A stretch of DNA of 64,000 bases. It comes from Sulfitobacter sp. BSw21498 (GTDB lineage: Bacteria > Pseudomonadota > Alphaproteobacteria > Rhodobacterales > Rhodobacteraceae). This document shows, one piece after another, positions 1 to 64,000 of the stretch. The number at the start of each line of letters is the position of its first letter. The stretch's first letter is position 1. The translations under genes and the position numbers were made by a program. The notes under the pieces are model-generated. The model ran no database searches. It worked only from the letters and a program-made list of their open reading frames with translations, and was not told the DNA's origin. Where the stretch lies: contig NZ_CP040753.1 of the NCBI RefSeq assembly GCF_006064855.1, forward strand, positions 1,488,001 to 1,552,000, in the 5' to 3' direction.

Positions 1-450
1 GCTGTCGAAACCCGCGATAAAATCAAAGTGCCCAGTCACCCCCGCCTCGCCCAGATGCGCCCGCGCGGGGCCTTCGGCGTCATTCGTCGCAACACCAAGC
101 GCCAACCCGCGCGCCTTGAACTCTTCGAGCAATGCAATGAGAGGCACGGCCTCTGCCTGCGGGGCGTTTTCGGCCTCGTAATTCAACAGCTGCAACAAAT
201 CCGCTTTTGTCATATCGCTGACCTGAGGGGCAAGCGCCTCCACGATCTCCCCCGGGGTGCCGGCAATGGCAATACTGTCCGCAGAGAACGTTTGCGTCCG
301 CACGTCAAACCCGATTTTTTGTCCCAACAGGGCGGACCGATCCGCATCCCCCTTGCCAAGCCGCGTGAGGAAGGAATTGGCCCATGCCTCCCATGTTGCG
401 GCGAAATCGAATAGGGTTCCGTCTTTATCGAACAGCAGGGCTTTGATCAT
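1..450 (-). CDS. HAD-family phosphatase, phosphoglycolate phosphatase-like (3' end outside window)
   Basis: The visible 150 residues are the N-terminal part of a haloacid-dehalogenase phosphatase. HAD motif I (FDKDGT) lies at residues 7-12, with nucleophile Asp8 and acid/base Asp10. A helical cap region follows, then motif II (ATND) with Thr122. The protein runs off the window edge in FIAGFDS, where family members go on to the motif III lysine. Substrate cannot be told from sequence; Gph-like 2-phosphoglycolate or another small phosphomonoester is the usual reading. The ATG at 448-450 lies 2 bases past the stop of the DUF3572 gene, so the two form an operon. Confidence 0.85.
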   Translation of the reverse strand, partial: MIKALLFDKDGTLFDFAATWEAWANSFLTRLGKGDADRSALLGQKIGFDVRTQTFSADSIAIAGTPGEIVEALAPQVSDMTKADLLQLLNYEAENAPQAEAVPLIALLEEFKARGLALGVATNDAEGPARAHLGEAGVTGHFDFIAGFDS

Positions 451-452
451 TC

Positions 453-734
453 TCAGGTCCAATTCATCTGCGCGCCGCCCGGCAAAGACTGCCGCGCCTG
501 CATGATACGGTCGTAGGGCACATTAATCGTGTCGCATAGCCCCGTCACCCATGCGTCATCCATCATGATGAAATCAAGCACAGCGCCAAGAAACACCGGG
601 TCACCAGCTTGCGTGCGCAGATCTTCGGCCGACGCGCCGGTGGCCCCCATGAATGTCGGCATGAGGTCCTCGTTGGCGGCCAGCCAACCCAGCGCCTGCA
701 AGGCGACTGTTTCGGCGGCATCTTGCTTCATCAT
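453..734 (-). CDS. DUF3572 family protein
   Basis: Small 93-residue protein of the DUF3572 family, found in alphaproteobacteria, function unknown. It is mostly helical and acidic, with no signal peptide or membrane segment. I chose the ATG at 734 (first of two adjacent ATGs) because a GAGGG ribosome site lies about 8 bases upstream. A longer reading from 803 would run into the leader with no ribosome site. It is divergent from pleD across about 100 bp and is followed after 2 bp by the HAD phosphatase gene. Confidence 0.75.
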   Translation of the reverse strand: MMKQDAAETVALQALGWLAANEDLMPTFMGATGASAEDLRTQAGDPVFLGAVLDFIMMDDAWVTGLCDTINVPYDRIMQARQSLPGGAQMNWT

Positions 735-835
735 ATTAAATTCCCTCGCGGCTTCATAATCGAAACACTTTGTTAACCATTCACGGCAACAAAGAGCATT
801 CAAGCCAATTACACGCGAGCGGAGAATGAAGACAA

Positions 836-1673
836 GTGCCGGGTAAAGTCCTTATCGTCGATACTGTTGCCACCAACCGCATCGCATTGGAAACCAAACT
901 CACGACTGCCTCTTACGAGGTACGCGAGGCGACAACAGTATCGCAGGCCGTTGAAATAGCGCAGCAATATGAACCAGATGTCATTATCGCTGCACACCGC
1001 ACAGGCGGCCAAGATGCAGCACAGCTGTGCCGTGCGCTTGCGTCGTCCCCCCTTACATCATGCATGCCGGTTTTTGCGCTTGCTGACGGGGGTGATCCGG
1101 CGATCTGTATTCATTTATTATCCCATGGCGCACAGGAGGCGATGGTGAAGCCGGTTTGCGACTCTCTTTTCCTAGGGCGGGTGCGCAGCATCATACGCGC
1201 ACGAAATAGGCCCGCCCCGTTTTATATGCACGAGGCTCTCTCCCCCGCGCCCGGACTGGCAGAACCTGCCGGTGGCTTTGCGCTTCCGGGAAATTTCCAG
1301 ATTGTCAGCAGTGGCCAGCCGCGTACGCCAGCCTGCCTTTCGCAGCTGCGCAAACGACTGGGCGGCACCGTGACACAAACGACGCCCCGCGACGCGCTTG
1401 CCTGCCTCAGGCAAAATAACCTGCCCGACGTGTTTATTCTGACCCTGACCGGCGCGGACGAGACGGACGAAGAGCAGCTGCGTGTGATCTCTACCCTGCG
1501 GGCGAACGCAACCGCGCGCCACTGCGGCATACTTGTCCTACAGACGCAGCCCCACCCCGTTGCCGCGGCGCATGCGCTGGATCTGGGGGCAGATGACCTG
1601 ATGCAGCACGGCTTTGACACAGAAGAACTGGTCCTACGGCTTGAAGGCTTATTGAAGCGCAAACAACAAGGGG
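836..1673 (+). pseudogene. pleD: pleD, 5' part (two receiver domains), interrupted by an IS30-family element
   Basis: This is the N-terminal 279 codons of a PleD-type response regulator, starting at GTG 836 with AGCGGAG about 12 bases upstream. Receiver 1 covers about residues 2-120 and receiver 2 about 150-275. Both look degenerate. Receiver 1 keeps the acidic Asp near residue 9 and the late Lys (MVKP), but the expected phospho-acceptor in PDVIIAAH is Ala. In receiver 2 the matching position (PDVFILT) is Thr. The frame runs into the insertion element and stops at 1765. Joining 836-1672 to 2764-3342 restores one 471-residue frame (KQQG then DTIRRDV), so the intact gene was PleD-like: REC-REC-GGDEF. 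Confidence 0.85.
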
Positions 1674-2761
1674 GGCACATTCTAAACTGGGTTGCGAAAT
1701 TTCCCCTATCTTGCTGGAAAGCAAGGAGAATGAAAGATGGCCCATACAGAGCTAAACCTACGTGAACGGCGCACGATCGAAGATATGTTGAATGCTAAGA
1801 TACCTGTACGAGAGATAGCAGCGCAGATCGGCAGGCATGTTTCGACGATTTATCGTGACATCAAGCGCAACCGCTATGCCGACGAAGACCTGCCGGAATT
1901 GAACGGATACTATGGTGTCGTTGCTCAACGCGCTGCGGTTCAAAGGCGTGCGCGCCGTCGAAAATTGGTGCGCCTTGTTAGCCTGCGAAAGGCTGTGATC
2001 AAACAGCTCAAAGAAGGTTGGTCTCCCGAACAGATCGCGGGTCGATTGCTCTTTGAAGGCCAGACAGTTCGTGTGAGCCACGAGACAATTTATGCTTATG
2101 TCTACAGTCCAGCCGGTCAATCCAAAGAGCTGGCCCGATACCTCCCAAACCGGCGCAAGAAACGGAGACCGCACCATTCACGCAGGTCCCGTGGCCTTGT
2201 TTTCCCGCCAGATCGGTCCATCCATGAACGACCCGACTACGTTGATACGCGCGAGACTTTTGGCGAATGGGAGGGCGATTTGATGATTTTCGAATGTGCT
2301 CAGGGTAAGATGAACGTCGCCTCGCTCATTGAGCGCAAGACCCGCTTCGCCGTCCTGTTCCGTAACAACGACCGCAGCACAACGCATCTGATGGACAAGC
2401 TAATGACTGTGATGGAACCCCTGCCCCAAACGGCCCGTAAATCGATCACCTTTGATAGAGGTATTGAGTTTAGGAATTGGCGCAAGCTGGAACCTGGAAT
2501 CGGAACCGAGGCATGGTTCTGTGATCCGCAAGCCCCGTGGCAAAAGGGTTCCGTCGAAAACCTGAACAAGCGTGCTCGGCGCTACTTACCAAGAGATGCG
2601 CCTGTGGCCGCGCTCTCAAATCGAGATATGAAGTCGATTTGCGACCGCTTGAACGGCACGCCCAGAAAGTGTCTGGGATGGCGCACACCAGCGGAAGCAT
2701 TCAGGGAAGAACTGATGAAACTGAGATAGCGGTAACCGTCGCAACGACCCTTGAGAATCCA
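1674..2761 (+). mobile_element. IS30-family insertion sequence inside pleD
   Basis: An element of about 1088 bp carrying one intact transposase gene. The ends are imperfect inverted repeats of about 26 bp: ATTCT near 1679-1683 matches AGAAT near 2754-2758 in inverse, followed by a shared GTTGCGA block in each end. A 3-bp GGG flank on both sides (within 1670-1673 and at 2762-2764) is consistent with the short target duplication of IS30 elements. Removing the element and one GGG restores the pleD frame exactly, which supports these borders to within 1-2 bases. The repeats are not identical, so the exact ends are inferred. Confidence 0.85.
1737..2729 (+). CDS. IS30-family transposase
   Basis: A 330-residue DDE transposase. 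The N-terminal helix-turn-helix (residues about 6-45, REIAAQIGRHVSTIYRDI) is typical of IS30 and binds the terminal repeats. The rve-type catalytic core follows, with Asp in GEWEGDLM (about residue 181), Asp in TFDRG (about 241), and Glu in KGSVENLNKR (about 275). All three catalytic residues and the full length are present, so the element may still be active. AAGGAG sits 8-10 bases before the ATG. Confidence 0.95.
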   Translation: MAHTELNLRERRTIEDMLNAKIPVREIAAQIGRHVSTIYRDIKRNRYADEDLPELNGYYGVVAQRAAVQRRARRRKLVRLVSLRKAVIKQLKEGWSPEQIAGRLLFEGQTVRVSHETIYAYVYSPAGQSKELARYLPNRRKKRRPHHSRRSRGLVFPPDRSIHERPDYVDTRETFGEWEGDLMIFECAQGKMNVASLIERKTRFAVLFRNNDRSTTHLMDKLMTVMEPLPQTARKSITFDRGIEFRNWRKLEPGIGTEAWFCDPQAPWQKGSVENLNKRARRYLPRDAPVAALSNRDMKSICDRLNGTPRKCLGWRTPAEAFREELMKLR

Positions 2762-2763
2762 GG

Positions 2764-3342
2764 GACACGATCCGGCGCGACGTGGATGCCCGCCTGCGCG
2801 AGGCGGTGTTTGATCCGCTTACAGGCATGTACAACCGCCGCCATGCCCTCTCCGAAGTGGCACGTCTTGCCGTGCGCATGCGCCACAAAGGACTGCCGCT
2901 GGCGGTGATGCTGGTGGATATAGACCACTTCAAACGGGTGAACGATGCTTTCGGCCATGCATCCGGCGACGCGGTGCTGGTCGAAACAGCGCGCCGGCTG
3001 AAATCATGTCTCCGCCCGCTGGATGTCGCTGGCCGCATCGGAGGGGAGGAATTCTTACTTGTGCTGCCCGGAATAACCGAGGACGAAGCGGCCCAGATGG
3101 CCAAGCGTATTTGCCGCGCCTATCGCACCACGCCCTTTACCATCCCCGCAAGCGTGCAGCCGATCCATACCACCATCAGCATCGGGCTGTGCATCGCGCA
3201 GCCGGAAGACAGCCCGCCTTTGGGCACATCGCAAAGCGCACAGGATCTCGCCGCCCGTTTGATCGACCGTGCGGATCAAGCACTGTACAGCGCGAAACAC
3301 GGCGGGCGCGACCGTGTGGGGCTGATCAGGTCGGCCGCATGA
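2764..3342 (+). pseudogene. pleD: pleD, 3' part (GGDEF diguanylate cyclase domain)
   Basis: The remaining 192 codons of pleD after the insertion. The GGDEF domain is complete: DPLTGMYNRR near its start, a substrate-site DIDHFKRVND, the active-site loop GGEEF, and an inhibitory-site RxxD (RPLD) five residues upstream of that loop. The domain makes cyclic di-GMP from two GTP when dimerised. Here it lacks its receiver domains and native start. A GTG at 2782 could in principle start translation of a free GGDEF domain, but no good ribosome site precedes it. Residual expression would depend on read-out from the element. Confidence 0.85.
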
Positions 3343-3450
3343 TGGTGCCACGCGGGGTATTTGCAATGCGGCGAAAAACGCGCCACTCTCGTGCTTGCGT
3401 GTTCAGGCTTGCCCGGACGCGTATCCCAGATCCACGACAAAGGCCTCGCC

Positions 3451-4377
3451 ATGCTGCCCGATAAACCGATGACCGGTATTGCCATGATGCTTGGCTTTTG
3501 CATCATCGCCCCTGTGGGGGATGCGATCGCCAAACTGCTCGGGGCATCGGTGCCGCTGGGCCAGGTGGTCTTCCTCCGCTTCGCCGTCCAGCTGCTGATA
3601 TTGCTGCCGATCGTGATATTGACCGGTCGGCCCCTGATCCTGCGGGGCAAAACGCTGTGGCTGACGTTTTTGCGCACGGTGCTGCATGTCATCGGGATCG
3701 CGATGATGTTCTCCGCGCTGAAATACCTGCCCCTTGCGGATGCGGTGGCGATTATCTTTGTCATGCCCTTCTTCATGCTCTTGCTCGGCAAATATGTCCT
3801 GAAGGAAGAGGTCGGGCCCCGTCGGCTAATCGCGTGTATCGTCGGCTTTTGCGGCACGCTGCTGGTGGTGCAACCCAGCTTTGTCGAGGTCGGCTGGCCC
3901 GCCCTGCTGCCGGTTGGCGTTGCGCTGAACTTTGCCCTGTTCATGCTGGTGACCCGGCAGATTGCGAAACACACCGACCCGATCAGCCTGCAAACGGTCA
4001 GCGGGTTTATGGCCTTGGTGATCATGCTGCCGTTCCTGGCGCTTGGTCAGGGCGTGGCGCTGCCCGCCTTGGGATGGATCGCGCCTGACACAACAGATTG
4101 GTCGCTGCTGATCGCCATGGGCGTACTGGGAAGCATCGCGCATCTGCTGATGACATGGTCCCTGCGCTACGCCCCCTCGGCAACGCTGGCCCCTATGCAA
4201 TATCTCGAAATTCCCGTGGCGACGCTGGTCGGGTTGATCGTTTTTGGCGATTTCCCCAATGCGCTGGCGGCGCTCGGCATGGGGATCACTATGGCCGCGG
4301 GGCTTTATATTATTCTGCGAGAGCAGGCCACCCAGCGGCGTCTGGCCGCAGCAACGCTTGTGCAACCTGCTGCATGA
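3451..4377 (+). CDS. DMT-superfamily (EamA-type) permease
   Basis: A 308-residue inner-membrane protein with about ten hydrophobic segments arranged as two EamA repeats, the layout of drug/metabolite exporters. The second repeat contains the family-like LGSIAHLLMTWSLRYAPSA stretch. The substrate is unknown. I start at ATG 3451 (MLPDKP), which begins just before the first membrane segment. An in-frame ATG at 3361 would add a non-hydrophobic 30-residue leader. The 3' end overlaps the convergent thiamine pyrophosphokinase gene by 68 bp, so no terminator fits between them. Confidence 0.85.
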   Translation: MLPDKPMTGIAMMLGFCIIAPVGDAIAKLLGASVPLGQVVFLRFAVQLLILLPIVILTGRPLILRGKTLWLTFLRTVLHVIGIAMMFSALKYLPLADAVAIIFVMPFFMLLLGKYVLKEEVGPRRLIACIVGFCGTLLVVQPSFVEVGWPALLPVGVALNFALFMLVTRQIAKHTDPISLQTVSGFMALVIMLPFLALGQGVALPALGWIAPDTTDWSLLIAMGVLGSIAHLLMTWSLRYAPSATLAPMQYLEIPVATLVGLIVFGDFPNALAALGMGITMAAGLYIILREQATQRRLAAATLVQPAA

Positions 4378-5002
4378 GGTCCCGTGGCACCATCAGCAGC
4401 GCGGCGGGGCGGTCCATCGAAAGCGTCAGGGCACCTGTGGCCCGGTTCGATGTGCCCAAACGCCCAAGCGGCGACAGCTCTAGCCCGTCAAGCGGCCACT
4501 CCAACCCGCGGCTTTGCCCCCGCACTGCGGCCAGCGGATATACCGACACAATATCGCCTGCCCGCGTCGGCAGGGTTAAGTTCGGCGGAGCGAGAAAGAT
4601 AAGCTGCGTGCCAGCGATCAGCAGGCAGCGTTGGTGGAGGTGGCGCGCCAGACTGCTCAGGGCCGCAAGCTGATGGTCCACGCGCCCTCCCGAAAAACCG
4701 ACCGCCACGATCAAGGGGGCAGCCACCGACCGGAGCGCTTTGTCAAAGTCGGTCGTCTCTTGCTCTGCCAGTTTGAACTGACGCGCAGACGGGATGCGGG
4801 ACAGGGTTTCGGACGTTACGGAATCAAAGTCGCCGACCAGCGCCGCGACCTCTACCCCCTGGGCAACGGCCAGATTGGCCCCGCCGTCGACCGCTACGCA
4901 CATCGGCGCAAGCTGCAGCGCGTCGTTCAGGTCATCCGGACCCACCTGCCCGCCCCCAACGACCGTTATAGGGCTGTTGCTTGCAACAATCGTTGTTTTC
5001 AC
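4310..5002 (-). CDS. thiN: thiamine diphosphokinase
   Basis: A 230-residue cytosolic enzyme that transfers pyrophosphate from ATP to thiamine, giving thiamine diphosphate. Family motifs are present: AVDGGAN (about residue 37), GDFDS (about 57), a TDFDKAL stretch (about 84), and the substrate-site GGRVDHQL (about 105). The start is GTG at 5002, preceded by TGAGGT about 9 bases upstream. The last 22 codons overlap the end of the opposite-strand EamA gene. No TPP riboswitch is visible in the 137-bp leader. Confidence 0.9.
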   Translation of the reverse strand: MKTTIVASNSPITVVGGGQVGPDDLNDALQLAPMCVAVDGGANLAVAQGVEVAALVGDFDSVTSETLSRIPSARQFKLAEQETTDFDKALRSVAAPLIVAVGFSGGRVDHQLAALSSLARHLHQRCLLIAGTQLIFLAPPNLTLPTRAGDIVSVYPLAAVRGQSRGLEWPLDGLELSPLGRLGTSNRATGALTLSMDRPAALLMVPRDLMQQVAQALLRPDAAGWPALAE

Positions 5003-5139
5003 GGCGATTTACCTCAAATTGGAAACAATGCCGCAATTTTGACATTAAATGATACGTTGCAGGGCACAGATTCGAGCCGAATTGGTCTTGAACCTTATGG
5101 TAAACAGTAAGCTGCAAATAGGCAGAGGACGACCATCCG

Positions 5140-7281
5140 ATGATGAATAATAACAAAATTCTGACGGTCTCATACGGCACTTTCTCGTGCACGTTGGAAG
5201 GCTTTGACGATTCATTCGGCACCATGAAGGCCATCGCGGAATATTTTCGCGATTTGTCGTCGGAGGATCGGTATTTCGGTGCAGAACCCGCACAGCCCGA
5301 TGCGGAGATGCTGGCACATATCGCACAAAAAGAGATTTCGCGCCGCGTCGAGGCGCGTCAGCAAGACGGACAGATTGTCCTGAGCGCACAAACGCCCGAA
5401 AAAGCCGCAGCGCAAGCGCAGCAAAGCCCTGCCCCTGCACCTGCGAGCCCGTCGGTCGTATCGACCTCTTTTGCGCCCCGCGGGCCTCAGGAAATTTCCG
5501 CCTATTACGACGCCTACAGCGTCAACGCCTTGAAAGCCGACACAGCTGAGACCGCCCCTGCAGCGCAGGCCGAAACTGTCACGCAGCGCGTTGATGCGGT
5601 CAGCCGCGCCGTTGAGACACCGCAGCCTGCCTACCAAGCCCCTGCTCCGCAGGCCGAAGCCCCCAAAGCGCCGGCCGCCGAGGTGGATATCGTTCCCGGC
5701 CAGCCCGACGAGGACGTCGAGGCGTTCTTCGCCGATAGCCCACGCAACACCGTGACCCTCGACGACCAGGACGCCGAAATCCAGCCGGTAGCGGCACCCG
5801 CCGTCGATAGCATCGCGGCCAAACTGCAGCGCATCCGCGCCGTGGTCGCCAATCAGGATGTGCCCGCTGCGCAACATCCCCAGATCTCTGAGGATGACGC
5901 CGCAACCGACACCAAAGCAGACATCGATGATATCATCGCCAGCGCCATTCACGACATCGAGGATGCGTTGAATGCGGATGATACCGTCGAAGACATCGCC
6001 CACGCGCCTTCATCCGATACGCAAGCAGAGGAATCCGCAGCGCCGGCCGAAACTGCGACCCAAGACCACGACGACACTCCAGAACAGCAGCCTGACGCGA
6101 CGGCGCAAGACAACGCGTCCGACGAAGATGATGCGCAGGACGACGACACAGCTGAAAGCGAAGAGTTTGAAGCCGTCGAAGACACCGCGCCCCGTGGTCG
6201 CGTGCTCAAGGTGAAGCGCGCCGACATCGACCGCGCCATCGCCGCGGGCGAGCTGGAAGAAGTCGAAGAAGACGCCCCCGCCGTGCTGGAAGAGGCTGAC
6301 AAGCCCGCCGCGCGCCGTGCGCGTGATCCCGAATCGACGCTCTCGGACGAGGACGAAGAAGATTTGGCCCGCGAGCTGGCCGAGCTTGAGGCGACATTGC
6401 CCTCTGCCTCCGCCGACACGCTGGCCGACGCGCCCGAAGAGGATGCGGACACTGCGGTGGAAGACGAGATCACTGCGGAAGACGAAACCACCGCGGAAGA
6501 CGTGTCAGAAGATACAGATGCCGAATTGTCGAAAGACGACACCGAAACGGCGGCAGAGCCCGAAGCCGAAGCGCGCAAAGATGCAGCCCAGCGTCGCAGC
6601 CTGCCAACGCTCGACGCGGATACCGGACCGGACATGAACCGCCTGCTTGCCGAAACCGACAACCAAATGGACGAACCCGAAGCCGCCACCCGCCGCGACG
6701 CGATCACCCATCTGCGTGCAGCAGTTGCCGCGAAAAAGGCCGACATCGCCCTTGGCGCGCCCGCCACGACCGAGCAAACGAATAACGCCTACCGTAGCGA
6801 TCTTGCAGAAGTGGTTAAACCCCGCCGTCCCGCGACGACCACCGCCCGTACCGAGCGTCCGGCAGAGCCACGCCCTGCACCGCTCAAGCTGGTGGCGGCA
6901 CAGCGGATCGACACCCACCAGCCGCGCAACGTCACCCCTGTACGCCCCCGTCGCGTGGCCGCAGTCGCGCCAGCCCCCGCGCCAGTTCCACAGGCCGGTG
7001 GGTTCGCCGAATTTGCCGAAGAGATGGGTGCGACCAAACTGCCCGACCTGCTGGAAGCCGCCGCGGCCTATATGGCCTTTGTCGAAGGGATGGACGAATT
7101 CTCGCGCCCGCAGTTGATGAACACAGTGCGCCAAGGCGGTGCCGACGACTTTAGCCGCGAGGAAGGCCTGCGGTCGTTTGGTCTACTGCTGCGCACCGGC
7201 AAGCTTCAAAAGCTGGACGGTGGCCGGTTCAAAGCGTCAAAACAAATCGGTTTTCAGCCAGATGAACGCGCCGCCGGCTAA
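5140..7281 (+). CDS. very acidic Ala/Glu/Asp-rich protein with conserved ends
   Basis: A 713-residue protein I cannot assign to a function. It has three parts. An N-terminal block (about residues 1-85, beginning NNNKILTVSYGTFSC) looks folded. A long low-complexity acidic middle (about 90-580) is rich in Ala, Glu, Asp and Pro, with many EDD/AEED runs, and is probably disordered. A basic Pro/Arg linker (about 585-640) is followed by a C-terminal helical block (about 645-713, GGFAEFAEEMGATKLPDLL). There is no signal peptide or membrane segment. Automated annotations of such proteins sometimes say chemotaxis protein, but I see no CheA domain. AGAGGA precedes the ATG, and a strong terminator follows. 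Confidence 0.75.
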   Translation: MMNNNKILTVSYGTFSCTLEGFDDSFGTMKAIAEYFRDLSSEDRYFGAEPAQPDAEMLAHIAQKEISRRVEARQQDGQIVLSAQTPEKAAAQAQQSPAPAPASPSVVSTSFAPRGPQEISAYYDAYSVNALKADTAETAPAAQAETVTQRVDAVSRAVETPQPAYQAPAPQAEAPKAPAAEVDIVPGQPDEDVEAFFADSPRNTVTLDDQDAEIQPVAAPAVDSIAAKLQRIRAVVANQDVPAAQHPQISEDDAATDTKADIDDIIASAIHDIEDALNADDTVEDIAHAPSSDTQAEESAAPAETATQDHDDTPEQQPDATAQDNASDEDDAQDDDTAESEEFEAVEDTAPRGRVLKVKRADIDRAIAAGELEEVEEDAPAVLEEADKPAARRARDPESTLSDEDEEDLARELAELEATLPSASADTLADAPEEDADTAVEDEITAEDETTAEDVSEDTDAELSKDDTETAAEPEAEARKDAAQRRSLPTLDADTGPDMNRLLAETDNQMDEPEAATRRDAITHLRAAVAAKKADIALGAPATTEQTNNAYRSDLAEVVKPRRPATTTARTERPAEPRPAPLKLVAAQRIDTHQPRNVTPVRPRRVAAVAPAPAPVPQAGGFAEFAEEMGATKLPDLLEAAAAYMAFVEGMDEFSRPQLMNTVRQGGADDFSREEGLRSFGLLLRTGKLQKLDGGRFKASKQIGFQPDERAAG

Positions 7282-7308
7282 GCTGGCCAAGCAGAAGGTT
7301 CGGAACGC

Positions 7309-7337
7309 AAAACGGCCCCCTCGGGGGCCGTTTTTTT
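7309..7337. terminator. bidirectional rho-independent terminator
   Basis: A perfect stem of about 10 bp (AACGGCCCCC / GGGGGCCGTT) with a 2-base loop is followed by seven T on the plus strand and preceded by A residues. It can end both the acidic-protein transcript (+) and the DUF2842/purA transcript (-). Confidence 0.9.
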
Positions 7338-7386
7338 ATTATGATGCAAGGTCGTGTATCCGCAAGGCGGGCCCACCAAAGCGGTT

Positions 7387-7617
7387 CTATTCAGCGTCGT
7401 CGCGCGCGTTCGGATCGGCCTGACCGATGCCTTTGAACACGAACTTGAGCGGGATCGCCCAGACCACGCCAAGCGCAATATAGATCAGCAGTTCGACCCA
7501 GAACGGCGGCCGGTCAAACAGCGACACCGCGACGACAGCCGCAATGATATAGAGCGGCAGACCGACCAGAAGAATGACCAGCGCCCAACGGCGTCGTGCT
7601 TTATACCCAAGGGCCAT
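7387..7617 (-). CDS. DUF2842 family membrane protein
   Basis: A 76-residue protein with two predicted membrane helices (about residues 12-33 and 40-62) separated by a short DRPPFW loop. It matches DUF2842, small proteins seen in alphaproteobacteria next to purA. Function is unknown. It lies 55 bp downstream of purA on the same strand and is probably co-transcribed. Confidence 0.8.
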   Translation of the reverse strand: MALGYKARRRWALVILLVGLPLYIIAAVVAVSLFDRPPFWVELLIYIALGVVWAIPLKFVFKGIGQADPNARDDAE

Positions 7618-7672
7618 CGTAGTGTCCTTTCATCAGGTGCCAAGGGCCCCGCAGGGCCCCCGGCGATATAGA

Positions 7673-8968
7673 TCAATCGGCGAAGGGGTCAGTGACCAGA
7701 ATCGTATCTTCCCGCTCTGGCGAGGTCGACAGCATCGCGACGGGGCACTGGATCAACTCCTCGATGCGGCGCACGTATTTGATCGCGTTCGCGGGCAGAT
7801 CAGCCCAGCTGCGCGCGCCTTCGGTGCTTTCGGACCACCCCGGCACTTCCTCGTAGATCGGGGTGCAGCGGGCTTGTTGATCGGCTGCCGTGGGCAGGTA
7901 ATCCAACACTTGACCGTCCAGATCATAGCCGGTGCAGATCTTGAGCGTCTCAAACCCGTCAAGCACGTCAAGCTTGGTAAGCGAGATGCCGGTCACGCCA
8001 CTGGTGACACAGGTCTGGCGCACAAGGGCTGCATCGAACCAGCCACAGCGACGCTTGCGCCCGGTGGTGGTGCCGAATTCGTGGCCGCGTTCGCCCAGAC
8101 GTTGACCGTCGGCATCGTCCAGTTCAGTCGGGAACGGGCCTTCGCCGACGCGCGTGGTATAGGCTTTGACGATCCCCAGAACATAGTCGATCGCGCCCGG
8201 ACCGATGCCCACACCCGTCGCCGCCTGCCCTGCAATCACGTTAGAGGAGGTGACGAAAGGATAGGTACCAAAGTCGATGTCGAGCAGCGCGCCTTGGGCA
8301 CCTTCGAACAGGATACGCTTACCGGCTTTGCGCTTTTCGTTCATCACCTTCCAGACAGGTGCAGCATATTCAAGGATCTTCGGCGCGATCTCTTTGAGCA
8401 GTTCAACCAGTCCGTCGCGGTCAATCGCTTCGACGCCCAGACCCTTACGCAGCGGATCGTGGTGCTGCAACGCGCGGTCGACGCGTGCCTCGAGCGTGGC
8501 AGGGTCGGCCAGATCGGCAACGCGGATGGCGCGGCGACCGACTTTATCCTCGTAGCACGGCCCGATGCCGCGACCGGTGGTCCCGATTTTGGTACCTTTT
8601 GACGCGGCCTCTTCGCGGGCGCGGTCCAACTCGCCGTGGTAGGGCATGATCAGCGGCGTGTTTTCCGCGATCATCAGCGTTTCGGGCGTGATCTCGACGC
8701 CTTGGGCGCGGATCGTTTCGATTTCTTTCAGCAGGTGCCACGGGTCAAGCACAACACCGTTGCCGATAACCGAAAGCTTGCCGCCGCGTACAACACCCGA
8801 GGGCAGCGCGTGCAGCTTGTAGACCTTGCCGTCGATGACCAGCGTGTGGCCCGCGTTATGGCCACCCTGAAAGCGGGCGATGACATCGGCCCGTTCGCTG
8901 AGCCAGTCAACGATTTTGCCTTTTCCTTCGTCGCCCCACTGGGCGCCTACGACTACGACGTTGGCCAT
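7673..8968 (-). CDS. purA: adenylosuccinate synthase
   Basis: A 431-residue enzyme that joins IMP and aspartate with GTP hydrolysis, the first committed step to AMP. The N-terminus carries the P-loop GDEGKGK (residues 12-18) with catalytic Asp13, and GGHNAGHT with catalytic His41. TTGRGIGP and the C-terminal GTP-binding block are also present. Length matches the bacterial family. AAGGAA precedes the ATG at 8968. DUF2842 follows on the same strand. Confidence 0.97.
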
Positions 8969-9184
8969 GAAGATATTCCTTTAACAGTTCAAATAACCGT
9001 GCAAACCCGTGGAGGTATAGCGACGACCGCCAAGGTCCGAAACTGTAAAATGCAGCCAAAACGCCGCGGCGTCACATTTCTCGGCATTTATCGGCCTCGA
9101 GCGGTAAAACTTGAACCCGTCCCCATAGACTTTGCTACGGTAGCGCCGATATTCCAAGCCAGACCAAACAAGGAAGTACCACAG

Positions 9185-9580
9185 ATGGGTTTTTTCATAC
9201 GTTGGGCCTGCGCCTTTGTGCTGTTGGCCGCGACCTTTAATCCGACGTCTTATAACTATGTCACATGGGTCATGCGCTACGGCCATATGAATCTGTCCAT
9301 CGCCGTCTTGCTGGGGCTGCTGCTGCTCATCGGCTATGTTGTCTATCTGCGTGCGACGCTGCGCTCTATTGGCGGGTTGGGGATGTTGCTGGTGCTGGCA
9401 CTGGTCGGGGCCAGCCTCTGGGTGCTCTATGATCTGGGGGTCCTGCGGCTGGATAACGGCAGTTTTAACCTGTGGCTCGGCCTTGTCGCGCTGAGCTTTG
9501 TACTGGGCATCGGCCTCAGCTGGAGCATCTTTCGCCGCGCCGTATCGGGGCAGGCAGATGTGGATGATGTGGAAACCTGA
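9185..9580 (+). CDS. DUF6524 family membrane protein
   Basis: A 131-residue protein with four hydrophobic segments (about residues 5-24, 35-52, 60-80, 92-112) and the family-type start MGFFIRWACAFVLLAATFNP. Function is unknown. The ATG at 9185 is preceded by AGGAAG. It is divergent from purA across 216 bp, which must hold both promoters; I see no clear operator there. Confidence 0.75.
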   Translation: MGFFIRWACAFVLLAATFNPTSYNYVTWVMRYGHMNLSIAVLLGLLLLIGYVVYLRATLRSIGGLGMLLVLALVGASLWVLYDLGVLRLDNGSFNLWLGLVALSFVLGIGLSWSIFRRAVSGQADVDDVET

Positions 9581-9633
9581 CGCGGGCTTTCTGCCCAAGC
9601 GGGGCAACGCGGGCCAATCCTCCCTTGCCCCCA

Positions 9634-9649
9634 TAGGCAAACTTGCCTA
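9634..9649. repeat. inverted repeat upstream of secG
   Basis: TAGGCAA and TTGCCTA form a 7+2+7 inverted repeat, 40 bp before the secG start. It has the size of a dimeric repressor site or a small hairpin. No regulator is known from this sequence. Confidence 0.4.
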
Positions 9650-9688
9650 GACACGCCCAAAGTCAAAACCGCAGAGCCGTAGGTACCA

Positions 9689-10054
9689 ATGGAAAATGTA
9701 GTCCTGATTGTCCATCTCATTCTGGCCCTTGGCCTGATTGCAGTCGTGTTGCTGCAACGGTCCGAAGGGGGCGGCCTTGGCATGGGCGGTGGGGGCGGCG
9801 GTGCCGTTTCCGGTCGCTCGGCAGCCACTGCCATGGGCAAACTGACCTGGATTTTGGCCGCGGCCTTTATCGTGACCTCGATTACACTGACCATCATCGC
9901 GGCTGAAAAATCCGCCGGTTCCTCGGTAATCGACCGTCTGGGCGGCACGCCACCAGCGCTGAACCAAGGTGACGCACCAGCGCTGCCCGATACCGATTCA
10001 CTGCTGCCGCCGACACCTGCGGAAAACACACCGCAAGTTCCGACTGCGGATTAA
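9689..10054 (+). CDS. secG: preprotein translocase subunit SecG
   Basis: A 121-residue inner-membrane subunit of the SecYEG channel. It has two membrane helices (about residues 3-21 and 50-70) around the typical glycine-rich cytosolic loop (SEGGGLGMGGGGGG). The Pro/Thr-rich tail after residue 80 is longer than in E. coli but usual in rhodobacters. It lies upstream of pyrG, as in many relatives, but a terminator separates them. Confidence 0.92.
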   Translation: MENVVLIVHLILALGLIAVVLLQRSEGGGLGMGGGGGGAVSGRSAATAMGKLTWILAAAFIVTSITLTIIAAEKSAGSSVIDRLGGTPPALNQGDAPALPDTDSLLPPTPAENTPQVPTAD

Positions 10055-10079
10055 TCCAGACACTACAACAGCTTGAGGT

Positions 10080-10126
10080 AAGGCCAAGATACGCAACAGG
10101 ATGTTGCGGCTTGGCCTTGCTTTTTC
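10080..10126 (+). terminator. rho-independent terminator after secG
   Basis: A long stem: AAGGCCAAG (10080-10088) pairs with CTTGGCCTT (10110-10118), with an inner CGCAAC/GTTGCG stem, then GCTTTTT. It lies 26 bp past the secG stop. Confidence 0.88.
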
Positions 10127-10231
10127 CATCCGAATCCTGTTAGGTATAAGTCCCGTGATGCTGCGGTTTTCCGCAGCTCAATTGCTTGGCTTTTGCCACA
10201 TCAAATCTGAACTCACGGGGGCCTTCATCAC

Positions 10232-11881
10232 ATGGCACGCTATATTTTTATCACCGGCGGTGTGGTTTCCAGCCTTGGCAAAGGTCTTGCCTCTGCGGCT
10301 TTGGGGGCCTTGCTGCAAGCGCGTGGCTTTTCCGTCCGTCTGCGCAAACTGGACCCTTACCTGAACGTCGATCCCGGCACGATGTCGCCCTTTGAACATG
10401 GCGAAGTTTTTGTGACCGACGATGGTGCCGAAACCGATCTGGATCTGGGCCACTACGAACGCTTTACCGGCGTCGCGGCACGCAAGACGGATTCGATCAG
10501 CTCTGGTCGGGTCTATTCCACCGTGCTCGAGAAAGAGCGTCGCGGTGACTATCTGGGCAAGACCATTCAGGTGATTCCCCACGTCACCAACGAGATCAAG
10601 GATTTCCTGCATATCGGCGATGACGAGGTCGACTTTATGCTGTGCGAAATCGGCGGCACGGTCGGCGACATCGAAGGCCTGCCCTTCTTTGAGGCGATCC
10701 GCCAGTTCAGCCATGACAAACCGCGCGGCCAGTGTATCTTTATGCACCTCACCCTACTGCCCTATCTGGCAGCCAGCGGCGAGCTAAAGACCAAACCGAC
10801 GCAACACTCCGTCAAGGAATTGCAAAGCATCGGGATCGCGCCCGACATTCTGGTCTGCCGTTCCGAACACCCGATCCCCGAGAAAGAGCGCGAGAAGATC
10901 GCCCTTTTCTGTAACGTCCGCAAAGAGGCCGTGGTTGCGGCCTATGACCTGAAAACCATCTATGACGCGCCGCTGGCCTATCACGCGCAAGGGCTGGATC
11001 AGGCCGTGCTGGATGCCTTCGATATCTCCCCCGCACCCAAGCCTGAACTGTCGGTCTGGCGCGATGTCTCTGACCGCGTGCACAACCCCGAAGGCGAAGT
11101 CAAAGTCGCCATCGTCGGCAAGTACACCCAGCTTGAGGACGCCTATAAATCCATCGCAGAGGCGCTGACCCACGGTGGCATGGCCAATCGGGTCAAGGTC
11201 AAGATTGAATGGGTCGATGCCGAGGTCTTTGATCAAAGCGACGACCTGTCCTCGCACCTCGAAGGGTTCCACGCGATCCTCGTGCCCGGCGGGTTTGGCG
11301 AACGCGGTACCGAAGGCAAGATCAAGGCCGCACAATATGCCCGCGAACAGAAAGTCCCCTATCTGGGGATCTGTCTGGGCATGCAGATGGCCGTCATCGA
11401 AGCCGCGCGTAACGTGGCGGGCCTGACGACTGCGGGCTCCGAAGAATTCGACCACGAATCCAGCGGCAAAAAGCGTTTTGAACCCGTCGTCTACCACCTC
11501 AAGGAATGGGTGCAGGGCAACCACAAGGTCGAACGCAAGCTGGACGACGACAAAGGTGGCACAATGCGTCTTGGTGCCTATGATGCGACGCTCAAAGAAG
11601 GATCGAACGTGGCCAATATTTATGGCACCACGTCCATCGACGAGCGTCACCGTCACCGCTATGAGGTCGACACCGCCTACCGCGAGAAATTGGAAAAAGC
11701 CGGTCTGACCTTCTCGGGGATGTCGCCCGATGGCATGCTGCCCGAGATCGTGGAATGGTCCGATCACCCGTGGTTCATTGGCGTCCAGTTCCACCCCGAA
11801 CTGAAATCCAAACCCTTTGATCCGCACCCCTTGTTCAAGGACTTCATCCGCGCCGCCAAGGAAATGTCGCGGCTGGTCTGA
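10232..11881 (+). CDS. pyrG: CTP synthase
   Basis: A 549-residue enzyme that aminates UTP to CTP using glutamine and ATP. The N-terminal synthase domain begins with the P-loop-like [10 protein letters not shown] (about residues 8-17) and has the SSGRVYS UTP site. The C-terminal class I glutamine amidotransferase domain has the nucleophile elbow GICLGMQ (Cys about 378) and the His/Glu pair in FHPEL (about 522-524). It is full length. The ATG at 10232 follows the secG terminator by about 105 bp, so it has its own promoter. Confidence 0.98.
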
Positions 11882-11905
11882 CCCTCGCGAAAGGCGGCCC
11901 TCGGC

Positions 11906-12688
11906 ATGCTCAGCTACCAACATATCTACCACGCCGGCAATCTGGCCGATGTTCACAAACACAGCCTGCTGGCGTGGATGTTGGGGTATCTGACGCGCAA
12001 GGACAAACCGCTGTCCTATCTGGAAACCCATGCCGGTCGCGCGTTGTATGACCTGTCCGACACCCCTGCCCTGAAAACCGGCGAGGCGGCGCAGGGCATT
12101 GGCCGTGCCCGTGGCTGGTTTGGCAATACGCATCCCTACGCGCAGGTGCTCGATCAGATCACGCGTGAGCAAGGGGCCGATGCCTATCCCGGTTCGCCGC
12201 TCTTGGCCGCCAAGCTGCTGCGCGACAGCGACAGCATCCAACTGGCCGAACTGCATCCCGGTGAACATGCCGCCCTTGATCTGGCGATGTCGCCCTATAA
12301 TGCCAAGTGTCACTACCGCGACGGGTTCGACATGGCTTTTGCCCTGACGCCGCCCACCCCGCGCCGTGGCCTGATGCTGATCGACCCCAGCTTCGAGATT
12401 AAAACCGATTACGTCGATATCCCGCGCCACATTGGCAAGCTCGCCCGCGCATGGAACGTCGGCATCATTGCGCTGTGGTATCCGATTTTGACCAGCAAGG
12501 CGCACCAGCCGATGCTGAGCGCGCTGATGGGGGCCCACCCCGAAGCACTGCGCCACGAGGTCAGCTTTGCCCCTGCCCGCCCCGGTCACGGGATGGTCGG
12601 ATCGGGCATGTTCGTGTTGAACCCGCCATACGGGCTCAAGGAAGAAGCAGCCCGTCTGACGGCCAAGTTCAAAACTCTCCCCAGATAA
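11906..12688 (+). CDS. rlmJ: 23S rRNA (adenine(2030)-N6)-methyltransferase
   Basis: A 260-residue SAM-dependent methyltransferase of the RlmJ family, which modifies A2030 of 23S rRNA. It starts with the family signature LSYQHIYHAGNLADVHKH, then has LETHAGRALYDL, and a catalytic DPSFE (about residue 156) in place of the more usual DPPF/Y. The GSGMFVLNPPYGL block is near the end. It is 24 bp downstream of pyrG and probably read from the same transcript. Confidence 0.9.
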   Translation: MLSYQHIYHAGNLADVHKHSLLAWMLGYLTRKDKPLSYLETHAGRALYDLSDTPALKTGEAAQGIGRARGWFGNTHPYAQVLDQITREQGADAYPGSPLLAAKLLRDSDSIQLAELHPGEHAALDLAMSPYNAKCHYRDGFDMAFALTPPTPRRGLMLIDPSFEIKTDYVDIPRHIGKLARAWNVGIIALWYPILTSKAHQPMLSALMGAHPEALRHEVSFAPARPGHGMVGSGMFVLNPPYGLKEEAARLTAKFKTLPR

Positions 12689-12698
12689 GGAGCTACCG

Positions 12699-12992
12699 AT
12701 GCCCAAAGGATACTGGATCGCAAATGTCGACGTCCGTGACGCCGAGGTCTACGACAAATACCGCGCTGCAAATGCCAAGCCTTTTGCAGATTTCGGGGCA
12801 AAGTTTCTGGTCCGTGGGGCCACGCCAGACATCCGCGAAGGTACGTCACACCCGCGCATCGTTGTGATCGAATTTGCCTCTCTTGCTGATGCCGTGGCCT
12901 GCTATGAAAGCGACGGGTATCAGGCGGCCAAAGACATCCGGTCGTCGGTTTCGGATGGCAATCTTGTCATCGTCGAAGGCTATGACGCCTGA
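12699..12992 (+). CDS. DUF1330 domain protein
   Basis: A 97-residue protein with a ferredoxin-like alpha+beta dimer fold expected of DUF1330. It begins MPKGYWIANVDVRD and carries the family PFADFGAKFLVRG and HPRIVVIEFAS stretches. Function is unknown. It lies 10 bp downstream of rlmJ, with AAGGAG 7 bases before its ATG, so it is in the same operon. Confidence 0.88.
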   Translation: MPKGYWIANVDVRDAEVYDKYRAANAKPFADFGAKFLVRGATPDIREGTSHPRIVVIEFASLADAVACYESDGYQAAKDIRSSVSDGNLVIVEGYDA

Positions 12993-13126
12993 GGCCACGA
13001 ACAGCAGTTGCGCGCGCGTTTAGAATTGCGCTTTTTATACATCACCCCTTTGCGAATATGGGCCGATTGGAACGTCGGGCTTTGATTTGAGTTAGCCTAG
13101 AACGCCCCGAACGATAAAGAGTTGCC

Positions 13127-13564
13127 ATGTTTGAACGTCTATTCCCCCGCCGCAAGCCGGACCCCAAGCCGCTGCCACAGCCGACCCCACAGCTTGCCCT
13201 TGGTGCGTTGCTGGTGCGTGTGGCGCTGGCCGATCGCACCTACCGTGCTGCCGAAGTCGGACAGATCGACCGCATTCTGGCGCAGACCTTTGGTTTGAAA
13301 CCGATCGAGGCCGCGAAACTGCGTGCCACCTGCGAAGCCTTGGAACGCCATGCCCCCGGCACGCCTGAATTTGCGCAAATCCTGCGCGAGGAAGTCGCCT
13401 ATGACGACCGCAAGGCGCTTGGCGATGCGATGTGGTCTGTGGCGCTGGCCGATGGGGCGCGGGACGACGACATTGAAATCCAGCTGCTGGCAATCGAAAC
13501 CGCGCTTGGGCTCAGTGACAAAGATATGTCCGCCGCCCGCGAAAAAGCGTTGAAAGCTTTGTGA
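13127..13564 (+). CDS. TerB-family protein (copy 1)
   Basis: A 145-residue cytosolic helical protein. After a Pro-rich basic N-terminus (residues 1-22) it has a TerB/TerB-like domain, with two repeated halves (LLVRVALADRTY.. and MWSVALADGARDD..). These carry the acidic AD-G-x-DD pattern that binds metal in TerB. Tellurite resistance itself is not implied, as no other ter gene is near. It is followed 37 bp later by a paralogue. Confidence 0.82.
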   Translation: MFERLFPRRKPDPKPLPQPTPQLALGALLVRVALADRTYRAAEVGQIDRILAQTFGLKPIEAAKLRATCEALERHAPGTPEFAQILREEVAYDDRKALGDAMWSVALADGARDDDIEIQLLAIETALGLSDKDMSAAREKALKAL

Positions 13565-13601
13565 CCTTGGCCTTGCGCCGCAACCGCTCTATATCACGCC
13601 C

Positions 13602-14042
13602 ATGTTTGCAGAATTCATCAAACGGCTGACCCAGCCTGATCCCGCCCAGCTTCCCGATGGGGATGCCCGCCTTGCGCTGACCGCGCTTTTGGTGCGCATC
13701 GCCAAGTCGGACAATGAATACGCCCCGTCTGAGCGCGCGCGCATCGACCAGATCATCGCCAAACGCTATGCGCTGGATGGTGACGACACCGCCTCCCTGC
13801 GTGCCGACGCCGAAGCGCTTGAGGCCGAAGCCCCCGATACCGTCCGCTTTACCCGCGCGATCAAGGATGCTGTGCCCTATGACGCCCGCCTTGCGGTGAT
13901 CAAAGCGCTGTGGGAAGTCGTGCTGGCTGACGGCATGCGCTCTGACGAAGAGAACGCCCTGCTTCGCTTGGTGACCAATTTGCTGGGGGTCTCGGACACC
14001 GACAGCGCCATCGTACGCAAACAGATTGAAGACAAAGACTAG
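13602..14042 (+). CDS. TerB-family protein (copy 2)
   Basis: A 146-residue paralogue of the upstream gene with the same layout: LLVRIAKSDNEYAPSE in the first half and VVLADGMRSDEENALLR in the second. The two probably arose by tandem duplication and have diverged clearly at residue level. Role unknown. Confidence 0.82.
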   Translation: MFAEFIKRLTQPDPAQLPDGDARLALTALLVRIAKSDNEYAPSERARIDQIIAKRYALDGDDTASLRADAEALEAEAPDTVRFTRAIKDAVPYDARLAVIKALWEVVLADGMRSDEENALLRLVTNLLGVSDTDSAIVRKQIEDKD

Positions 14043-14169
14043 TTTACGCGCAGGTGGCGATCTTACGCGGGGTCAACCTTTGAATTATTGGGCGAAACCC
14101 AAGTTCAAGATTGCAAATCCCTGTGAAAATCACCTTAACTTGCTGCGGAATGCACAATAAGGCAGCACA

Positions 14170-14946
14170 GTGACAGAACAGCCCCCCGTTATCGAGATCA
14201 ACAACCTGCACAAGGCCTATGGCCCTCTGGAGGTGCTCAAAGGGGTGTCGGTCAAGGCCCCTCGGGGGCATGTCATTTCGCTGATCGGGTCGTCGGGCTC
14301 TGGTAAATCCACGTTGTTGCGCTGCTGTAATCTGCTCGAAGACAGCCAGCAGGGCGATTTGCGCTTTAACGGCGAGGCGGTCGCATGGAAAGGCACGGGC
14401 CACAACCGCCGCCCCGCCGATCCCAAGCAAGTGCTGCGCATCCGCACGAACCTGTCGATGGTGTTTCAGCAGTTCAACCTGTGGGCCCATATGACGATTC
14501 TGCAAAACGTGATGGAGGCCCCCCTCACCGTGCTGCGCCGCGACCGCGCCGAGGTCGAGGCCGCGGCACGGGCGTACCTCGACAAGGTGGGCATCGGCGA
14601 CAAATGCGATGTCTTTCCGGCGCAGCTGTCGGGCGGCCAACAGCAACGCGCCGCCATCGCGCGCGGGTTGTGTATGGAACCCGAAGCACTGCTATTTGAC
14701 GAACCGACCTCGGCGCTTGATCCCGAGCTTGAACAAGAGGTCGTCAAAGTCATCAAGGATCTGGCCGCCGAAGGGCGGACCATGATGATCGTAACCCATG
14801 ATATGAAACTGGCGGCCGATGTGTCGGACCACGTCGTTTTCCTGCATCAGGGTTTGATCGAAGAACAAGGGGCCCCTGACGTATTGTTCGGTGCCCCTAA
14901 ATCGGAACGTCTGCGCGGGTTCCTCTCGGCCACCCACGCGGACTAA
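14170..14946 (+). CDS. polar amino acid-type ABC importer, ATP-binding protein
   Basis: A 258-residue ATPase of the HisP/GlnQ type. Walker A is GSSGSGKST (about residues 41-49), then the Q-loop QQFNLW, the signature LSGGQQQR (about 157), Walker B LLFDEPTSALD (about 177) and the switch His in VTHD. It starts at GTG 14170. It is the first gene of an importer set: ATPase, binding protein, two permeases. The neighbouring glutamine-synthetase-like and oxidase genes suggest an amine or amino-acid substrate. Confidence 0.93.
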   Translation: MTEQPPVIEINNLHKAYGPLEVLKGVSVKAPRGHVISLIGSSGSGKSTLLRCCNLLEDSQQGDLRFNGEAVAWKGTGHNRRPADPKQVLRIRTNLSMVFQQFNLWAHMTILQNVMEAPLTVLRRDRAEVEAAARAYLDKVGIGDKCDVFPAQLSGGQQQRAAIARGLCMEPEALLFDEPTSALDPELEQEVVKVIKDLAAEGRTMMIVTHDMKLAADVSDHVVFLHQGLIEEQGAPDVLFGAPKSERLRGFLSATHAD

Positions 14947-14982
14947 AAACGACCTAAAAACAATAAACTGGGAGACTTCAAA

Positions 14983-15717
14983 ATGAAAACACTCGTTCTT
15001 GCCACTGCCGCACTGGCGCTCAGCACAGGTTTCGCCATGGCAGACGCCCACGGCAAAACCATCCGCATGGGGACCGAAGGGGCCTACCCTCCCTATAACT
15101 TCCTGAACGATGCTGGCGAAGTAGACGGCTTTGAGCGCGAAGTCGGCGACGAGCTGTGCGCCCGCGCCGAGCTGACCTGCGAATGGGTCACCAACGAATG
15201 GGACAGCATCATTCCGAACCTGACGTCGGGCAACTACGACACCATCATCGCCGGCATGAGCATCACCGACGAGCGCGAAGAAGTGATTGATTTCACACAG
15301 AACTACTTCCCGCCAGCGGCCTCTGCCTATGCTGCGAAATCGGCTGATGCCGACATCACAGGCGGCGTCGTTTCCGCACAAACCAGCACGATCCAAGCGG
15401 GTCACGTCGCCGAATCCGGTGCCACCTTGCTGGAATTTGCCACCTATGACGAAACCGTCGCAGCCGTGAACAACGGCGAAGCAGACGCGGTTTTCGCCGA
15501 TAAGGACGCACTGGTCCCCACGGTCGAGGAATCCGGCGGCGAGATGATATTTGTCGGTGACGACGTGCCACTGGGCGACGGCATCGGCCTTGGCCTGCGC
15601 GAAAGCGACACAGAGCTGAAAGCAAAGTTCGACACCGCCATCCAGTCGATGAAGGATGACGGCAGCCTGAACAAGCTGATCATCAAATGGTTCGGCGAAG
15701 GCGCCAAAACATTCTGA
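14983..15717 (+). CDS. periplasmic amino acid/amine-binding protein of the ABC importer
   Basis: A 244-residue solute-binding protein (SBP_bac_3, PF00497). It has a Sec signal peptide at about residues 1-20, cut near AMA-DAH. The mature part begins IRMGTEGAYPPYNFLND, the usual ligand-pocket start, and contains GNYDTIIAGMSITDER, typical of polar amino-acid binders. Cys47 and Cys54 may form a disulfide. It lies 36 bp behind the ATPase gene and is followed by a strong hairpin. Confidence 0.93.
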   Translation: MKTLVLATAALALSTGFAMADAHGKTIRMGTEGAYPPYNFLNDAGEVDGFEREVGDELCARAELTCEWVTNEWDSIIPNLTSGNYDTIIAGMSITDEREEVIDFTQNYFPPAASAYAAKSADADITGGVVSAQTSTIQAGHVAESGATLLEFATYDETVAAVNNGEADAVFADKDALVPTVEESGGEMIFVGDDVPLGDGIGLGLRESDTELKAKFDTAIQSMKDDGSLNKLIIKWFGEGAKTF

Positions 15718-15725
15718 TCTTGATC

Positions 15726-15753
15726 GGGGCGGCGCATCTGCCGCCCCCTTTTC
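15726..15753 (+). terminator. intra-operon terminator/attenuator hairpin
   Basis: GGGGCGGC (15726-15733) pairs with GCCGCCCC (15740-15747) and is followed by a T-rich run. It sits between the binding-protein gene and the permease genes. Partial termination or 3'-end protection there would give more binding protein than permease, as is common in such importers. Confidence 0.8.
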
Positions 15754-15826
15754 TCTTACTGCCGATCTGACTAAAGACCCCAATACAGACGCCCGCAAAG
15801 GGCGCATACCACCGGGACATTTCGCT

Positions 15827-16708
15827 ATTTTTGCTTGCACTGACCCAGAAACGCTTTCCGGCCTGTCATGGCTGACGTGCTACCTGACCACGGGCAAGCA
15901 TTTGGCATTCTATGGCGCATTCGGCACTGTATTGCTGTTGCTTGCCATCACCGCCCCCGCAGCGCTTGCCTTTGGCTTTGGGGGCGCAATGGCCGCACGG
16001 TCACCCTTTGCACCGCTGTCATGGCTGGGCCGCACCTATATCGCTGTTGTGCGCGGCGTGCCGGACATCGCGTTCTTTTTGTTTTTCGTCATCGCCTTGG
16101 ATCAGGGCATTGAATACCTGCGCCACAAGGTGAAATGCCCCGACTGGGATCAACCGATCCGTCAGGGCAGTGACTTTCTGGTCTGTCAGGCCGCCAAGAT
16201 GCCGCTTGGGAATTCGGCGCAATGGGTCCACGAGGCCTATGGCTTTTCCCTCGCCGTACTGACCTTTGCGATCGTGTTCGGCGCCTTTGCGGCCAATGTG
16301 CTTTATGGTGCGATGCGCGCCGTGCCGCGGGCGCAGATCGAAACCGGCGAAGCCTACGGCATGTCGCCGCGCCAGACCTTCTGGCGTATCCTTGTGCCAC
16401 AGATGTGGGTCTATGCGCTGCCCGGGCTTGGCAATCTGTGGATGGTGCTGATCAAGGCGACCCCGCTGCTGTTCTTGCTGGGCATCGAAGACATCGTGTA
16501 CTGGGCGCGTGATCTGGGCGGGGCCAAGACGCCGCGCTTTACCGATTACCCCCACCCCGACTGGCGCATGTGGTATTTTCTGGCGCTGCTGGTCTTTTAC
16601 CTTTGCTTTACCCGTGTGTCCGAAATCGTGCTTGACCGGCTGATGCGGCGACTGACCAAAGGTCAGGCCACTGCCGGTGGTGAAGCACAGCGAAAGGCCG
16701 CCGTATGA
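15827..16708 (+). CDS. ABC importer permease 1 (HisM/HisQ type), start codon uncertain
   Basis: An inner-membrane permease of up to 293 residues with the EAA loop near GEAYGMSPRQTFWRILVPQM. The first ATG/GTG/TTG in frame is TTG 15902 (268 residues), but coding-like sequence with the family start (CTDPETLSGLSW, CYLTTGKH) extends upstream. The best match in phase is an ATT at 15827, preceded by CGGGA about 8 bases upstream. I give the longer form; an ATT start is rare, so this is inference. It overlaps the next gene by ATGA. Confidence 0.85.
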   Translation: MFACTDPETLSGLSWLTCYLTTGKHLAFYGAFGTVLLLLAITAPAALAFGFGGAMAARSPFAPLSWLGRTYIAVVRGVPDIAFFLFFVIALDQGIEYLRHKVKCPDWDQPIRQGSDFLVCQAAKMPLGNSAQWVHEAYGFSLAVLTFAIVFGAFAANVLYGAMRAVPRAQIETGEAYGMSPRQTFWRILVPQMWVYALPGLGNLWMVLIKATPLLFLLGIEDIVYWARDLGGAKTPRFTDYPHPDWRMWYFLALLVFYLCFTRVSEIVLDRLMRRLTKGQATAGGEAQRKAAV

Positions 16709-17511
16709 CCTGTTGGGACACGATCCAATCCTACGGGCTGCGCTCTCTTGGCTATGGTGAACGGCTGCTGCCGCGCAGTGACTTTACGCTGTGTGATCAA
16801 TTCACCCTGATCGGGTCGGGCATGATCTGGAACGTCTACTACGGATTTTTCGCCCTGATCAGCGGCTTTCTGCTGGCAACGGTTCTGGCCGTGGGCAAGG
16901 CGCACCCCAGCCCTTGGCTGCGCAAACCGTCAGAATGGTTTATTTTTCTGTTCCGCGGCTCGCCTTTGTTCATCCAGTTCTTTTTCGGCTATTTCTTGTT
17001 CCTTAGCCTAAAATCTGTGCATCCGTTCTTTGATATGTTCACCTCTGCGTGGCTCGGGGCGTTGATCGTTTTATTCTTCAATACCTCCGCCTACTCGGCC
17101 GAGATTTTCTATGGCGCGCTGCAATCCATCCCCAAAGGCGACACCGAAGCCGCTGATGCCTATGGCATTTCGGGCTGGCCGCGTTTCAAGCGCATCGTCT
17201 GGCCGACCATGCTGCGGTTGGCCTGGCCCGCCTATACCAACGAGGCAATCTTCTTGTTTCATGCGACAACGCTGGTCTTTTTCACCGGTTTTCCGGCGCT
17301 GCAACAACGCGGCGATGCGCTTTATTATGCCAGCTATTTTGCGGACAAAACCTTCAACCCGTTCGTCCCCTATCCCATCCTCGCCGGCTATTTCATTTTG
17401 CTGACACTTGTGATCATCTCTGTCTTTGGGCTGATCAATCGCCGTCTTAACCGCCACCTGCCCCAGTCATCGGTGCGGAAAATTCGCTTGCGTCTAAATC
17501 TGATCCGGTAG
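16705..17511 (+). CDS. ABC importer permease 2 (HisM/HisQ type)
   Basis: A 268-residue permease, partner of the preceding one. It has several membrane helices and an EAA loop in EAADAYGISGWPRFKRIVWPTM. The ATG overlaps the stop of permease 1 (ATGA), so translation is coupled. It ends the importer block; a 97-bp gap with AT-rich DNA precedes the catabolic genes. Confidence 0.92.
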   Translation: MTCWDTIQSYGLRSLGYGERLLPRSDFTLCDQFTLIGSGMIWNVYYGFFALISGFLLATVLAVGKAHPSPWLRKPSEWFIFLFRGSPLFIQFFFGYFLFLSLKSVHPFFDMFTSAWLGALIVLFFNTSAYSAEIFYGALQSIPKGDTEAADAYGISGWPRFKRIVWPTMLRLAWPAYTNEAIFLFHATTLVFFTGFPALQQRGDALYYASYFADKTFNPFVPYPILAGYFILLTLVIISVFGLINRRLNRHLPQSSVRKIRLRLNLIR

Positions 17512-17608
17512 TATCTATTTTTTGATCAAATTATTTAGCGCGTGGGCGCACCCCTCGGTTTTCATGTTTTAAGAACACCGTTCATGCCCGCCGCTTACAA
17601 GGTGTGAT

Positions 17609-18943
17609 ATGAAAAACTGGCTTCGCAAACATCCTCAGGTCCGCACAATCCGTGTGGCCGCCGCTGACCTGAACGGTCAGGCCCGAGGCAAGCGCATTCC
17701 CACGCGTTTTGCCGACAAGGTCGTAGAGGACGGCACGCGCTTTCCGATGTCGGTGCTTAACCTCGACATCTGGGGCGAAGACATCGACGACAGCCCGCTG
17801 GTATTCGAAAGCGGTGATGCCGATGGCATCCTGCACCCGACAGAGCGTGGCTTTCTGCCGATGCCGTGGCTTGATGCGCCGTCAGCCCTGCTGCCGATCT
17901 GGATGTTCCACGAGGATGGCCGACCCTATGGCGGTGACCCGCGTCATGCCCTGCGCGCGGTGGTTGATCGCTATAAATCGCGCGGGCTGACACCGGTCTG
18001 CGCAGTCGAGCTTGAATTCTTTCTAATCGACGATTCGGGCCGCAAGCTTCAGGTGCCCCTGTCGCCGCGGTCGGGCAAACGCCGCAAGGCGGCTGAAACC
18101 CTGTCGATCCGCGCGCTAGACCAGTTCGATGAATTCTTCACCGACCTTTATGACGCCTGCGAAGAGATGGATATCCCCGCCGATACCGCGATTTCAGAGG
18201 CAGGTCTGGGCCAGTTCGAAATCAACCTGATGCACTGCGACGATGCCCTGCGCGCCGCCGATGATGCGTGGTTGTTCAAGATGCTGGTCAAGGGCCTTGC
18301 CCGCCGTCACGGCTTTGCCGCGAGCTTTATGGCGAAACCCTACGAGGATTACCCCGGATCTGGTCTGCACACGCATTTCTCTGTGCTCGACAAGAACGGC
18401 AACAACGTCTTTGACGACGGCGGCCCCCAAGGCACCGCGATCATGCGCCACGCGGTTGCGGGCTGTATGAACGCCATGGTCGGCTGCGCGCTGGTCTTTG
18501 CCCCTCATGCCAACAGCTTTGACCGGATGGTACCCGGTGCCCACGCGCCCACGGGCATTTCATGGGCCTATGAGAACCGTACCTCGTCGATCCGCATCCC
18601 GTCGGGCAGCCACAAGGCGCGGCGTATCGAACACCGTGTGTCGGGCGGTGACGTGAACCCCTATCTGATGCTGGCCGCCGTGCTGGGGGCCGCGATGAAC
18701 GGCATCGAAGACGGGGCCGAACCCCCTGCCCCGATCACCGGCAACGCCTATGCCGCCGAACTTCCGCAAATTCCGGGCGACTGGAAATCCGCGATCGATG
18801 CCTTCGAGAACTCGGAAGAGGTGAAACGCATTTTCGCCCCCGAAATGGTGCGCAACTTTATCCTGACCAAACGCCAAGAGCTGCATTATATGCAAGAACT
18901 GACCCCGCAAGAGCAGGTCGAAATCTATCTGGACACGGTGTAG
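17609..18943 (+). CDS. glutamine synthetase-family ligase, gamma-glutamylputrescine synthetase-like (copy 1)
   Basis: A 444-residue ATP-dependent ligase of the GS-III/PuuA class, which forms a gamma-glutamyl amide from glutamate and an amine. Metal-site elements are visible: AVELEFFL (about residue 133), a GLGQFEINL stretch (about 195), and HTHFSV (about 255). The ATP/glutamate block NRTSSIRIP (about 327) is also present. The length fits PuuA rather than GlnA (about 470), and the GlnA adenylylation tyrosine loop is not seen. It is followed after 4 bp by the amidotransferase gene. Confidence 0.88.
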   Translation: MKNWLRKHPQVRTIRVAAADLNGQARGKRIPTRFADKVVEDGTRFPMSVLNLDIWGEDIDDSPLVFESGDADGILHPTERGFLPMPWLDAPSALLPIWMFHEDGRPYGGDPRHALRAVVDRYKSRGLTPVCAVELEFFLIDDSGRKLQVPLSPRSGKRRKAAETLSIRALDQFDEFFTDLYDACEEMDIPADTAISEAGLGQFEINLMHCDDALRAADDAWLFKMLVKGLARRHGFAASFMAKPYEDYPGSGLHTHFSVLDKNGNNVFDDGGPQGTAIMRHAVAGCMNAMVGCALVFAPHANSFDRMVPGAHAPTGISWAYENRTSSIRIPSGSHKARRIEHRVSGGDVNPYLMLAAVLGAAMNGIEDGAEPPAPITGNAYAAELPQIPGDWKSAIDAFENSEEVKRIFAPEMVRNFILTKRQELHYMQELTPQEQVEIYLDTV

Positions 18944-18947
18944 ACAG

Positions 18948-19637
18948 ATGGCTCTCATGAAAATCGGCATCCTCCAGACCGGCCACTCCCCCGACAACAT
19001 GAAAGACGCGCTTGGCGATTATGGCGATATGTTCGTCAAACTGCTGGGCGGGCATGATTTCGAGTTTCAGATCTGGTCGGTTGTCGATGGCGACTTCCCC
19101 GCGTCGGCGGTCGACGCCGACGGTTGGCTCATTACCGGATCCAAACACGGTGCCTACGAAGACCACGACTGGATCCCACCGCTTGAACAGCTGATCCGTG
19201 GCATCCGCGACGCAGGCCGCCCCTTGGTCGGCATCTGCTTTGGCCACCAGATTATCGCCCAAGCCCTTGGCGGCAAAGTCGAAAAATTCGCGGGGGGCTG
19301 GTCTGTCGGCCGGACCGAATACACCATCGACGGCGAAACGCTAGCGCTGAACGCCTGGCATCAGGATCAGGTCACCGAACTGCCCCAAGGCGCGAAGGTT
19401 GTCGGCGCATCAGATTTCTGCGCCAATGCCGCCTTGCTCTATGATGATCAAATCTGGACGATCCAGCCCCACCCCGAGTTTACGCAAGATTTCATCGACG
19501 GGCTGATCCGCACCCGCGGCAAGGGCGTGGTACCCGACCACCAGCTTGAATCTGCCTCGGCCCTGCTGGGCGCCCCCACTGACAACGCGAAAATCGCCGC
19601 CCACATTGCAGACTTCCTCAAGAAAGAGAGATTATGA
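18948..19637 (+). CDS. class I glutamine amidotransferase-like hydrolase
   Basis: A 229-residue single-domain class I GATase. The nucleophile elbow is GICFGHQI with Cys97, and the catalytic His/Glu pair is in QPHPEF (about 174-176). In this operon it probably splits a gamma-glutamyl amide intermediate (the PuuD role), though it is closer in length and motifs to GuaA-type GATases than to E. coli PuuD. The ATG follows the ligase stop by 4 bp, and its own stop overlaps the next start (ATGATG region at 19634). Confidence 0.85.
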   Translation: MALMKIGILQTGHSPDNMKDALGDYGDMFVKLLGGHDFEFQIWSVVDGDFPASAVDADGWLITGSKHGAYEDHDWIPPLEQLIRGIRDAGRPLVGICFGHQIIAQALGGKVEKFAGGWSVGRTEYTIDGETLALNAWHQDQVTELPQGAKVVGASDFCANAALLYDDQIWTIQPHPEFTQDFIDGLIRTRGKGVVPDHQLESASALLGAPTDNAKIAAHIADFLKKERL

Positions 19638-20995
19638 TGTCCGACTGGCTTGAAGAGCTTCCCCCCGCAGCACGTGCATATCTAGAGGGTCGACGGCTCG
19701 ACGAAGTCGAATGTATCATCCCTGATATTCCCGGCATCGCACGCGGCAAGGCAGTGCCCGCGACGAAATTTGCGCGTCAGGAGTATTTTCACCTTCCCGA
19801 CAGCATCTTCTACCAGACCATTACCGGCGAATGGGGCGATGCCGCCGGTGTTGACGGCTTCATCGAAAAAGACATGATCCTGCGCCCCGATATCTCGACC
19901 GCGACCGCCGCCCCCTGGACGGGTGACTGGACCTTGCAAGTCATTCATGACGCCTATGATCGCGATGGCAACGCTGTCGGCTATTCGCCACGCAATGTGC
20001 TAAAGCGGGTCGTCGAGCTGTATCGCGCGCAAGGCTGGGAACCCGTTGTGGCCCCCGAGATGGAATTCTTTCTGGTCGCCCGCAACCTTGACCCCGCCCA
20101 CGAGATCAAGCCGATGATGGGCCGCTCGGGCCGGCCCGCCGCTGCGCGTCAGGCCTATTCCATGACCGCCGTGGACGAATTCGGCCCCGTGATCGACGAC
20201 ATCTATGATTTCGCAGAGGCGCAGGGCTTCGAGATTGACGGCATCACCCAAGAAGGCGGCGCGGGCCAGCTGGAGATCAACCTGATCCACGGCGACCCTG
20301 TGCGTCTGGCAGACGAAGTGTTCTATTTCAAACGTCTGATCCGCGAAGCCGCGCTGCGCCACGATTGCTATGCCACCTTCATGGCGAAACCCATCGCCAA
20401 TGAACCCGGCAGCGCGATGCATATCCATCATTCGGTGCTGGACGCGACAACGGGCAAGAACATCTTCTCTGACCCGGAGGGTGGCGAAACGGAAGCGTTT
20501 TATCACTTTATCGCCGGTATGCAAAACCACATGCCCGACGCGCTGGCCGTCCTTGCACCCTATGTGAACAGCTATCGGCGCTACGTCAAAGACCACGCCG
20601 CGCCGATCAATCTGGAATGGGGCCGCGACAATCGCACCACGGGCATCCGCGTGCCCCTGTCCGGCCCGTCGTCGCGCCGCGTCGAGAACCGTCTGGCCGG
20701 GATGGACTGCAACCCCTACCTCGGCATCGCGGCGTCTCTGGCCTGCGGCTATCTAGGAATGATGGAACAGAAAGACCCCAAACCCGAATTCAAGGGTGAT
20801 GCCTATGACGGCGACGGGGATATCCCGCAGGTTCTAGGGTCAGCACTTGATCTGTTCGAAGAGGCCACAACCTTGCACGAGGTGCTTGGGCCCGAGTTCG
20901 CCCGCGTCTATGCGATCGTGAAACGCGCCGAATACGAGGAATTCCTGCATGTCATTTCCCCGTGGGAACGCGAGCACCTGTTGATGAACGTCTAG
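19634..20995 (+). CDS. glutamine synthetase-family ligase, gamma-glutamylputrescine synthetase-like (copy 2)
   Basis: A 453-residue second PuuA-class ligase, clearly diverged from copy 1. It has an N-terminal GS beta-grasp (VECIIPDIPGIARGKAVP), APEMEFFLV (about residue 137), GGAGQLEINL (about 212), MHIHHSV (about 257) and NRTTGIRVP (about 333). Two ligases around one amidotransferase suggest two related substrates or successive glutamylations. It overlaps the amidotransferase by 4 bp. Confidence 0.88.
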   Translation: MMSDWLEELPPAARAYLEGRRLDEVECIIPDIPGIARGKAVPATKFARQEYFHLPDSIFYQTITGEWGDAAGVDGFIEKDMILRPDISTATAAPWTGDWTLQVIHDAYDRDGNAVGYSPRNVLKRVVELYRAQGWEPVVAPEMEFFLVARNLDPAHEIKPMMGRSGRPAAARQAYSMTAVDEFGPVIDDIYDFAEAQGFEIDGITQEGGAGQLEINLIHGDPVRLADEVFYFKRLIREAALRHDCYATFMAKPIANEPGSAMHIHHSVLDATTGKNIFSDPEGGETEAFYHFIAGMQNHMPDALAVLAPYVNSYRRYVKDHAAPINLEWGRDNRTTGIRVPLSGPSSRRVENRLAGMDCNPYLGIAASLACGYLGMMEQKDPKPEFKGDAYDGDGDIPQVLGSALDLFEEATTLHEVLGPEFARVYAIVKRAEYEEFLHVISPWEREHLLMNV

Positions 20996-21014
20996 GCCCG
21001 CATCGCCTGCGGGA

Positions 21015-21047
21015 GCCTTCGGCGAGGATTTAGGACCATTTGGAAGC
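21015..21047 (+). repeat. dispersed intergenic repeat, copy A
   Basis: A 33-bp element beginning GCCTTCGGCGAGGATTT and ending TGGAAGC, between a ligase stop and the next gene. It matches copy B (61919-61951, inverted) at 29 of 33 positions and copy C (23648-23681, inverted) more loosely. Confidence 0.75.
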
Positions 21048-21068
21048 GACTGCGGGGGCCGATCTGAC

Positions 21069-22373
21069 ATGAATCTGCTATATGCAAATGACGCGCCGGG
21101 GCGTTACCCCGACAGCTGGTACGCTGCGACCGCGACCTCCAGCACACCCTACCCAACCCTAAAGGGGGACCAGCGCGCCGATGTCTGCATCGTGGGTGGC
21201 GGCTATACCGGACTGTCCGCCGCCTTGCATCTGGCACAAGCGGGGCGCCGCGTGGTGCTGGTCGAAGCGCAGCGTGTGGGCTTTGGCGCATCGGGCCGCA
21301 ACGGCGGTCAGCTGGGCAGCGGGCAGCGGGTGGAACAAGACGCCTTGGAAAAGATGGTCGGTGCTGACGCCGCCCGCCGTCTGTGGGACCTGGGCGAAGA
21401 CGCCAAGGCGCTGGTCAAGCAGCTGATCGCAACCCATGACATCGACTGCCACCTCAAGCCCGGTGTGGCCTGGACCGCCAGCACGTCGGCGGATGTGGAT
21501 CACCTGCACGCCTACGCCGGCTTTCTGCAAGAACGCTATGGCTACGACCAGATAGAGCTGTTGGACCGCGACGCCCTGCGTAACGTCTGCGCCTCGCCGG
21601 CCTATGCTGGCGGTATTCTGGATATGGGTGCCGCGCATCTGCATCCCCTGAACCTCGCCCTTGGACTGGCCCGTGCCGCGGCGGCCGCGGGGGTAGAGAT
21701 CTATGAACGCAGCGCCGTGCACCATATCGCCGAAGGGGACCCTGCCATCGTGCAAACCGATGGCGGGCGGGTAACGGCCGATCATGTGATCCTTGCCTGC
21801 AACGGCTATCTTGGCGGGCTGAACCGCAAGGTTGCGGCCAAGGTGATGCCGATCAACAACTTTATCGTCGCCACCGAACCCTTGGGGGATCGCACAAAGG
21901 AAGTGTTGCCCCGTGACGTCGCCGTGGCCGATAGCAAATTCGTGGTGAATTATTTCCGGCTTAGCCATGACGGGCGGCTGCTGTTTGGCGGCGGCGAAAG
22001 CTATGGCTACCGGTTCCCCAGTGATGTCGCGGCCAAAGCCCGCAAGCCCATGAGCCAAGTTTTCCCCGCTCTGCGCGACGTAAAAATCGATTACGCTTGG
22101 GGCGGCACGCTGGCGATCACCATGAAGCGTCTGCCGTTTCTCGCACGTGTTGCGCCGAATATCTTGTCGGCCTCGGGCTATTCCGGCCACGGCGTCGGCA
22201 CGGCGATCCACGCAGGCCAGCTGATGGCACGTGCAATTGAAGGCGACGGCGATGGCTTTGACACCATGAGCGCCCTGCCCACCCCCAGCTTCCCCGGCGG
22301 CGGAGCCTTGCGCAGTCCGCTGCTTGCGCTGGCAATGACCTGGTTCAGCTTGCGCGATCGGCTGGGGATCTAG
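21069..22373 (+). CDS. FAD-dependent amine oxidoreductase (DadA/PuuB family)
   Basis: A 434-residue flavoprotein. It has an ADP-binding Rossmann motif VGGGYTGLSAALHLA (about residues 41-55), the glycine-rich GFGASGRNGGQ (about 74-84), and the C-terminal ASGYSGHGVGTAIHAG FAD contact (about 358). It fits gamma-glutamylputrescine oxidase (PuuB) or a related D-amino-acid/amine oxidase. With the two ligases and the amidotransferase upstream, oxidation of a gamma-glutamyl amine to an aldehyde is the likely step. No dehydrogenase for that aldehyde is in the window. Confidence 0.9.
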   Translation: MNLLYANDAPGRYPDSWYAATATSSTPYPTLKGDQRADVCIVGGGYTGLSAALHLAQAGRRVVLVEAQRVGFGASGRNGGQLGSGQRVEQDALEKMVGADAARRLWDLGEDAKALVKQLIATHDIDCHLKPGVAWTASTSADVDHLHAYAGFLQERYGYDQIELLDRDALRNVCASPAYAGGILDMGAAHLHPLNLALGLARAAAAAGVEIYERSAVHHIAEGDPAIVQTDGGRVTADHVILACNGYLGGLNRKVAAKVMPINNFIVATEPLGDRTKEVLPRDVAVADSKFVVNYFRLSHDGRLLFGGGESYGYRFPSDVAAKARKPMSQVFPALRDVKIDYAWGGTLAITMKRLPFLARVAPNILSASGYSGHGVGTAIHAGQLMARAIEGDGDGFDTMSALPTPSFPGGGALRSPLLALAMTWFSLRDRLGI

Positions 22374-22467
22374 TCACAAAACATTCATAAGGCGGAGCGG
22401 GAAAAGGCTTGGTCCCACGGGCGCATTGTTTTACCATTCTGAAAACAAACATTCAGGATAATGAAAT

Positions 22468-23646
22468 ATGACCCTGCCCGACATGCACAGCGCCGAAGCC
22501 ATTCCCGACTCTGCCCGCGCCGAGATAGAGCAGCTGTTGCAAAGCGGCGATCTGTTTCGCTACACCGCTGCTGCCGACGCGCCGGTCTCCCTGCTTGAGG
22601 CCGAGTTCGCGCAGATGATGGGCAGCCGCTATGCGCTGGCAGTATCTTCGTGCTCTGCCGCGCTGTTTTTGTCGTTGCTGGCGCTGGACCTGCCGCCGAA
22701 CGCCAAGGTGCTGATCCCCGGCTTTACCTTTGCTGCCGTGCCCTCTGCCGTGATCCACGCCAATTATACGCCGGTGCTGTGCGAAGTCGGGGCGAACTAC
22801 CGGATTGATATGAAAGATTTTGCCGCCAAGCTGCCGACGGTAGATGCGGTGATCATAAGCCACATGCGCGGGCATACCTCGGATATGGATGCGATCATGC
22901 GGCTGTGCGACTCTGCAGAAATACCCGTGATCGAAGACGCAGCTCATTCGCTTGGCACGCTGTGGCATGACCGCAAGATAGGGACCATCGGTAAAATCGG
23001 CTGCTTCTCGTTCCAGTCCTACAAGATGGTCAACGCGGGCGAAGGCGGTATCCTGATCACCGATGACGCCAATCTCGCGGCCCGTGCGATCATTATGTCG
23101 GGGGCGTACGAGCACAACTGGAAGAAACACCCCGGCATCGCTGACGCCTGTGCGCGGTGGCAGAACCAGCTGCCGCTTTACAATCTGCGGCTCAATAACC
23201 TGTCGGCTGTGTTGGTCCGCGCCCAACTGGCAGAACTGCCCCGCCGTGTGGCGGATGGCTTGCGCAACCACGACTATGTCGCGGCCAAGCTGAATGCCGT
23301 TCCACAGATCGACGTCCCCGCCCCGCTCCCCCCCGAGACCCGGGCACCGGATTCCATCCAGTTCAATCTGGTTGGCTTGGACGACGCCGCCATCCGCGGC
23401 TTTGCAGATGCCAGCGCCAAGGCGGGCGTCAAGGTCCAGGTCTTTGGTCAAAGCACCGACAATGCGCGCGCTTTCTGGAACTGGCAGTTCATTCAGGATT
23501 TGCCCGACCTGCCCCAGACCCGCGCCATGTTAATGACCGCCTGCGATGTGCGCCTGCCCGTGCAACTGCAAACCGCCGATCTGGATGCCATCGTCAATGT
23601 GCTGCTGGGGGCGCTGGCCTCGGTTACAAAATCCGCCGCGGCCTAA
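22468..23646 (+). CDS. DegT/DnrJ/EryC1/StrS-type aminotransferase
   Basis: A 392-residue PLP enzyme. It has AVSSCSAALFLSLLAL (phosphate-binding region, about residue 64), IEDAAHSLG with the cofactor-contacting Asp (about 155), and the Schiff-base lysine in SYKMVNAGEGG (about 189). Such enzymes usually aminate keto sugars, but no sugar-nucleotide gene lies nearby. Whether it works with the upstream amine pathway is open. It ends at a dispersed repeat and a terminator. Confidence 0.88.
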   Translation: MTLPDMHSAEAIPDSARAEIEQLLQSGDLFRYTAAADAPVSLLEAEFAQMMGSRYALAVSSCSAALFLSLLALDLPPNAKVLIPGFTFAAVPSAVIHANYTPVLCEVGANYRIDMKDFAAKLPTVDAVIISHMRGHTSDMDAIMRLCDSAEIPVIEDAAHSLGTLWHDRKIGTIGKIGCFSFQSYKMVNAGEGGILITDDANLAARAIIMSGAYEHNWKKHPGIADACARWQNQLPLYNLRLNNLSAVLVRAQLAELPRRVADGLRNHDYVAAKLNAVPQIDVPAPLPPETRAPDSIQFNLVGLDDAAIRGFADASAKAGVKVQVFGQSTDNARAFWNWQFIQDLPDLPQTRAMLMTACDVRLPVQLQTADLDAIVNVLLGALASVTKSAAA

Positions 23647-23647
23647 G

Positions 23648-23681
23648 GCTTCATTTTGCCAGATAAACTCCCGCCGGAGGC
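23648..23681 (-). repeat. dispersed intergenic repeat, copy C
   Basis: Read on the minus strand it begins GCCTCCGGCGGGAG and ends AAATGAAGC, the same head-and-tail pattern as copies A and B. It starts 2 bp after the aminotransferase stop. Confidence 0.6.
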
Positions 23682-23697
23682 ATCCGGCAGACACAGC

Positions 23698-23725
23698 AAA
23701 GCCCACCCGTCAGCGGGTGGGCTTT
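23698..23725. terminator. rho-independent terminator
   Basis: A perfect 12-bp stem AAAGCCCACCCG / CGGGTGGGCTTT with a TCAG loop lies between the convergent aminotransferase and phaR genes. It probably serves both strands. Confidence 0.88.
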
Positions 23726-23752
23726 GACCGTTCTAACGCACCGAAAAAGAGG

Positions 23753-24316
23753 CTACTTCAGCTTGGACAGTTTCTCTTGCAGCTCGGCCAGCTGCTGTTT
23801 GATCGCATCAAGACTTTCATCCTGACCGCCCCCCTTAGCGGGGCGCGCATCACCACCCCCCATGCCATTCCAAGGCGTCGGAATGTTGCCTGTCATCGCT
23901 TTCATAAAGGCCTCTTGCTGGGCCTGCATGACCTCGAAGCCCGGCATTTTCGACATCGGGTTGATCGTGTTGATATTCTCGAGCACCCGTGCCTGACCAT
24001 CGCGCAGCATATCGAACGACGATTTCAGGAACTGCGGCACGACACTGGCATCGGGGGACATATAGCTGCGGACAAGATCGTTCAGCACATCCACGGGCAG
24101 CACGGATTCACCGCGGCTTTCGTGTTCGGCGATAATTTGCAGTAGGTATTGGCGGGTCAGATCGTCGCCTGATTTCAGGTCCACAATCTTCACCTCTCGG
24201 CCATCGCGGATAAAGCCCGAAATATCGTCTAAAGTGACATAATCACTGGTTTCGGTATTATACAGGCGGCGGCTTGCATATCGTTTGATAAGCAGGGGCT
24301 TGACTGTTTCGGTCAC
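23753..24316 (-). CDS. phaR: polyhydroxyalkanoate synthesis repressor PhaR
   Basis: A 187-residue DNA-binding repressor that senses PHA granules. The PHB/PHA accumulation regulator domain starts at about residue 8 (LLIKRYASRRLYNTETSDYVTL), followed by a second PHB_acc block (RQYLLQIIAEHES, about 55). The C-terminus is a Gln/Glu/Lys coiled coil. I chose GTG 24316 because GGAAGGA lies 6 bases upstream and homologues start just before LLIKRYA; ATG 24406 would need an unlikely leader. A CTGC-N3-GCAG operator lies 26 bp upstream, so it is probably autoregulated. Confidence 0.93.
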   Translation of the reverse strand: MTETVKPLLIKRYASRRLYNTETSDYVTLDDISGFIRDGREVKIVDLKSGDDLTRQYLLQIIAEHESRGESVLPVDVLNDLVRSYMSPDASVVPQFLKSSFDMLRDGQARVLENINTINPMSKMPGFEVMQAQQEAFMKAMTGNIPTPWNGMGGGDARPAKGGGQDESLDAIKQQLAELQEKLSKLK

Positions 24317-24341
24317 ACTAGGTCCTTCCCAAATAGGCATG

Positions 24342-24352
24342 CTGCATTGCAG
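24342..24352. promoter_or_regulatory. probable PhaR operator upstream of phaR
   Basis: CTGCATTGCAG, a perfect CTGC-N3-GCAG palindrome. PhaR of Paracoccus denitrificans is known to bind this type of site. Its place just upstream of the phaR start suggests autoregulation. Confidence 0.7.
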
Positions 24353-24387
24353 CTTAGGGCAGCTTAAATGAAAAAGATAGGCGCCAC

Positions 24388-24415
24388 AAAAAAGGGCAGA
24401 CCGCAAAGTCTGCCC
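24388..24415 (-). terminator. terminator after phaP
   Basis: On the minus strand AGGGCAGAC pairs with GTCTGCCCT around a 6-base loop, followed by six T. It lies 35 bp past the phaP stop and separates phaP from phaR. Confidence 0.85.
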
Positions 24416-24449
24416 TCATTAATCTTTACTGTACCAAAGGCCAGAGCGA

Positions 24450-24893
24450 TTACTTCGCTGTGGCTTTCTTTGTCGCGGCTGTCGCGTCGGAAGTTGCCTT
24501 TTTGACAGCAGCCGTTGCTTCTTCGGACATGTCTTTGCCAGCAGCCATCATCAGCTCAACAGTGTCCATCTGGACCTTCTTGGCGATCTCGGCGAAAGCG
24601 GCCATGTGCTCGGACGCAACTTCGGCAGAGGCCGAGGTGAACTCGGTCATTGCTTTGGCGTAGTCAGCAGGCTCTTGCTTGGCTTTCGACATTTCCGACA
24701 TTTTTGTCAGCGTGTCTTGAGTCCATTTGCTGGAAATCGCTGCGGATTTCTCAGCGGCGCTCAAGGCCACACCGGACAGCTTTTCGTTCAGCGTCGCGGT
24801 GGTTTTGAACGCATCGTTCATTGCGGATGTGTCAACGGGGAATGCACCCATCATGTCTTTCATCATCGCGGCGAAATCTGGTGTCTTCGTCAT
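24450..24893 (-). CDS. phaP: phasin (PHA granule surface protein)
   Basis: A 147-residue amphipathic helical protein that coats PHA granules. It has the phasin-type long helices rich in Ala, Met, Lys and Glu (EKLSGVALSAAEKSAAISSKW; EHMAAFAEIAKKVQMDTVELM). The C-terminal AAVKK/ATSDATAATKKATAK tail is like histone H1 and may touch DNA or the granule surface. AAGGAG precedes ATG 24893. Two PhaR-type sites lie 67-103 bp upstream. Confidence 0.92.
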   Translation of the reverse strand: MTKTPDFAAMMKDMMGAFPVDTSAMNDAFKTTATLNEKLSGVALSAAEKSAAISSKWTQDTLTKMSEMSKAKQEPADYAKAMTEFTSASAEVASEHMAAFAEIAKKVQMDTVELMMAAGKDMSEEATAAVKKATSDATAATKKATAK

Positions 24894-24959
24894 GATAAAC
24901 TCTCCTTATGGGGGTAAGCGGCGTCTACCGCTTCGTTATGACTAAGCTTAAGATAGATG

Positions 24960-24996
24960 CTGCAGTGCGGCATTGCAAGCTTTTTCTGCATTGCAG
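24960..24996. promoter_or_regulatory. probable PhaR operators upstream of phaP
   Basis: A perfect CTGC-ATT-GCAG palindrome at 24986-24996 and a one-mismatch copy (CTGC-AGT-GCGG) at 24960-24970, between phaP and phaC. Two sites 26 bp apart, centre to centre, suit cooperative repression of phaP. Confidence 0.72.
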
Positions 24997-25044
24997 CATC
25001 GTCATTTCTCGACACTCACGCCCCTAAAAAATTGGGCAATTAGA

Positions 25045-26850
25045 TCAACCTCTTGCCCTGCGGGCCACATAGGTGCCGGGCGCATCGCCAAACGTCTCAC
25101 GGCCATTTTCACCCGCAATACGTGCATCCACCTTACCGTCGGACTGATTCTCGAGCCACGCCCCCCAGCGGGGCCACCATGACCCTTCATGGAAGGCCGC
25201 GCCCTCTAGCCAGTCCTTGTGATCCAGCGATACATCAGCGTTGGTATAGTGGCCGTATTTGCCCTTGCTGGGCGGATTCACGATGCCTGCGATGTGCCCC
25301 GACTGCGTCATGACAAATGTCTTGTCAGCGCTGCCCATCAGCCCCACGCCGCGATAGCTGTCTTTCCACGGCGCGATGTGGTCCGTCTCGCAGCCGACCG
25401 CCATCAGCGGCACGTCAATGTCTTCGAGCTTCAGACAGTGGCCCAGCAGGTCGAACCCGCCGTCGACCAGCTTGTTCTGTTGGCAAAGCCCCCGCAAATA
25501 TTCCATCGCCATGCGCTGCGGCAGGTTCGCCCCGTCGCCGTTCCAGTAAAGCAGATCAAAGGCGGGCGGCGTATCGCCCAGCATATAGCTCTTGATCGCA
25601 GGTCCATAGACCAGATCATTCGACCGCAAAAAGGAAAAGGTACGCGCCATGATGAGCGACGGCAGCATGCCTTTGTCCTGGGTCTCTGCCTCGATCCCGT
25701 CAATAAAATCATCTGTCAGGAACGGCTGGAACTCCCCCTGATCGGAAAAGTCGGTCAGCGCGGTAAAGAAGGTCGCGGATTTGACCGACGTATCGCCCCG
25801 CTGTTTCATCAGCGACAGCGCCAGCGCCAGTGTCGTGCCTGCAATGCAATACCCCACGGCATGCACATTGTCTTGACCGGTGATCGCCTTGGCCTCGTTG
25901 ATCGCGGTCACAAAGCCGTCTTCGATATAGTCGCCCATTCCGACGTCACGATAGCTTTTGTCGGGATTAACCCATGACACCATGAACAACGTATAGCCCT
26001 GATCCACGATCCATTTGACCAGACTGTTCTGCTCCTTCAGATCAAGAATGTAGAATTTGTTGATCCACGGCGGAAAGATCACGATGGGGGTGGCGTCCAC
26101 CTTTTCGGTACTGGGGCTATACTGGATCAGTTCGAACAGTTTGCTGCGGAACACGACCTTGCCAGGGGTTGTGGCGATGTTGCGGCCCAGCTCGAACGCG
26201 CTGTCATCCGCCAGCCGCACGACCAGCTCGCCGTTGTTGGCCTCCAGGTCCGCGATCAGGTTCTCAAGCCCGCGGATCAGGCTTTCGCCTTCTGTGGCGA
26301 CGGCGCGTTCCAAAGCATCGGGGTTGGTGGCCAGAAAATTTGTCGGGCTCATCAGATCAACGATCTGGCGGCTAAAGTAGCTCAGGCGTTTGCGTTCGTG
26401 CGGGGCCAGATCGGCGACGTTCTCGACCGCTTGGCCAAGCGCCTCTGCGTTGATCTGGTACTGTTGTTTGACAAAATTGAAATAGGGGTGCGATTTCCAC
26501 AACGGGTTGGCAAAGCGGCGGTCCTCGGGCGCGGTATCTTCAGGGGCTGCCAGCTTGCCTTTGGCCAGCGCCTGCTGCGCCTCGACGAAGTGGCTGACAG
26601 ATTTGCTCCAGTACGACACCTGCTGCTCGATCATCTTGGCCGGATTTTGCACAGCTTCGGCCCAATAGGACGTCGCAGCCTTTGTGAACAGCTCCTGATT
26701 CGGGCCGTCCAAACTCGCCTGATGCGTGTCCCGGCCGACCATGATCTGCGACAGCCGAGCCCCCAGCGCTTCGACCTTGCGCAGGTTTTCCTCCATACGT
26801 TCCTGTGCCTTGGAACTCTCAACGTCGGTCTTAGTTGTTTTTATTGTCAT
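25045..26850 (-). CDS. phaC: class I polyhydroxyalkanoate synthase
   Basis: A 601-residue enzyme that polymerises (R)-3-hydroxyacyl-CoA. The N-terminal PhaC_N domain spans about residues 60-260. The alpha/beta-hydrolase core has the lipase-like box GYCIAG with nucleophile Cys335. The catalytic Asp is in the region GCETDHIAP and the His is in QSGHIAGIVNPP. Length matches class I synthases that work without a PhaE partner. It is divergent from the depolymerase phaZ across 105 bp and upstream of phaP and phaR on the same strand. Confidence 0.97.
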   Translation of the reverse strand: MTIKTTKTDVESSKAQERMEENLRKVEALGARLSQIMVGRDTHQASLDGPNQELFTKAATSYWAEAVQNPAKMIEQQVSYWSKSVSHFVEAQQALAKGKLAAPEDTAPEDRRFANPLWKSHPYFNFVKQQYQINAEALGQAVENVADLAPHERKRLSYFSRQIVDLMSPTNFLATNPDALERAVATEGESLIRGLENLIADLEANNGELVVRLADDSAFELGRNIATTPGKVVFRSKLFELIQYSPSTEKVDATPIVIFPPWINKFYILDLKEQNSLVKWIVDQGYTLFMVSWVNPDKSYRDVGMGDYIEDGFVTAINEAKAITGQDNVHAVGYCIAGTTLALALSLMKQRGDTSVKSATFFTALTDFSDQGEFQPFLTDDFIDGIEAETQDKGMLPSLIMARTFSFLRSNDLVYGPAIKSYMLGDTPPAFDLLYWNGDGANLPQRMAMEYLRGLCQQNKLVDGGFDLLGHCLKLEDIDVPLMAVGCETDHIAPWKDSYRGVGLMGSADKTFVMTQSGHIAGIVNPPSKGKYGHYTNADVSLDHKDWLEGAAFHEGSWWPRWGAWLENQSDGKVDARIAGENGRETFGDAPGTYVARRARG

Positions 26851-26955
26851 GTTAACCGTTCCTCCCTATGTTTGCACCTGCAGCATCGCGCCGACCTTTG
26901 GGGGAGGGTCCGACAAGATGCAGGGCGCAAGGCCCCCCAACAGGAGACCCCTTAC

Positions 26956-28272
26956 ATGAAGTATATGGCATCTTACGATTTAATGGAAACGATGAGAAAC
27001 ACCAATCAGTGGCTTGGCGCCACCGCGTTGGCGATGGCATCGTATCCCGCTTTTGCCGCTGTTCCGAACCCCGCGTTGAACTGGATGGCCGCTTGGGGCG
27101 AAGTAACCGAACGCAGCTTTTCGCGCATGGTGGTCAAACCTGATTGGGACATTCCGCCGGCTGTTGGTGCCGATGGTCTGGATCATCCCGTCCTGATTGA
27201 AAAAGAGCTTGAAGGTCCGTTTGGCGATCTGGTGCATTTTGTTGTGCAGGGCCGCGACACGCCCAAGCGCAAGATCCTGCTGGTCGCGCCCATGTCCGGC
27301 CACTATGCGACCCTGCTGCGATCCACCGTGATCAGCCTGATCCCCGATGCAGATTTGTACATCACCGACTGGCATAATGCCCGCGACATCCCTGTCAGCG
27401 CCGGCAAGTTCGACGTAGAGGATTATACCCTGCGGCTGGTCGACTATATGCGCCATCTGGGCCCCGACGTGCATGTGATCGCCGTCTGCCAGCCTGCGCC
27501 GCTGACCCTTGCCGCGACCGCCTATCTGGCCGAACAGGATCCCAAGGCACAGCCCAGCTCGCTCACGTTGATTGGCGGGCCGATCGATACCGCCGCCAGC
27601 CCCACAGAGGTGACGGATTTCGGCCACCGCGTGAACATGAACCAGCTGCAAGAAATGATGATCCAGCAGGTCGGCTTTCAGCACCAAGGCGTGGGCCGCA
27701 AGGTCTATCCCGGTCTGTTACAGCTGAACTCTTTCATCACGATGAACGCCGAAACCCACGCCAAAGCCTTCCGCGACCAGATCATGCGCGTCGCACAGGG
27801 GACGGCAGGCGACCACGACAAGCACAACAAGTTCTACGACGAATACCTCGCCGTGATGGACATGCCCGCCGAATTCTACCTGTCTACCGTGCAGCGGATC
27901 TTTAAGGACAATGAAATCGGCACCAACAGCTTCACGATCCAAGGCCAGCCCGTCGACATCGGCAAGATCACAGATGTTGCGGTGAAAACCGTCGAAGGCA
28001 CCAAGGATGATATCTCGGCCCCTGGCCAATGTGTCGCCGCGCTGGAACTGTGCACCGGCCTGCCCGACGACAAAAAGGCCAGCCATCTTGAAGACGGCGC
28101 AGGGCACTATGGTATCTTCGCAGGCAAAAGCTGGCGCGAGAATATCCGCCCGCTGGTGCTGAAATTCATCGATGAAAACCAGCGCACGGCCAAGGCAGCG
28201 GCCCCCCAAGCAGCCGCCGCCCCAGCCAATGTCGACAAGGCCTCTGTCCCGGCCCAGAAGTCGACAGCATAA
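26956..28272 (+). CDS. phaZ: intracellular polyhydroxyalkanoate depolymerase
   Basis: A 438-residue enzyme that breaks down stored PHA. Its nucleophile elbow is VCQPAP with Cys178, as in the PhaZ1-type intracellular depolymerases that use Cys instead of Ser. ITDWHNARDIP (about 136) is a family motif. His in GAGHYGIFAGK (near 393) is the likely catalytic His. I start at ATG 26956 with AGGAGA upstream; an open frame further upstream overlaps phaC antisense and is not coding-like. The C-terminus is Ala/Pro-rich. Confidence 0.95.
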   Translation: MKYMASYDLMETMRNTNQWLGATALAMASYPAFAAVPNPALNWMAAWGEVTERSFSRMVVKPDWDIPPAVGADGLDHPVLIEKELEGPFGDLVHFVVQGRDTPKRKILLVAPMSGHYATLLRSTVISLIPDADLYITDWHNARDIPVSAGKFDVEDYTLRLVDYMRHLGPDVHVIAVCQPAPLTLAATAYLAEQDPKAQPSSLTLIGGPIDTAASPTEVTDFGHRVNMNQLQEMMIQQVGFQHQGVGRKVYPGLLQLNSFITMNAETHAKAFRDQIMRVAQGTAGDHDKHNKFYDEYLAVMDMPAEFYLSTVQRIFKDNEIGTNSFTIQGQPVDIGKITDVAVKTVEGTKDDISAPGQCVAALELCTGLPDDKKASHLEDGAGHYGIFAGKSWRENIRPLVLKFIDENQRTAKAAAPQAAAAPANVDKASVPAQKSTA

Positions 28273-28862
28273 TGCCCGCCGCGCCGCGTGATCTGCCCTT
28301 TGCCTGCAACTGCGGGACCATCAAAGGGACCTTGCGCGGCATGACACCCGCACGCGGCAGCCATGCCCAGTGTCACTGTATCGATTGCCGCGCGGCCGAG
28401 GTGTACTTGAACCAACCCGACCCTGCGCCACAGGCGGTCCAACTGTTCCAAACCACGCCCGACCGGTTCGACTTTGATCAGGGGTTCGACCAGCTGGGCG
28501 TGTTTTCATTCGGCGATAAGAACCTGCTGCGCTGGTATGCGACCTGCTGCGGGACGCCAATGTTCAACACGCTGCGCAAGCCCAAGCTTGCCTTTGCCAG
28601 CATCATGACCAGCGCTCTGTCCGACCCTGCGGCGCTTGGGCCCATCGTTGGTACCGGATATATCCCCACATCGTCAGGCAAAACCCGCAACGAGGGACTG
28701 CCGCGGTTGATCTGGGGGGCGCTGTCGCGTGCTGCGGCGGCCAAGATAACGGGACGGTGGAAAACCAACCCCTTTATCGATCCCGATACCGCGACGCCCA
28801 CCCGCCCTGTGAAGATCGTGCCGCACGACCAGCGCCAAGCCATCCTCGACGCCCTGCGTTAA
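28272..28862 (+). CDS. DUF6151-type zinc-binding protein (GFA-like)
   Basis: A 196-residue protein with cysteine pairs arranged as in glutathione-dependent formaldehyde-activating-like proteins: CNCG (residues 13-16), CHCIDC (35-40) and CCG (92-94). These would bind zinc. The rest resembles DUF6151. The start overlaps the phaZ stop by one base (TAATG), so it is translationally coupled to phaZ. Function is unknown. Confidence 0.75.
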   Translation: MPAAPRDLPFACNCGTIKGTLRGMTPARGSHAQCHCIDCRAAEVYLNQPDPAPQAVQLFQTTPDRFDFDQGFDQLGVFSFGDKNLLRWYATCCGTPMFNTLRKPKLAFASIMTSALSDPAALGPIVGTGYIPTSSGKTRNEGLPRLIWGALSRAAAAKITGRWKTNPFIDPDTATPTRPVKIVPHDQRQAILDALR

Positions 28863-28877
28863 TTCCGTCCTCAGACT

Positions 28878-29588
28878 CTAGGCAGGGACCAAGGGCAGCT
28901 TCATCCACTCCTTGATCGCTGTGGTCGTTGCTTCTGGCTGCTCCAGCGTGGGCAAATGCCCTGCCCCTTCGATCACGCGCAAAATGGCATAGGGCAGCAG
29001 TTCGGCCATAAAGCTATGGCGCTTGACGGGGTTCTGCTTGCCCACCTCGCCACACATCACCAGCGTCGGCACCTTGCATTTACGCAGCACAGCCTGCTGA
29101 TCACGCGCCCGCTGCAAGGCGCGGGCCTGACGAATGTAGACCTCGGGTCCCAGCGTATCAGCCATATCCAGCGCGATCTCTAGTATCGCCGCGCGGTTCG
29201 GGCCGGGGGCCAGCCACAGAGGGTCCAGCTCTTCGCGCATCGCATCCGCCAGCCGCCCCGACTTGACCTTGACGATCAGCATCTCGCGGGCCGCAGCGGC
29301 CTGGGGTGGTTCGGCCAGCGGACTGGCCCCAATCAGCGCCAACCGTGACAAACGGTCCGGCGCACGGCGCAAGATCTCGAGCGCGACCGCCCCGCCCAGC
29401 CCCATCCCTGCCAGCGCAAACCGTTTGGGCAATTGATCCAGCAGACCGGACGCGATTTCCTCGATCCGTTCGCCTTGGGTGATCGGGGCCACGGTGACGG
29501 CGGTTTTCGCCGACAGTTCGGCAATCTGCGGCCAGAACACCCGCGCGTCAGACATGAGGCCGGGCAGAAGAACAAGAGGGTCAGCCAT
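28878..29588 (-). CDS. alpha/beta-hydrolase-fold protein lacking the nucleophile serine
   Basis: A 236-residue protein with the alpha/beta-hydrolase outline: LVLLPGLMSD oxyanion region, nucleophile elbow, and late His in EGAGHLPTLEQP. The elbow reads GMGLGG, so the catalytic Ser is Gly, and the usual Asp region reads CGEVGKQNP without the expected acid. It may be a non-enzymatic binding protein or use another mechanism. I chose ATG 29588 (MADPLVLLPG) with AGGGA upstream; ATG 29603 is possible. Confidence 0.82.
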   Translation of the reverse strand: MADPLVLLPGLMSDARVFWPQIAELSAKTAVTVAPITQGERIEEIASGLLDQLPKRFALAGMGLGGAVALEILRRAPDRLSRLALIGASPLAEPPQAAAAREMLIVKVKSGRLADAMREELDPLWLAPGPNRAAILEIALDMADTLGPEVYIRQARALQRARDQQAVLRKCKVPTLVMCGEVGKQNPVKRHSFMAELLPYAILRVIEGAGHLPTLEQPEATTTAIKEWMKLPLVPA

Positions 29589-29653
29589 GTATGTCCCTGT
29601 CATTAGTCATAAATTCGCGCCACTTCGGGACACTGCTGCTGCGCCGCACCTCA

Positions 29654-30286
29654 TCATGGATAGGCGATGCCACGCAAGGGCGGAAAATCCCTATAACGTG
29701 CGCGGCGCTGCGCCAAGGGCTCTGACGGCGACTTCCCGCCACGCAACAACATCCCGCGCGGCGCGATATAGCTTGAAATGCTGCGCTGCGGCTCTGGTCG
29801 CCACGTCAGGTTAAATGCGGCAAGCTTGGGGAAAAACCACATCTCGGAATAGGGCAGATGATCATGCACCCACCACGCCAGATCGCGCCAGTCGCGCCCC
29901 TGATCGTACTGGTCGGCAAACCACGGGATCACGATGCTGGCGCCCGCGATTGCCTGCGCCCCTGCCCCGCGATCCCAGATATGACATTCGATCGGGTTGT
30001 CATTGGCCGCGCAATTCAGCTTGTGCCGGTTACCATAGGCATTCAGCGCCGCCGACCGATACCCCGACCGCACGGCGATACGTCCAAAGGTTTCCTCAAG
30101 CGGGTCCAGCAGCGTGGTGCAAAAGGCCCGCCCGTTTTCAATCGCAAGATCAGGATCGTCGGGGATATTGGGCTGTCCGTGAAAGCCCGAAATTTCGGAA
30201 TACATAAAATCGCGCATAAAGAAATGCCGCGACAGGCGGACCCGCCCAAAAGTCTCAAGGCTCCACATGCTGGCAGGTTTGCGCAT
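29654..30286 (-). CDS. peptidase M15-like protein (uncertain)
   Basis: A 210-residue protein without signal peptide. The middle (RSGYRSAALN, about residue 73, and ECHIWDRG, about 99) resembles the zinc site of M15 D-Ala-D-Ala peptidases, with His and Asp as ligand candidates and HDHLPYSEMWFFP as the later histidine block. No membrane anchor is seen, so a cell-wall role is unclear. GGAGGGG precedes the ATG. I recognise the fold only by these short motifs. Confidence 0.6.
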   Translation of the reverse strand: MRKPASMWSLETFGRVRLSRHFFMRDFMYSEISGFHGQPNIPDDPDLAIENGRAFCTTLLDPLEETFGRIAVRSGYRSAALNAYGNRHKLNCAANDNPIECHIWDRGAGAQAIAGASIVIPWFADQYDQGRDWRDLAWWVHDHLPYSEMWFFPKLAAFNLTWRPEPQRSISSYIAPRGMLLRGGKSPSEPLAQRRARYRDFPPLRGIAYP

Positions 30287-30326
30287 GCTGTTGCCCCTCC
30301 CTACCCCATGTCCGGCGGGGCCCGTT

Positions 30327-31082
30327 TCAGGCCGCCAATGCAGCGACCTCTTCGACGGCAGTCAACAGCAAAGCAAGACACCTGTCATCGGAAAAGCGGT
30401 GATCCGCGTCCTTGACCAGTTGCAACTGCATGTCAGGCCCCTGCGCATGTTCCAGCAGCCGCACAGCGGTGGCAACGCTGACGGCGGTGTCTGCCGTGCC
30501 CTGCAAGAACCGCGTGGGAAACGGCAGATGCAGCGGATCGCGCAAGACCAGCTGCGTGCGCCCGTCCTCGATCATGCGGCGGGTGATGATGTAAGGCTCC
30601 ATATAGTCTGACGGCAATTCGACCTGCCCCGCCTCGGCCAAGGTTTGCTTTTGCGCATCGGTAAAGCTGGCCCAATAGCCGTCCTCGGTAAAATCAGGGG
30701 CCGCAGCGATGGTCACCAGACCCGCGATCCGCGACGGCAGCGCGCGCGCCAACAGCAGCGACTGCCAGCCGCCCATGGACGACCCCACCGGCAGGATCGG
30801 CCCCTCGGTCAGCGCTTCTACCGCCGCGCGCGTGTCTTGGGCCCAATCGCCAATGCACCCGTCGGTAAACACACCCGAGGATTCTCCGTGCCCCGAATAA
30901 TCAAACCGCAAAAAGGCCCGCCCCTCGCGTATTGCCCAGGCTTCGAGGAACACCGCCTTGGTGCCCATCATGTCAGATTTCAGACCGCCCAGAAACACCA
31001 CGCAAGGGCCTTTTCCGTCGGTCTTGTGGTAAGCCAGCCGCCGCCCTTGGGGCGTTTCCAGATACTTGGGCGCAGTCATCAT
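30327..31082 (-). CDS. alpha/beta hydrolase (ABHD10-like)
   Basis: A 251-residue serine hydrolase. The nucleophile elbow is GSSMGG (Ser about 101), the oxyanion loop is FLGGLKSDMMG, the acid is in QGTADTAVSV and the His is in KDADHRFS. The FDYSGHGESSG strand-loop is typical of acyl-protein thioesterase/ABHD10-like enzymes. The start is one of two adjacent ATGs at 31082/31079 after GGAGG. It overlaps the stop of the upstream small gene. Confidence 0.88.
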   Translation of the reverse strand: MMTAPKYLETPQGRRLAYHKTDGKGPCVVFLGGLKSDMMGTKAVFLEAWAIREGRAFLRFDYSGHGESSGVFTDGCIGDWAQDTRAAVEALTEGPILPVGSSMGGWQSLLLARALPSRIAGLVTIAAAPDFTEDGYWASFTDAQKQTLAEAGQVELPSDYMEPYIITRRMIEDGRTQLVLRDPLHLPFPTRFLQGTADTAVSVATAVRLLEHAQGPDMQLQLVKDADHRFSDDRCLALLLTAVEEVAALAA

Positions 31083-31315
31083 CAGCCTCCCAGATAGGTG
31101 CCCTTGGCGGGGCGGTAAAAGATTTTCTGATTGTGCAAACGGCCCAGCAGATCGTCGATCCGGCGCAGGCTGTCTTTGGCGGCATCGGCGGGCAGCATCG
31201 ATGCCGTGTCATTCAGCGCGTCCATCGACAGGTCGCGTTTGGTCACATGCAGCGCCGCTTCGATCAGGTCGATATCGCTGATCGTCAGCTCAAAGTTGCG
31301 GTTGTGTTTGGACAT
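31082..31315 (-). CDS. conserved hypothetical protein, 77 residues
   Basis: A small helical acidic protein (FELTISDIDLIEAALHV; LRRIDDLLGRLHNQKIFYRP) with no membrane segment. I do not recognise a named family. GGGGGAAG precedes the ATG, and the stop overlaps the start of the ABHD10-like hydrolase gene, so they are coupled. Confidence 0.7.
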   Translation of the reverse strand: MSKHNRNFELTISDIDLIEAALHVTKRDLSMDALNDTASMLPADAAKDSLRRIDDLLGRLHNQKIFYRPAKGTYLGG

Positions 31316-31375
31316 GGGCTTCCCCCCCTTTGGGTCAAATGCGCGCCCCAGTCATACGGCGCGCGGCCCCGACGA

Positions 31376-32656
31376 TCAATCCGCCGCTTCGACTTCGCGC
31401 AGGCCAAGCGCCGCAAACGCCGCCGCCGCGGACATGAGCGCGAATAAAACCAGCGTCGCCACGGGGCCGATCAGTGCCGCGCCGCCACCCGCCACACCGG
31501 CGATCAGCAGCAGCCCCCCAATCACGGTGTTGGACACGGCGGCATAGGCCGACCGCTGGTCCATTGGCGACATATCCACCAGATAGGTCGACCGCCCCTG
31601 CCGCACCCCGTGATAGGCGATCATCAGGACAAACAGCACCAGCGGCATCGCCCAGATCTGCGTCGCCATGCCAATCAGCTCTAGCCCCACGGCACCGACC
31701 ATTGCCACGGCCCCCACGATGCCCGTCAACATCAGCACGCGGCGGCTGGACTGGTCTGACAGCCGCCCCCAGACATAAGAGCTAAGCAATGCCGCAAGGG
31801 CCGACGCCAGCACCAGCGCGCCCAGTTGGCCGAGCGCGGATTGATCCTCTCCGCCTGCCAGCACCACAAAATACGGCGGCGCAAGCGAGGTCGCGACCAA
31901 CAGCCCGCGCACCAGAATGAACCGGCGCAGGTTCGCGTCTTCTTTGAGGATGGCAAAGCTGGCCGGCGTGGCCTTGGCGCTGTCGCTGGGGGCCTCGTCC
32001 AGGGTTGAAAACAACAGCGCCGCCCCGCCCCACAGCAGCGCGGCCAGCGCAATCGCCGCAATCACTACGCCGCGATCCTGCACCAGCCCCGACATCAGCA
32101 ACAGCGCCAGCACCAGCACACCGGCCGAGGCAACAGACCCCGCCGTGCCCGTGATCGACCCGCGCCGCGACTTGCCCACGGTCTTGCCCAAAATATCTTT
32201 ATACGACACCGAACAGGCGGCACGGCTGACCGCCAGCCCCGCCAGCGCCCCGCAAATCGCCAGCCCCGCCGCTGATCCGTCCAACGTGAGCGCCGCCAGC
32301 ACGATCAACGCCGCGAAAATGCCCTGCCCCGCCGATCCTGCGACCCACGCCCATTTGCGCCGCGCCATCGCTTGCACCCAGCTGGCCATCACGATCTGCG
32401 GTAGCAGCGCCCCCGCCTCGCGGATCGGCACCAGCGCCCCCGCATAGACCGCCGGCGCGCCAAGCGATGTCAGCAGCCACGACAGCATCAGCTTGGGGTC
32501 AATCAGCCCGTCCGCGACTTTGGTCATCGTCAGGCTGGCGATATGGCGCAGGGCGTTCCGGGCCTCGGCCTCTTGCGCGTGGGGCGACAGGTCCTGCGCG
32601 TCACCCTCTGCCCCCGAAAGCGTATCAAACGCCCGCTGCGCCACATCATCTTGCAT
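31376..32656 (-). CDS. MFS transporter
   Basis: A 426-residue membrane protein with about 12 hydrophobic segments after a 45-residue cytosolic start. The MFS loop 2-3 motif is in a weak form. YHGVRQGRSTYLVDMSPMDQRSAYAAVSN in the second half is a strongly conserved-looking block. The substrate is unknown. GGAAG precedes the ATG. It is divergent from thrS across about 200 bp. Confidence 0.85.
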   Translation of the reverse strand: MQDDVAQRAFDTLSGAEGDAQDLSPHAQEAEARNALRHIASLTMTKVADGLIDPKLMLSWLLTSLGAPAVYAGALVPIREAGALLPQIVMASWVQAMARRKWAWVAGSAGQGIFAALIVLAALTLDGSAAGLAICGALAGLAVSRAACSVSYKDILGKTVGKSRRGSITGTAGSVASAGVLVLALLLMSGLVQDRGVVIAAIALAALLWGGAALLFSTLDEAPSDSAKATPASFAILKEDANLRRFILVRGLLVATSLAPPYFVVLAGGEDQSALGQLGALVLASALAALLSSYVWGRLSDQSSRRVLMLTGIVGAVAMVGAVGLELIGMATQIWAMPLVLFVLMIAYHGVRQGRSTYLVDMSPMDQRSAYAAVSNTVIGGLLLIAGVAGGGAALIGPVATLVLFALMSAAAAFAALGLREVEAAD

Positions 32657-32860
32657 ATCTTCCGGTCCCGTCGCTTCTTGGTAATCCCCTGCAATCTATC
32701 GCACGGGGCCGCCAAGGAAAGGACGCCACCGCGTTTCATGCGCCGGCACCGCTGACCCCACCGCGATATTGACAACCCAGACCACCGACGCCAAACAGGC
32801 CGAACGCATATAACCCGCAACCGGGCGTCTCGTAGGCGCCAAACCGACGAGGAGGCCCGA

Positions 32861-34810
32861 ATGGCCCAGATCACCCTCACCCTTCCCGATGGCAACGCAC
32901 GTCAGTACGACGCAGGTATCACTGCGGGCGACGTCGCGAACGACATCTCCAAATCGCTTGGCAAAAAAGCGATCAGCGCCACCGTGGACGGTGCGCATTT
33001 TGATCTGGCCTGGCCGATCAACGCAGATGCCGACATCGCGATCCACACCATGGCTGACGAAGCACAAGCGAACGAGCTGGTACGCCACGACCTTGCCCAC
33101 ATCATGGCCCGCGCCGTGCAGGACCTGTGGCCAGATACAAAAGTCACCATCGGCCCCGTCATCAAAGACGGCTGGTACTATGATTTCGACCGCAAGGAAT
33201 CTTTCACCCCCGAAGACCTTGGCCTCATCGAAAAGAAGATGAAGGAAATCATCAACAAGCGTGACCCCGTGCGCACCGAAGTCTGGGACCGCGCCCGCGC
33301 GATCAAGCATTACGAAGACCTGAACGAACCCTATAAGGTCGAGCTGATCAACAGCATTCCCGGCGACGAGCCGCTGCGCATGTACTGGCACGGCGACTGG
33401 CAGGACCTCTGCCGTGGCCCGCACCTGCAACACACCGGCCAAGTCCCCGGCGACGCGTTCAAACTGATGTCGATTGCGGGCGCTTACTGGCGCGGCGACA
33501 GCGACCGCGCGATGCTGCAACGGATTTACGGCGTGGCCTTCACCGGCAAAGAAAAGCTGAAAGCGCACCTGAACATGCTCGAAGAGGCCGCCAAACGCGA
33601 CCACCGCAAGCTGGGCCGCGAGATGGACCTGTTCCACATGCAAGAAGAAGCGCCGGGCCAGATCTTCTGGCACCCCAACGGCTGGCACATCTATACCGAG
33701 CTTCAGGACTACATGCGCCGCAAACAACGCGCCGGCGGCTATGTCGAGGTGAACACACCGCAGGTCGTGGACCGTAAACTCTGGGAAGCCTCCGGCCACT
33801 GGGAGAAATACCAAGACCACATGTTCATCGTCGAAGTGGACGAGGAACACGCCCGCGAAAAATCGGTCAACGCGCTGAAACCGATGAACTGCCCCTGCCA
33901 CGTGCAAATCTTTAACCAAGGTTTGAAATCCTACCGCGACCTGCCCCTGCGCATGGCCGAATTCGGGTCCTGCAACCGCTATGAACCCTCGGGCGCGCTG
34001 CACGGCATCATGCGGGTGCGCGGCTTTACCCAGGACGACGGCCACATCTTCTGCGCCGAAGACCAGATCGAAGCCGAAACCGCGAAATTCATCGAATTCC
34101 TGTCGGGCATCTACAAAGACCTCGGGTTCGAAAACTTCAGCGTCAAATTCTCGGACAGGCCTGAAAAACGCGCCGGCTCGGATGAAGTCTGGGACAAGGC
34201 CGAGGCCGCGTTGCTCTCTGCCACCCGCGCGGCTGGCATCGAACCAACGCTCAACCCCGGCGAAGGCGCGTTCTATGGTCCGAAACTGGAATTTGTGCTG
34301 ACCGATGCCATTGGCCGCGACTGGCAATGTGGCACCCATCAGGTGGATTTTGTGCTGCCAGAACGGCTTGATGCGACCTATATCGGATCGGATGGCGCGA
34401 AACACCGCCCCGTCATGCTGCACCGCGCGACATTGGGATCGTTCGAACGTTTCATCGGCATCCTGATCGAAGAACACGCAGGCAAGCTGCCCTTCTGGCT
34501 GGCCCCGCGTCAGGTTGTCGTGGCCGCCATCACCTCAGAGGCCGATGACTACGTCCACGAGGTCGTCGCCACTCTTAAGGCACAAGGCGTCCGCGCCGAG
34601 GCGGATGTCCGCAACGAAAAGATCAACTACAAGGTCCGTGAACATTCGGTTGGCAAAGTGCCGGTGATCCTTGCCGTTGGCGGCCGTGAGGTCGAAGAGA
34701 AAACCGTTTCGGTGCGTCGTCTGGGCGAAAAGCAAACCTCCGTTCAGGCGCTATCGGACGTGGCAGATGCGCTTGGCATCGAAGCCACACCGCCCGATCT
34801 GCGCGGCTGA
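32861..34810 (+). CDS. thrS: threonine--tRNA ligase
   Basis: A 649-residue class II aminoacyl-tRNA synthetase. It has a TGS domain (residues 1-60), then the SAD editing domain with [12 protein letters not shown] (about 69; zinc-like HxxxH), the catalytic core with LKPMNCPCH (Cys zinc ligand), [16 protein letters not shown] (motif 2), and [18 protein letters not shown] (motif 3). The C-terminal anticodon-binding domain is after about 540. Length is normal. GAGGAGG precedes the ATG. No T-box leader is seen. Confidence 0.98.
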
Positions 34811-34827
34811 AACCTGTAACAAACCTC

Positions 34828-34854
34828 TCGGGGCGCAATCATCTTGCGCCCCGA
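34828..34854 (+). terminator. hairpin downstream of thrS
   Basis: A perfect 11-bp stem TCGGGGCGCAA / TTGCGCCCCGA with a 5-base loop, 17 bp after the thrS stop. No T-run follows, so it may be a weak or factor-dependent terminator. Confidence 0.6.
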
Positions 34855-35028
34855 AGATGTCACTATGTTTCAATATTTCGCCCCCCAGAGGGTAATCGCG
34901 CGAATTGTTACAAAAAAACCGGCGATTTCCTGACGCCCGCGTGACACACTGCGATGTGAGTAGATTTGTCGCACCCGCCTGGCTTTAATGGCTGTATCGA
35001 CACGCAACCCAATCAGGAGGAAACATCA

Positions 35029-35331
35029 ATGTCCAACACGATGAAAACGCTCGCCGTTGCCGGCGCTGTCGCCGCAGCCATGTCCGCACATGCCACCACA
35101 GCAAGCGCGGCATCCAAGGAAAAATGCTACGGCGTGGCGCTTGCCGGTCAGAATGATTGCGCAGCAGGCCCCGGCACCACATGCGCCGGCACATCCGTCA
35201 CCGATTACCAGGGCAACGCCTGGACGCTGGTTGACGCAGGCACCTGCGCAGAGATGGAGCTGCCCGAAATGACCGACGGCTCCGCACGTATGGGCTCGCT
35301 CGAAGCGCTGGACCGCGACATGCCAGCCTAA
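35029..35331 (+). CDS. bufA: bufferin precursor (DUF2282), metal-stress RiPP
   Basis: A 100-residue exported peptide. It has a Sec signal peptide at residues about 1-28 (cut near ASA-ASK), then a core with four Cys (33, 44, 52, 73) in the DUF2282 pattern [21 protein letters not shown] and DAGTC. The tail is acidic. In characterised systems the DUF692 enzyme modifies these cysteines, and the product binds copper in the periplasm. AGGAGG precedes ATG 35029. It heads the bufABCD operon. A strong hairpin follows, which fits making more precursor than enzyme. Confidence 0.9.
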
Positions 35332-35355
35332 GGCCCCTTGCGGCTTAAACCCCTC

Positions 35356-35389
35356 GCCTGTGCAGCACGGAGCATCCGGCTGCGCAGGC
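35356..35389 (+). promoter_or_regulatory. intercistronic hairpin between bufA and bufB
   Basis: GCCTGTGCAGC (35356-35366) pairs with GCTGCGCAGGC (35379-35389) with one G-U pair, and an inner CGGA/TCCG extends the stem. No T-run follows. It probably protects the bufA 3' end or causes partial termination, raising the ratio of precursor to modifying enzyme. Confidence 0.65.
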
Positions 35390-35422
35390 CCCTTACGCGA
35401 CCCCTCGGATAGGGAGCCTCCC

Positions 35423-36271
35423 ATGCCAGACGGAACCGCCCGTTTTGCCACCTTGCCCGCCAGTCCGGGCGTAGGATATAAACCCCAGCATTTCAAAGAC
35501 CTGCAAGACGATCCTGGTCCGGTAGAATGGGTCGAAATCCATGCAGAGAATTACATGGGCGACGGCGGCCGCCCCCTTGCGCAGCTGCGCGCGCTGTCCG
35601 AAAAATTCGCCCTGTCGGTTCACGGTGTCGGCCTCAGCATCGGTGGCGAAATGCCACTGGATCGTGACCATCTGGCCCGTCTGAAAAAGCTGTGTGACGG
35701 GGCAAAGCCCGCCAGTTTTTCCGAACATCTGGCCTGGTCCACCCATGACAGCGAGTTTCTGAACGACCTGCTGCCCCTCCCCTATACGGAATCCACCCTG
35801 TCCCGCGTAGCTGACCATATCAAACAGGTTCAGGACACAATCGGGCGTCAAATGCTGCTGGAAAATCCCTCCAGCTACCTCGCCTTTGATGAATCCACCT
35901 TGTCTGAATGCGACTTTTTATCAGAAGTTACCCACCGAACATCCTGCGGTCTATTGCTGGATGTCAACAATGTGTTCATTTCGGCCCAAAACCTTGGTCT
36001 CGCGCCCCGCGACTACATCGACGCCTATCCGGTTGACGCCGTGGGCGAGCTTCACGTCGGCGGCCACGAAGAAGACAGCGTTGGGTTCAACCAGCCGCTT
36101 TTGATCGACAGCCACAGTCGCCCCGTTGTCGATCCCGTCTGGGATTTGCTGGCCTATACGCTGGATCGCACGGGCCCCAAGCCGGTGCTGGTGGAATGGG
36201 ACAACGACGTGCCCGACTGGCCCACCCTGCGCGCAGAGGCCGTGCGGGCCGCAGATGTGTTGGCGCGATGA
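35423..36271 (+). CDS. bufB: DUF692 multinuclear iron oxidase (MNIO), bufferin-modifying enzyme
   Basis: A 282-residue TIM-barrel enzyme of the DUF692/MNIO family (as MbnB and TglH). Likely iron ligands are visible: His40 and Asn43 (IHAENY), His67 (SVHGVGLSIGG), His102 (SEHLAW), Glu147/Asn148 (LENPSSY), Asp180 (LLLDVNN), His211 and His215 (HVGGHEED), and Glu258/Asp260 (VEWDND). It oxidises peptide cysteines, here most likely those of the BufA peptide. AGGGAG precedes ATG 35423; the stop overlaps bufC (ATGA). Confidence 0.92.
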   Translation: MPDGTARFATLPASPGVGYKPQHFKDLQDDPGPVEWVEIHAENYMGDGGRPLAQLRALSEKFALSVHGVGLSIGGEMPLDRDHLARLKKLCDGAKPASFSEHLAWSTHDSEFLNDLLPLPYTESTLSRVADHIKQVQDTIGRQMLLENPSSYLAFDESTLSECDFLSEVTHRTSCGLLLDVNNVFISAQNLGLAPRDYIDAYPVDAVGELHVGGHEEDSVGFNQPLLIDSHSRPVVDPVWDLLAYTLDRTGPKPVLVEWDNDVPDWPTLRAEAVRAADVLAR

Positions 36272-37017
36272 CCACGCTTCGCCGATTTCGCGCGCCCTTA
36301 CTCGACCCGACACAGGACCGCCCTGAAGGGCTGCGCGGTGCCGCTGGCGCACCGGCGGACACGCGCTATGACGTCTACCGTAACAACGTGACCCATTCCT
36401 TAATTGCAGCACTGCACAGCGCTTTTCCCTTGGTGCTCAAAGTATTAGGCACGCAGAATTTCGACCGGTTGGCCCCTGGCTACGTCCGTGCGCACCCGCC
36501 GAGCTCTCCGTTGATGATGCATTATGGCGCTGATTTTCCTGACTTTCTCGCCGCACAACCGCAATTGTCAAAAATGGGCTACCTGCCCGACTGCGCCCGC
36601 CTCGACCTTGCCCTGCGCCGATCCTACCACGCAGCCGACAGTGCGCCCTTTGATCTCGAAACGTTCCAGCAGCTTACGCCAGAAGAGATGATGCAAACAC
36701 AGCTCATCCCCGCCCCTGCGACGGTTTTGCTGCGGTCAAGCTGGCCGCTTTTCGATATCTGGCGGTTCAACATGCAGGCCGATGCCCCCAAGCCGCAAAT
36801 GCTGGCCCAAGACGTGTTGATAACCCGCCCCGAGTTTGACCCCGCCCCGCATCTGTTGCCCCCCGGCGGCGGCAATTGGTTCGCCGCATTGGCCGAAGGC
36901 GCAACACTCGACCAGGCCCATGACACCACGCTGGCGCTCGTGCCTGATTTCGATCTTGGTGCGGCCTTAGGGCTGTGCTTTGCAACTGGCGCATTTTGCG
37001 CAAAGAACGGCGGATAA
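36268..37017 (+). CDS. bufC: DUF2063 protein, bufferin partner
   Basis: A 249-residue protein of the DUF2063 family. It has the N-terminal RYDVYRNNVTHSLIAALHSAFPLVLKVLG block, then FPDFLAAQPQL and a WRFNMQAD region. Such proteins bind the precursor peptide and present it to the DUF692 enzyme. The start overlaps bufB by ATGA, and bufD starts 2 bp after its stop. This coupling supports a complex with BufB. Confidence 0.88.
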   Translation: MTTLRRFRAPLLDPTQDRPEGLRGAAGAPADTRYDVYRNNVTHSLIAALHSAFPLVLKVLGTQNFDRLAPGYVRAHPPSSPLMMHYGADFPDFLAAQPQLSKMGYLPDCARLDLALRRSYHAADSAPFDLETFQQLTPEEMMQTQLIPAPATVLLRSSWPLFDIWRFNMQADAPKPQMLAQDVLITRPEFDPAPHLLPPGGGNWFAALAEGATLDQAHDTTLALVPDFDLGAALGLCFATGAFCAKNGG

Positions 37018-37018
37018 G

Positions 37019-37549
37019 ATGCTGAAGACCCTCACCCTTTATGACCGCGCCACCCACTGGATTTCAGCGCAGGACTGGCTGCTGCCGACGCTTGCACGGT
37101 TTCTATTTGCTGCTGTACTGATGCAATATTTCTTTGCCTCTGGCCTCACCAAACTCGACGGGTTGGTGACGCTGAGCACCGGTGCCTATGTCCAGATTTT
37201 CCCCCGCGCGTTCGAGGCGGCAGGCTATGACGCGACAGCGCTTTCGCCGCTGCACGGGCTGGTGGCCTATGCGGGGACGATGGCGGAATTTGTGCTGCCG
37301 GCGTTGATCGTGGTGGGGCTGTTCACGCGGCTTGCGGCCTTGGGGATGGTGGGGTTTGTAGTCCTGCAATCGCTCACGGATCTTTACGGTCACCAACAAT
37401 GGAGCGCGCTTGGCCAGTGGTTTGACCGCCTGCCGGACGGGACCATTCTGGACCAGCGCGCGCTTTGGGTGCTGTTGTTGGTGGTGCTGGTGGTCAAGGG
37501 CGGCGGGCCGGTGGCGCTGGACCGTATTTTGCTGGCGCGCCGCCGCTGA
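37019..37549 (+). CDS. bufD: DoxX-family membrane protein of the bufferin operon
   Basis: A 176-residue inner-membrane protein with about four hydrophobic helices (about residues 20-40, 72-92, 97-118, 143-163). The DoxX pattern FASGLTKLDGLVTLS and the GLFTRLAALGMVGFV block are present. DoxX proteins often close bufferin/gig operons; the role is unknown (redox or membrane partner of the modified peptide). ATG 37019 follows the bufC stop by 1 base. It ends 3 bp from the convergent arsC-like gene. Confidence 0.85.
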   Translation: MLKTLTLYDRATHWISAQDWLLPTLARFLFAAVLMQYFFASGLTKLDGLVTLSTGAYVQIFPRAFEAAGYDATALSPLHGLVAYAGTMAEFVLPALIVVGLFTRLAALGMVGFVVLQSLTDLYGHQQWSALGQWFDRLPDGTILDQRALWVLLLVVLVVKGGGPVALDRILLARRR

Positions 37550-37552
37550 GCA

Positions 37553-37873
37553 TTACTGCGCGGCTTTGACCTCGGCTTGGGTCGTGTCATTCCAGCCGAG
37601 GAAAAGATCCTCCCCCGCGGCGATCAGCGGGCGTTTCATCAACGCGGGATGGGCGACCAAAAGTTCAAGCGGATCGGAGGCGCGTTCGGCATCGTCCAGA
37701 CCACGCCATGTGGTGGAACGCGTGTTCACCAGTGCTGCGCCAAAGCGGGCATGAGCGCGGGCCAGCACCTCGGCGGGGACACCGTCTTGGCGGACATCGA
37801 CCAGCTGCGCGTCGGGCAGCGCCTTGATCGCCTTGCGGCAGGTATCGCAGTTTTTCAGACCGTAGATCAGCAT
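37553..37873 (-). CDS. ArsC/Spx-type thioredoxin-fold protein
   Basis: A 106-residue protein of the ArsC family with the active-site CDTCRKA near residue 9. LVNTRSTTWRGL and ALMKRPLIA (about 80, the anion-site block) are also present. It could be an arsenate reductase or an Spx-like regulator; bacterial proteins of this length (YffB-type) are often neither. It is convergent with bufD with no room for a terminator. Confidence 0.8.
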   Translation of the reverse strand: MLIYGLKNCDTCRKAIKALPDAQLVDVRQDGVPAEVLARAHARFGAALVNTRSTTWRGLDDAERASDPLELLVAHPALMKRPLIAAGEDLFLGWNDTTQAEVKAAQ

Positions 37874-38026
37874 TCTCGTCTCACTTTTTCGGGTTTCATA
37901 TGTCCTAGGATAATCGTGCGCTGCAAAATTTCTTGATTTTCGCCACGGGCGAACAACCTTTTACCGCATGGGGCGGCGAAAGCAATTTTCGGGCCTGCGA
38001 CAGTGAGTAATGAGGAGCGTTGAGAT

Positions 38027-38233
38027 ATGCCTACGGGTACAGTCAAATGGTTTAACACCACCAAAGGATACGGATTTATCGCGCCAGAGAGCGGCGGGAC
38101 GGATATTTTTGTTCATATTTCGGCAGTGGAACAGTCCGGTCTGACCGGTCTGGCGGACGATCAAAAAGTGTCTTTCGAAATGTCCGAGGGGCGCGACGGG
38201 CGTCAGATGGCGACGGAGCTGGAACTGCTGTAA
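38027..38233 (+). CDS. cold-shock protein (CspA family)
   Basis: A 68-residue single cold-shock domain. RNP1 is KGYGFIAP and RNP2 is DIFVHIS. It binds single-stranded RNA or DNA. GAGGAG lies upstream of ATG 38027. The 153-bp leader has no gene and could be the long 5' untranslated region common to csp genes, but I cannot show a thermosensor. Confidence 0.93.
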   Translation: MPTGTVKWFNTTKGYGFIAPESGGTDIFVHISAVEQSGLTGLADDQKVSFEMSEGRDGRQMATELELL

Positions 38234-38298
38234 AAAACCCGATGCCAGAGGGGCGCCGGATTTTCTGGTGGTTATTCGGCATCAAACGGGGCTGCGGC

Positions 38299-38592
38299 TT
38301 AGCGGCAGCCCTTTTCGCCCGGCACGCACGCATAGCTGGCGCGGCGCGGGTGATAGTGGCGGACCTTGTGCTTTTTCGGCGCGGGGTGCGACATCATCTG
38401 CTGATAGCTGGTGGCCGTGTTCGGCGTGCCGCAGCAGATCACGCCGGAGATCGTGACCGGCTGAAGCCCTACGGGGCAGAAGTTGGCGGAGGACGGATAG
38501 GCGTAGATATTGGGCTCTGCCGAGACCTGCGCGGGCAGCAAAACTGCGCCCATCAAACCCAATCCGGCGATCATTCCTGTTGTCAGACGCAT
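38299..38592 (-). CDS. exported Cys-containing hypothetical protein
   Basis: A 97-residue protein with a Sec signal peptide at about residues 1-25 (MRLTTGMIAGLGLMGAVLLPAQ, cut near VSA-EP). The mature part has four Cys (NFCPV, VICCG, YACVP/GC near the end) and a His/Lys/Arg-rich stretch (HPAPKKHKVRHYHPRR), which might bind metal or nucleic acid. I do not recognise a family. ATG 38592 has a GGGGGA site; ATG 38613 is less likely. Confidence 0.65.
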   Translation of the reverse strand: MRLTTGMIAGLGLMGAVLLPAQVSAEPNIYAYPSSANFCPVGLQPVTISGVICCGTPNTATSYQQMMSHPAPKKHKVRHYHPRRASYACVPGEKGCR

Positions 38593-38722
38593 CGTATCCC
38601 CCGTTCTTTTCAATTCCCTTTAATTTGCCCAGACTAAAGCGCCAAGTCTAGCTTTTTCGCCTTTTGGGGCTGGAGGCTGGCGGGATTGGCGGGGCGGGAT
38701 TTGCGCCGCCGTCGGGACTCGG

Positions 38723-38738
38723 GTTACCCATGGGTAAC
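38723..38738. repeat. perfect 16-bp palindrome
   Basis: GTTACCCATGGGTAAC is self-complementary without spacer. It has the form of an operator for a dimeric regulator. It stands 131 bp upstream of the start of the exported protein gene on the minus strand and could control it. Confidence 0.5.
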
Positions 38739-38855
38739 TTAACCTATTGTTATTGTTTGTTTATTTTTTGTTATGGGTGCGTGCGGTGGGGTAGCGAACG
38801 CGGAATGCCGCGCATATTGCTGGGGATGAATGAGTTGACCTAGATTGGAACCGCC

Positions 38856-38933
38856 GCGCCCGAACCGAGGGGCGGGAAGCAAAGCGCCCGCCCCGTGGGG
38901 GCGGTTCGGGCGCTGCCCAATCGGAGATTGGGC
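38856..38933. repeat. competing inverted repeats downstream of the Abi gene
   Basis: GCGCCCGAACCG (38856-38867) is a perfect inverse of CGGTTCGGGCGC (38902-38913). The same right arm also pairs with AGCGCCCG (38883-38890), so two folds exclude each other. A separate hairpin GCCCAATC/GATTGGGC with a 3-base loop lies at 38915-38933. On the minus strand they follow the Abi stop at 38939 and may act as its terminator or as a structured RNA. Confidence 0.6.
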
Positions 38934-38938
38934 ATGGG

Positions 38939-39781
38939 TCAGTTTCGGATTTGTCTCTCACTAAATGAATCTATCAGGAAATCGCAAAATGCAAAGGTAA
39001 GGTTTACCACTAGTACCGCATGCCGTCTTACAGGCTTATGCCTAGCAACATGGCGGTCGCCTGATTTATTCGCTATTTCGTAAAATCCGGTAACCAGAGT
39101 AGAAAGGCCATTTAGAAGAGGCCTTAAAGAATCCTCAGTCGTAGATGATTGGTCCATGTTCGATGCTATAGCCAAGGCCTTATAGAGTTTCTTGATATCA
39201 CCTTCAGTGTCCTTGAATTCCACGCCCTGCTTTTCGAGCGAGAGTTTCAGAAACCCTTCAATAACAGTGTAGCAAATCGTAATTGCACCATCGAAATCAT
39301 TAGACTCTATTCGTGCCCTCGCTTTGGTCACTCTCTCTTCAAGGATCGGATGAGTTAACAGCAACTTTGTTGGTGAATTACCAAACACTAACTTGTTTGG
39401 CACGACCTGAAAGAAGATTGGCCCAGGGACGTGATCGTTTCCGTCATAGAAGCCAGGTCGGTAATCTTTATTCAGTTTGTAGCCGTCCTGAGCTAAAATT
39501 TTGGAAAACTGAAAAGCAATATTTTCGGCGTGATTTTCATCTTCGTCTAGCGCGTTAAATGCTTCCTCGATCACATCTTTCAGCCGATGTTGTCCGTTCA
39601 TTGCAAGCAGCTTTTCCCGCACGAAAATATGTCGAGACGGAAACCCTGCACCGTACAGGTCCATCTCGCCATGGCCGTTGAAGAAATTTACTAGCTGCGG
39701 GCCAGAACGATATTCAGAGACCTGCGAGTCCCCAGAAATAATACCGACCAAAAATTCAATCGCTTTACTACCTATCTTCAC
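38939..39781 (-). CDS. abortive infection protein (Abi C-terminal domain), AT-rich
   Basis: A 280-residue likely anti-phage protein. The C-terminal part (about residues 140-275) matches the Abi_C family (PF14355): [29 protein letters not shown], then [19 protein letters not shown]. The N-terminal part (about 20-125; [21 protein letters not shown]) resembles AbiJ N-terminal domains. It starts at GTG 39781, whose G-T-G overlaps the thyX stop (GTGA), with AAGGGAG 10 bases upstream inside thyX. Base content is low (37% GC at 39241-39300 by count), unlike its neighbours, so it was probably acquired. Confidence 0.78.
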
Positions 39782-40701
39782 CCATCAATCACTCCCTTAA
39801 ACTCCCGCCATTCCCCCTTGCTCATGCCAGAGGTCTCCTGCGTGACGTCCTCACCTTTGACCATCCGGCGGATACACTCAAGAGCTGTATTGGACATAGT
39901 TGCGCCACCTAGACGGTAATCCTCGAAGGCGCGGTAGGCGGCGGGGACCCAGTCGGCGACGACGTTGCAGATGGCATCGGCATAGACGCGGATTTCGTAT
40001 TGGGCGTGGGCGTCGGCGCGCAGACGCAGGAAGTGGAACAGGTTGTGCAGGTCCACCTTCCAGTACCATTGCGTGTAGATGTTTGAGGGCAGGTTCATCC
40101 GCGCCAGCTCTCGCGCCAGACCGTCCTGGGGTTCGCCGTCGGGGCCGGTTTCGGCAATCATCGCCTCGTAGTTGTCATAGGCGCGGTTGCTGTCGGATTT
40201 GAGGGTCTCGAGCACGCGGGCGGCCTCTGCCCCTTCGAGCACGCCACCGCGGCCTTGATTGTTCACCACGCTTTGCGCGTTCACATGGGCAGGTTCGGGG
40301 ATGTAGAATTCGCGGTCAAGGATCGAATAGCGGGCGGAGTATTCGTTGACGTTGGCGGTCCGGTGACGGATCCACTGGCGCGCGACAAAGACGGGCAGTT
40401 TGACGTGGAGCTTGATCTCGCACATCTCGAAGGGGGTGGAGTGCCAGTGGCGCATCAGGTAGCGGATCAGGCCTTCGTCGTTTTGGACCGATTTCGTGCC
40501 ACGGCCATAGCTGACGCGGGCCGCCTGACAGATCGCTTCGTCGTTGCCCATATAGTCGATGACGCGCACAAAGCCGTGGTCGAGCACGGGAATGGCCTTG
40601 TAGAGATGCGCCTCCATGCCTTCGGAGACGGCACGCAGGGTCTGTTTCGGCTCCGCCCGCAGGGCGTCGATTTCGGCTTGTTGGTCGGGGCTGATCGGCA
40701 T
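39778..40701 (-). CDS. thyX: FAD-dependent thymidylate synthase
   Basis: A 307-residue flavin enzyme that methylates dUMP to dTMP using methylene-tetrahydrofolate and NADPH. The ThyX motif [13 protein letters not shown] (residues 112-124) is present in full. Length suits the alphaproteobacterial type, longer than Thermotoga ThyX (about 220). No thyA is visible in the window, so this is probably the essential thymidylate source. Its last codons hold the ribosome site of the Abi gene. Confidence 0.96.
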
Positions 40702-40910
40702 GGGGGGCGTCCTGTCATATGGGCTTGGATTCGGAGTTTACTATATCCGGGGCAGCAATGCAGCAAGGCACAGGAACCGCCGTATGCGGTATTGTTTTTG
40801 GGATGCACTTTGCCGGCAAATACGCGTCGGGTGCGGTGTAGCGTTGACAGACGGGCGCGGGATTGGCGACTGTCGCGGCAATAAACAAGAAATTTTCGAG
40901 GCAGACAGTT

Positions 40911-41990
40911 ATGAAATTCGGGACATCAGCGCTGGCGCTGTGCGTATTTATTGCAGCATGCGGCAACGGCACGCCGTTTAACGGCAAGGTAGACGTCGAT
41001 ACGGGCACGGACGGGAGCACGGGGGAAGACGACGGGGCCACATTGTCGCGTGAAGGGCTTCCGCCCGGGACGGCATCCCCTACCCCCAACGACAGCATCC
41101 GCCGGTCAGAGCCCGAGGATGACAACGGCAACGGCGAAGCCAAGGATTTCGCCTATAACGCGCAGGACGATACGTTCACGATTGATGGGCTCGCCTTTGA
41201 CGGCGACAACGTTTACACGCGCGGCGCTTTGGTCAGCAGTCTTGGGCCGTTTGCAGTATATGAAGGCGCGGAGGTCGTGTCTGATAGCCAAACGGGCCAG
41301 CCGATCAACCAGTTCACCCACCGCGCGATCTATGGTGTCAGCAAGAACGTCGACGCCAGCGGCACGCCAAAGACCCAGTTCGCGATCGTGCGCACAGGGC
41401 AATACCAGAACTACGGTTTTGGCGGGTTCATCTACAAACGTGCCAATGGCGTCACGCTTGAGACGGCAAATGGTGCGCAGGGCATCTACACAGGGTCCAC
41501 CGCCGGCATCCGCGATTTCAACGGCAAAAGCGGCATGCAGTACACCACGGGGACTTTGACCGTGCAGGTGGACTTTGGCGATTTCAACGATGGTGCCGGA
41601 ACAGTGGGCGACGGCGTATCCGGAACGCTGTCGGATCGGCGAATCTATGATGTCGATGGCACCGACGTCACGAACGATGTAGTTGCAAACATCAACACGC
41701 AGAACGACGCTTCGATCGCCCGTCTGCCCGCGGCCTTGTTCAAGGTGGGCCCCGGCGCACTGGACGCCAATGGCGAGATCATCGGCACGCTCAACAGTAG
41801 CTTGGTCAACAACAACGGGGAAACAGTCGCTTACGAGAGCGGGAATTACTATGCCGTGATGGCAGGGGACGACAGCCAGGAGATCGTCGGCGTGCTGGTG
41901 CTTGAGAACGCGGCCGAGGAGACAGGCGTGACCGCACGCGACACCAGCGGGTTCATCATCTACCGCGAACCGACCCCCGTCACACCGTAA
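40911..41990 (+). CDS. Slam-dependent surface lipoprotein (TbpB-like beta-barrel)
   Basis: A 359-residue lipoprotein. The signal peptide ends in a lipobox FIAAC with acylated Cys17. A flexible Asp/Gly/Thr-rich linker (about residues 20-75) leads to a beta-rich domain. The C-terminal half has the TbpB-like barrel features: TGTLTVQVDFGDF, GVSGTLSD, SGNYYAVMAGDDSQEIVGVLVLE. It is followed 5 bp later by a Slam-type gene, so it is probably flipped to the cell surface. The ligand is unknown; relatives bind transferrin, haem proteins or haem. Confidence 0.82.
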   Translation: MKFGTSALALCVFIAACGNGTPFNGKVDVDTGTDGSTGEDDGATLSREGLPPGTASPTPNDSIRRSEPEDDNGNGEAKDFAYNAQDDTFTIDGLAFDGDNVYTRGALVSSLGPFAVYEGAEVVSDSQTGQPINQFTHRAIYGVSKNVDASGTPKTQFAIVRTGQYQNYGFGGFIYKRANGVTLETANGAQGIYTGSTAGIRDFNGKSGMQYTTGTLTVQVDFGDFNDGAGTVGDGVSGTLSDRRIYDVDGTDVTNDVVANINTQNDASIARLPAALFKVGPGALDANGEIIGTLNSSLVNNNGETVAYESGNYYAVMAGDDSQEIVGVLVLENAAEETGVTARDTSGFIIYREPTPVTP

Positions 41991-41995
41991 GCGCC

Positions 41996-43390
41996 GTGCG
42001 GATGGTGTTTCAGGGTTTGGTACGTACCGCGACTGTGGCGGTTCTTTGGGCCTGCGCAACAGGTGGGGCGGGGGCGGAGATCACGCTCTCCCCCGATCAG
42101 TTGCGCAACGCGGCGATCCGCAGCGTCGAGACGGGGGCCACGCAGCAAGGTTTGCGCTTTGCGGATGCGCTGCTGCAGCGCGATGCGGGGGATTTCAAGG
42201 CGCAGGTGGTACGTGCCCGTGCGCTGCGCGATCTGGGCCGGACGGATGACGCCATTGCCGCGGGGCGCAAGGCGTGGCGTATGTCTGATAGCGACAGTGA
42301 AAGATACGCAAGTGCGATGATTATGGCGCAAAGCCTGTCGTCGGCCGGGCATAAGACGCGAGCCCAGTTCTGGCTGCGCAGGGCAGCACAGCATGCCCCT
42401 GGCCCCCGCGCCCGCAAACAGGTGGAGCAACACTATAACTACGTGCGCCAGACCAATGCGCTTCATACCCAGCTGTCGTTCACGCTAGCCCCCAATTCCA
42501 ACATCAACAACGGCAGCGCACGCGATACATCCGAACTGAATTATGTGGTCAGCGAAATTCTATTTGGCACGCCGGTGGAATATGTTCTGTCGGGCAGTGC
42601 GCAGGCGCTGTCGGGGATAGAATACGGGTTTGGGTTGAACACACGCTACCGGTTTCACCAGACGTCAACCAGCGCCCACGATCTGACACTGGGGCTGTCC
42701 TATCGGACGTTCTCCCTTTCTGACGGGGCCAAGGCGGATGCGCCGATGGTCGACGGGGGCGACTTTGCCTTTGGGACGGTGATGCTGGGGTATGGGTTCC
42801 GGCAGATCAATCTGGACGCACGCGGGGAGTTTCAAAGCTCTGCCCAGCTAGGGCAAAGCTGGTACGGGGGCGCGGAGTACGCATCCCGCCTGCGTGCTGG
42901 TGTCTCGCAGAGTTACCAAATCGCGCCACGTCAGAAAGCCATGCTATCACTGGCACACGAGATACAGGACGGTCAGCGCACCGTCGATCAGGAGACCACC
43001 AGCATTTCAGGGTCGTTTACGCAGAACCTGAACTCGGGCGATCTGGCCTACCTGGCACTGGGGGCGTCGGTCGCGACCTCGCCCGATGTAAATTCGGAGT
43101 ATGACGAGGTTGAGGTGCGCGGTGCCTATGTATTCCGCGAGCCGGTCGCGGGTGCGGCGCTGCAACTGGGGATGGGCGTGGAAGTGCGTGATTACGATGT
43201 ATCGCGCCACAGCGCGGACGGCCGTCAGGATAAACGCATCTTTGCCGATATCACCGCGACGTTCCAACAGTTTGACTATTACGGGTTCAACCCGTCGGCC
43301 ACGCTGCAAGCCTCGCGTACGGACAGTAATATCAACCTTTATGACATCAACCGTGTGGGCATCAGCATCGGCATTAAATCTGCCTTCTGA
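41996..43390 (+). CDS. Slam-type outer-membrane protein (DUF560, type XI secretion)
   Basis: A 464-residue outer-membrane protein. It has a signal peptide (about residues 1-28), an N-terminal TPR-like helical domain (about 35-145) and a C-terminal beta-barrel of about 300 residues (from LSFTLAPNSNINNGS, a Slam signature) ending in Phe. Slam proteins move lipoproteins to the outer surface. The start is GTG 41996 or ATG 42002; neither has a strong ribosome site, so it is probably coupled to the lipoprotein gene. Confidence 0.85.
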   Translation: MRMVFQGLVRTATVAVLWACATGGAGAEITLSPDQLRNAAIRSVETGATQQGLRFADALLQRDAGDFKAQVVRARALRDLGRTDDAIAAGRKAWRMSDSDSERYASAMIMAQSLSSAGHKTRAQFWLRRAAQHAPGPRARKQVEQHYNYVRQTNALHTQLSFTLAPNSNINNGSARDTSELNYVVSEILFGTPVEYVLSGSAQALSGIEYGFGLNTRYRFHQTSTSAHDLTLGLSYRTFSLSDGAKADAPMVDGGDFAFGTVMLGYGFRQINLDARGEFQSSAQLGQSWYGGAEYASRLRAGVSQSYQIAPRQKAMLSLAHEIQDGQRTVDQETTSISGSFTQNLNSGDLAYLALGASVATSPDVNSEYDEVEVRGAYVFREPVAGAALQLGMGVEVRDYDVSRHSADGRQDKRIFADITATFQQFDYYGFNPSATLQASRTDSNINLYDINRVGISIGIKSAF

Positions 43391-43487
43391 TCAAGGTTTT
43401 GTGTAGGCTATGGCCCCCTGCCCGCTGGCAACTGCTGCCAGCCGTGCTACTCTGCGTGTCGAAGATGAAAGCAAAGGAGCCGACCCC

Positions 43488-43922
43488 ATGCCGATCAAAT
43501 ATTTGCACACGATGGTGCGCGTCAAAGATCTGGAGAAATCGCAAGCATTCTATGAGCTGCTGGGCCTGAAAGAGCGGCGCCGGATCGACAATGAGGACGG
43601 GCGGTTTTCGCTGATCTTCATGTGCCCTCCCGGGCAGGACGACGGCCATGCCGATGTGGAACTGACGTATAACTGGGACGGCGACGATGCGCTGCCGGAC
43701 GACAGCCGCCATTTCGGGCATCTCGCCTATACCGTTGAGAATATTTACGAAACTTGCAAAATGCTGCAAGAAAACGGGATCACGATCAACCGGCCTCCGC
43801 GCGACGGGTATATGGCGTTTATCCGGTCTCCCGACAATGTGTCGGTTGAATTACTGCAAGAAGGTGACCGGCTTGAGCCGCAGGAACCCTGGGCCAGTAT
43901 GGAAAATACCGGCCACTGGTAG
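43488..43922 (+). CDS. glyoxalase I-family protein (lactoylglutathione lyase-like)
   Basis: A 144-residue VOC-fold protein. Metal ligands fit glyoxalase I: His in YLHTMVRV (about 7), Glu in VELTYNW (about 58), His in HFGHLAY (about 77), Glu in SVELLQ (about 121). It would turn the methylglyoxal-glutathione hemithioacetal into lactoylglutathione. ATG 43488 follows AAGGAG. DUF1194 genes follow it closely. Confidence 0.9.
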   Translation: MPIKYLHTMVRVKDLEKSQAFYELLGLKERRRIDNEDGRFSLIFMCPPGQDDGHADVELTYNWDGDDALPDDSRHFGHLAYTVENIYETCKMLQENGITINRPPRDGYMAFIRSPDNVSVELLQEGDRLEPQEPWASMENTGHW

Positions 43923-43926
43923 ACCG

Positions 43927-44637
43927 ATGATCCGGACGGCTTTCCTTGCCACTGCGCTGGGCCTTGCACCTGCTACCCTATGGGCGGCGGAGTGCAGGCT
44001 GGCGCTGGTGCTGGCGATGGACGTGTCCAGTTCGGTCGATGCGGTCGAGGACCGTTTACAGCGTGGCGGGACCGCCGCCGCGCTGCTGTCCGACCCGGTG
44101 CGGCAGGCATTTTTCGCCAGCGATCTGCCGGTGGCGCTGGCGGTCTATGAATGGTCGGGGCGCTATAACCAGAAAATGGTGCTGGACTGGCGGATGATTA
44201 ACACGCCCGATGATCTGATGCGCGCGGCGGGCGTGGTGGCGGGCAGCGCGCGCAGTCATAATGATTTCCCCACGGCGATGGGCTATGCGCTGGGCTTTGG
44301 CGCGGCGGTGATGGCGCAGGCACCGCTTTGTTTATACAAGACAATTGATCTGGCGGGTGACGGGCAGAACAACGAAGGATTTGGCCCGCAGCTGGCCTAT
44401 CAGTCGTTTGATTTTGACGATGTGACGGTGAACGGATTGGTGGTAAATGCCGCCGATTTCGAGGCCGAGACAGGGTTGATCGCCTTTTATAAACGCGAGG
44501 TTTTGCACGGGCCCGGCGCGTTTTTGGTGATCGCCAACGGGTTCGAGGATTTTGAGCGCGCCATGCGGATCAAGCTGGAACGCGAGCTGACGCCTCCTGC
44601 GATCGGCGGCCTGCCTGTAGCCGAGGACGCGGGATGA
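43927..44637 (+). CDS. DUF1194 von Willebrand A-like protein (copy 1)
   Basis: A 236-residue exported protein. It has a signal peptide (about residues 1-20, cut near LWA-AE) and a vWA-like domain with MIDAS-type DVSSSVD (about 31). LAGDGQNNEG (about 143) follows. The DUF1194 family is found in alphaproteobacteria; its role is unknown. It starts 4 bp after the glyoxalase stop and overlaps copy 2 by ATGA. Confidence 0.85.
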   Translation: MIRTAFLATALGLAPATLWAAECRLALVLAMDVSSSVDAVEDRLQRGGTAAALLSDPVRQAFFASDLPVALAVYEWSGRYNQKMVLDWRMINTPDDLMRAAGVVAGSARSHNDFPTAMGYALGFGAAVMAQAPLCLYKTIDLAGDGQNNEGFGPQLAYQSFDFDDVTVNGLVVNAADFEAETGLIAFYKREVLHGPGAFLVIANGFEDFERAMRIKLERELTPPAIGGLPVAEDAG

Positions 44638-45326
44638 TCCGCGCCGGTGCTGTGGCTGCTGTCGGCGCAACGCTTTGGGCGTCGGCGGGTTTGGCGGACT
44701 GTCGGCAGGCTTTGGCGCTGGGGCTGGATGTGTCGGGGTCCGTTGATGCACGAGAGTATCACTTGCAATTGGATGGCGTCGCGGGGGCCTTGGACGACCC
44801 CTTGGTGCGCGCGGCGATCCTGTCGGCACCAGAGGCACCGGTGTCCCTGCTGGTCTATGAATGGAGCGGCCCGACAGACCAGCGCGTGATCGCACCCTGG
44901 CGGTCGATCACGGATGGTGCCGCCTTGCAGGAGGTGATTGACAGGTTGCGCCAGGTTGAACGCGCGGCAGCGTCGCCCGGGACCGCGCTTGGCGTGGCGA
45001 TGGCGGCGGGGGCGGCGTATCTTGCGCAGCAGCCCAACTGTTTAAAGCACACGTTGGATATTTCAGGCGATGGCATCTCTAACCTTGGGCCCCGCCCTCG
45101 CGATGTGAAACAGCAGTTGGCTGGCAAAGACGTGACCGTGAATGCGCTGGTTATTGACCCGGCGGGGATTGATGCGCCCCTGACCGCGTATTTCGCGGCA
45201 GAGGTGGTCACCGGCCCCGCAGGTTTTGCCCTGCCCGCCGCGGGGTTTGACGCCTATCAATCGGCCATGACCACCAAGCTGCTGCGCGAACTGGCAGTGC
45301 TATCGCTGGCGCAACTGGCCGAATAG
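44634..45326 (+). CDS. DUF1194 von Willebrand A-like protein (copy 2)
   Basis: A 230-residue paralogue of copy 1 with the same layout: signal peptide (about 1-21, cut near GLA-DC), MIDAS-like LDVSGSVDA (about 31), ISGDGISNLG (about 144). The tandem pair is translationally coupled, which suggests the products work together, perhaps as a heterodimer in the periplasm. Confidence 0.85.
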   Translation: MIRAGAVAAVGATLWASAGLADCRQALALGLDVSGSVDAREYHLQLDGVAGALDDPLVRAAILSAPEAPVSLLVYEWSGPTDQRVIAPWRSITDGAALQEVIDRLRQVERAAASPGTALGVAMAAGAAYLAQQPNCLKHTLDISGDGISNLGPRPRDVKQQLAGKDVTVNALVIDPAGIDAPLTAYFAAEVVTGPAGFALPAAGFDAYQSAMTTKLLRELAVLSLAQLAE

Positions 45327-45347
45327 CATGCCCTCCCGCCGCACCGT

Positions 45348-45848
45348 TTAGTAGATATAGCGGATCTGGTCTGTCCAGTATCGTTCCATCCGTTTAAGAG
45401 AGCGGGTGATGTCATCCATGCCGGATGCGCCCAGCGCGCCCTTGTTCATCAGCCCGCTGGCGTGGCGGCCAAAAAGGTCCGAGACGACGCCGCTGATGTG
45501 ACGCCCCTTGCCGGTCAGCCGCACCCGTACCGAGCGGCGGTCGATCTGGCAGCGTTGGTGGTGCATATAGCCCATATCCACCAGTTTTTTCAGATTATAG
45601 CTGACGTTGCTGCCCTGATAATAGCCGCGGCTTTTCAGCTCTCCGGCGGTGACTTCATTGTCGCCGACATTGAACAGCAGCAGCGCCTGCACCGGATTGA
45701 TCTCAATCACGCCGACACGTTCGAATTCGTCCTTGATCACGTCCAGCAGCAAACGGTGCAATCGTTCCACCAGACCAAGTGCGTCCAGATAGCTTTGCAT
45801 AAACCCCGCCTGAGACGGCGGAAGGGGGATGGGGTTTTGGATGCTCAT
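45348..45848 (-). CDS. MarR-family transcriptional regulator
   Basis: A 166-residue winged-helix regulator. The DNA-binding helix-turn-helix covers about residues 60-105 (VTAGELKSRGYYQGSNVSYNLKKLVDMGYM), and the wing is DRRSVRVRLTGKG. It resembles LdtR/PetP-like MarR proteins of alphaproteobacteria. I chose ATG 45848 (MSIQNP), preceded by CGGAG, over ATG 45863 which lacks one. The ligand and targets are unknown. Confidence 0.85.
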   Translation of the reverse strand: MSIQNPIPLPPSQAGFMQSYLDALGLVERLHRLLLDVIKDEFERVGVIEINPVQALLLFNVGDNEVTAGELKSRGYYQGSNVSYNLKKLVDMGYMHHQRCQIDRRSVRVRLTGKGRHISGVVSDLFGRHASGLMNKGALGASGMDDITRSLKRMERYWTDQIRYIY

Positions 45849-45960
45849 ATTCAACTCCGACATTGCGATTGGGGCGGAAGCTGAAGATAAAACTAAAATA
45901 TATCGTTAAACTGGGCGGATGCCGACGCAGCGCGGCCGACATCCGTGGGGCAGACTGCGC

Positions 45961-46219
45961 CTAAAGCGGGTTTGCAGCCAGATGAGTCTGGATGTCCGCG
46001 ATCAGCGCGGCAAAGGATTCAGGCGCGGGGGATTGACCCGTAACCCATTGATAAAGATCGTGATCATTTTCGCTTAGCATTTCGTCATAGAGCGACAGCG
46101 CGGCGTCATCCATCGCCGCAAGGCGGGTTGAGGCATAAGAAGGTAAAATGAGATCCATTTCCTTAATACCGCGCCGCATGGAGCGCATATGCAGACGTTT
46201 GACCTTGTGTTCGTGCAGC

Positions 46220-46227
<8 letters not shown>
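45961..46227 (-). CDS. sdhE: succinate dehydrogenase assembly factor 2 (SdhE)
   Basis: An 88-residue helical protein that aids FAD attachment to SdhA. The RGxxE motif is in MRRGIKEMDLIL (about residues 17-28). It overlaps the upstream XRE gene by 8 bp. No sdhABCD genes are in the window. Confidence 0.88.
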
Positions 46228-47910
<1,683 letters not shown>

Positions 47911-47932
47911 GCCGGACCCAAAAGGAGCCGCC

Positions 47933-48328
47933 ATGTCGAGCGATCTGCCAGAGTATTACTTTCGCGTGCGCGAGAATGGCGCGGCTGTGTTTCGTGTGGA
48001 CGCAGAAAACCGACAGCGCCGGATCGAGATGGACCAGATCGCCGTTGTGAATATCCGCAACGGCGAGATCAAGCCGCAGGGCGACCGTGTGCTGTCGGAC
48101 GGTGATATCGAGCGTATCCGCCAGTGGATGAACGCGCGCGCACAGGTCCTGGCGCAGCGCGACATTGACGACATTCACCGCGCTGTTGATCACCTCAACC
48201 TGACCACGCAGTGGGTGCAGTCAAAGGCCACAGATGAACAGCTTGATGCCGTGACGGATGCGCTGCTTTTGGCGATGCATGATCTGCGCAGCACGCTGGT
48301 GCGCAAGAAAGCCGACCGGCTGCCCTAA
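47933..48328 (+). CDS. conserved hypothetical protein, 131 residues
   Basis: A soluble protein with a beta-rich N-terminus (YYFRVRENGAAVFRVDAENRQRRIEMDQIAVVNIRNGEIKP) and a helical C-terminus. It has no known motif. Rhodobacterales have similar proteins next to aspartate aminotransferase. AAGGAG precedes the ATG, 22 bp after the aminotransferase gene. Confidence 0.75.
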   Translation: MSSDLPEYYFRVRENGAAVFRVDAENRQRRIEMDQIAVVNIRNGEIKPQGDRVLSDGDIERIRQWMNARAQVLAQRDIDDIHRAVDHLNLTTQWVQSKATDEQLDAVTDALLLAMHDLRSTLVRKKADRLP

Positions 48329-48348
48329 GCTGCCGGTCGCGGGTGTCG

Positions 48349-49722
48349 TTACGCGGCTGTGGGTGCGGTTGGCCCCAGCCGTTTCAGCACGCTGCCCCAG
48401 AAGCGTGCGTTCAGCAGGATTGCCGCCACCCCAAGGCCAAAGACCAGCCCGAGCCAGACCCCCACCCCTTCGAGGTCGAAGACAAAGCCCAGCAGATACG
48501 ACGCTGGCATGCCCACAATCCAATAGCTAAAGCCAGCAAGGATCATCGGCACCGTGGTATCCTGCACCCCGCGCAGAATGCCCAAGGCCACGGCCTGCGC
48601 GCCATCGACAAGCTGGAACAGCGACGCCATCGCCAGCAGTGCCACGCCGATCGCAAGGATCTGTTCGCGGGCGGGTTCATCACGCTGCATGAACAGGTTG
48701 ATCAGGGGTTCGGGCCATATCACGAAGACAAAAATCGTGACCACCGCTACCAGCGCCGACATCACTGTCGCCATGATCGCACCACGCGCCAGATGCGCCG
48801 GATCGCGGCGGCCATAGGCATTACCCGCACGGATGGTTGCCACATTGCTGATGCCGAGGTGCACCATAAAGGTGATCGACGCCAGCTGCAGCGCAATGCC
48901 GTGGGCGGCGAGTGCCACCGTGCCCAACCACCCCATCATGACGGCGCTGGCAGCAAACAGCCCGACCTCGCTTAGGCCGGTGAATCCGATGGGCAGGCCC
49001 AGACGGAACACGCGGGCCAGCATCTCCCAATCGGGGCGCCAGAGACGGACAAACATCTGGTGTTGCGGCATTTTCCACAAAACATAGATCACCACGGCGA
49101 CCAGCGACACGCTGTGCGAGGTGACAGAGGCAAGGGCCGCACCGCGCACGCCCAGTTCGGGCGCGCCCCAGTTGCCAAAGATGAACGCGTAGTTGGCCAA
49201 CACATTCGCAACGCCTGCCAGCAGCGTGATCCACAGCACGACCTGAGTCCGCTCCAGCGCAGCAAGGTAGCTTTTGAGCACCATGACCATCAGCGCGGGG
49301 AAGATGCCCCAGCCTGCAATAAACAGATAGCCGTCCACCATATCGGCCAGCGCCTGATCCTGCCCCATCAGCGCCATGATGGGCCGCGACCAGATCATCA
49401 GCGGCAGCGCCAGCACGGCAAAGCCCATCGACAGCCACATGCCCATACGCGTGGCGCGGCGCAGGCCGATCTCGTCTCCTTCGGCGTCAAAGGCGGCGAC
49501 CAGCGGCATCACGCCCCATGCAAAGCCCGAGCCAAAGATCAGCAGCACAAAGAAATAGGTGCTGGCAAGGGTCACAGCGGCAAGCGCTTCGACGCTGTAC
49601 CAACCCGCCATAATCGTATCAGAGACCCCGATCGCGATCTGCCCCAGATGCCCGCCCACAAGCGGAAGCCCCATCACGGTGATGGCTCGGGCGTGGCCCG
49701 GATATGTCATGTGTTTTCTCAT
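48349..49722 (-). CDS. MATE-family efflux transporter
   Basis: A 457-residue membrane protein with about 12 helices in two MatE repeats (LPLVGGHLGQIAIGVSDTIMAGWYS in the first; GLPIGFTGLSEVGLFAASAVMMGWLG in the second). These pumps export organic cations or drugs using sodium or proton gradients. An in-frame ATG four codons later is also possible as start. Confidence 0.9.
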   Translation of the reverse strand: MRKHMTYPGHARAITVMGLPLVGGHLGQIAIGVSDTIMAGWYSVEALAAVTLASTYFFVLLIFGSGFAWGVMPLVAAFDAEGDEIGLRRATRMGMWLSMGFAVLALPLMIWSRPIMALMGQDQALADMVDGYLFIAGWGIFPALMVMVLKSYLAALERTQVVLWITLLAGVANVLANYAFIFGNWGAPELGVRGAALASVTSHSVSLVAVVIYVLWKMPQHQMFVRLWRPDWEMLARVFRLGLPIGFTGLSEVGLFAASAVMMGWLGTVALAAHGIALQLASITFMVHLGISNVATIRAGNAYGRRDPAHLARGAIMATVMSALVAVVTIFVFVIWPEPLINLFMQRDEPAREQILAIGVALLAMASLFQLVDGAQAVALGILRGVQDTTVPMILAGFSYWIVGMPASYLLGFVFDLEGVGVWLGLVFGLGVAAILLNARFWGSVLKRLGPTAPTAA

Positions 49723-49944
49723 CCGCCTTTCCTACGCCGGAGCCGCCGCCAAGGAAAGGGCCGATGGCCTTGGGGTGGCGCTGCCAGACGGGCTTGCACG
49801 CTGACGCTGCGCGGGCCACAGTCCGGTCAACGGGGCCAAAGGGTCCGTGTTGAACCGTAGCGATCTGCCGCAGCCCATCGCCGGCGGGCAGCCAAGGTAT
49901 CGGCGCGCAGGCCTTGCCCAGGACAGTGATGAAAGGAAGACGTG

Positions 49945-50817
49945 ATGACCGCCCATTGGACCGAAACCACAGAGCTGAACGGCAACCCGTTCTTTATCCG
50001 CCACTGGGGAGACAAGGATGCCCCCAAACTGCTGATGTTGCACGGCTTTCCAGAATACTCCGGCGCGTGGAACGATCTGGCCCCGCTGCTGGCCGACCGG
50101 TTTCACTGCATCGCCCCCGACCAGCGCGGCTATGGTCAAAGTTGGCGACCCACAGAGGTAGAGCACTATAAAACCGCAAAGCTGGTGTCGGATATGGTGG
50201 CCCTGATCGGGGATGAACCGGTGATCTTGCTGGGCCATGACTGGGGGGCCTCTGTCGCCTATGCCCTGACCATCGGGCGGCCTGATCTGGTGTCGAAGCT
50301 GATCATCATGAACGGCGTCCACCCTGCCCCGTTCCAGCGCGAGCTTGCCAAGGGGGGCGCGCAGACGGACGCGTCGCAATACATCCATTTCATGCGCCGC
50401 GACGGGTCCGAGGATATTCTGGCCGCCGATGATTTCGACAAGCTCATGGGGCTGTTTTCAGCGCATATGGATATGAGCTGGCTCAAGGGGGATACGCTGG
50501 CGGGGTACAAGGGCGCATGGCGTGATGCAGCGGGTTTGCGCGGGATGGTGAACTGGTACCGCGCCTCACCGCTGAAGCTGGGCGACGCAGGCGAGGCGAT
50601 TGACGACGCGCTGAGCTTTGATCCTGCGCGGTTGCAGGTCCGCTGCCCGCACCTGTTGGTCTGGGGGACGGACGATACCGCGCTGCTGCCCGAAACGACC
50701 CGCGGGCTTGAGGAGTACGCCGCAGACCTGACCCGCGTCACCATCGACGGGGCCGACCACTGGCTGCACCACCAAAAACCAGAGGAAGTGGCCAAGGCGA
50801 TCCTCGACTGGCTTTAG
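49945..50817 (+). CDS. alpha/beta hydrolase, epoxide hydrolase/haloalkane dehalogenase-like
   Basis: A 290-residue alpha/beta hydrolase. The elbow is GHDWGASVA with Asp as nucleophile (about residue 102), and HGFPEYSGAW (about 34) is the epoxide-hydrolase-type HGxPE oxyanion block. The acid is in WGTDDTALLP and the His is in DGADHWLHHQ. This favours epoxide hydrolase or dehalogenase over esterase. ATG 49945 has AAGGAAG upstream; GTG 49942 is adjacent. Confidence 0.9.
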   Translation: MTAHWTETTELNGNPFFIRHWGDKDAPKLLMLHGFPEYSGAWNDLAPLLADRFHCIAPDQRGYGQSWRPTEVEHYKTAKLVSDMVALIGDEPVILLGHDWGASVAYALTIGRPDLVSKLIIMNGVHPAPFQRELAKGGAQTDASQYIHFMRRDGSEDILAADDFDKLMGLFSAHMDMSWLKGDTLAGYKGAWRDAAGLRGMVNWYRASPLKLGDAGEAIDDALSFDPARLQVRCPHLLVWGTDDTALLPETTRGLEEYAADLTRVTIDGADHWLHHQKPEEVAKAILDWL

Positions 50818-50841
50818 GCCGCGCCTGCCCCGCGGGCTGCG

Positions 50842-51513
50842 TCATTTGCGGGCGCGGCTGAACACCATCTTTTGCTGGTGCAGATCTGCAGGGTCGCCCA
50901 TCCAGGCATAGGCCAGCAGCGCCGGTTCGCGGTCCCCCACCGTGATCCGGTGCAGATGTTCCGGCGGGTTAAAGATCATCGAGCCGGGCACATAGACGCC
51001 CTGATGGTTTTCCGACACCGCGCCGGACAGACACACGTAGCTTTCGGTGATCCCCTTATGGGCATGCGACGGATAGGTGCAGCCCGGCGCAAAAAGCACG
51101 ACACCCAGAATGATATCATGGCTGACGACCGGCCCCTGCGCCCCCGCCAGTTCGGCATAGGCATAGCTGTTGGTCAGCCCTTTGGGGACTTTCTCGTAGC
51201 CGTATTGCCAGCTTAGATCATGGGCTATCGCATCCAGCGCCCGCACCGCCGGTGCCAAAGCACCCTGTTTGCCTTCGTCAAGCGCGCGACGCAGATGCGC
51301 TGTCACGGGTTTTACGGCAGGCGGTTGCAAGCGCAGCTCTGCGTTGCCGCGAAGCAGCCGCGCAATGGCCTCGCGGGCTTTGCGCTGGTGGCTTTTGATC
51401 CGGTCGCTGCCCCCTGCGGGAAGATAGCGATACAGCTCGTCACATTCCTGCATCATATAGCGCCAGTCAGGCACGTCGCGCAGGGTGGTGGGCACAGTGG
51501 TGTCAAACGTCAT
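50842..51513 (-). CDS. dddL: dimethylsulfoniopropionate lyase DddL
   Basis: A 223-residue cupin enzyme that splits DMSP to dimethyl sulfide and acrylate. The metal site fits: HAH at 150-152, Glu157 in TESYV, and His188 in PPEHLHRI. The family blocks YGYEKVPKGLTNSYAY, SENHQGVYVPGSM and LLAYAWMG are present. I chose ATG 51513 (MTFDTT) with GGAAGG upstream. It fits a marine roseobacter. No acrylate or DMSP-uptake genes are adjacent. Confidence 0.88.
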   Translation of the reverse strand: MTFDTTVPTTLRDVPDWRYMMQECDELYRYLPAGGSDRIKSHQRKAREAIARLLRGNAELRLQPPAVKPVTAHLRRALDEGKQGALAPAVRALDAIAHDLSWQYGYEKVPKGLTNSYAYAELAGAQGPVVSHDIILGVVLFAPGCTYPSHAHKGITESYVCLSGAVSENHQGVYVPGSMIFNPPEHLHRITVGDREPALLAYAWMGDPADLHQQKMVFSRARK

Positions 51514-51663
51514 AGTGGGCCTTCCGACGGTTTCGTGCACCAATGATACCAAAGGCACAGGCGCAGGAAACACCGCTTTGCGACGTCATCCGCCCTTCCC
51601 CCGACCATGGCGCTCTGGCATAGTGGCAGGCTCAACAAAAGCAACAGACAGGCAGGCCCCTAC

Positions 51664-53625
51664 ATGTCCGATCTTCTTTCCGGTGCGCAGACCAACGCCA
51701 AGGAATATGATGCCTCATCCATTCAGGTACTTGAGGATATGGAGCACGTGCGCCTACGCCCGGGCATGTACATCGGGGGCAAGGACGACCGCGCGCTGCA
51801 CCATATGGTCGCGGAAATCATCGATAACTCGATGGATGAGGCGGTCGCGGGCCATGCCACCTGGATCGAACTGGAACTGCACGAGAACGGCCATGTCACC
51901 GTGCGCGACAACGGGCGTGGCATCCCCACCGATCCGCACCCCAAAGACCCTAGCAAATCCGCGCTTGAGATCATCTTTTGTACGCTGAATGCGGGCGGCA
52001 AATTCTCGGGCGATTCGTATGAAACCTCGGGCGGTCTGCACGGGGTCGGGTCATCGGTGGTCAACGCCCTGTCCGATCACCTGCGGGTCGAGGTCGCACG
52101 CAATCGCGAGCTTTTCGCGATGGAGTTTTCGCGCGGCATCCCCCAAGGCAAGCTCGAGAAAATCGGCGCGGCCCCGAACCGGCGCGGCACGGCTGTCACC
52201 TTCAACCCCGACCCCGACATCTTTGGCGCGCTCAAGCTCAAGCCTGCGCGCTTGTTCGCGATGGCACGGTCCAAGGCCTATTTGTTTTCCGGCGTCGAAA
52301 TTCGCTGGAAAACCGCCCAGACCGACGGCGACACCCCGCAAGAGGCGACGTTCCACTTTCCCGGCGGCCTGTCGGACTATCTGAACGAAACGCTGAAAGG
52401 ATCGACGACCTACGCTGAACACCCTTTCGGCGGCACCGTCGACTTTCGCGAGAAGTTCAATGCGCCGGGCAAGGTCGAATGGTCGATCAACTGGACGCCA
52501 TCGCGCGACGGGTTCATCCAGTCGTATTGTAACACCATCCCCACCCCCGAAGGCGGCACCCACGAGGCCGGTTTCTGGTCCGCGATCCTGAAGGGCGTCA
52601 AAGCGTATGGCGAACTGGTCGGCAACAAAAAGGCCGCCACCATCACCCGCGACGACCTGATTACCGGCGGCTGTGCGCTGGTGTCGTGCTTTATCCGCGA
52701 GCCTGAATTCGTCGGCCAAACCAAAGACCGGTTGGCCACGGTGGACGCGCAGCGCATGGTGGAAAACGCCGTGCGCGACCACTTTGACAACTGGCTGGCA
52801 GCGGATACCAAATCGGCAGGTGCGATCCTTGATTTTCTGGTGCTGCGCGCCGAAGAACGCCTGCGCCGCCGTCAGGAAAAGGAAACCGCCCGCAAGACTG
52901 CCACCAAGAAGCTGCGCCTGCCCGGCAAGCTGACCGACTGTACATCAAAAACCCGCGAAGGCACCGAGCTGTTCATCGTGGAGGGCGACTCCGCTGGCGG
53001 CTCTGGCAAGGGCGCGCGCAACCGCGTGAACCAGGCGTTGCTGCCGCTGAAGGGCAAAATTTTGAACGTGCTGGGGGCGGCCTCGGGCAAGCTGAACACC
53101 AATGCCGAGATCAACGATCTGTGCGAAGCGTTGGGTGTGGGCATGGGCAGCAAATTCGTGCTGGACGACCTGCGCTACGACAAGATCATCATCATGACCG
53201 ATGCGGACGTCGACGGTGCCCATATCGCGGCCCTGCTGATGACGTTCTTTTACACCCAGATGCGCCCGATGATCGACGCCGGCCACCTCTACCTCGCCTG
53301 CCCGCCGCTGTACCGTCTGACGCAAGGGGCAAAACGGGTCTATGTGTCTGACGACGCAGAGAAAGACATGTGGCTGGAAAAAGGTCTGGGCGGCAAAGGC
53401 AAGATCGACCTGCAACGCTTTAAGGGTCTGGGCGAGATGGACGCGAAGGACCTGAAAGAAACCACGATGGACCCCAACACCCGCAAGCTGATCCGCGTCA
53501 CCGTCGACGAAGACATGCCCGGAGAGACCAGCGATCTGGTCGAGCGCCTGATGGGCAAAAAGCCCGAGCTGCGGTACCAGTATATTCAGGAGAACGCCCA
53601 GTTTGTGGAGGAGCTGGATGTTTGA
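51664..53625 (+). CDS. parE: DNA topoisomerase IV subunit B
   Basis: A 653-residue ATPase subunit of topoisomerase IV, which unlinks daughter chromosomes. It has the GHKL ATP site (DNSMDEAVAG, DNGRGIP, TSGGLHGVGSSVVNAL), then the TOPRIM domain with EGDSAGGSGKGARN and the acidic DADVDGAHI, and a C-terminal end QFVEELDV. ATG 51664 is the family-like start. Its last codons (VEEL) contain GGAGGAG, used as the ribosome site of the next gene. Essential. Confidence 0.96.
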   Translation: MSDLLSGAQTNAKEYDASSIQVLEDMEHVRLRPGMYIGGKDDRALHHMVAEIIDNSMDEAVAGHATWIELELHENGHVTVRDNGRGIPTDPHPKDPSKSALEIIFCTLNAGGKFSGDSYETSGGLHGVGSSVVNALSDHLRVEVARNRELFAMEFSRGIPQGKLEKIGAAPNRRGTAVTFNPDPDIFGALKLKPARLFAMARSKAYLFSGVEIRWKTAQTDGDTPQEATFHFPGGLSDYLNETLKGSTTYAEHPFGGTVDFREKFNAPGKVEWSINWTPSRDGFIQSYCNTIPTPEGGTHEAGFWSAILKGVKAYGELVGNKKAATITRDDLITGGCALVSCFIREPEFVGQTKDRLATVDAQRMVENAVRDHFDNWLAADTKSAGAILDFLVLRAEERLRRRQEKETARKTATKKLRLPGKLTDCTSKTREGTELFIVEGDSAGGSGKGARNRVNQALLPLKGKILNVLGAASGKLNTNAEINDLCEALGVGMGSKFVLDDLRYDKIIIMTDADVDGAHIAALLMTFFYTQMRPMIDAGHLYLACPPLYRLTQGAKRVYVSDDAEKDMWLEKGLGGKGKIDLQRFKGLGEMDAKDLKETTMDPNTRKLIRVTVDEDMPGETSDLVERLMGKKPELRYQYIQENAQFVEELDV

Positions 53626-54547
53626 CCTTAAGGATCACATTCCGACCTACCAAAAGCTGATGCGACCGGTTCTGAAATCTGCGGAAGGTGGCCCCCGAAA
53701 GATATCGGAAGTTGTGGAAGAAATCTCCAACTCATTGAACTTGTCGAGCGAGCAACGAGAACTTTTACTTCCCAGTGGCAAACAGACCGTAATTGCTAAC
53801 CGCATACACTGGGCGAGGTCTTACCTAAAACAGGCTGGGCTTGTAAAAAACACCCAGCGGGGTTGGTTCGAGTTAACTGAAACTGGTTTTGCGGCGCTCA
53901 AAGACGCTAGCCGCGAAATAGACGTCAAATATCTGGAACAGTACGAAGCATTTCAAGAGTTTCGTCAGCGATCAAACAAGACCGATGACTTGGAGGTTTC
54001 TGATACAACTGCGGATAAAGACGAAACGCCGGACGAACAAATTGAGGATGCCCTCAAACGTTGGAACAAAACTCTTTCAAGCAGTTTATTGAAAGCCACA
54101 CAAGAAGCCTCACCCGCGTTTTTTGAACAACTCATTGTCGAATTATTAATTGGCATGGGATACGGAGGTTCGTCAGAAAACGCCGGTCGTGCACTTGGGA
54201 AGTCAGGTGACAACGGTATTGATGGTGTAATTGATCAAGATCCTCTTGGCGTTGACCAGATATACATCCAAGCAAAGCGGTATGCTTCCGAAAATGTTGT
54301 TGGGTCTGGTGATATCAGAGATTTTTTTGGTGCTTTGAGCATCCATAAAGCAACCAAAGGTATATTTGTAACCACCTCAAAGTTCACCACTTCCGCCAAG
54401 GAAACCACAAAAGCATTAGGAGGCCGCATCGTGCTAATTGATGGTGAAAGGCTGGCAAACTTGATGATCACTTACGGAATCGGATGTCGCCAAAAATCAG
54501 TCGTTAGGCTGATGGAACTGGACGAAACCTTTTTTGACGAAGTTTGA
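53618..54547 (+). CDS. Mrr-like restriction endonuclease, AT-rich
   Basis: A 309-residue probable methyl- or modification-directed endonuclease. The N-terminal Mrr_N winged helix covers about residues 8-95. A Glu/Asp-rich linker leads to the Mrr catalytic fold (about 165-290), with PD-(D/E)xK elements FFEQLIVELL (Glu170), GDNGIDG (Asp202) and QAK (218-220). ATG 53618 overlaps the parE stop by 8 bp, with GGAGGAG inside parE as ribosome site. Lower GC (45% at 54241-54300 by count) suggests transfer. No modification gene is adjacent. Confidence 0.85.
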   Translation: MFDLKDHIPTYQKLMRPVLKSAEGGPRKISEVVEEISNSLNLSSEQRELLLPSGKQTVIANRIHWARSYLKQAGLVKNTQRGWFELTETGFAALKDASREIDVKYLEQYEAFQEFRQRSNKTDDLEVSDTTADKDETPDEQIEDALKRWNKTLSSSLLKATQEASPAFFEQLIVELLIGMGYGGSSENAGRALGKSGDNGIDGVIDQDPLGVDQIYIQAKRYASENVVGSGDIRDFFGALSIHKATKGIFVTTSKFTTSAKETTKALGGRIVLIDGERLANLMITYGIGCRQKSVVRLMELDETFFDEV

Positions 54548-54634
54548 TTTTGAAAGCGACATAGGTACGGCGTCACGCCCGAGGCCCCTGCCTCGGACCG
54601 CGCCCCCCGTCCGGGGCTCCGCCCGTTCGGCCCT

Positions 54635-54657
54635 GAAACCTTCCCCCGGAAGGTTTC
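54635..54657. repeat. perfect 10-bp inverted repeat in the Mrr-lipoprotein gap
   Basis: GAAACCTTCC and GGAAGGTTTC around a CCC loop. The flanking DNA (54575-54670) is C/G-rich with other short inverted repeats. It may be a terminator of parE-mrr or an old repeat; no T-run follows. Confidence 0.55.
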
Positions 54658-54721
54658 CGAGACGGGTCTCACCCCCAAAATACCCCTTGATCCCCCACCC
54701 GCTTTCACTCAACGTTTCTTT

Positions 54722-55402
54722 ATGATCCGCGCCTTCATCCTCCTTATCTTTCTTGCCTCCTGCGGGCGGCCGTTGACGGAGAACGAGATGCTGTTTGCCG
54801 GCGACATCATGGGCGACACGCTGAATTATCCCAAGGTGCGGCTGCGTGACGGGTCGCCCTCGCGGGGGGTGACGATGACGCGCAAGGCGCGGCCGCGCAC
54901 GACCTGTCGCGAACGTATTCTGCCGCCCGAAAAAGTGGGCGAGGTGATCACCACCAAACCCGCGGCGGTGGCGCTGTGGAACACGGTGCTGTTTGACGAG
55001 GACTGGTATCTGGACGATTATCTGCCCGATTACCCCGACCGGATCGGGCTGATCGCGACGATGATCTTTGCGCATGAGCTGACCCATATCTGGCAATGGC
55101 AGAACCGCAAGACGACGGGCTACACCCCGCTGCGTGCGGCTTTTGAGCATGGCGGCAGGGCTGATCCGTACCTTTTTGATCTTGAAAGCGACCCGCAGTT
55201 TCTGGATTTCGCCTATGAGCAGCAAGGCTCCATCGTCGAGGAATTCGTCTGCTGCCGTGCGTTGGACCCGCAGGCCCCACGGACGCAACGGCTGCACGCG
55301 CTGATCTCGCAGGTCATGCCTGTAGCCCCCCTGCCCCAAAGCCGCGCCTCTGCTGTGCGGATGCCGTGGGACGGGGTCGAAGTGAACGGGATTTGTGGTT
55401 AA
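54722..55402 (+). CDS. lipoprotein with HExxH metallopeptidase motif
   Basis: A 226-residue lipoprotein: signal peptide with lipobox LASC, acylated Cys14. It has HELTH at residues 118-122 in IFAHELTHIWQW, like zinc metallopeptidases and DUF4157-type proteins. A third ligand could be Glu later (EEFV, about 176). Protease activity is inferred from HExxH only. It is convergent with the cytochrome c gene; the two stops share TTAA. Confidence 0.8.
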   Translation: MIRAFILLIFLASCGRPLTENEMLFAGDIMGDTLNYPKVRLRDGSPSRGVTMTRKARPRTTCRERILPPEKVGEVITTKPAAVALWNTVLFDEDWYLDDYLPDYPDRIGLIATMIFAHELTHIWQWQNRKTTGYTPLRAAFEHGGRADPYLFDLESDPQFLDFAYEQQGSIVEEFVCCRALDPQAPRTQRLHALISQVMPVAPLPQSRASAVRMPWDGVEVNGICG

Positions 55403-55830
55403 CGCTGGATGCTTTCGAGATAAACCAGCAGACCGGCAAGGACGCGTGGCGTCGGCGTCAATTGTCCGTCGAGATCGACCGGCACCAGATCCAGCGCCAT
55501 GCCCTCGCCAAAGTTCGGCATCACCCGTTTCAGGTGAGACCCGCCGAAATCATCGTCAGGATCGCCATAGATATAGGCCAGCGTCTTGGTCTGCGGGAAC
55601 CGTCCGCCGTTGTCGCGCGCCAGCAAGGTCAGGTCGCGTGGGTGCGGCTGCATGCCTTTGGCAGCCGCGCCGTCGCCTTGCGCGTTACGCCCGTGGCATT
55701 GCACGCAGTTCTGCGCGAAGAACGCGGCCCCTTCGGCACGGTCGGGGGCGTCGGGCATCGGCTTGGCGGGCATACAGGCGGCAAGGCCCAACAAGAGCGT
55801 CACGCCAAGGGCTGTGGTGGTTTTTGTCAT
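55399..55830 (-). CDS. lipid-anchored cytochrome c
   Basis: A 143-residue class I cytochrome c. The signal peptide ends in a lipobox LAAC (Cys19). The haem site is CVQCH (42-46) and the distal Met is probably in RVMPNFGEGM (about 104). It would carry electrons at the periplasmic face. I chose ATG 55830 (MTKTTTALG), the proper signal start; an ATG at 55896 would add a charged leader. Confidence 0.88.
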   Translation of the reverse strand: MTKTTTALGVTLLLGLAACMPAKPMPDAPDRAEGAAFFAQNCVQCHGRNAQGDGAAAKGMQPHPRDLTLLARDNGGRFPQTKTLAYIYGDPDDDFGGSHLKRVMPNFGEGMALDLVPVDLDGQLTPTPRVLAGLLVYLESIQR

Positions 55831-55921
55831 ATGATCCTCCGGTAGGTCATTGGGATGCTTGCCCTTGGTACGGGTCTTCGCCATGATCCAGATCAAGTAA
55901 TTGAATTAATTTGGGCATATC

Positions 55922-56356
55922 ATGGCACATTATGCAATCGTGATGCTGTTGGCCGGGATCGGTATTCCTGTTCTGGCCGCGTTGAACGCCGGTCTCGGCA
56001 GCCGGATCGGGTCACCTGCGGCGGCGGCAACGGTGCTGTTTGTGGTGGCTTTCACGGTCAGTCTGGTGGTGGCGATGCTGGTCGGGCGACAGGGGTTTGC
56101 GCAGATCCCCGCGGCCCCGAAACACCTGCTGCTGGCCGGTTTTCTAGTGGCCTTCTACATCTTGTCGATCACCTTTATCGCGCCGCATTTCGGCGTGGGC
56201 AACGCGGTGTTCTTTGTCTTGGTGGGGCAGCTGTTCAGCGCGGCTGCGATTGACCATTTCGGCCTGTTCGGCGCGCAGGTGTCGCCCTTGGGTGCCGCGC
56301 GCGCCGGCGGTATCGCGGTGATGTGCGCCGGCGTGTGGCTGACCCAGCAGGCCTGA
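55922..56356 (+). CDS. DMT-superfamily small permease (DUF606/YdcZ)
   Basis: A 144-residue membrane protein with about five hydrophobic helices and the DUF606/YdcZ pattern (GIGIPVLAALNAGLG; APHFGVGNAVFFVLVGQLFSAAAIDHFGLFG). Members may form dimers of antiparallel or duplicated units. The substrate is unknown. Confidence 0.85.
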   Translation: MAHYAIVMLLAGIGIPVLAALNAGLGSRIGSPAAAATVLFVVAFTVSLVVAMLVGRQGFAQIPAAPKHLLLAGFLVAFYILSITFIAPHFGVGNAVFFVLVGQLFSAAAIDHFGLFGAQVSPLGAARAGGIAVMCAGVWLTQQA

Positions 56357-56366
56357 TAGCAGCGCG

Positions 56367-57050
56367 CTAAAGGTTGACCAACTGCCCTGCATCCAGCCGG
56401 ATCTGACGGTCCATCCGCGCGGCCAGTTCAAGGTTATGGGTCGCGATCACCGCAGATAGCCCCGTGCCGCGCACCAGCGTCATCAGCGCCGCAAAGACCT
56501 GATCCGAGGTTGTCGGGTCAAGGTTGCCCGTCGGTTCATCCGCCAGCAGCAGGCGCGGCGCATTGGCCAGCGCACGGCAAAAGGCGACCCGTTGCTGTTC
56601 ACCGCCCGACAGCGCCGCTGGCCGGTGGTCGGCACGGTGGCCGATACCGACCTCGTCCAGCAAGGACCGCGCACGGGTCTGGGCATCGGCTTGCGACACG
56701 CCATTGGCAAGCTGTGGCAGGACGATATTTTCCAGCGCCGAAAACTCGGGCAGCAGGTGGTGGAACTGATAGATGAACCCCACATCGCGCCGCCGCACGC
56801 CGGTGCGTTTGCGATCGGACTGCCCCGTCATATCGGTGCCCCCGATTTCAACTGTCCCCGCGTCGGGCGTATCCAGCAGCCCTGCGATATGCAGCAGCGT
56901 CGACTTGCCCGCGCCGGACGGGGCGACCAGCGCCACGACCTCGCCCGGGGCGACAGTCAGGTCGATCCCGCGCAGCACGTTGACTTCGTTCGGTTGGCCG
57001 GGGTTGTAGGATTTGCCAATCCCCGAGAGCCGCAAAACAGGATCATTCAT
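56367..57050 (-). CDS. lolD: lipoprotein-releasing ABC transporter ATP-binding protein
   Basis: A 227-residue ATPase of the Lol system, which extracts outer-membrane lipoproteins from the inner membrane. Walker A is SGAGKST (about 45-51), the signature is LSGGEQQR (about 143), Walker B is [11 protein letters not shown] (about 163), and the switch is ATHN. The ATG overlaps the lolC stop by 8 bp. It fits a demand for lipoprotein export, including the Slam substrate, though that link is inference. Confidence 0.93.
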
Positions 57051-58338
57051 AGCGCAACGCCTCGACTGGATTCATGCGCGCGGCACGGCGCGCAGGAAAG
57101 ATGGTGACAACAAAGGACAGCCCGAGCGACAGGCCGATGGCCGACATCACGTCACCGAACTGCAGCTTGGCCGGCAGGAAATAGATGCCGCGGATTGACG
57201 GGTCCCATGCGTTGCCGCCCGAAAGATAGTTCACCGCGGCAAATATCTGATCGACGTAAAGCGCAAACAGACAGCCCAGGATCACCCCCATCGCCGTGCC
57301 GATGATGCCGGTGAAGGCCCCGCAGATAAAGAACACGCGCAGGATCGACCCTTCGCTCAGGCCCATGGTGCGCAGAATACCGATGTCGCGGCCCTTGTTT
57401 TTGACCAGCATAATCAGCCCAGACACGATGTTCATCGCGGCGATCAGAACGAGGATACTAAGGATCACGAACATCACGCGGTCTTCGATATCAAGCGCAT
57501 TCAGAAACGACCCCGACGCATCACGCCATGTCCAGATCATGCCGCGATCCCCTGCCGCGGACAGCAGCGGGACGGTCAGATCATCCACGTTGTCCGGGTC
57601 TTCGACCATCACCTCAAGCTCGTCGGCGACGCCTTCGCGGTTAAAGAACGCCTGCGCCTCGGCCAGTGGCAGATAGGCGCGCGTACGGTCGATGTCATAG
57701 CGACCGGCGGTGAAAATATAGGTCACCTCATAGCCATTGACCCGTGGCGACGTGCCAAAGGCGGTTTTGACCCCGTTCGGAGAGATGATTTTGATCGTGT
57801 CACCCAAGCCGACCCGCAACGCCTGCGCCACGCCGGACCCGATGGCGATGCCCTGTTCGAAATCGGCCAGATCACCCTCGGCGGTTTCGGGGTTGGCGAT
57901 GCGCGGGATATTCGCCAGATCGGCGGCATCAATGCCGAAAATTTCGATGCCCGCGTTGGCCTGCCCTTTGTTGGCCATCACCTGACCACGTACCAAGGGG
58001 GCCACCTGCGTCACCCCCGGCACTTGGGCCACGCTTTCAGCCATCTCGGTGTAGTTTGCAATCCCCGTCTGGGAGACCCCGTTATCGTCCACAGTCGCCA
58101 TATTATATACGGTCACATGGGCATTGGCCCCAAGGATCGTGTCGACGAATTCAGCACGAAAGCCCGAGCGTACGGCAAGCGTCGCGATCAGGGCAAAGAC
58201 CGCCAAGGTGATCCCGATCAGGCTGATCCAGGTCATCACGCTGACGCCGCCTTCGGCGCGACGCGCCCGCAGGTAGCGCCAGGCGATCATCCATTCAAAA
58301 GCGGCAAAGGGCGGTGTCGAGGAAACTGGTTTGGCCAA
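57043..58338 (-). CDS. lolC: lipoprotein-releasing ABC transporter permease (LolC/LolE)
   Basis: A 431-residue inner-membrane subunit with four helices: one near residue 35, then a large periplasmic MacB-like domain, then three near the C-terminus. [29 protein letters not shown] is the family start. I chose TTG 58338 because CGGAG lies 8 bases upstream and homologues start just before [10 protein letters not shown]. One permease gene for LolC/E is usual here (two copies form a dimer). Confidence 0.92.
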
Positions 58339-58447
58339 GGGATGGCTCCGATCTGGGATCAATCGCGCGCAACCTCGCGGTTTCGGCGCATCGGGTCAAG
58401 CGAGGAGTGGTCAGTGGCAGTCTGCAAGGCGGGCATAGGAGGAAAGG

Positions 58448-58960
58448 TCAGCGGCCCTGCGCCGGTGTGGGGGGACGCCGTCGCCGGAACGGGGCGCGCA
58501 GCAGCCGCATCAGCACCCCCAGCCCCAAGCCCCCCGCGACAAAGCCCACGCCCGCAAAGACCACCCCCGCAAAGTTCAAGGGCACGGCGGGCTGGAACAC
58601 CTGCCATGCCGCCCGCGCAATCTGCGGATCGGACATCTGCGACAGGTGATAGGCCCGCATGAACGGCCCCTGCCCCTGCAATCGGGTCAATGCGGTATCC
58701 AATGTATCAAAGCGTGCAAAGGTCTCTGCCATATCGGTGCGACGTCGCTCCATAAAGGCGGTGCCGGTCATCTGCGCCAGCGCATCGTTGCGCGACAGAC
58801 CGACCGCTTGGGCGCTGGCATCGAAATCGGCAACGACCTCGTGCAGCGCATCAACCGCACCGCCCAACCGTTGCAGGTATTGTTGCGAGTATTCGGGAAA
58901 CTGCGACGTTACCGCAGCCCCCGCCACGCCGCCAGCAAGGGTCAGCGCCCGCAAGATCAT
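58448..58960 (-). CDS. DUF2937 family protein
   Basis: A 170-residue membrane-linked protein. It has an N-terminal hydrophobic segment (about 1-18) and a second one near residues 128-150, with a helical periplasmic part between (QFPEYSQQYLQRLGGAVDALHEVV). DUF2937 is of unknown function. It lies between lolC and proS on the same strand, as in relatives. Confidence 0.8.
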   Translation of the reverse strand: MILRALTLAGGVAGAAVTSQFPEYSQQYLQRLGGAVDALHEVVADFDASAQAVGLSRNDALAQMTGTAFMERRRTDMAETFARFDTLDTALTRLQGQGPFMRAYHLSQMSDPQIARAAWQVFQPAVPLNFAGVVFAGVGFVAGGLGLGVLMRLLRAPFRRRRPPTPAQGR

Positions 58961-59031
58961 GAAACGCCCCGAAGGTCCGTAATGCAGCGTTCCATGATCC
59001 GCCCCCGTTTTTTAAAGCCCGTCGTTCAAGG

Positions 59032-60372
59032 TTAGGCGATACCGCGATAAATCTCGGCGATTTTTTCAACCGCGGCCTCGGGCGTCATCTCTTCGCTCTC
59101 GCCGGTGCGCCGCGAGGTGAGCTCGACCACGCCGTTTTTCAGACCCCGCGGCCCAACGGTGATCCGCCACGGCAGACCGATAAGGTCCATCGTCGCAAAC
59201 TTACCGCCCGCGCGTTCTTTGGTGTCGTCATAAAGCGGATCCAGCCCCAAGGCCTGCAGGCTGGCATAGAGCGCGTCACACGCCGCATCCGCCTGATCGT
59301 CGCCCTGCTTGAGGTTAACGATGCCTACGTGGAACGGCGTGACGCCTTCGGGCCAGATGATGCCCTTGTCGTCGTGAGACGCCTCGATGATCGCGCCCAG
59401 CAGACGGCTGACGCCGATCCCGTGCGACCCCATGTGAACCGGCACAGGCTTGCCATCCGGCCCCTGCACGGTCGCGCCCATCGGTTCGGAATACTTGGTG
59501 CCGAAATAAAAGATCTGCCCCACTTCGATCCCGCGCGCGCTGCGCTGGCGTTCGGCGGGCACTTCGGCAAACAGCGCCGCGTCGTGAGTTTCGTCGGTGC
59601 GGGCGTAGCGCGAGGTGAACTCCTCCATCACGGCCTGACACTGGTCGACGGAATCATAGTCGATCTCGCGGTCGCCGAACTTCAGCTCGGTGATCTGGCT
59701 GTCATAGAACACCTCGGATTCGCCGGTTTCCGCCAGCACAAGGAACTCGTGCGTGTCGTCACCCCCGATCGGACCGGAATCCGCGCGCATCGGGATCGCT
59801 TGCAGGCCCATGCGTTCATAGCTGCGCAGATAGGTCACCAGATGGCGGTTATAGGCGTGCAGCGCGTCTTCTTTGGTCAGATCAAAGGTATAACCGTCCT
59901 TCATCAGGAACTCGCGGCCGCGCATGACACCGAAACGGGGACGGACCTCGTCGCGGAATTTCCACTGGATGTGGTACAGCGTCATTGGCAGGTCTTTGTA
60001 CGACCCCACGTGGCTGCGGAAGATATCGGTGATCATTTCCTCGTTCGTGGGACCATAAAGCATATCGCGGTCCTGACGGTCCTTGATGCGCAGCATCTCG
60101 GGGCCGTAGGCGTCAAAGCGCCCGGATTCTTTCCACAGGTCGGCCGATTGCAACGTAGGCATCAGCATCGGGATGTGGCCGGCGCGCTGCTGTTCTTCGT
60201 GCACGATGGCTTCGATCTTGCGCAGCACTTTAAAGCCAAGCGGCAACCACGAATAGATGCCCGCAGCCGATTGCTTGATCATGCCGGCCCGCAGCATCAA
60301 CCGGTGGCTGACGATCTGCGCCTCGGACGGGTTTTCCTTGAGCACAGGCAAAAAATAACGGGACAGACGCAT
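59032..60372 (-). CDS. proS: proline--tRNA ligase (short type)
   Basis: A 446-residue class II synthetase that charges tRNA-Pro. It has motif 2 ([29 protein letters not shown]) and motif 3-like [11 protein letters not shown]. The large editing insertion of E. coli ProS (about 570 residues) is absent, as is usual in alphaproteobacteria. ATG 60372 (MRLSRYFLP) has GAGAGGA upstream; a longer start at 60429 is not supported. Confidence 0.96.
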
Positions 60373-60544
60373 GATGATCCTCTCAGAGTGAATTGGCACC
60401 TGACTATGATAATCCCCGCGCCGAGACAATCACCAACAAGCGGGCACCAACAAGCGGGCACCAAGACGGGCGCACGCTTGGTGATTGACCCTTGGGGCGC
60501 AGACGCGTTTCTTACCGGCATCGCCAAACCACAAAGGACGCCCC

Positions 60545-61906
60545 ATGACCATGATCCTAGAGCCCGCGCGCGAAACCCCAGTGATCCATGAGACCGGCGT
60601 GCTGGTGATCGGGTCCGGCCCCGGTGGTCTGGCCGCCGCCCTCGCCGCGGCCCGCGCGGGGGCCGACGTGACGCTGTTGGACCGTTTCGGCTGCTTTGGT
60701 GGCAATATTACCGTGGTCGGGGTCGAAGGCTTTGCCTGGTACCGCCATGAACAAACGATAGAGGCCGGCGGCATCGGCTGGGAATTCGAAGAACGCGCCA
60801 AAGCGATGGGGGCCGCCAGCCCCGAATCCCAATCGCTGAGCTACGAGCTGGACAGCGAAGGGTTCAAACTTGTCGCCGACCGCCTGGTGACCGAAGCAGG
60901 CATCCACCCGATGCTGCACCGCCAGTTCGTCGCCCCGATCATGGAGGGCGACACGATCAGGGGCGTCATCGTCGAATCAAAATCGGGCCGCGAGGCGATC
61001 CTCGCCAAAATCGTGATCGACGCCACGGGCGACGCCGATGTCGCGCATCGCGCTGGTGCCCCCACACATAAAACCCCGATTGAGGACATGCAGGCCGCAT
61101 CGGTTATGTTCCACATCGCGGGCGTCGACAAGGCCGCGTTCATGGCCGGCGTCAAAGCCGATCCGCAAACCTATGCCAACTGGTCCACCGGCGAATGGGT
61201 GGTCGAAACCGATGGCAAGGAAGACGCGATGTTCTCTCCGTTTCTGGCCAAACCCTTTGCCCAAGCGATCCGCGACGGGCGCATGCCCGCCAACCTCAAT
61301 ACCATCGGGGGCACGTGGGGCGCTGTGCATGACAGCGGCGAGATGACCTATATGAACCTGATCCACCTTGCCGAATGCGACGGCACGGACCCCGACAGCA
61401 TGACCCGCTTTGAAATAGAAGGCCGCGCCCAGGCGATGCATGCGATTGACGCGCTCAAGGCCTATACACCGGGCTGCGAAACCGCGCGGCTGCGCAATTT
61501 TGGCATGAGCATCGGCATCCGCGACACCCGCAAGATCGACGCGGTCTATAATATGACCGAAACCGACGTGCGGCAGCAGGCCCGTTTTGGCGACAGCATC
61601 GGCATCTACCCCGAATTCATTGACGGCTACGGCGTGCTGATCATCCCCACCACGGGGCGCTACATGCACATCCCCTACCGCGCGATGCTGCCCAAAGGGG
61701 TCAAGAATCTGCTGGTCGCAGGGCGCGCTATTGGCGGCGACAAGATCGCCCATGCCGCCACCCGCAACATGGCGTGCTGTACTGTGGCGGGCCAAGGTGC
61801 GGGCGTCGCGGCGGCAATTGCGCTGGCCACAGGCTGCCCGCTGGACGCCGTCCCGCTAGAGCGCATGCAAAAAACCCTGCAAGATCAGGGCGTCCGCGTA
61901 TTCTGA
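60545..61906 (+). CDS. FAD-dependent oxidoreductase (FAD_oxidored family)
   Basis: A 453-residue flavoprotein. The Rossmann motif VLVIGSGPGGLAAALAAARAGA (split here by eye, about residues 20-41) and GCFGGN (about 51) bind FAD. DATGDADVAHRAGA (about 159) and the C-terminal GRAIGGDKIAHAATRNMACC block are typical of PF12831 proteins. The substrate is unknown. AAGGA precedes ATG 60545. Confidence 0.85.
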   Translation: MTMILEPARETPVIHETGVLVIGSGPGGLAAALAAARAGADVTLLDRFGCFGGNITVVGVEGFAWYRHEQTIEAGGIGWEFEERAKAMGAASPESQSLSYELDSEGFKLVADRLVTEAGIHPMLHRQFVAPIMEGDTIRGVIVESKSGREAILAKIVIDATGDADVAHRAGAPTHKTPIEDMQAASVMFHIAGVDKAAFMAGVKADPQTYANWSTGEWVVETDGKEDAMFSPFLAKPFAQAIRDGRMPANLNTIGGTWGAVHDSGEMTYMNLIHLAECDGTDPDSMTRFEIEGRAQAMHAIDALKAYTPGCETARLRNFGMSIGIRDTRKIDAVYNMTETDVRQQARFGDSIGIYPEFIDGYGVLIIPTTGRYMHIPYRAMLPKGVKNLLVAGRAIGGDKIAHAATRNMACCTVAGQGAGVAAAIALATGCPLDAVPLERMQKTLQDQGVRVF

Positions 61907-61918
61907 CCCGCAAGGGCT

Positions 61919-61951
61919 GCTTCCAGATGGTAAAAAATCCTCGCCGAAGGC
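61919..61951 (-). repeat. dispersed intergenic repeat, copy B
   Basis: Read on the minus strand it begins GCCTTCGGCGAGGATTT and ends TGGAAGC, 29 of 33 positions identical to copy A at 21015-21047. It lies 12 bp after the FAD oxidoreductase stop. Confidence 0.75.
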
Positions 61952-62053
61952 ACCTGACACGTCCACGCGCGCAGGCCGTCCATTTCACCACGGGCCTTGA
62001 AAAACGTGCCCCGTTGCGCAATGTCGACCCAAACCAAATTGCGAGGACGCGGC

Positions 62054-63133
62054 ATGGGCCTGCCAATCAGAGATCAGATGAAATACTGGGGCATCGCAGG
62101 GGCGGTCTTTCTTGTTGTCTTGTGGTTCACCGGCGACATACTGCTGCCGTTTCTGATCGGCGCGGCGATTGCCTATTTCCTTGACCCCGTAGCTGACCGG
62201 CTGGAAGCACTCGGCTTGACCCGCGCGATGGCCACGATGGTGATCACGCTGATGGCACTGCTGATCTTTGTGCTGATGGCGCTTCTGGTGATCCCCGCGC
62301 TGATCAACCAAGCCGTGAACCTGATAGAGGTCGCGCCCCAGCTGGCGCGCAATTTCACCAACTTCCTGACCGAACGCTTTCCCACGCTGCTGGTCGAAGG
62401 ATCGACGCTGCGCAGTTCGATCAACTCTATCGGGTCCACCATTCAGGAACGCGGCGGAGAGTTTCTGAACACCGCGATCGCCTCCGCTGCGACAGTGCTG
62501 AACGTGCTGCTTTTGTTTGTGATCGTGCCGGTGGTTGCGGTCTATCTGCTGCTGGACTGGGACCGGATGGTTGGCCGCATCGACCAGTTATTGCCACGCG
62601 ACCACGCGCCAGTGATCCGCCGGCTTGCACGTGATATCGACCGCACGCTGGCAGGTTTCATTCGTGGCATGGGGACGGTCTGTCTGATTCTAGGCACCTA
62701 TTACGCCATTGCCTTGATGTTGGTGGGGCTGCAATTTGGTCTTGTGGTTGGCTTTATCGCCGGTCTGGTCACTTTTATTCCCTATCTCGGGGCTGTTCTG
62801 GGCGGCGCGCTGGCCATCGGTCTGGCGCTGTTTCAATTCTGGGGGGATTGGTTCTCTATCGGGATGGTCGCGGGTATCTTTGTGCTGGGCCAAATGATCG
62901 AGGGCAATCTGCTCACGCCTAAACTGGTCGGCAACTCGGTCGGGCTGCATCCGGTCTGGCTGATCCTCGCGCTGTCGGTCTTTGGCTCGCTGTTCGGGTT
63001 TGTCGGCATGCTGGCCGCCGTCCCCATCGCCGCCGCCCTTGGGGTGATCGCGCGGTTCGCAACAGAGCAATACGTCGAAAGCTCGCTCTATCAGGGCACG
63101 CAACGATCGACTTTGGACGAAACGGCGGACTGA
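62054..63133 (+). CDS. AI-2E family transporter
   Basis: A 359-residue inner-membrane protein of the AI-2E/PerM family with about eight helices. It has FLIGAAIAYFLDPVADRLE near the start and FIPYLGAVLGGALAIGLALFQF near residue 240, both family blocks. Members export varied solutes; autoinducer-2 export is not shown here. I chose ATG 62054 with GAGG upstream. Confidence 0.88.
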   Translation: MGLPIRDQMKYWGIAGAVFLVVLWFTGDILLPFLIGAAIAYFLDPVADRLEALGLTRAMATMVITLMALLIFVLMALLVIPALINQAVNLIEVAPQLARNFTNFLTERFPTLLVEGSTLRSSINSIGSTIQERGGEFLNTAIASAATVLNVLLLFVIVPVVAVYLLLDWDRMVGRIDQLLPRDHAPVIRRLARDIDRTLAGFIRGMGTVCLILGTYYAIALMLVGLQFGLVVGFIAGLVTFIPYLGAVLGGALAIGLALFQFWGDWFSIGMVAGIFVLGQMIEGNLLTPKLVGNSVGLHPVWLILALSVFGSLFGFVGMLAAVPIAAALGVIARFATEQYVESSLYQGTQRSTLDETAD

Positions 63134-63137
63134 TAGC

Positions 63138-63821
63138 ATGGCACAACAGCTTGGACTTGACCTTCCCAGTCGCCCCGCACTGGGACGGGACGACTTTTTT
63201 GTCGCCCCGTCAAACGCGATTGCAGTGGCCATGATCGAAGGCTGGCAGGCGTGGGCCGGCCGCAAGCTGGTGCTGACCGGCCCATCCGGATCGGGCAAGA
63301 CCCATCTGACACATGTCTGGGCCAACCTGTCGGGCGCACAGATCATCGACGCGGCCGATATTGCCACGGCAGATATCCCCGCGCTGGCGCAGGGGCCTTT
63401 GGCGGTTGAAAACATCCCCGCAATCGCCGGCGACACCACCGCCGAGACAAATCTTTTCCACCTGCATAATCTGGCGCTGGCCGAGGGTCACAGCCTGCTG
63501 CTGACCGGCGCGCCCGCGGTGCCCCACTGGGGGCTGCACCTGCCCGACCTCACCAGCCGTATGCGCGCTGCCACCGCTGCAGCGCTTGAAGCGCCCGATG
63601 ACAGCTTGCTGACGGCAGTTATGGCCAAGCTGCTCGCCGACCGGCAGCTGACACCAAAACCCGATGTGATCCCCTATCTGCTGCTGCGGATGGACCGGTC
63701 ATTTGCAGCGGCGGGCGATCTGGTGGCTGCGCTGGATGCCGCCAGTCTGGCCCTACAAAGGCCGGTGACACGCACACTCGCGGCACAAGTGCTGGACAAT
63801 GGGATTTCCGCTGCGCGATAG
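63138..63821 (+). CDS. hdaA: DnaA-regulatory inactivator HdaA
   Basis: A 227-residue AAA+ protein like DnaA domain III without the DNA-binding domain. It has the N-terminal clamp-like motif QQLGLDLP (about residues 3-10), Walker A GPSGSGKT (about 48), a weak Walker B (GPLAVENIP), and HLPDLTSRM (sensor region). It promotes ATP hydrolysis on DnaA after initiation. It starts 4 bp after the AI-2E gene and is followed by ppk, a common rhodobacterial order. Confidence 0.88.
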   Translation: MAQQLGLDLPSRPALGRDDFFVAPSNAIAVAMIEGWQAWAGRKLVLTGPSGSGKTHLTHVWANLSGAQIIDAADIATADIPALAQGPLAVENIPAIAGDTTAETNLFHLHNLALAEGHSLLLTGAPAVPHWGLHLPDLTSRMRAATAAALEAPDDSLLTAVMAKLLADRQLTPKPDVIPYLLLRMDRSFAAAGDLVAALDAASLALQRPVTRTLAAQVLDNGISAAR

Positions 63822-63873
63822 TCTTGGTGAATTGCGTCACAAACCCATTACAATCCAACGCCATAAGGCCGTC

Positions 63874-64000
63874 ATGACAAACGCTGACTTTCTCGAATCC
63901 GCCTTCGTACCGGCCCAAGATATGCCCGAACTGGATATCACCGGACCGGGTCGCTTTTACAACCGCGAGCTCAGCTGGCTCGGGTTCAACTGGCGTGTGC
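63874..64000 (+). CDS. ppk: polyphosphate kinase, 5' end
   Basis: The first 42 codons of polyphosphate kinase 1, ending at the window edge in RFYNRELSWLGFNWRV, the N-terminal family signature. The enzyme makes polyphosphate from ATP. AAGG lies 5-8 bases before ATG 63874. The catalytic domain is outside the window. Confidence 0.9.
   Translation, partial: MTNADFLESAFVPAQDMPELDITGPGRFYNRELSWLGFNWRV

Follow-up and report, generated by a model that had tools for sequence, protein, structure and literature searches.

Among the closest known systems is the Buf1 operon of Caulobacter (CCNA_03363-03366), which matches the locus examined here in its four gene families and in their order and encodes an exported four-cysteine precursor, an MNIO enzyme, a DUF2063 partner, and a DoxX protein (passages on this operon in PMC12452194, PMC3511200, and PMC8224329). 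The Caulobacter operon is driven by the ECF sigma factor SigF, which NrsF holds in check, and is induced by copper (PMC3511200 and PMC8224329); a sigF mutant is copper sensitive (PMC8224329), and genes for a sigma factor and NrsF are named as parts of Buf1 clusters in PMC12452194. The characterised Buf1 peptide binds copper and aids growth under excess copper, and the gig operons are counted among the bufferin clusters (both from PMC12452194). The gig operons of Cupriavidus and Legionella are of the same operon type, and the response to gold and copper is a property described for them (PMC5413113). The EGKCG captophorins (fontiphorin and the HvfA oxazolin) have an MNIO enzyme and a DUF2063 partner in common with this locus; cysteine-derived 5-thiooxazoles and copper binding are counted as further likenesses, these being only predicted for the peptide described here (PMC13097082).

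The window, a stretch of 64,000 nucleotides (positions 1,488,001 to 1,552,000) from the 3.24-Mb genome of Sulfitobacter sp. BSw21498, carries a four-gene operon on the + strand with the following features.

32861-34810, thrS, upstream neighbour of the operon
35015-35020, + strand, AGGAGG, ribosome binding site of bufA as read from the sequence
35029-35331, + strand, bufA, 100 amino acids; PF10048 (DUF2282), 85.8 bits against a cutoff of 22.4, 2e-24
35423-36271, + strand, bufB, MNIO maturase, 282 amino acids counted from ATG; MbnB_TglH_ChrH, 7e-102
36268-37017, + strand, bufC, partner protein; PF09836 (DUF2063), 82.7 bits against 27.2, 2e-23
37019-37549, + strand, bufD, membrane protein; PF07681 (DoxX), 37.7 bits against 23.6, 3e-9
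37553-37873, ArsC-family gene, convergent, downstream neighbour of the operon

The Pfam matches of all four buf genes exceeded the gathering score. There is a 4-bp overlap between bufB and bufC and a 1-bp gap between bufC and bufD, with a wider gap (91 bp) present only behind bufA. Using tblastn, matches to bufA, bufB, bufC, and bufD were detected in the same order in all of the best 80 loci by BufB similarity, and the arrangement is thus more than chance. Of these 80 loci, 77 also contain thrS and 76 contain the arsC-like gene; the three without thrS include L026 and L065, both of which are cut by contig ends. In 67 of 78 cases, with the window counted, thrS and bufA were no more than 282 nt apart. 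Within the family, bufA was found in 106 of 149 genomes, and in a sample of the class it was found in 65 of 190. The BufB tree placed a BufB from a same-genus genome nearest to that of the window, and protein similarity put the operon close to Sulfitobacter and Shimia. Judged from these sequence comparisons, the operon is a further and, for the family, ordinary member of the Buf1 bufferins; positions, four families, BufB cutoff, and gene order all agreed with the original prediction of a bufferin (gig-type) four-gene operon. Two other proteins were observed in this neighbourhood. A 104-amino-acid protein with a leader-like start, several cysteines, and a His/Lys-rich stretch is encoded at 38299-38613 (- strand); it matched no Pfam family and does not resemble BufA. 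In many relatives a 122-amino-acid membrane protein lies between bufD and the arsC-like gene (for example, L056 8665-9033, - strand) and had no Pfam match; only about 10 nt separate these genes in the window.

BufB passed the NCBI BufB model NF050167 (361.1 bits; cutoff of 310) and failed the HvfB-type model NF003818 (233.9 bits; cutoff of 360), and its relatives in the PDB were 3bww, TglH, and MbnB. Residues H67, H102, E147, N148, D180, H211, D229, H231, E258, and D260 were identical in all aligned rows (among related rows with a residue there, 197 of 197 or 198 of 198). On the strength of the MNIO family, we take these His, Asp, Glu, and Asn residues to be putative metal (iron) ligands, and the invariance of all ten positions is in keeping with the DUF692 enzyme with a full ligand set that had been predicted. 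BufC and BufD matched Hvf models below the cutoffs of those models, as seen for BufC with the HvfC model (36 bits; cutoff of 142). The RRE-type domain expected in the partner protein of a Buf1 operon was not confirmed for BufC: a single-sequence search detected no relative of BufC among solved structures, and the BufC profile reached TglI only at an E value of 0.62. In contrast to the EGKCG captophorins, the window operon has a DUF2282 precursor without EGKCG repeats and a BufB that lies below the HvfB cutoff. In one locus (L162 5627-6535, genome G100), the bufB matches were split over two adjoining reading frames, so that the gene looks interrupted.

The precursor, BufA, has cysteines at positions 33, 44, 52, and 73 that were invariant in 16 aligned sequences. 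Inspection indicated a hydrophobic leader, and Ala25-x-Ala27 was invariant in the same 16 sequences. These observations support export of BufA via Sec with a leader extending to about Ala27, as expected for the exported signal-peptide precursor that had been proposed. Some homologues among the best 120 of 8,000 candidates scored are named BufA1 bufferin-type metallophores at their source, and BufA itself had no NCBIfam match and no relative among solved structures in a single-sequence search. The product of the operon is very probably an exported copper-buffering peptide. A mass change on all four cysteines had been anticipated, but this is not supported by the Buf1 legend in PMC12452194, according to which only the central cysteines of the characterised peptide are modified and a disulphide joins the two outer ones. 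Hence Cys44 and Cys52, rather than all four, are the predicted targets of modification, with a predicted Cys33-Cys73 disulphide. Each thiooxazole accounts for a change of -4 Da in fontiphorin, and an absorbance maximum near 305 nm is given for several thiooxazole peptides, including bufferins (PMC13097082). The BufA tail was considered as a signal for recognition by BufC; PMC12452194 names the signal peptide in this role, on the basis of preliminary results.

The proposal of a roseobacter-specific tail was partly right. The ending RD[LIMV]P was present in 94 of 107 family sequences and in none of 16 from outside the family (66 of 70 sequences from loci with the upstream box described below, 8 of 14 from SigF loci, and 20 of 23 others), but the GSL core ahead of it also occurred in several sequences outside the family. 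Compared to the Caulobacter Buf1 operon, the window has a longer BufA tail, which ends in RDMPA, and has linked thrS and arsC-like genes. Variation in bufA content was observed in some loci. Two copies stand in tandem before bufB in L071, L099, and L162, and a DUF2282 protein with only two cysteines was found in L184 (genome G130), with no bufB found adjoining and with NrsF elsewhere in the genome.

The second difference from the Caulobacter operon lies in the control region, as the window genome has a tandem box instead of NrsF and a SigF-type promoter. The elements of this region and of the bufA-bufB gap are as follows.

34930-34961, + strand, proposed operator (tandem palindromic box), located 68-99 nt ahead of the start codon of bufA
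34984-34989, + strand, TTTAAT, -10-like element of a proposed sigma70-type promoter; in 61 loci aligned on the box, TANNNT is over-represented at this distance
35356-35390, + strand, GC-rich hairpin in the bufA-bufB gap, with an 11-pair stem in the window

The box spans 32 nt (TNACR-N4-YGTGA-N-NCACR-N4-YGTGA) and consists of two 14-bp palindromes 15 bp apart; the window copy is the sole zero-mismatch site in its own genome. A profile over 80 upstream regions scored above 15 in the window and in 76 of the 79 loci scanned (the best 80 by BufB similarity minus L065, which has no upstream DNA). Among the three misses, L071 has a box before the first of its two bufA copies, L078 has sigF and nrsF beside bufA, and L068 has no such explanation. 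At the same threshold of 15, the box was detected in 69 of 105 family bufA loci (104 plus the window), although the profile was built on the best-80 loci and some of these may be species that are also in the family set. The maximum score of the reversed profile was 3.6 in 121 family and class loci.

Searches of whole genomes indicated how closely the box is tied to the operon. With up to one mismatch, 61 matches were found in 59 of the 149 family genomes, and the reversed pattern gave zero. Fifty-nine matches (57 genomes) lay within 300 nt upstream of the bufA domain, and a sixtieth, in G063, was also at the bufferin operon. In the 190 class genomes there were five matches, of which three were same-family, one was at bufA in G151, and one was inside a reading frame in G209; since the reversed control gave four, the box is at background outside the family, except perhaps in G151. 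In the window's own genome, up to three mismatches yielded 10 matches, compared to 6 for the reversed pattern. Other own-genome sites were rejected: five of the seven that were read lie inside reading frames of more than 250 codons, one (L087), which neighbours a TetR-type gene, was judged by eye to fall within a small reading frame, and one (L093), which overlaps only short frames, was not kept. The box is thus conserved and nearly unique to the front of the bufferin operon. Two loci were observed to depart from the usual arrangement. G063 (L135 5303-5334) has a weak box before bufA and a stronger second box between bufA and bufB, after a hairpin that by eye resembles a terminator, an arrangement that would suit a separate promoter for bufBCD. 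The remaining one-mismatch match, in G112 (L214 4368-5032), scored 31.7 about 70 to 100 nt before a YkuD L,D-transpeptidase gene, with no bufA match in that genome. When 30 of the related loci, taken from the matches in 137 genomes, were scored, only G112 exceeded 15 and the next score was 9.5, so that the site is no more than a lead.

CusR/CopR copper boxes have the form TGAC-N6-GTCA. The palindromes examined here have a similar layout (TSAC-N6-GTSA), a likeness to the consensus that is a lead only, and the window box differs in having other letters and two tandem copies. No description of such a box was found in the literature searched, in which subscription journals were thinly covered, and the words promoter, regulator, terminator, and hairpin each occur zero times in the main text of PMC12452194. 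Hence, the operon is of a known type and its control region is a variant not found described.

The distribution of SigF and NrsF was the converse of that of the box. No match to NrsF was detected in the window's own genome by a search that detected the Caulobacter positive control, and in the window the 220 nt ahead of bufA lacked the promoter motif GTAAC-N16..18-CGWA. The 69 box loci were all free of sigF-like and nrsF genes, and none of their genomes had an NrsF above cutoff; one box genome, G129, had a sub-cutoff NrsF match with two internal stops (20.6 bits; cutoff of 26.8). Of the 36 family loci without a box above threshold, 17 had such genes, either beside bufA (n = 14) or as NrsF elsewhere in the genome (n = 3). 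The other 19 of the 105 had neither a box above threshold nor SigF/NrsF, some scoring just below threshold. The promoter motif was found in 11 of the 14 loci with adjoining sigF or nrsF, in 1 of the 3 with NrsF elsewhere, and in none of the 69 box loci (220 nt ahead of bufA) or of the 19 others.

Allowing spacers of 15 to 18, 17 SigF-type promoters were found in family and class loci. Ten of these (9 of 12 from the family and 1 of 5 from outside it) have a palindrome that agrees with TCAC-N6-GTGA in 7 or 8 of 8 letters and lies 4 to 6 nt before the -35 element; letter shuffling gives an expectation of 0.045. With a single copy beside the SigF -35 element, the same palindrome seems to serve both promoter types. 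L102 is an intermediate arrangement: it lacks a tandem box and carries thrS, nrsF, sigF, bufABCD, and arsC one after another. Ten SigF loci formed one clade in the BufB tree (SH-aLRT of 100), with L102 and L188 sitting among box loci on unstarred forks. Independent comparisons of box and SigF loci amounted to one well-supported pair, or five when all branches were counted, and the mutual exclusion is therefore a pattern of few events. The idea that a GTTAC upstream of the box is left over from a SigF promoter in divergent orientation was rejected, as GTTAC occurred in 9 of 69 box loci, the same as in shuffles (0.13).

Alignment of 61 loci on the box (score above 20) detected T and A at positions 56 and 57 (57 and 64 percent) and T at position 61 (70 percent). 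This -10-like element places the -35 element directly behind the second palindrome; in the window, the latter is a weak TAGATT at a 17-nt spacing. A strict consensus scan found no sigma70 promoter upstream of bufA, a result compatible with, but not proof of, a weak promoter that depends on an activator. For the bufA-bufB gap, a stem of at least 9 pairs, with one mismatch allowed, was found in 73 of 76 gaps of 40 to 130 nt from the best-80 loci or the window, compared to 76 of 375 gaps after shuffling and 10 of 80 stretches from within bufB. The energy z-score was below -2 in 51 of 75 gaps, with a median of -2.7 and a window value of -2.7. This hairpin likely keeps the level of the precursor message above that of the enzyme message. 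A 12-pair GC-rich stem was also observed between thrS and the box (34827-34855) and is terminator-like on the - strand only.

No regulator gene was found next to the operon at the window locus, and none was seen by eye beside the operon in eight loci where it is relocated or odd. The CopR-type model TIGR01387 was not informative (0 of 149 family genomes above its cutoff and 112 below it at 1e-50). How the box acts was considered in light of the promoter evidence. Control by SigF and NrsF is the characterised mode in Caulobacter (PMC3511200 and PMC8224329), and 14 of 105 family loci have one of these genes beside bufA, but the lack of an NrsF match in the window genome and of the promoter motif here and in the 69 box loci makes this mode very improbable for the window. 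It is similarly hard to credit that the palindromes act as RNA hairpins in a long 5' leader: they can fold and lie about 100 nt ahead of bufA, but conservation follows the letters and not the pairing (at position 3, 57 of 80 sequences have a G, which breaks the pair), the -10-like element is downstream of the box, and there was no Rfam match. Palindromes are often bound by dimeric repressors, and as the box abuts the putative -35 element, a repressor could cover this region and leave under copper or redox stress. The weak TAGATT suits an activated promoter and the palindrome 4 to 6 nt before the SigF -35 element suits a helper site; neither point is decisive, and a repressor site is doubtful but deserves consideration.

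The reading that we consider probable is that of a Buf1 bufferin with thiooxazoles at Cys44 and Cys52 that binds copper and is expressed from a box-activated sigma70-type promoter without SigF/NrsF. Gene families, conserved cysteines and putative ligands, the lack of an NrsF match, the box, and the hairpin are seen in the sequence, and a sequence of events can be proposed around them. A putative DNA-binding protein on the tandem palindrome would activate the weak promoter just downstream, and the hairpin behind bufA would hold precursor mRNA above enzyme mRNA. A BufB-BufC complex would bind BufA in the cytoplasm and convert Cys44 and Cys52 to thiooxazoles. BufA would then be exported by Sec and cleaved near Ala27, with formation of the Cys33-Cys73 disulphide, and the mature peptide may bind excess periplasmic copper, with DoxX (BufD) as a presumed accessory membrane protein. 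A main role in another stress (gold, other metals, or oxidants), with copper secondary, would accord with the response of gig operons to gold and copper (PMC5413113), with the response of Caulobacter SigF genes to chromate and cadmium (PMC3511200), and with the roles beyond copper discussed in PMC12452194; however, the characterised Buf1 binds copper and supports growth in excess copper (PMC12452194) and the sigF mutant is copper sensitive (PMC8224329), and such a role is unlikely. Sulfitobacter DUF692 genes are expressed in marine biofilms according to PMC11278168, which contains neither "copper" nor "bufferin."

With copper buffering by a Buf1 peptide as the favoured reading, the box suggests rewired control of the same peptide. 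We tentatively suggest, as a possibility short of a probable one, that a factor dedicated almost wholly to one operon replaced SigF/NrsF in the thrS-linked roseobacters, that a single palindrome helped the SigF promoter of the ancestor, and that, as SigF/NrsF was lost, the palindrome was doubled and a sigma70-type promoter came into use. If this is true, the dedicated protein that binds the box would represent a new sensor of metals or redox state. Occurring about once per genome before the bufferin operon, the box would offer a ready DNA bait for the regulator in these abundant marine bacteria.
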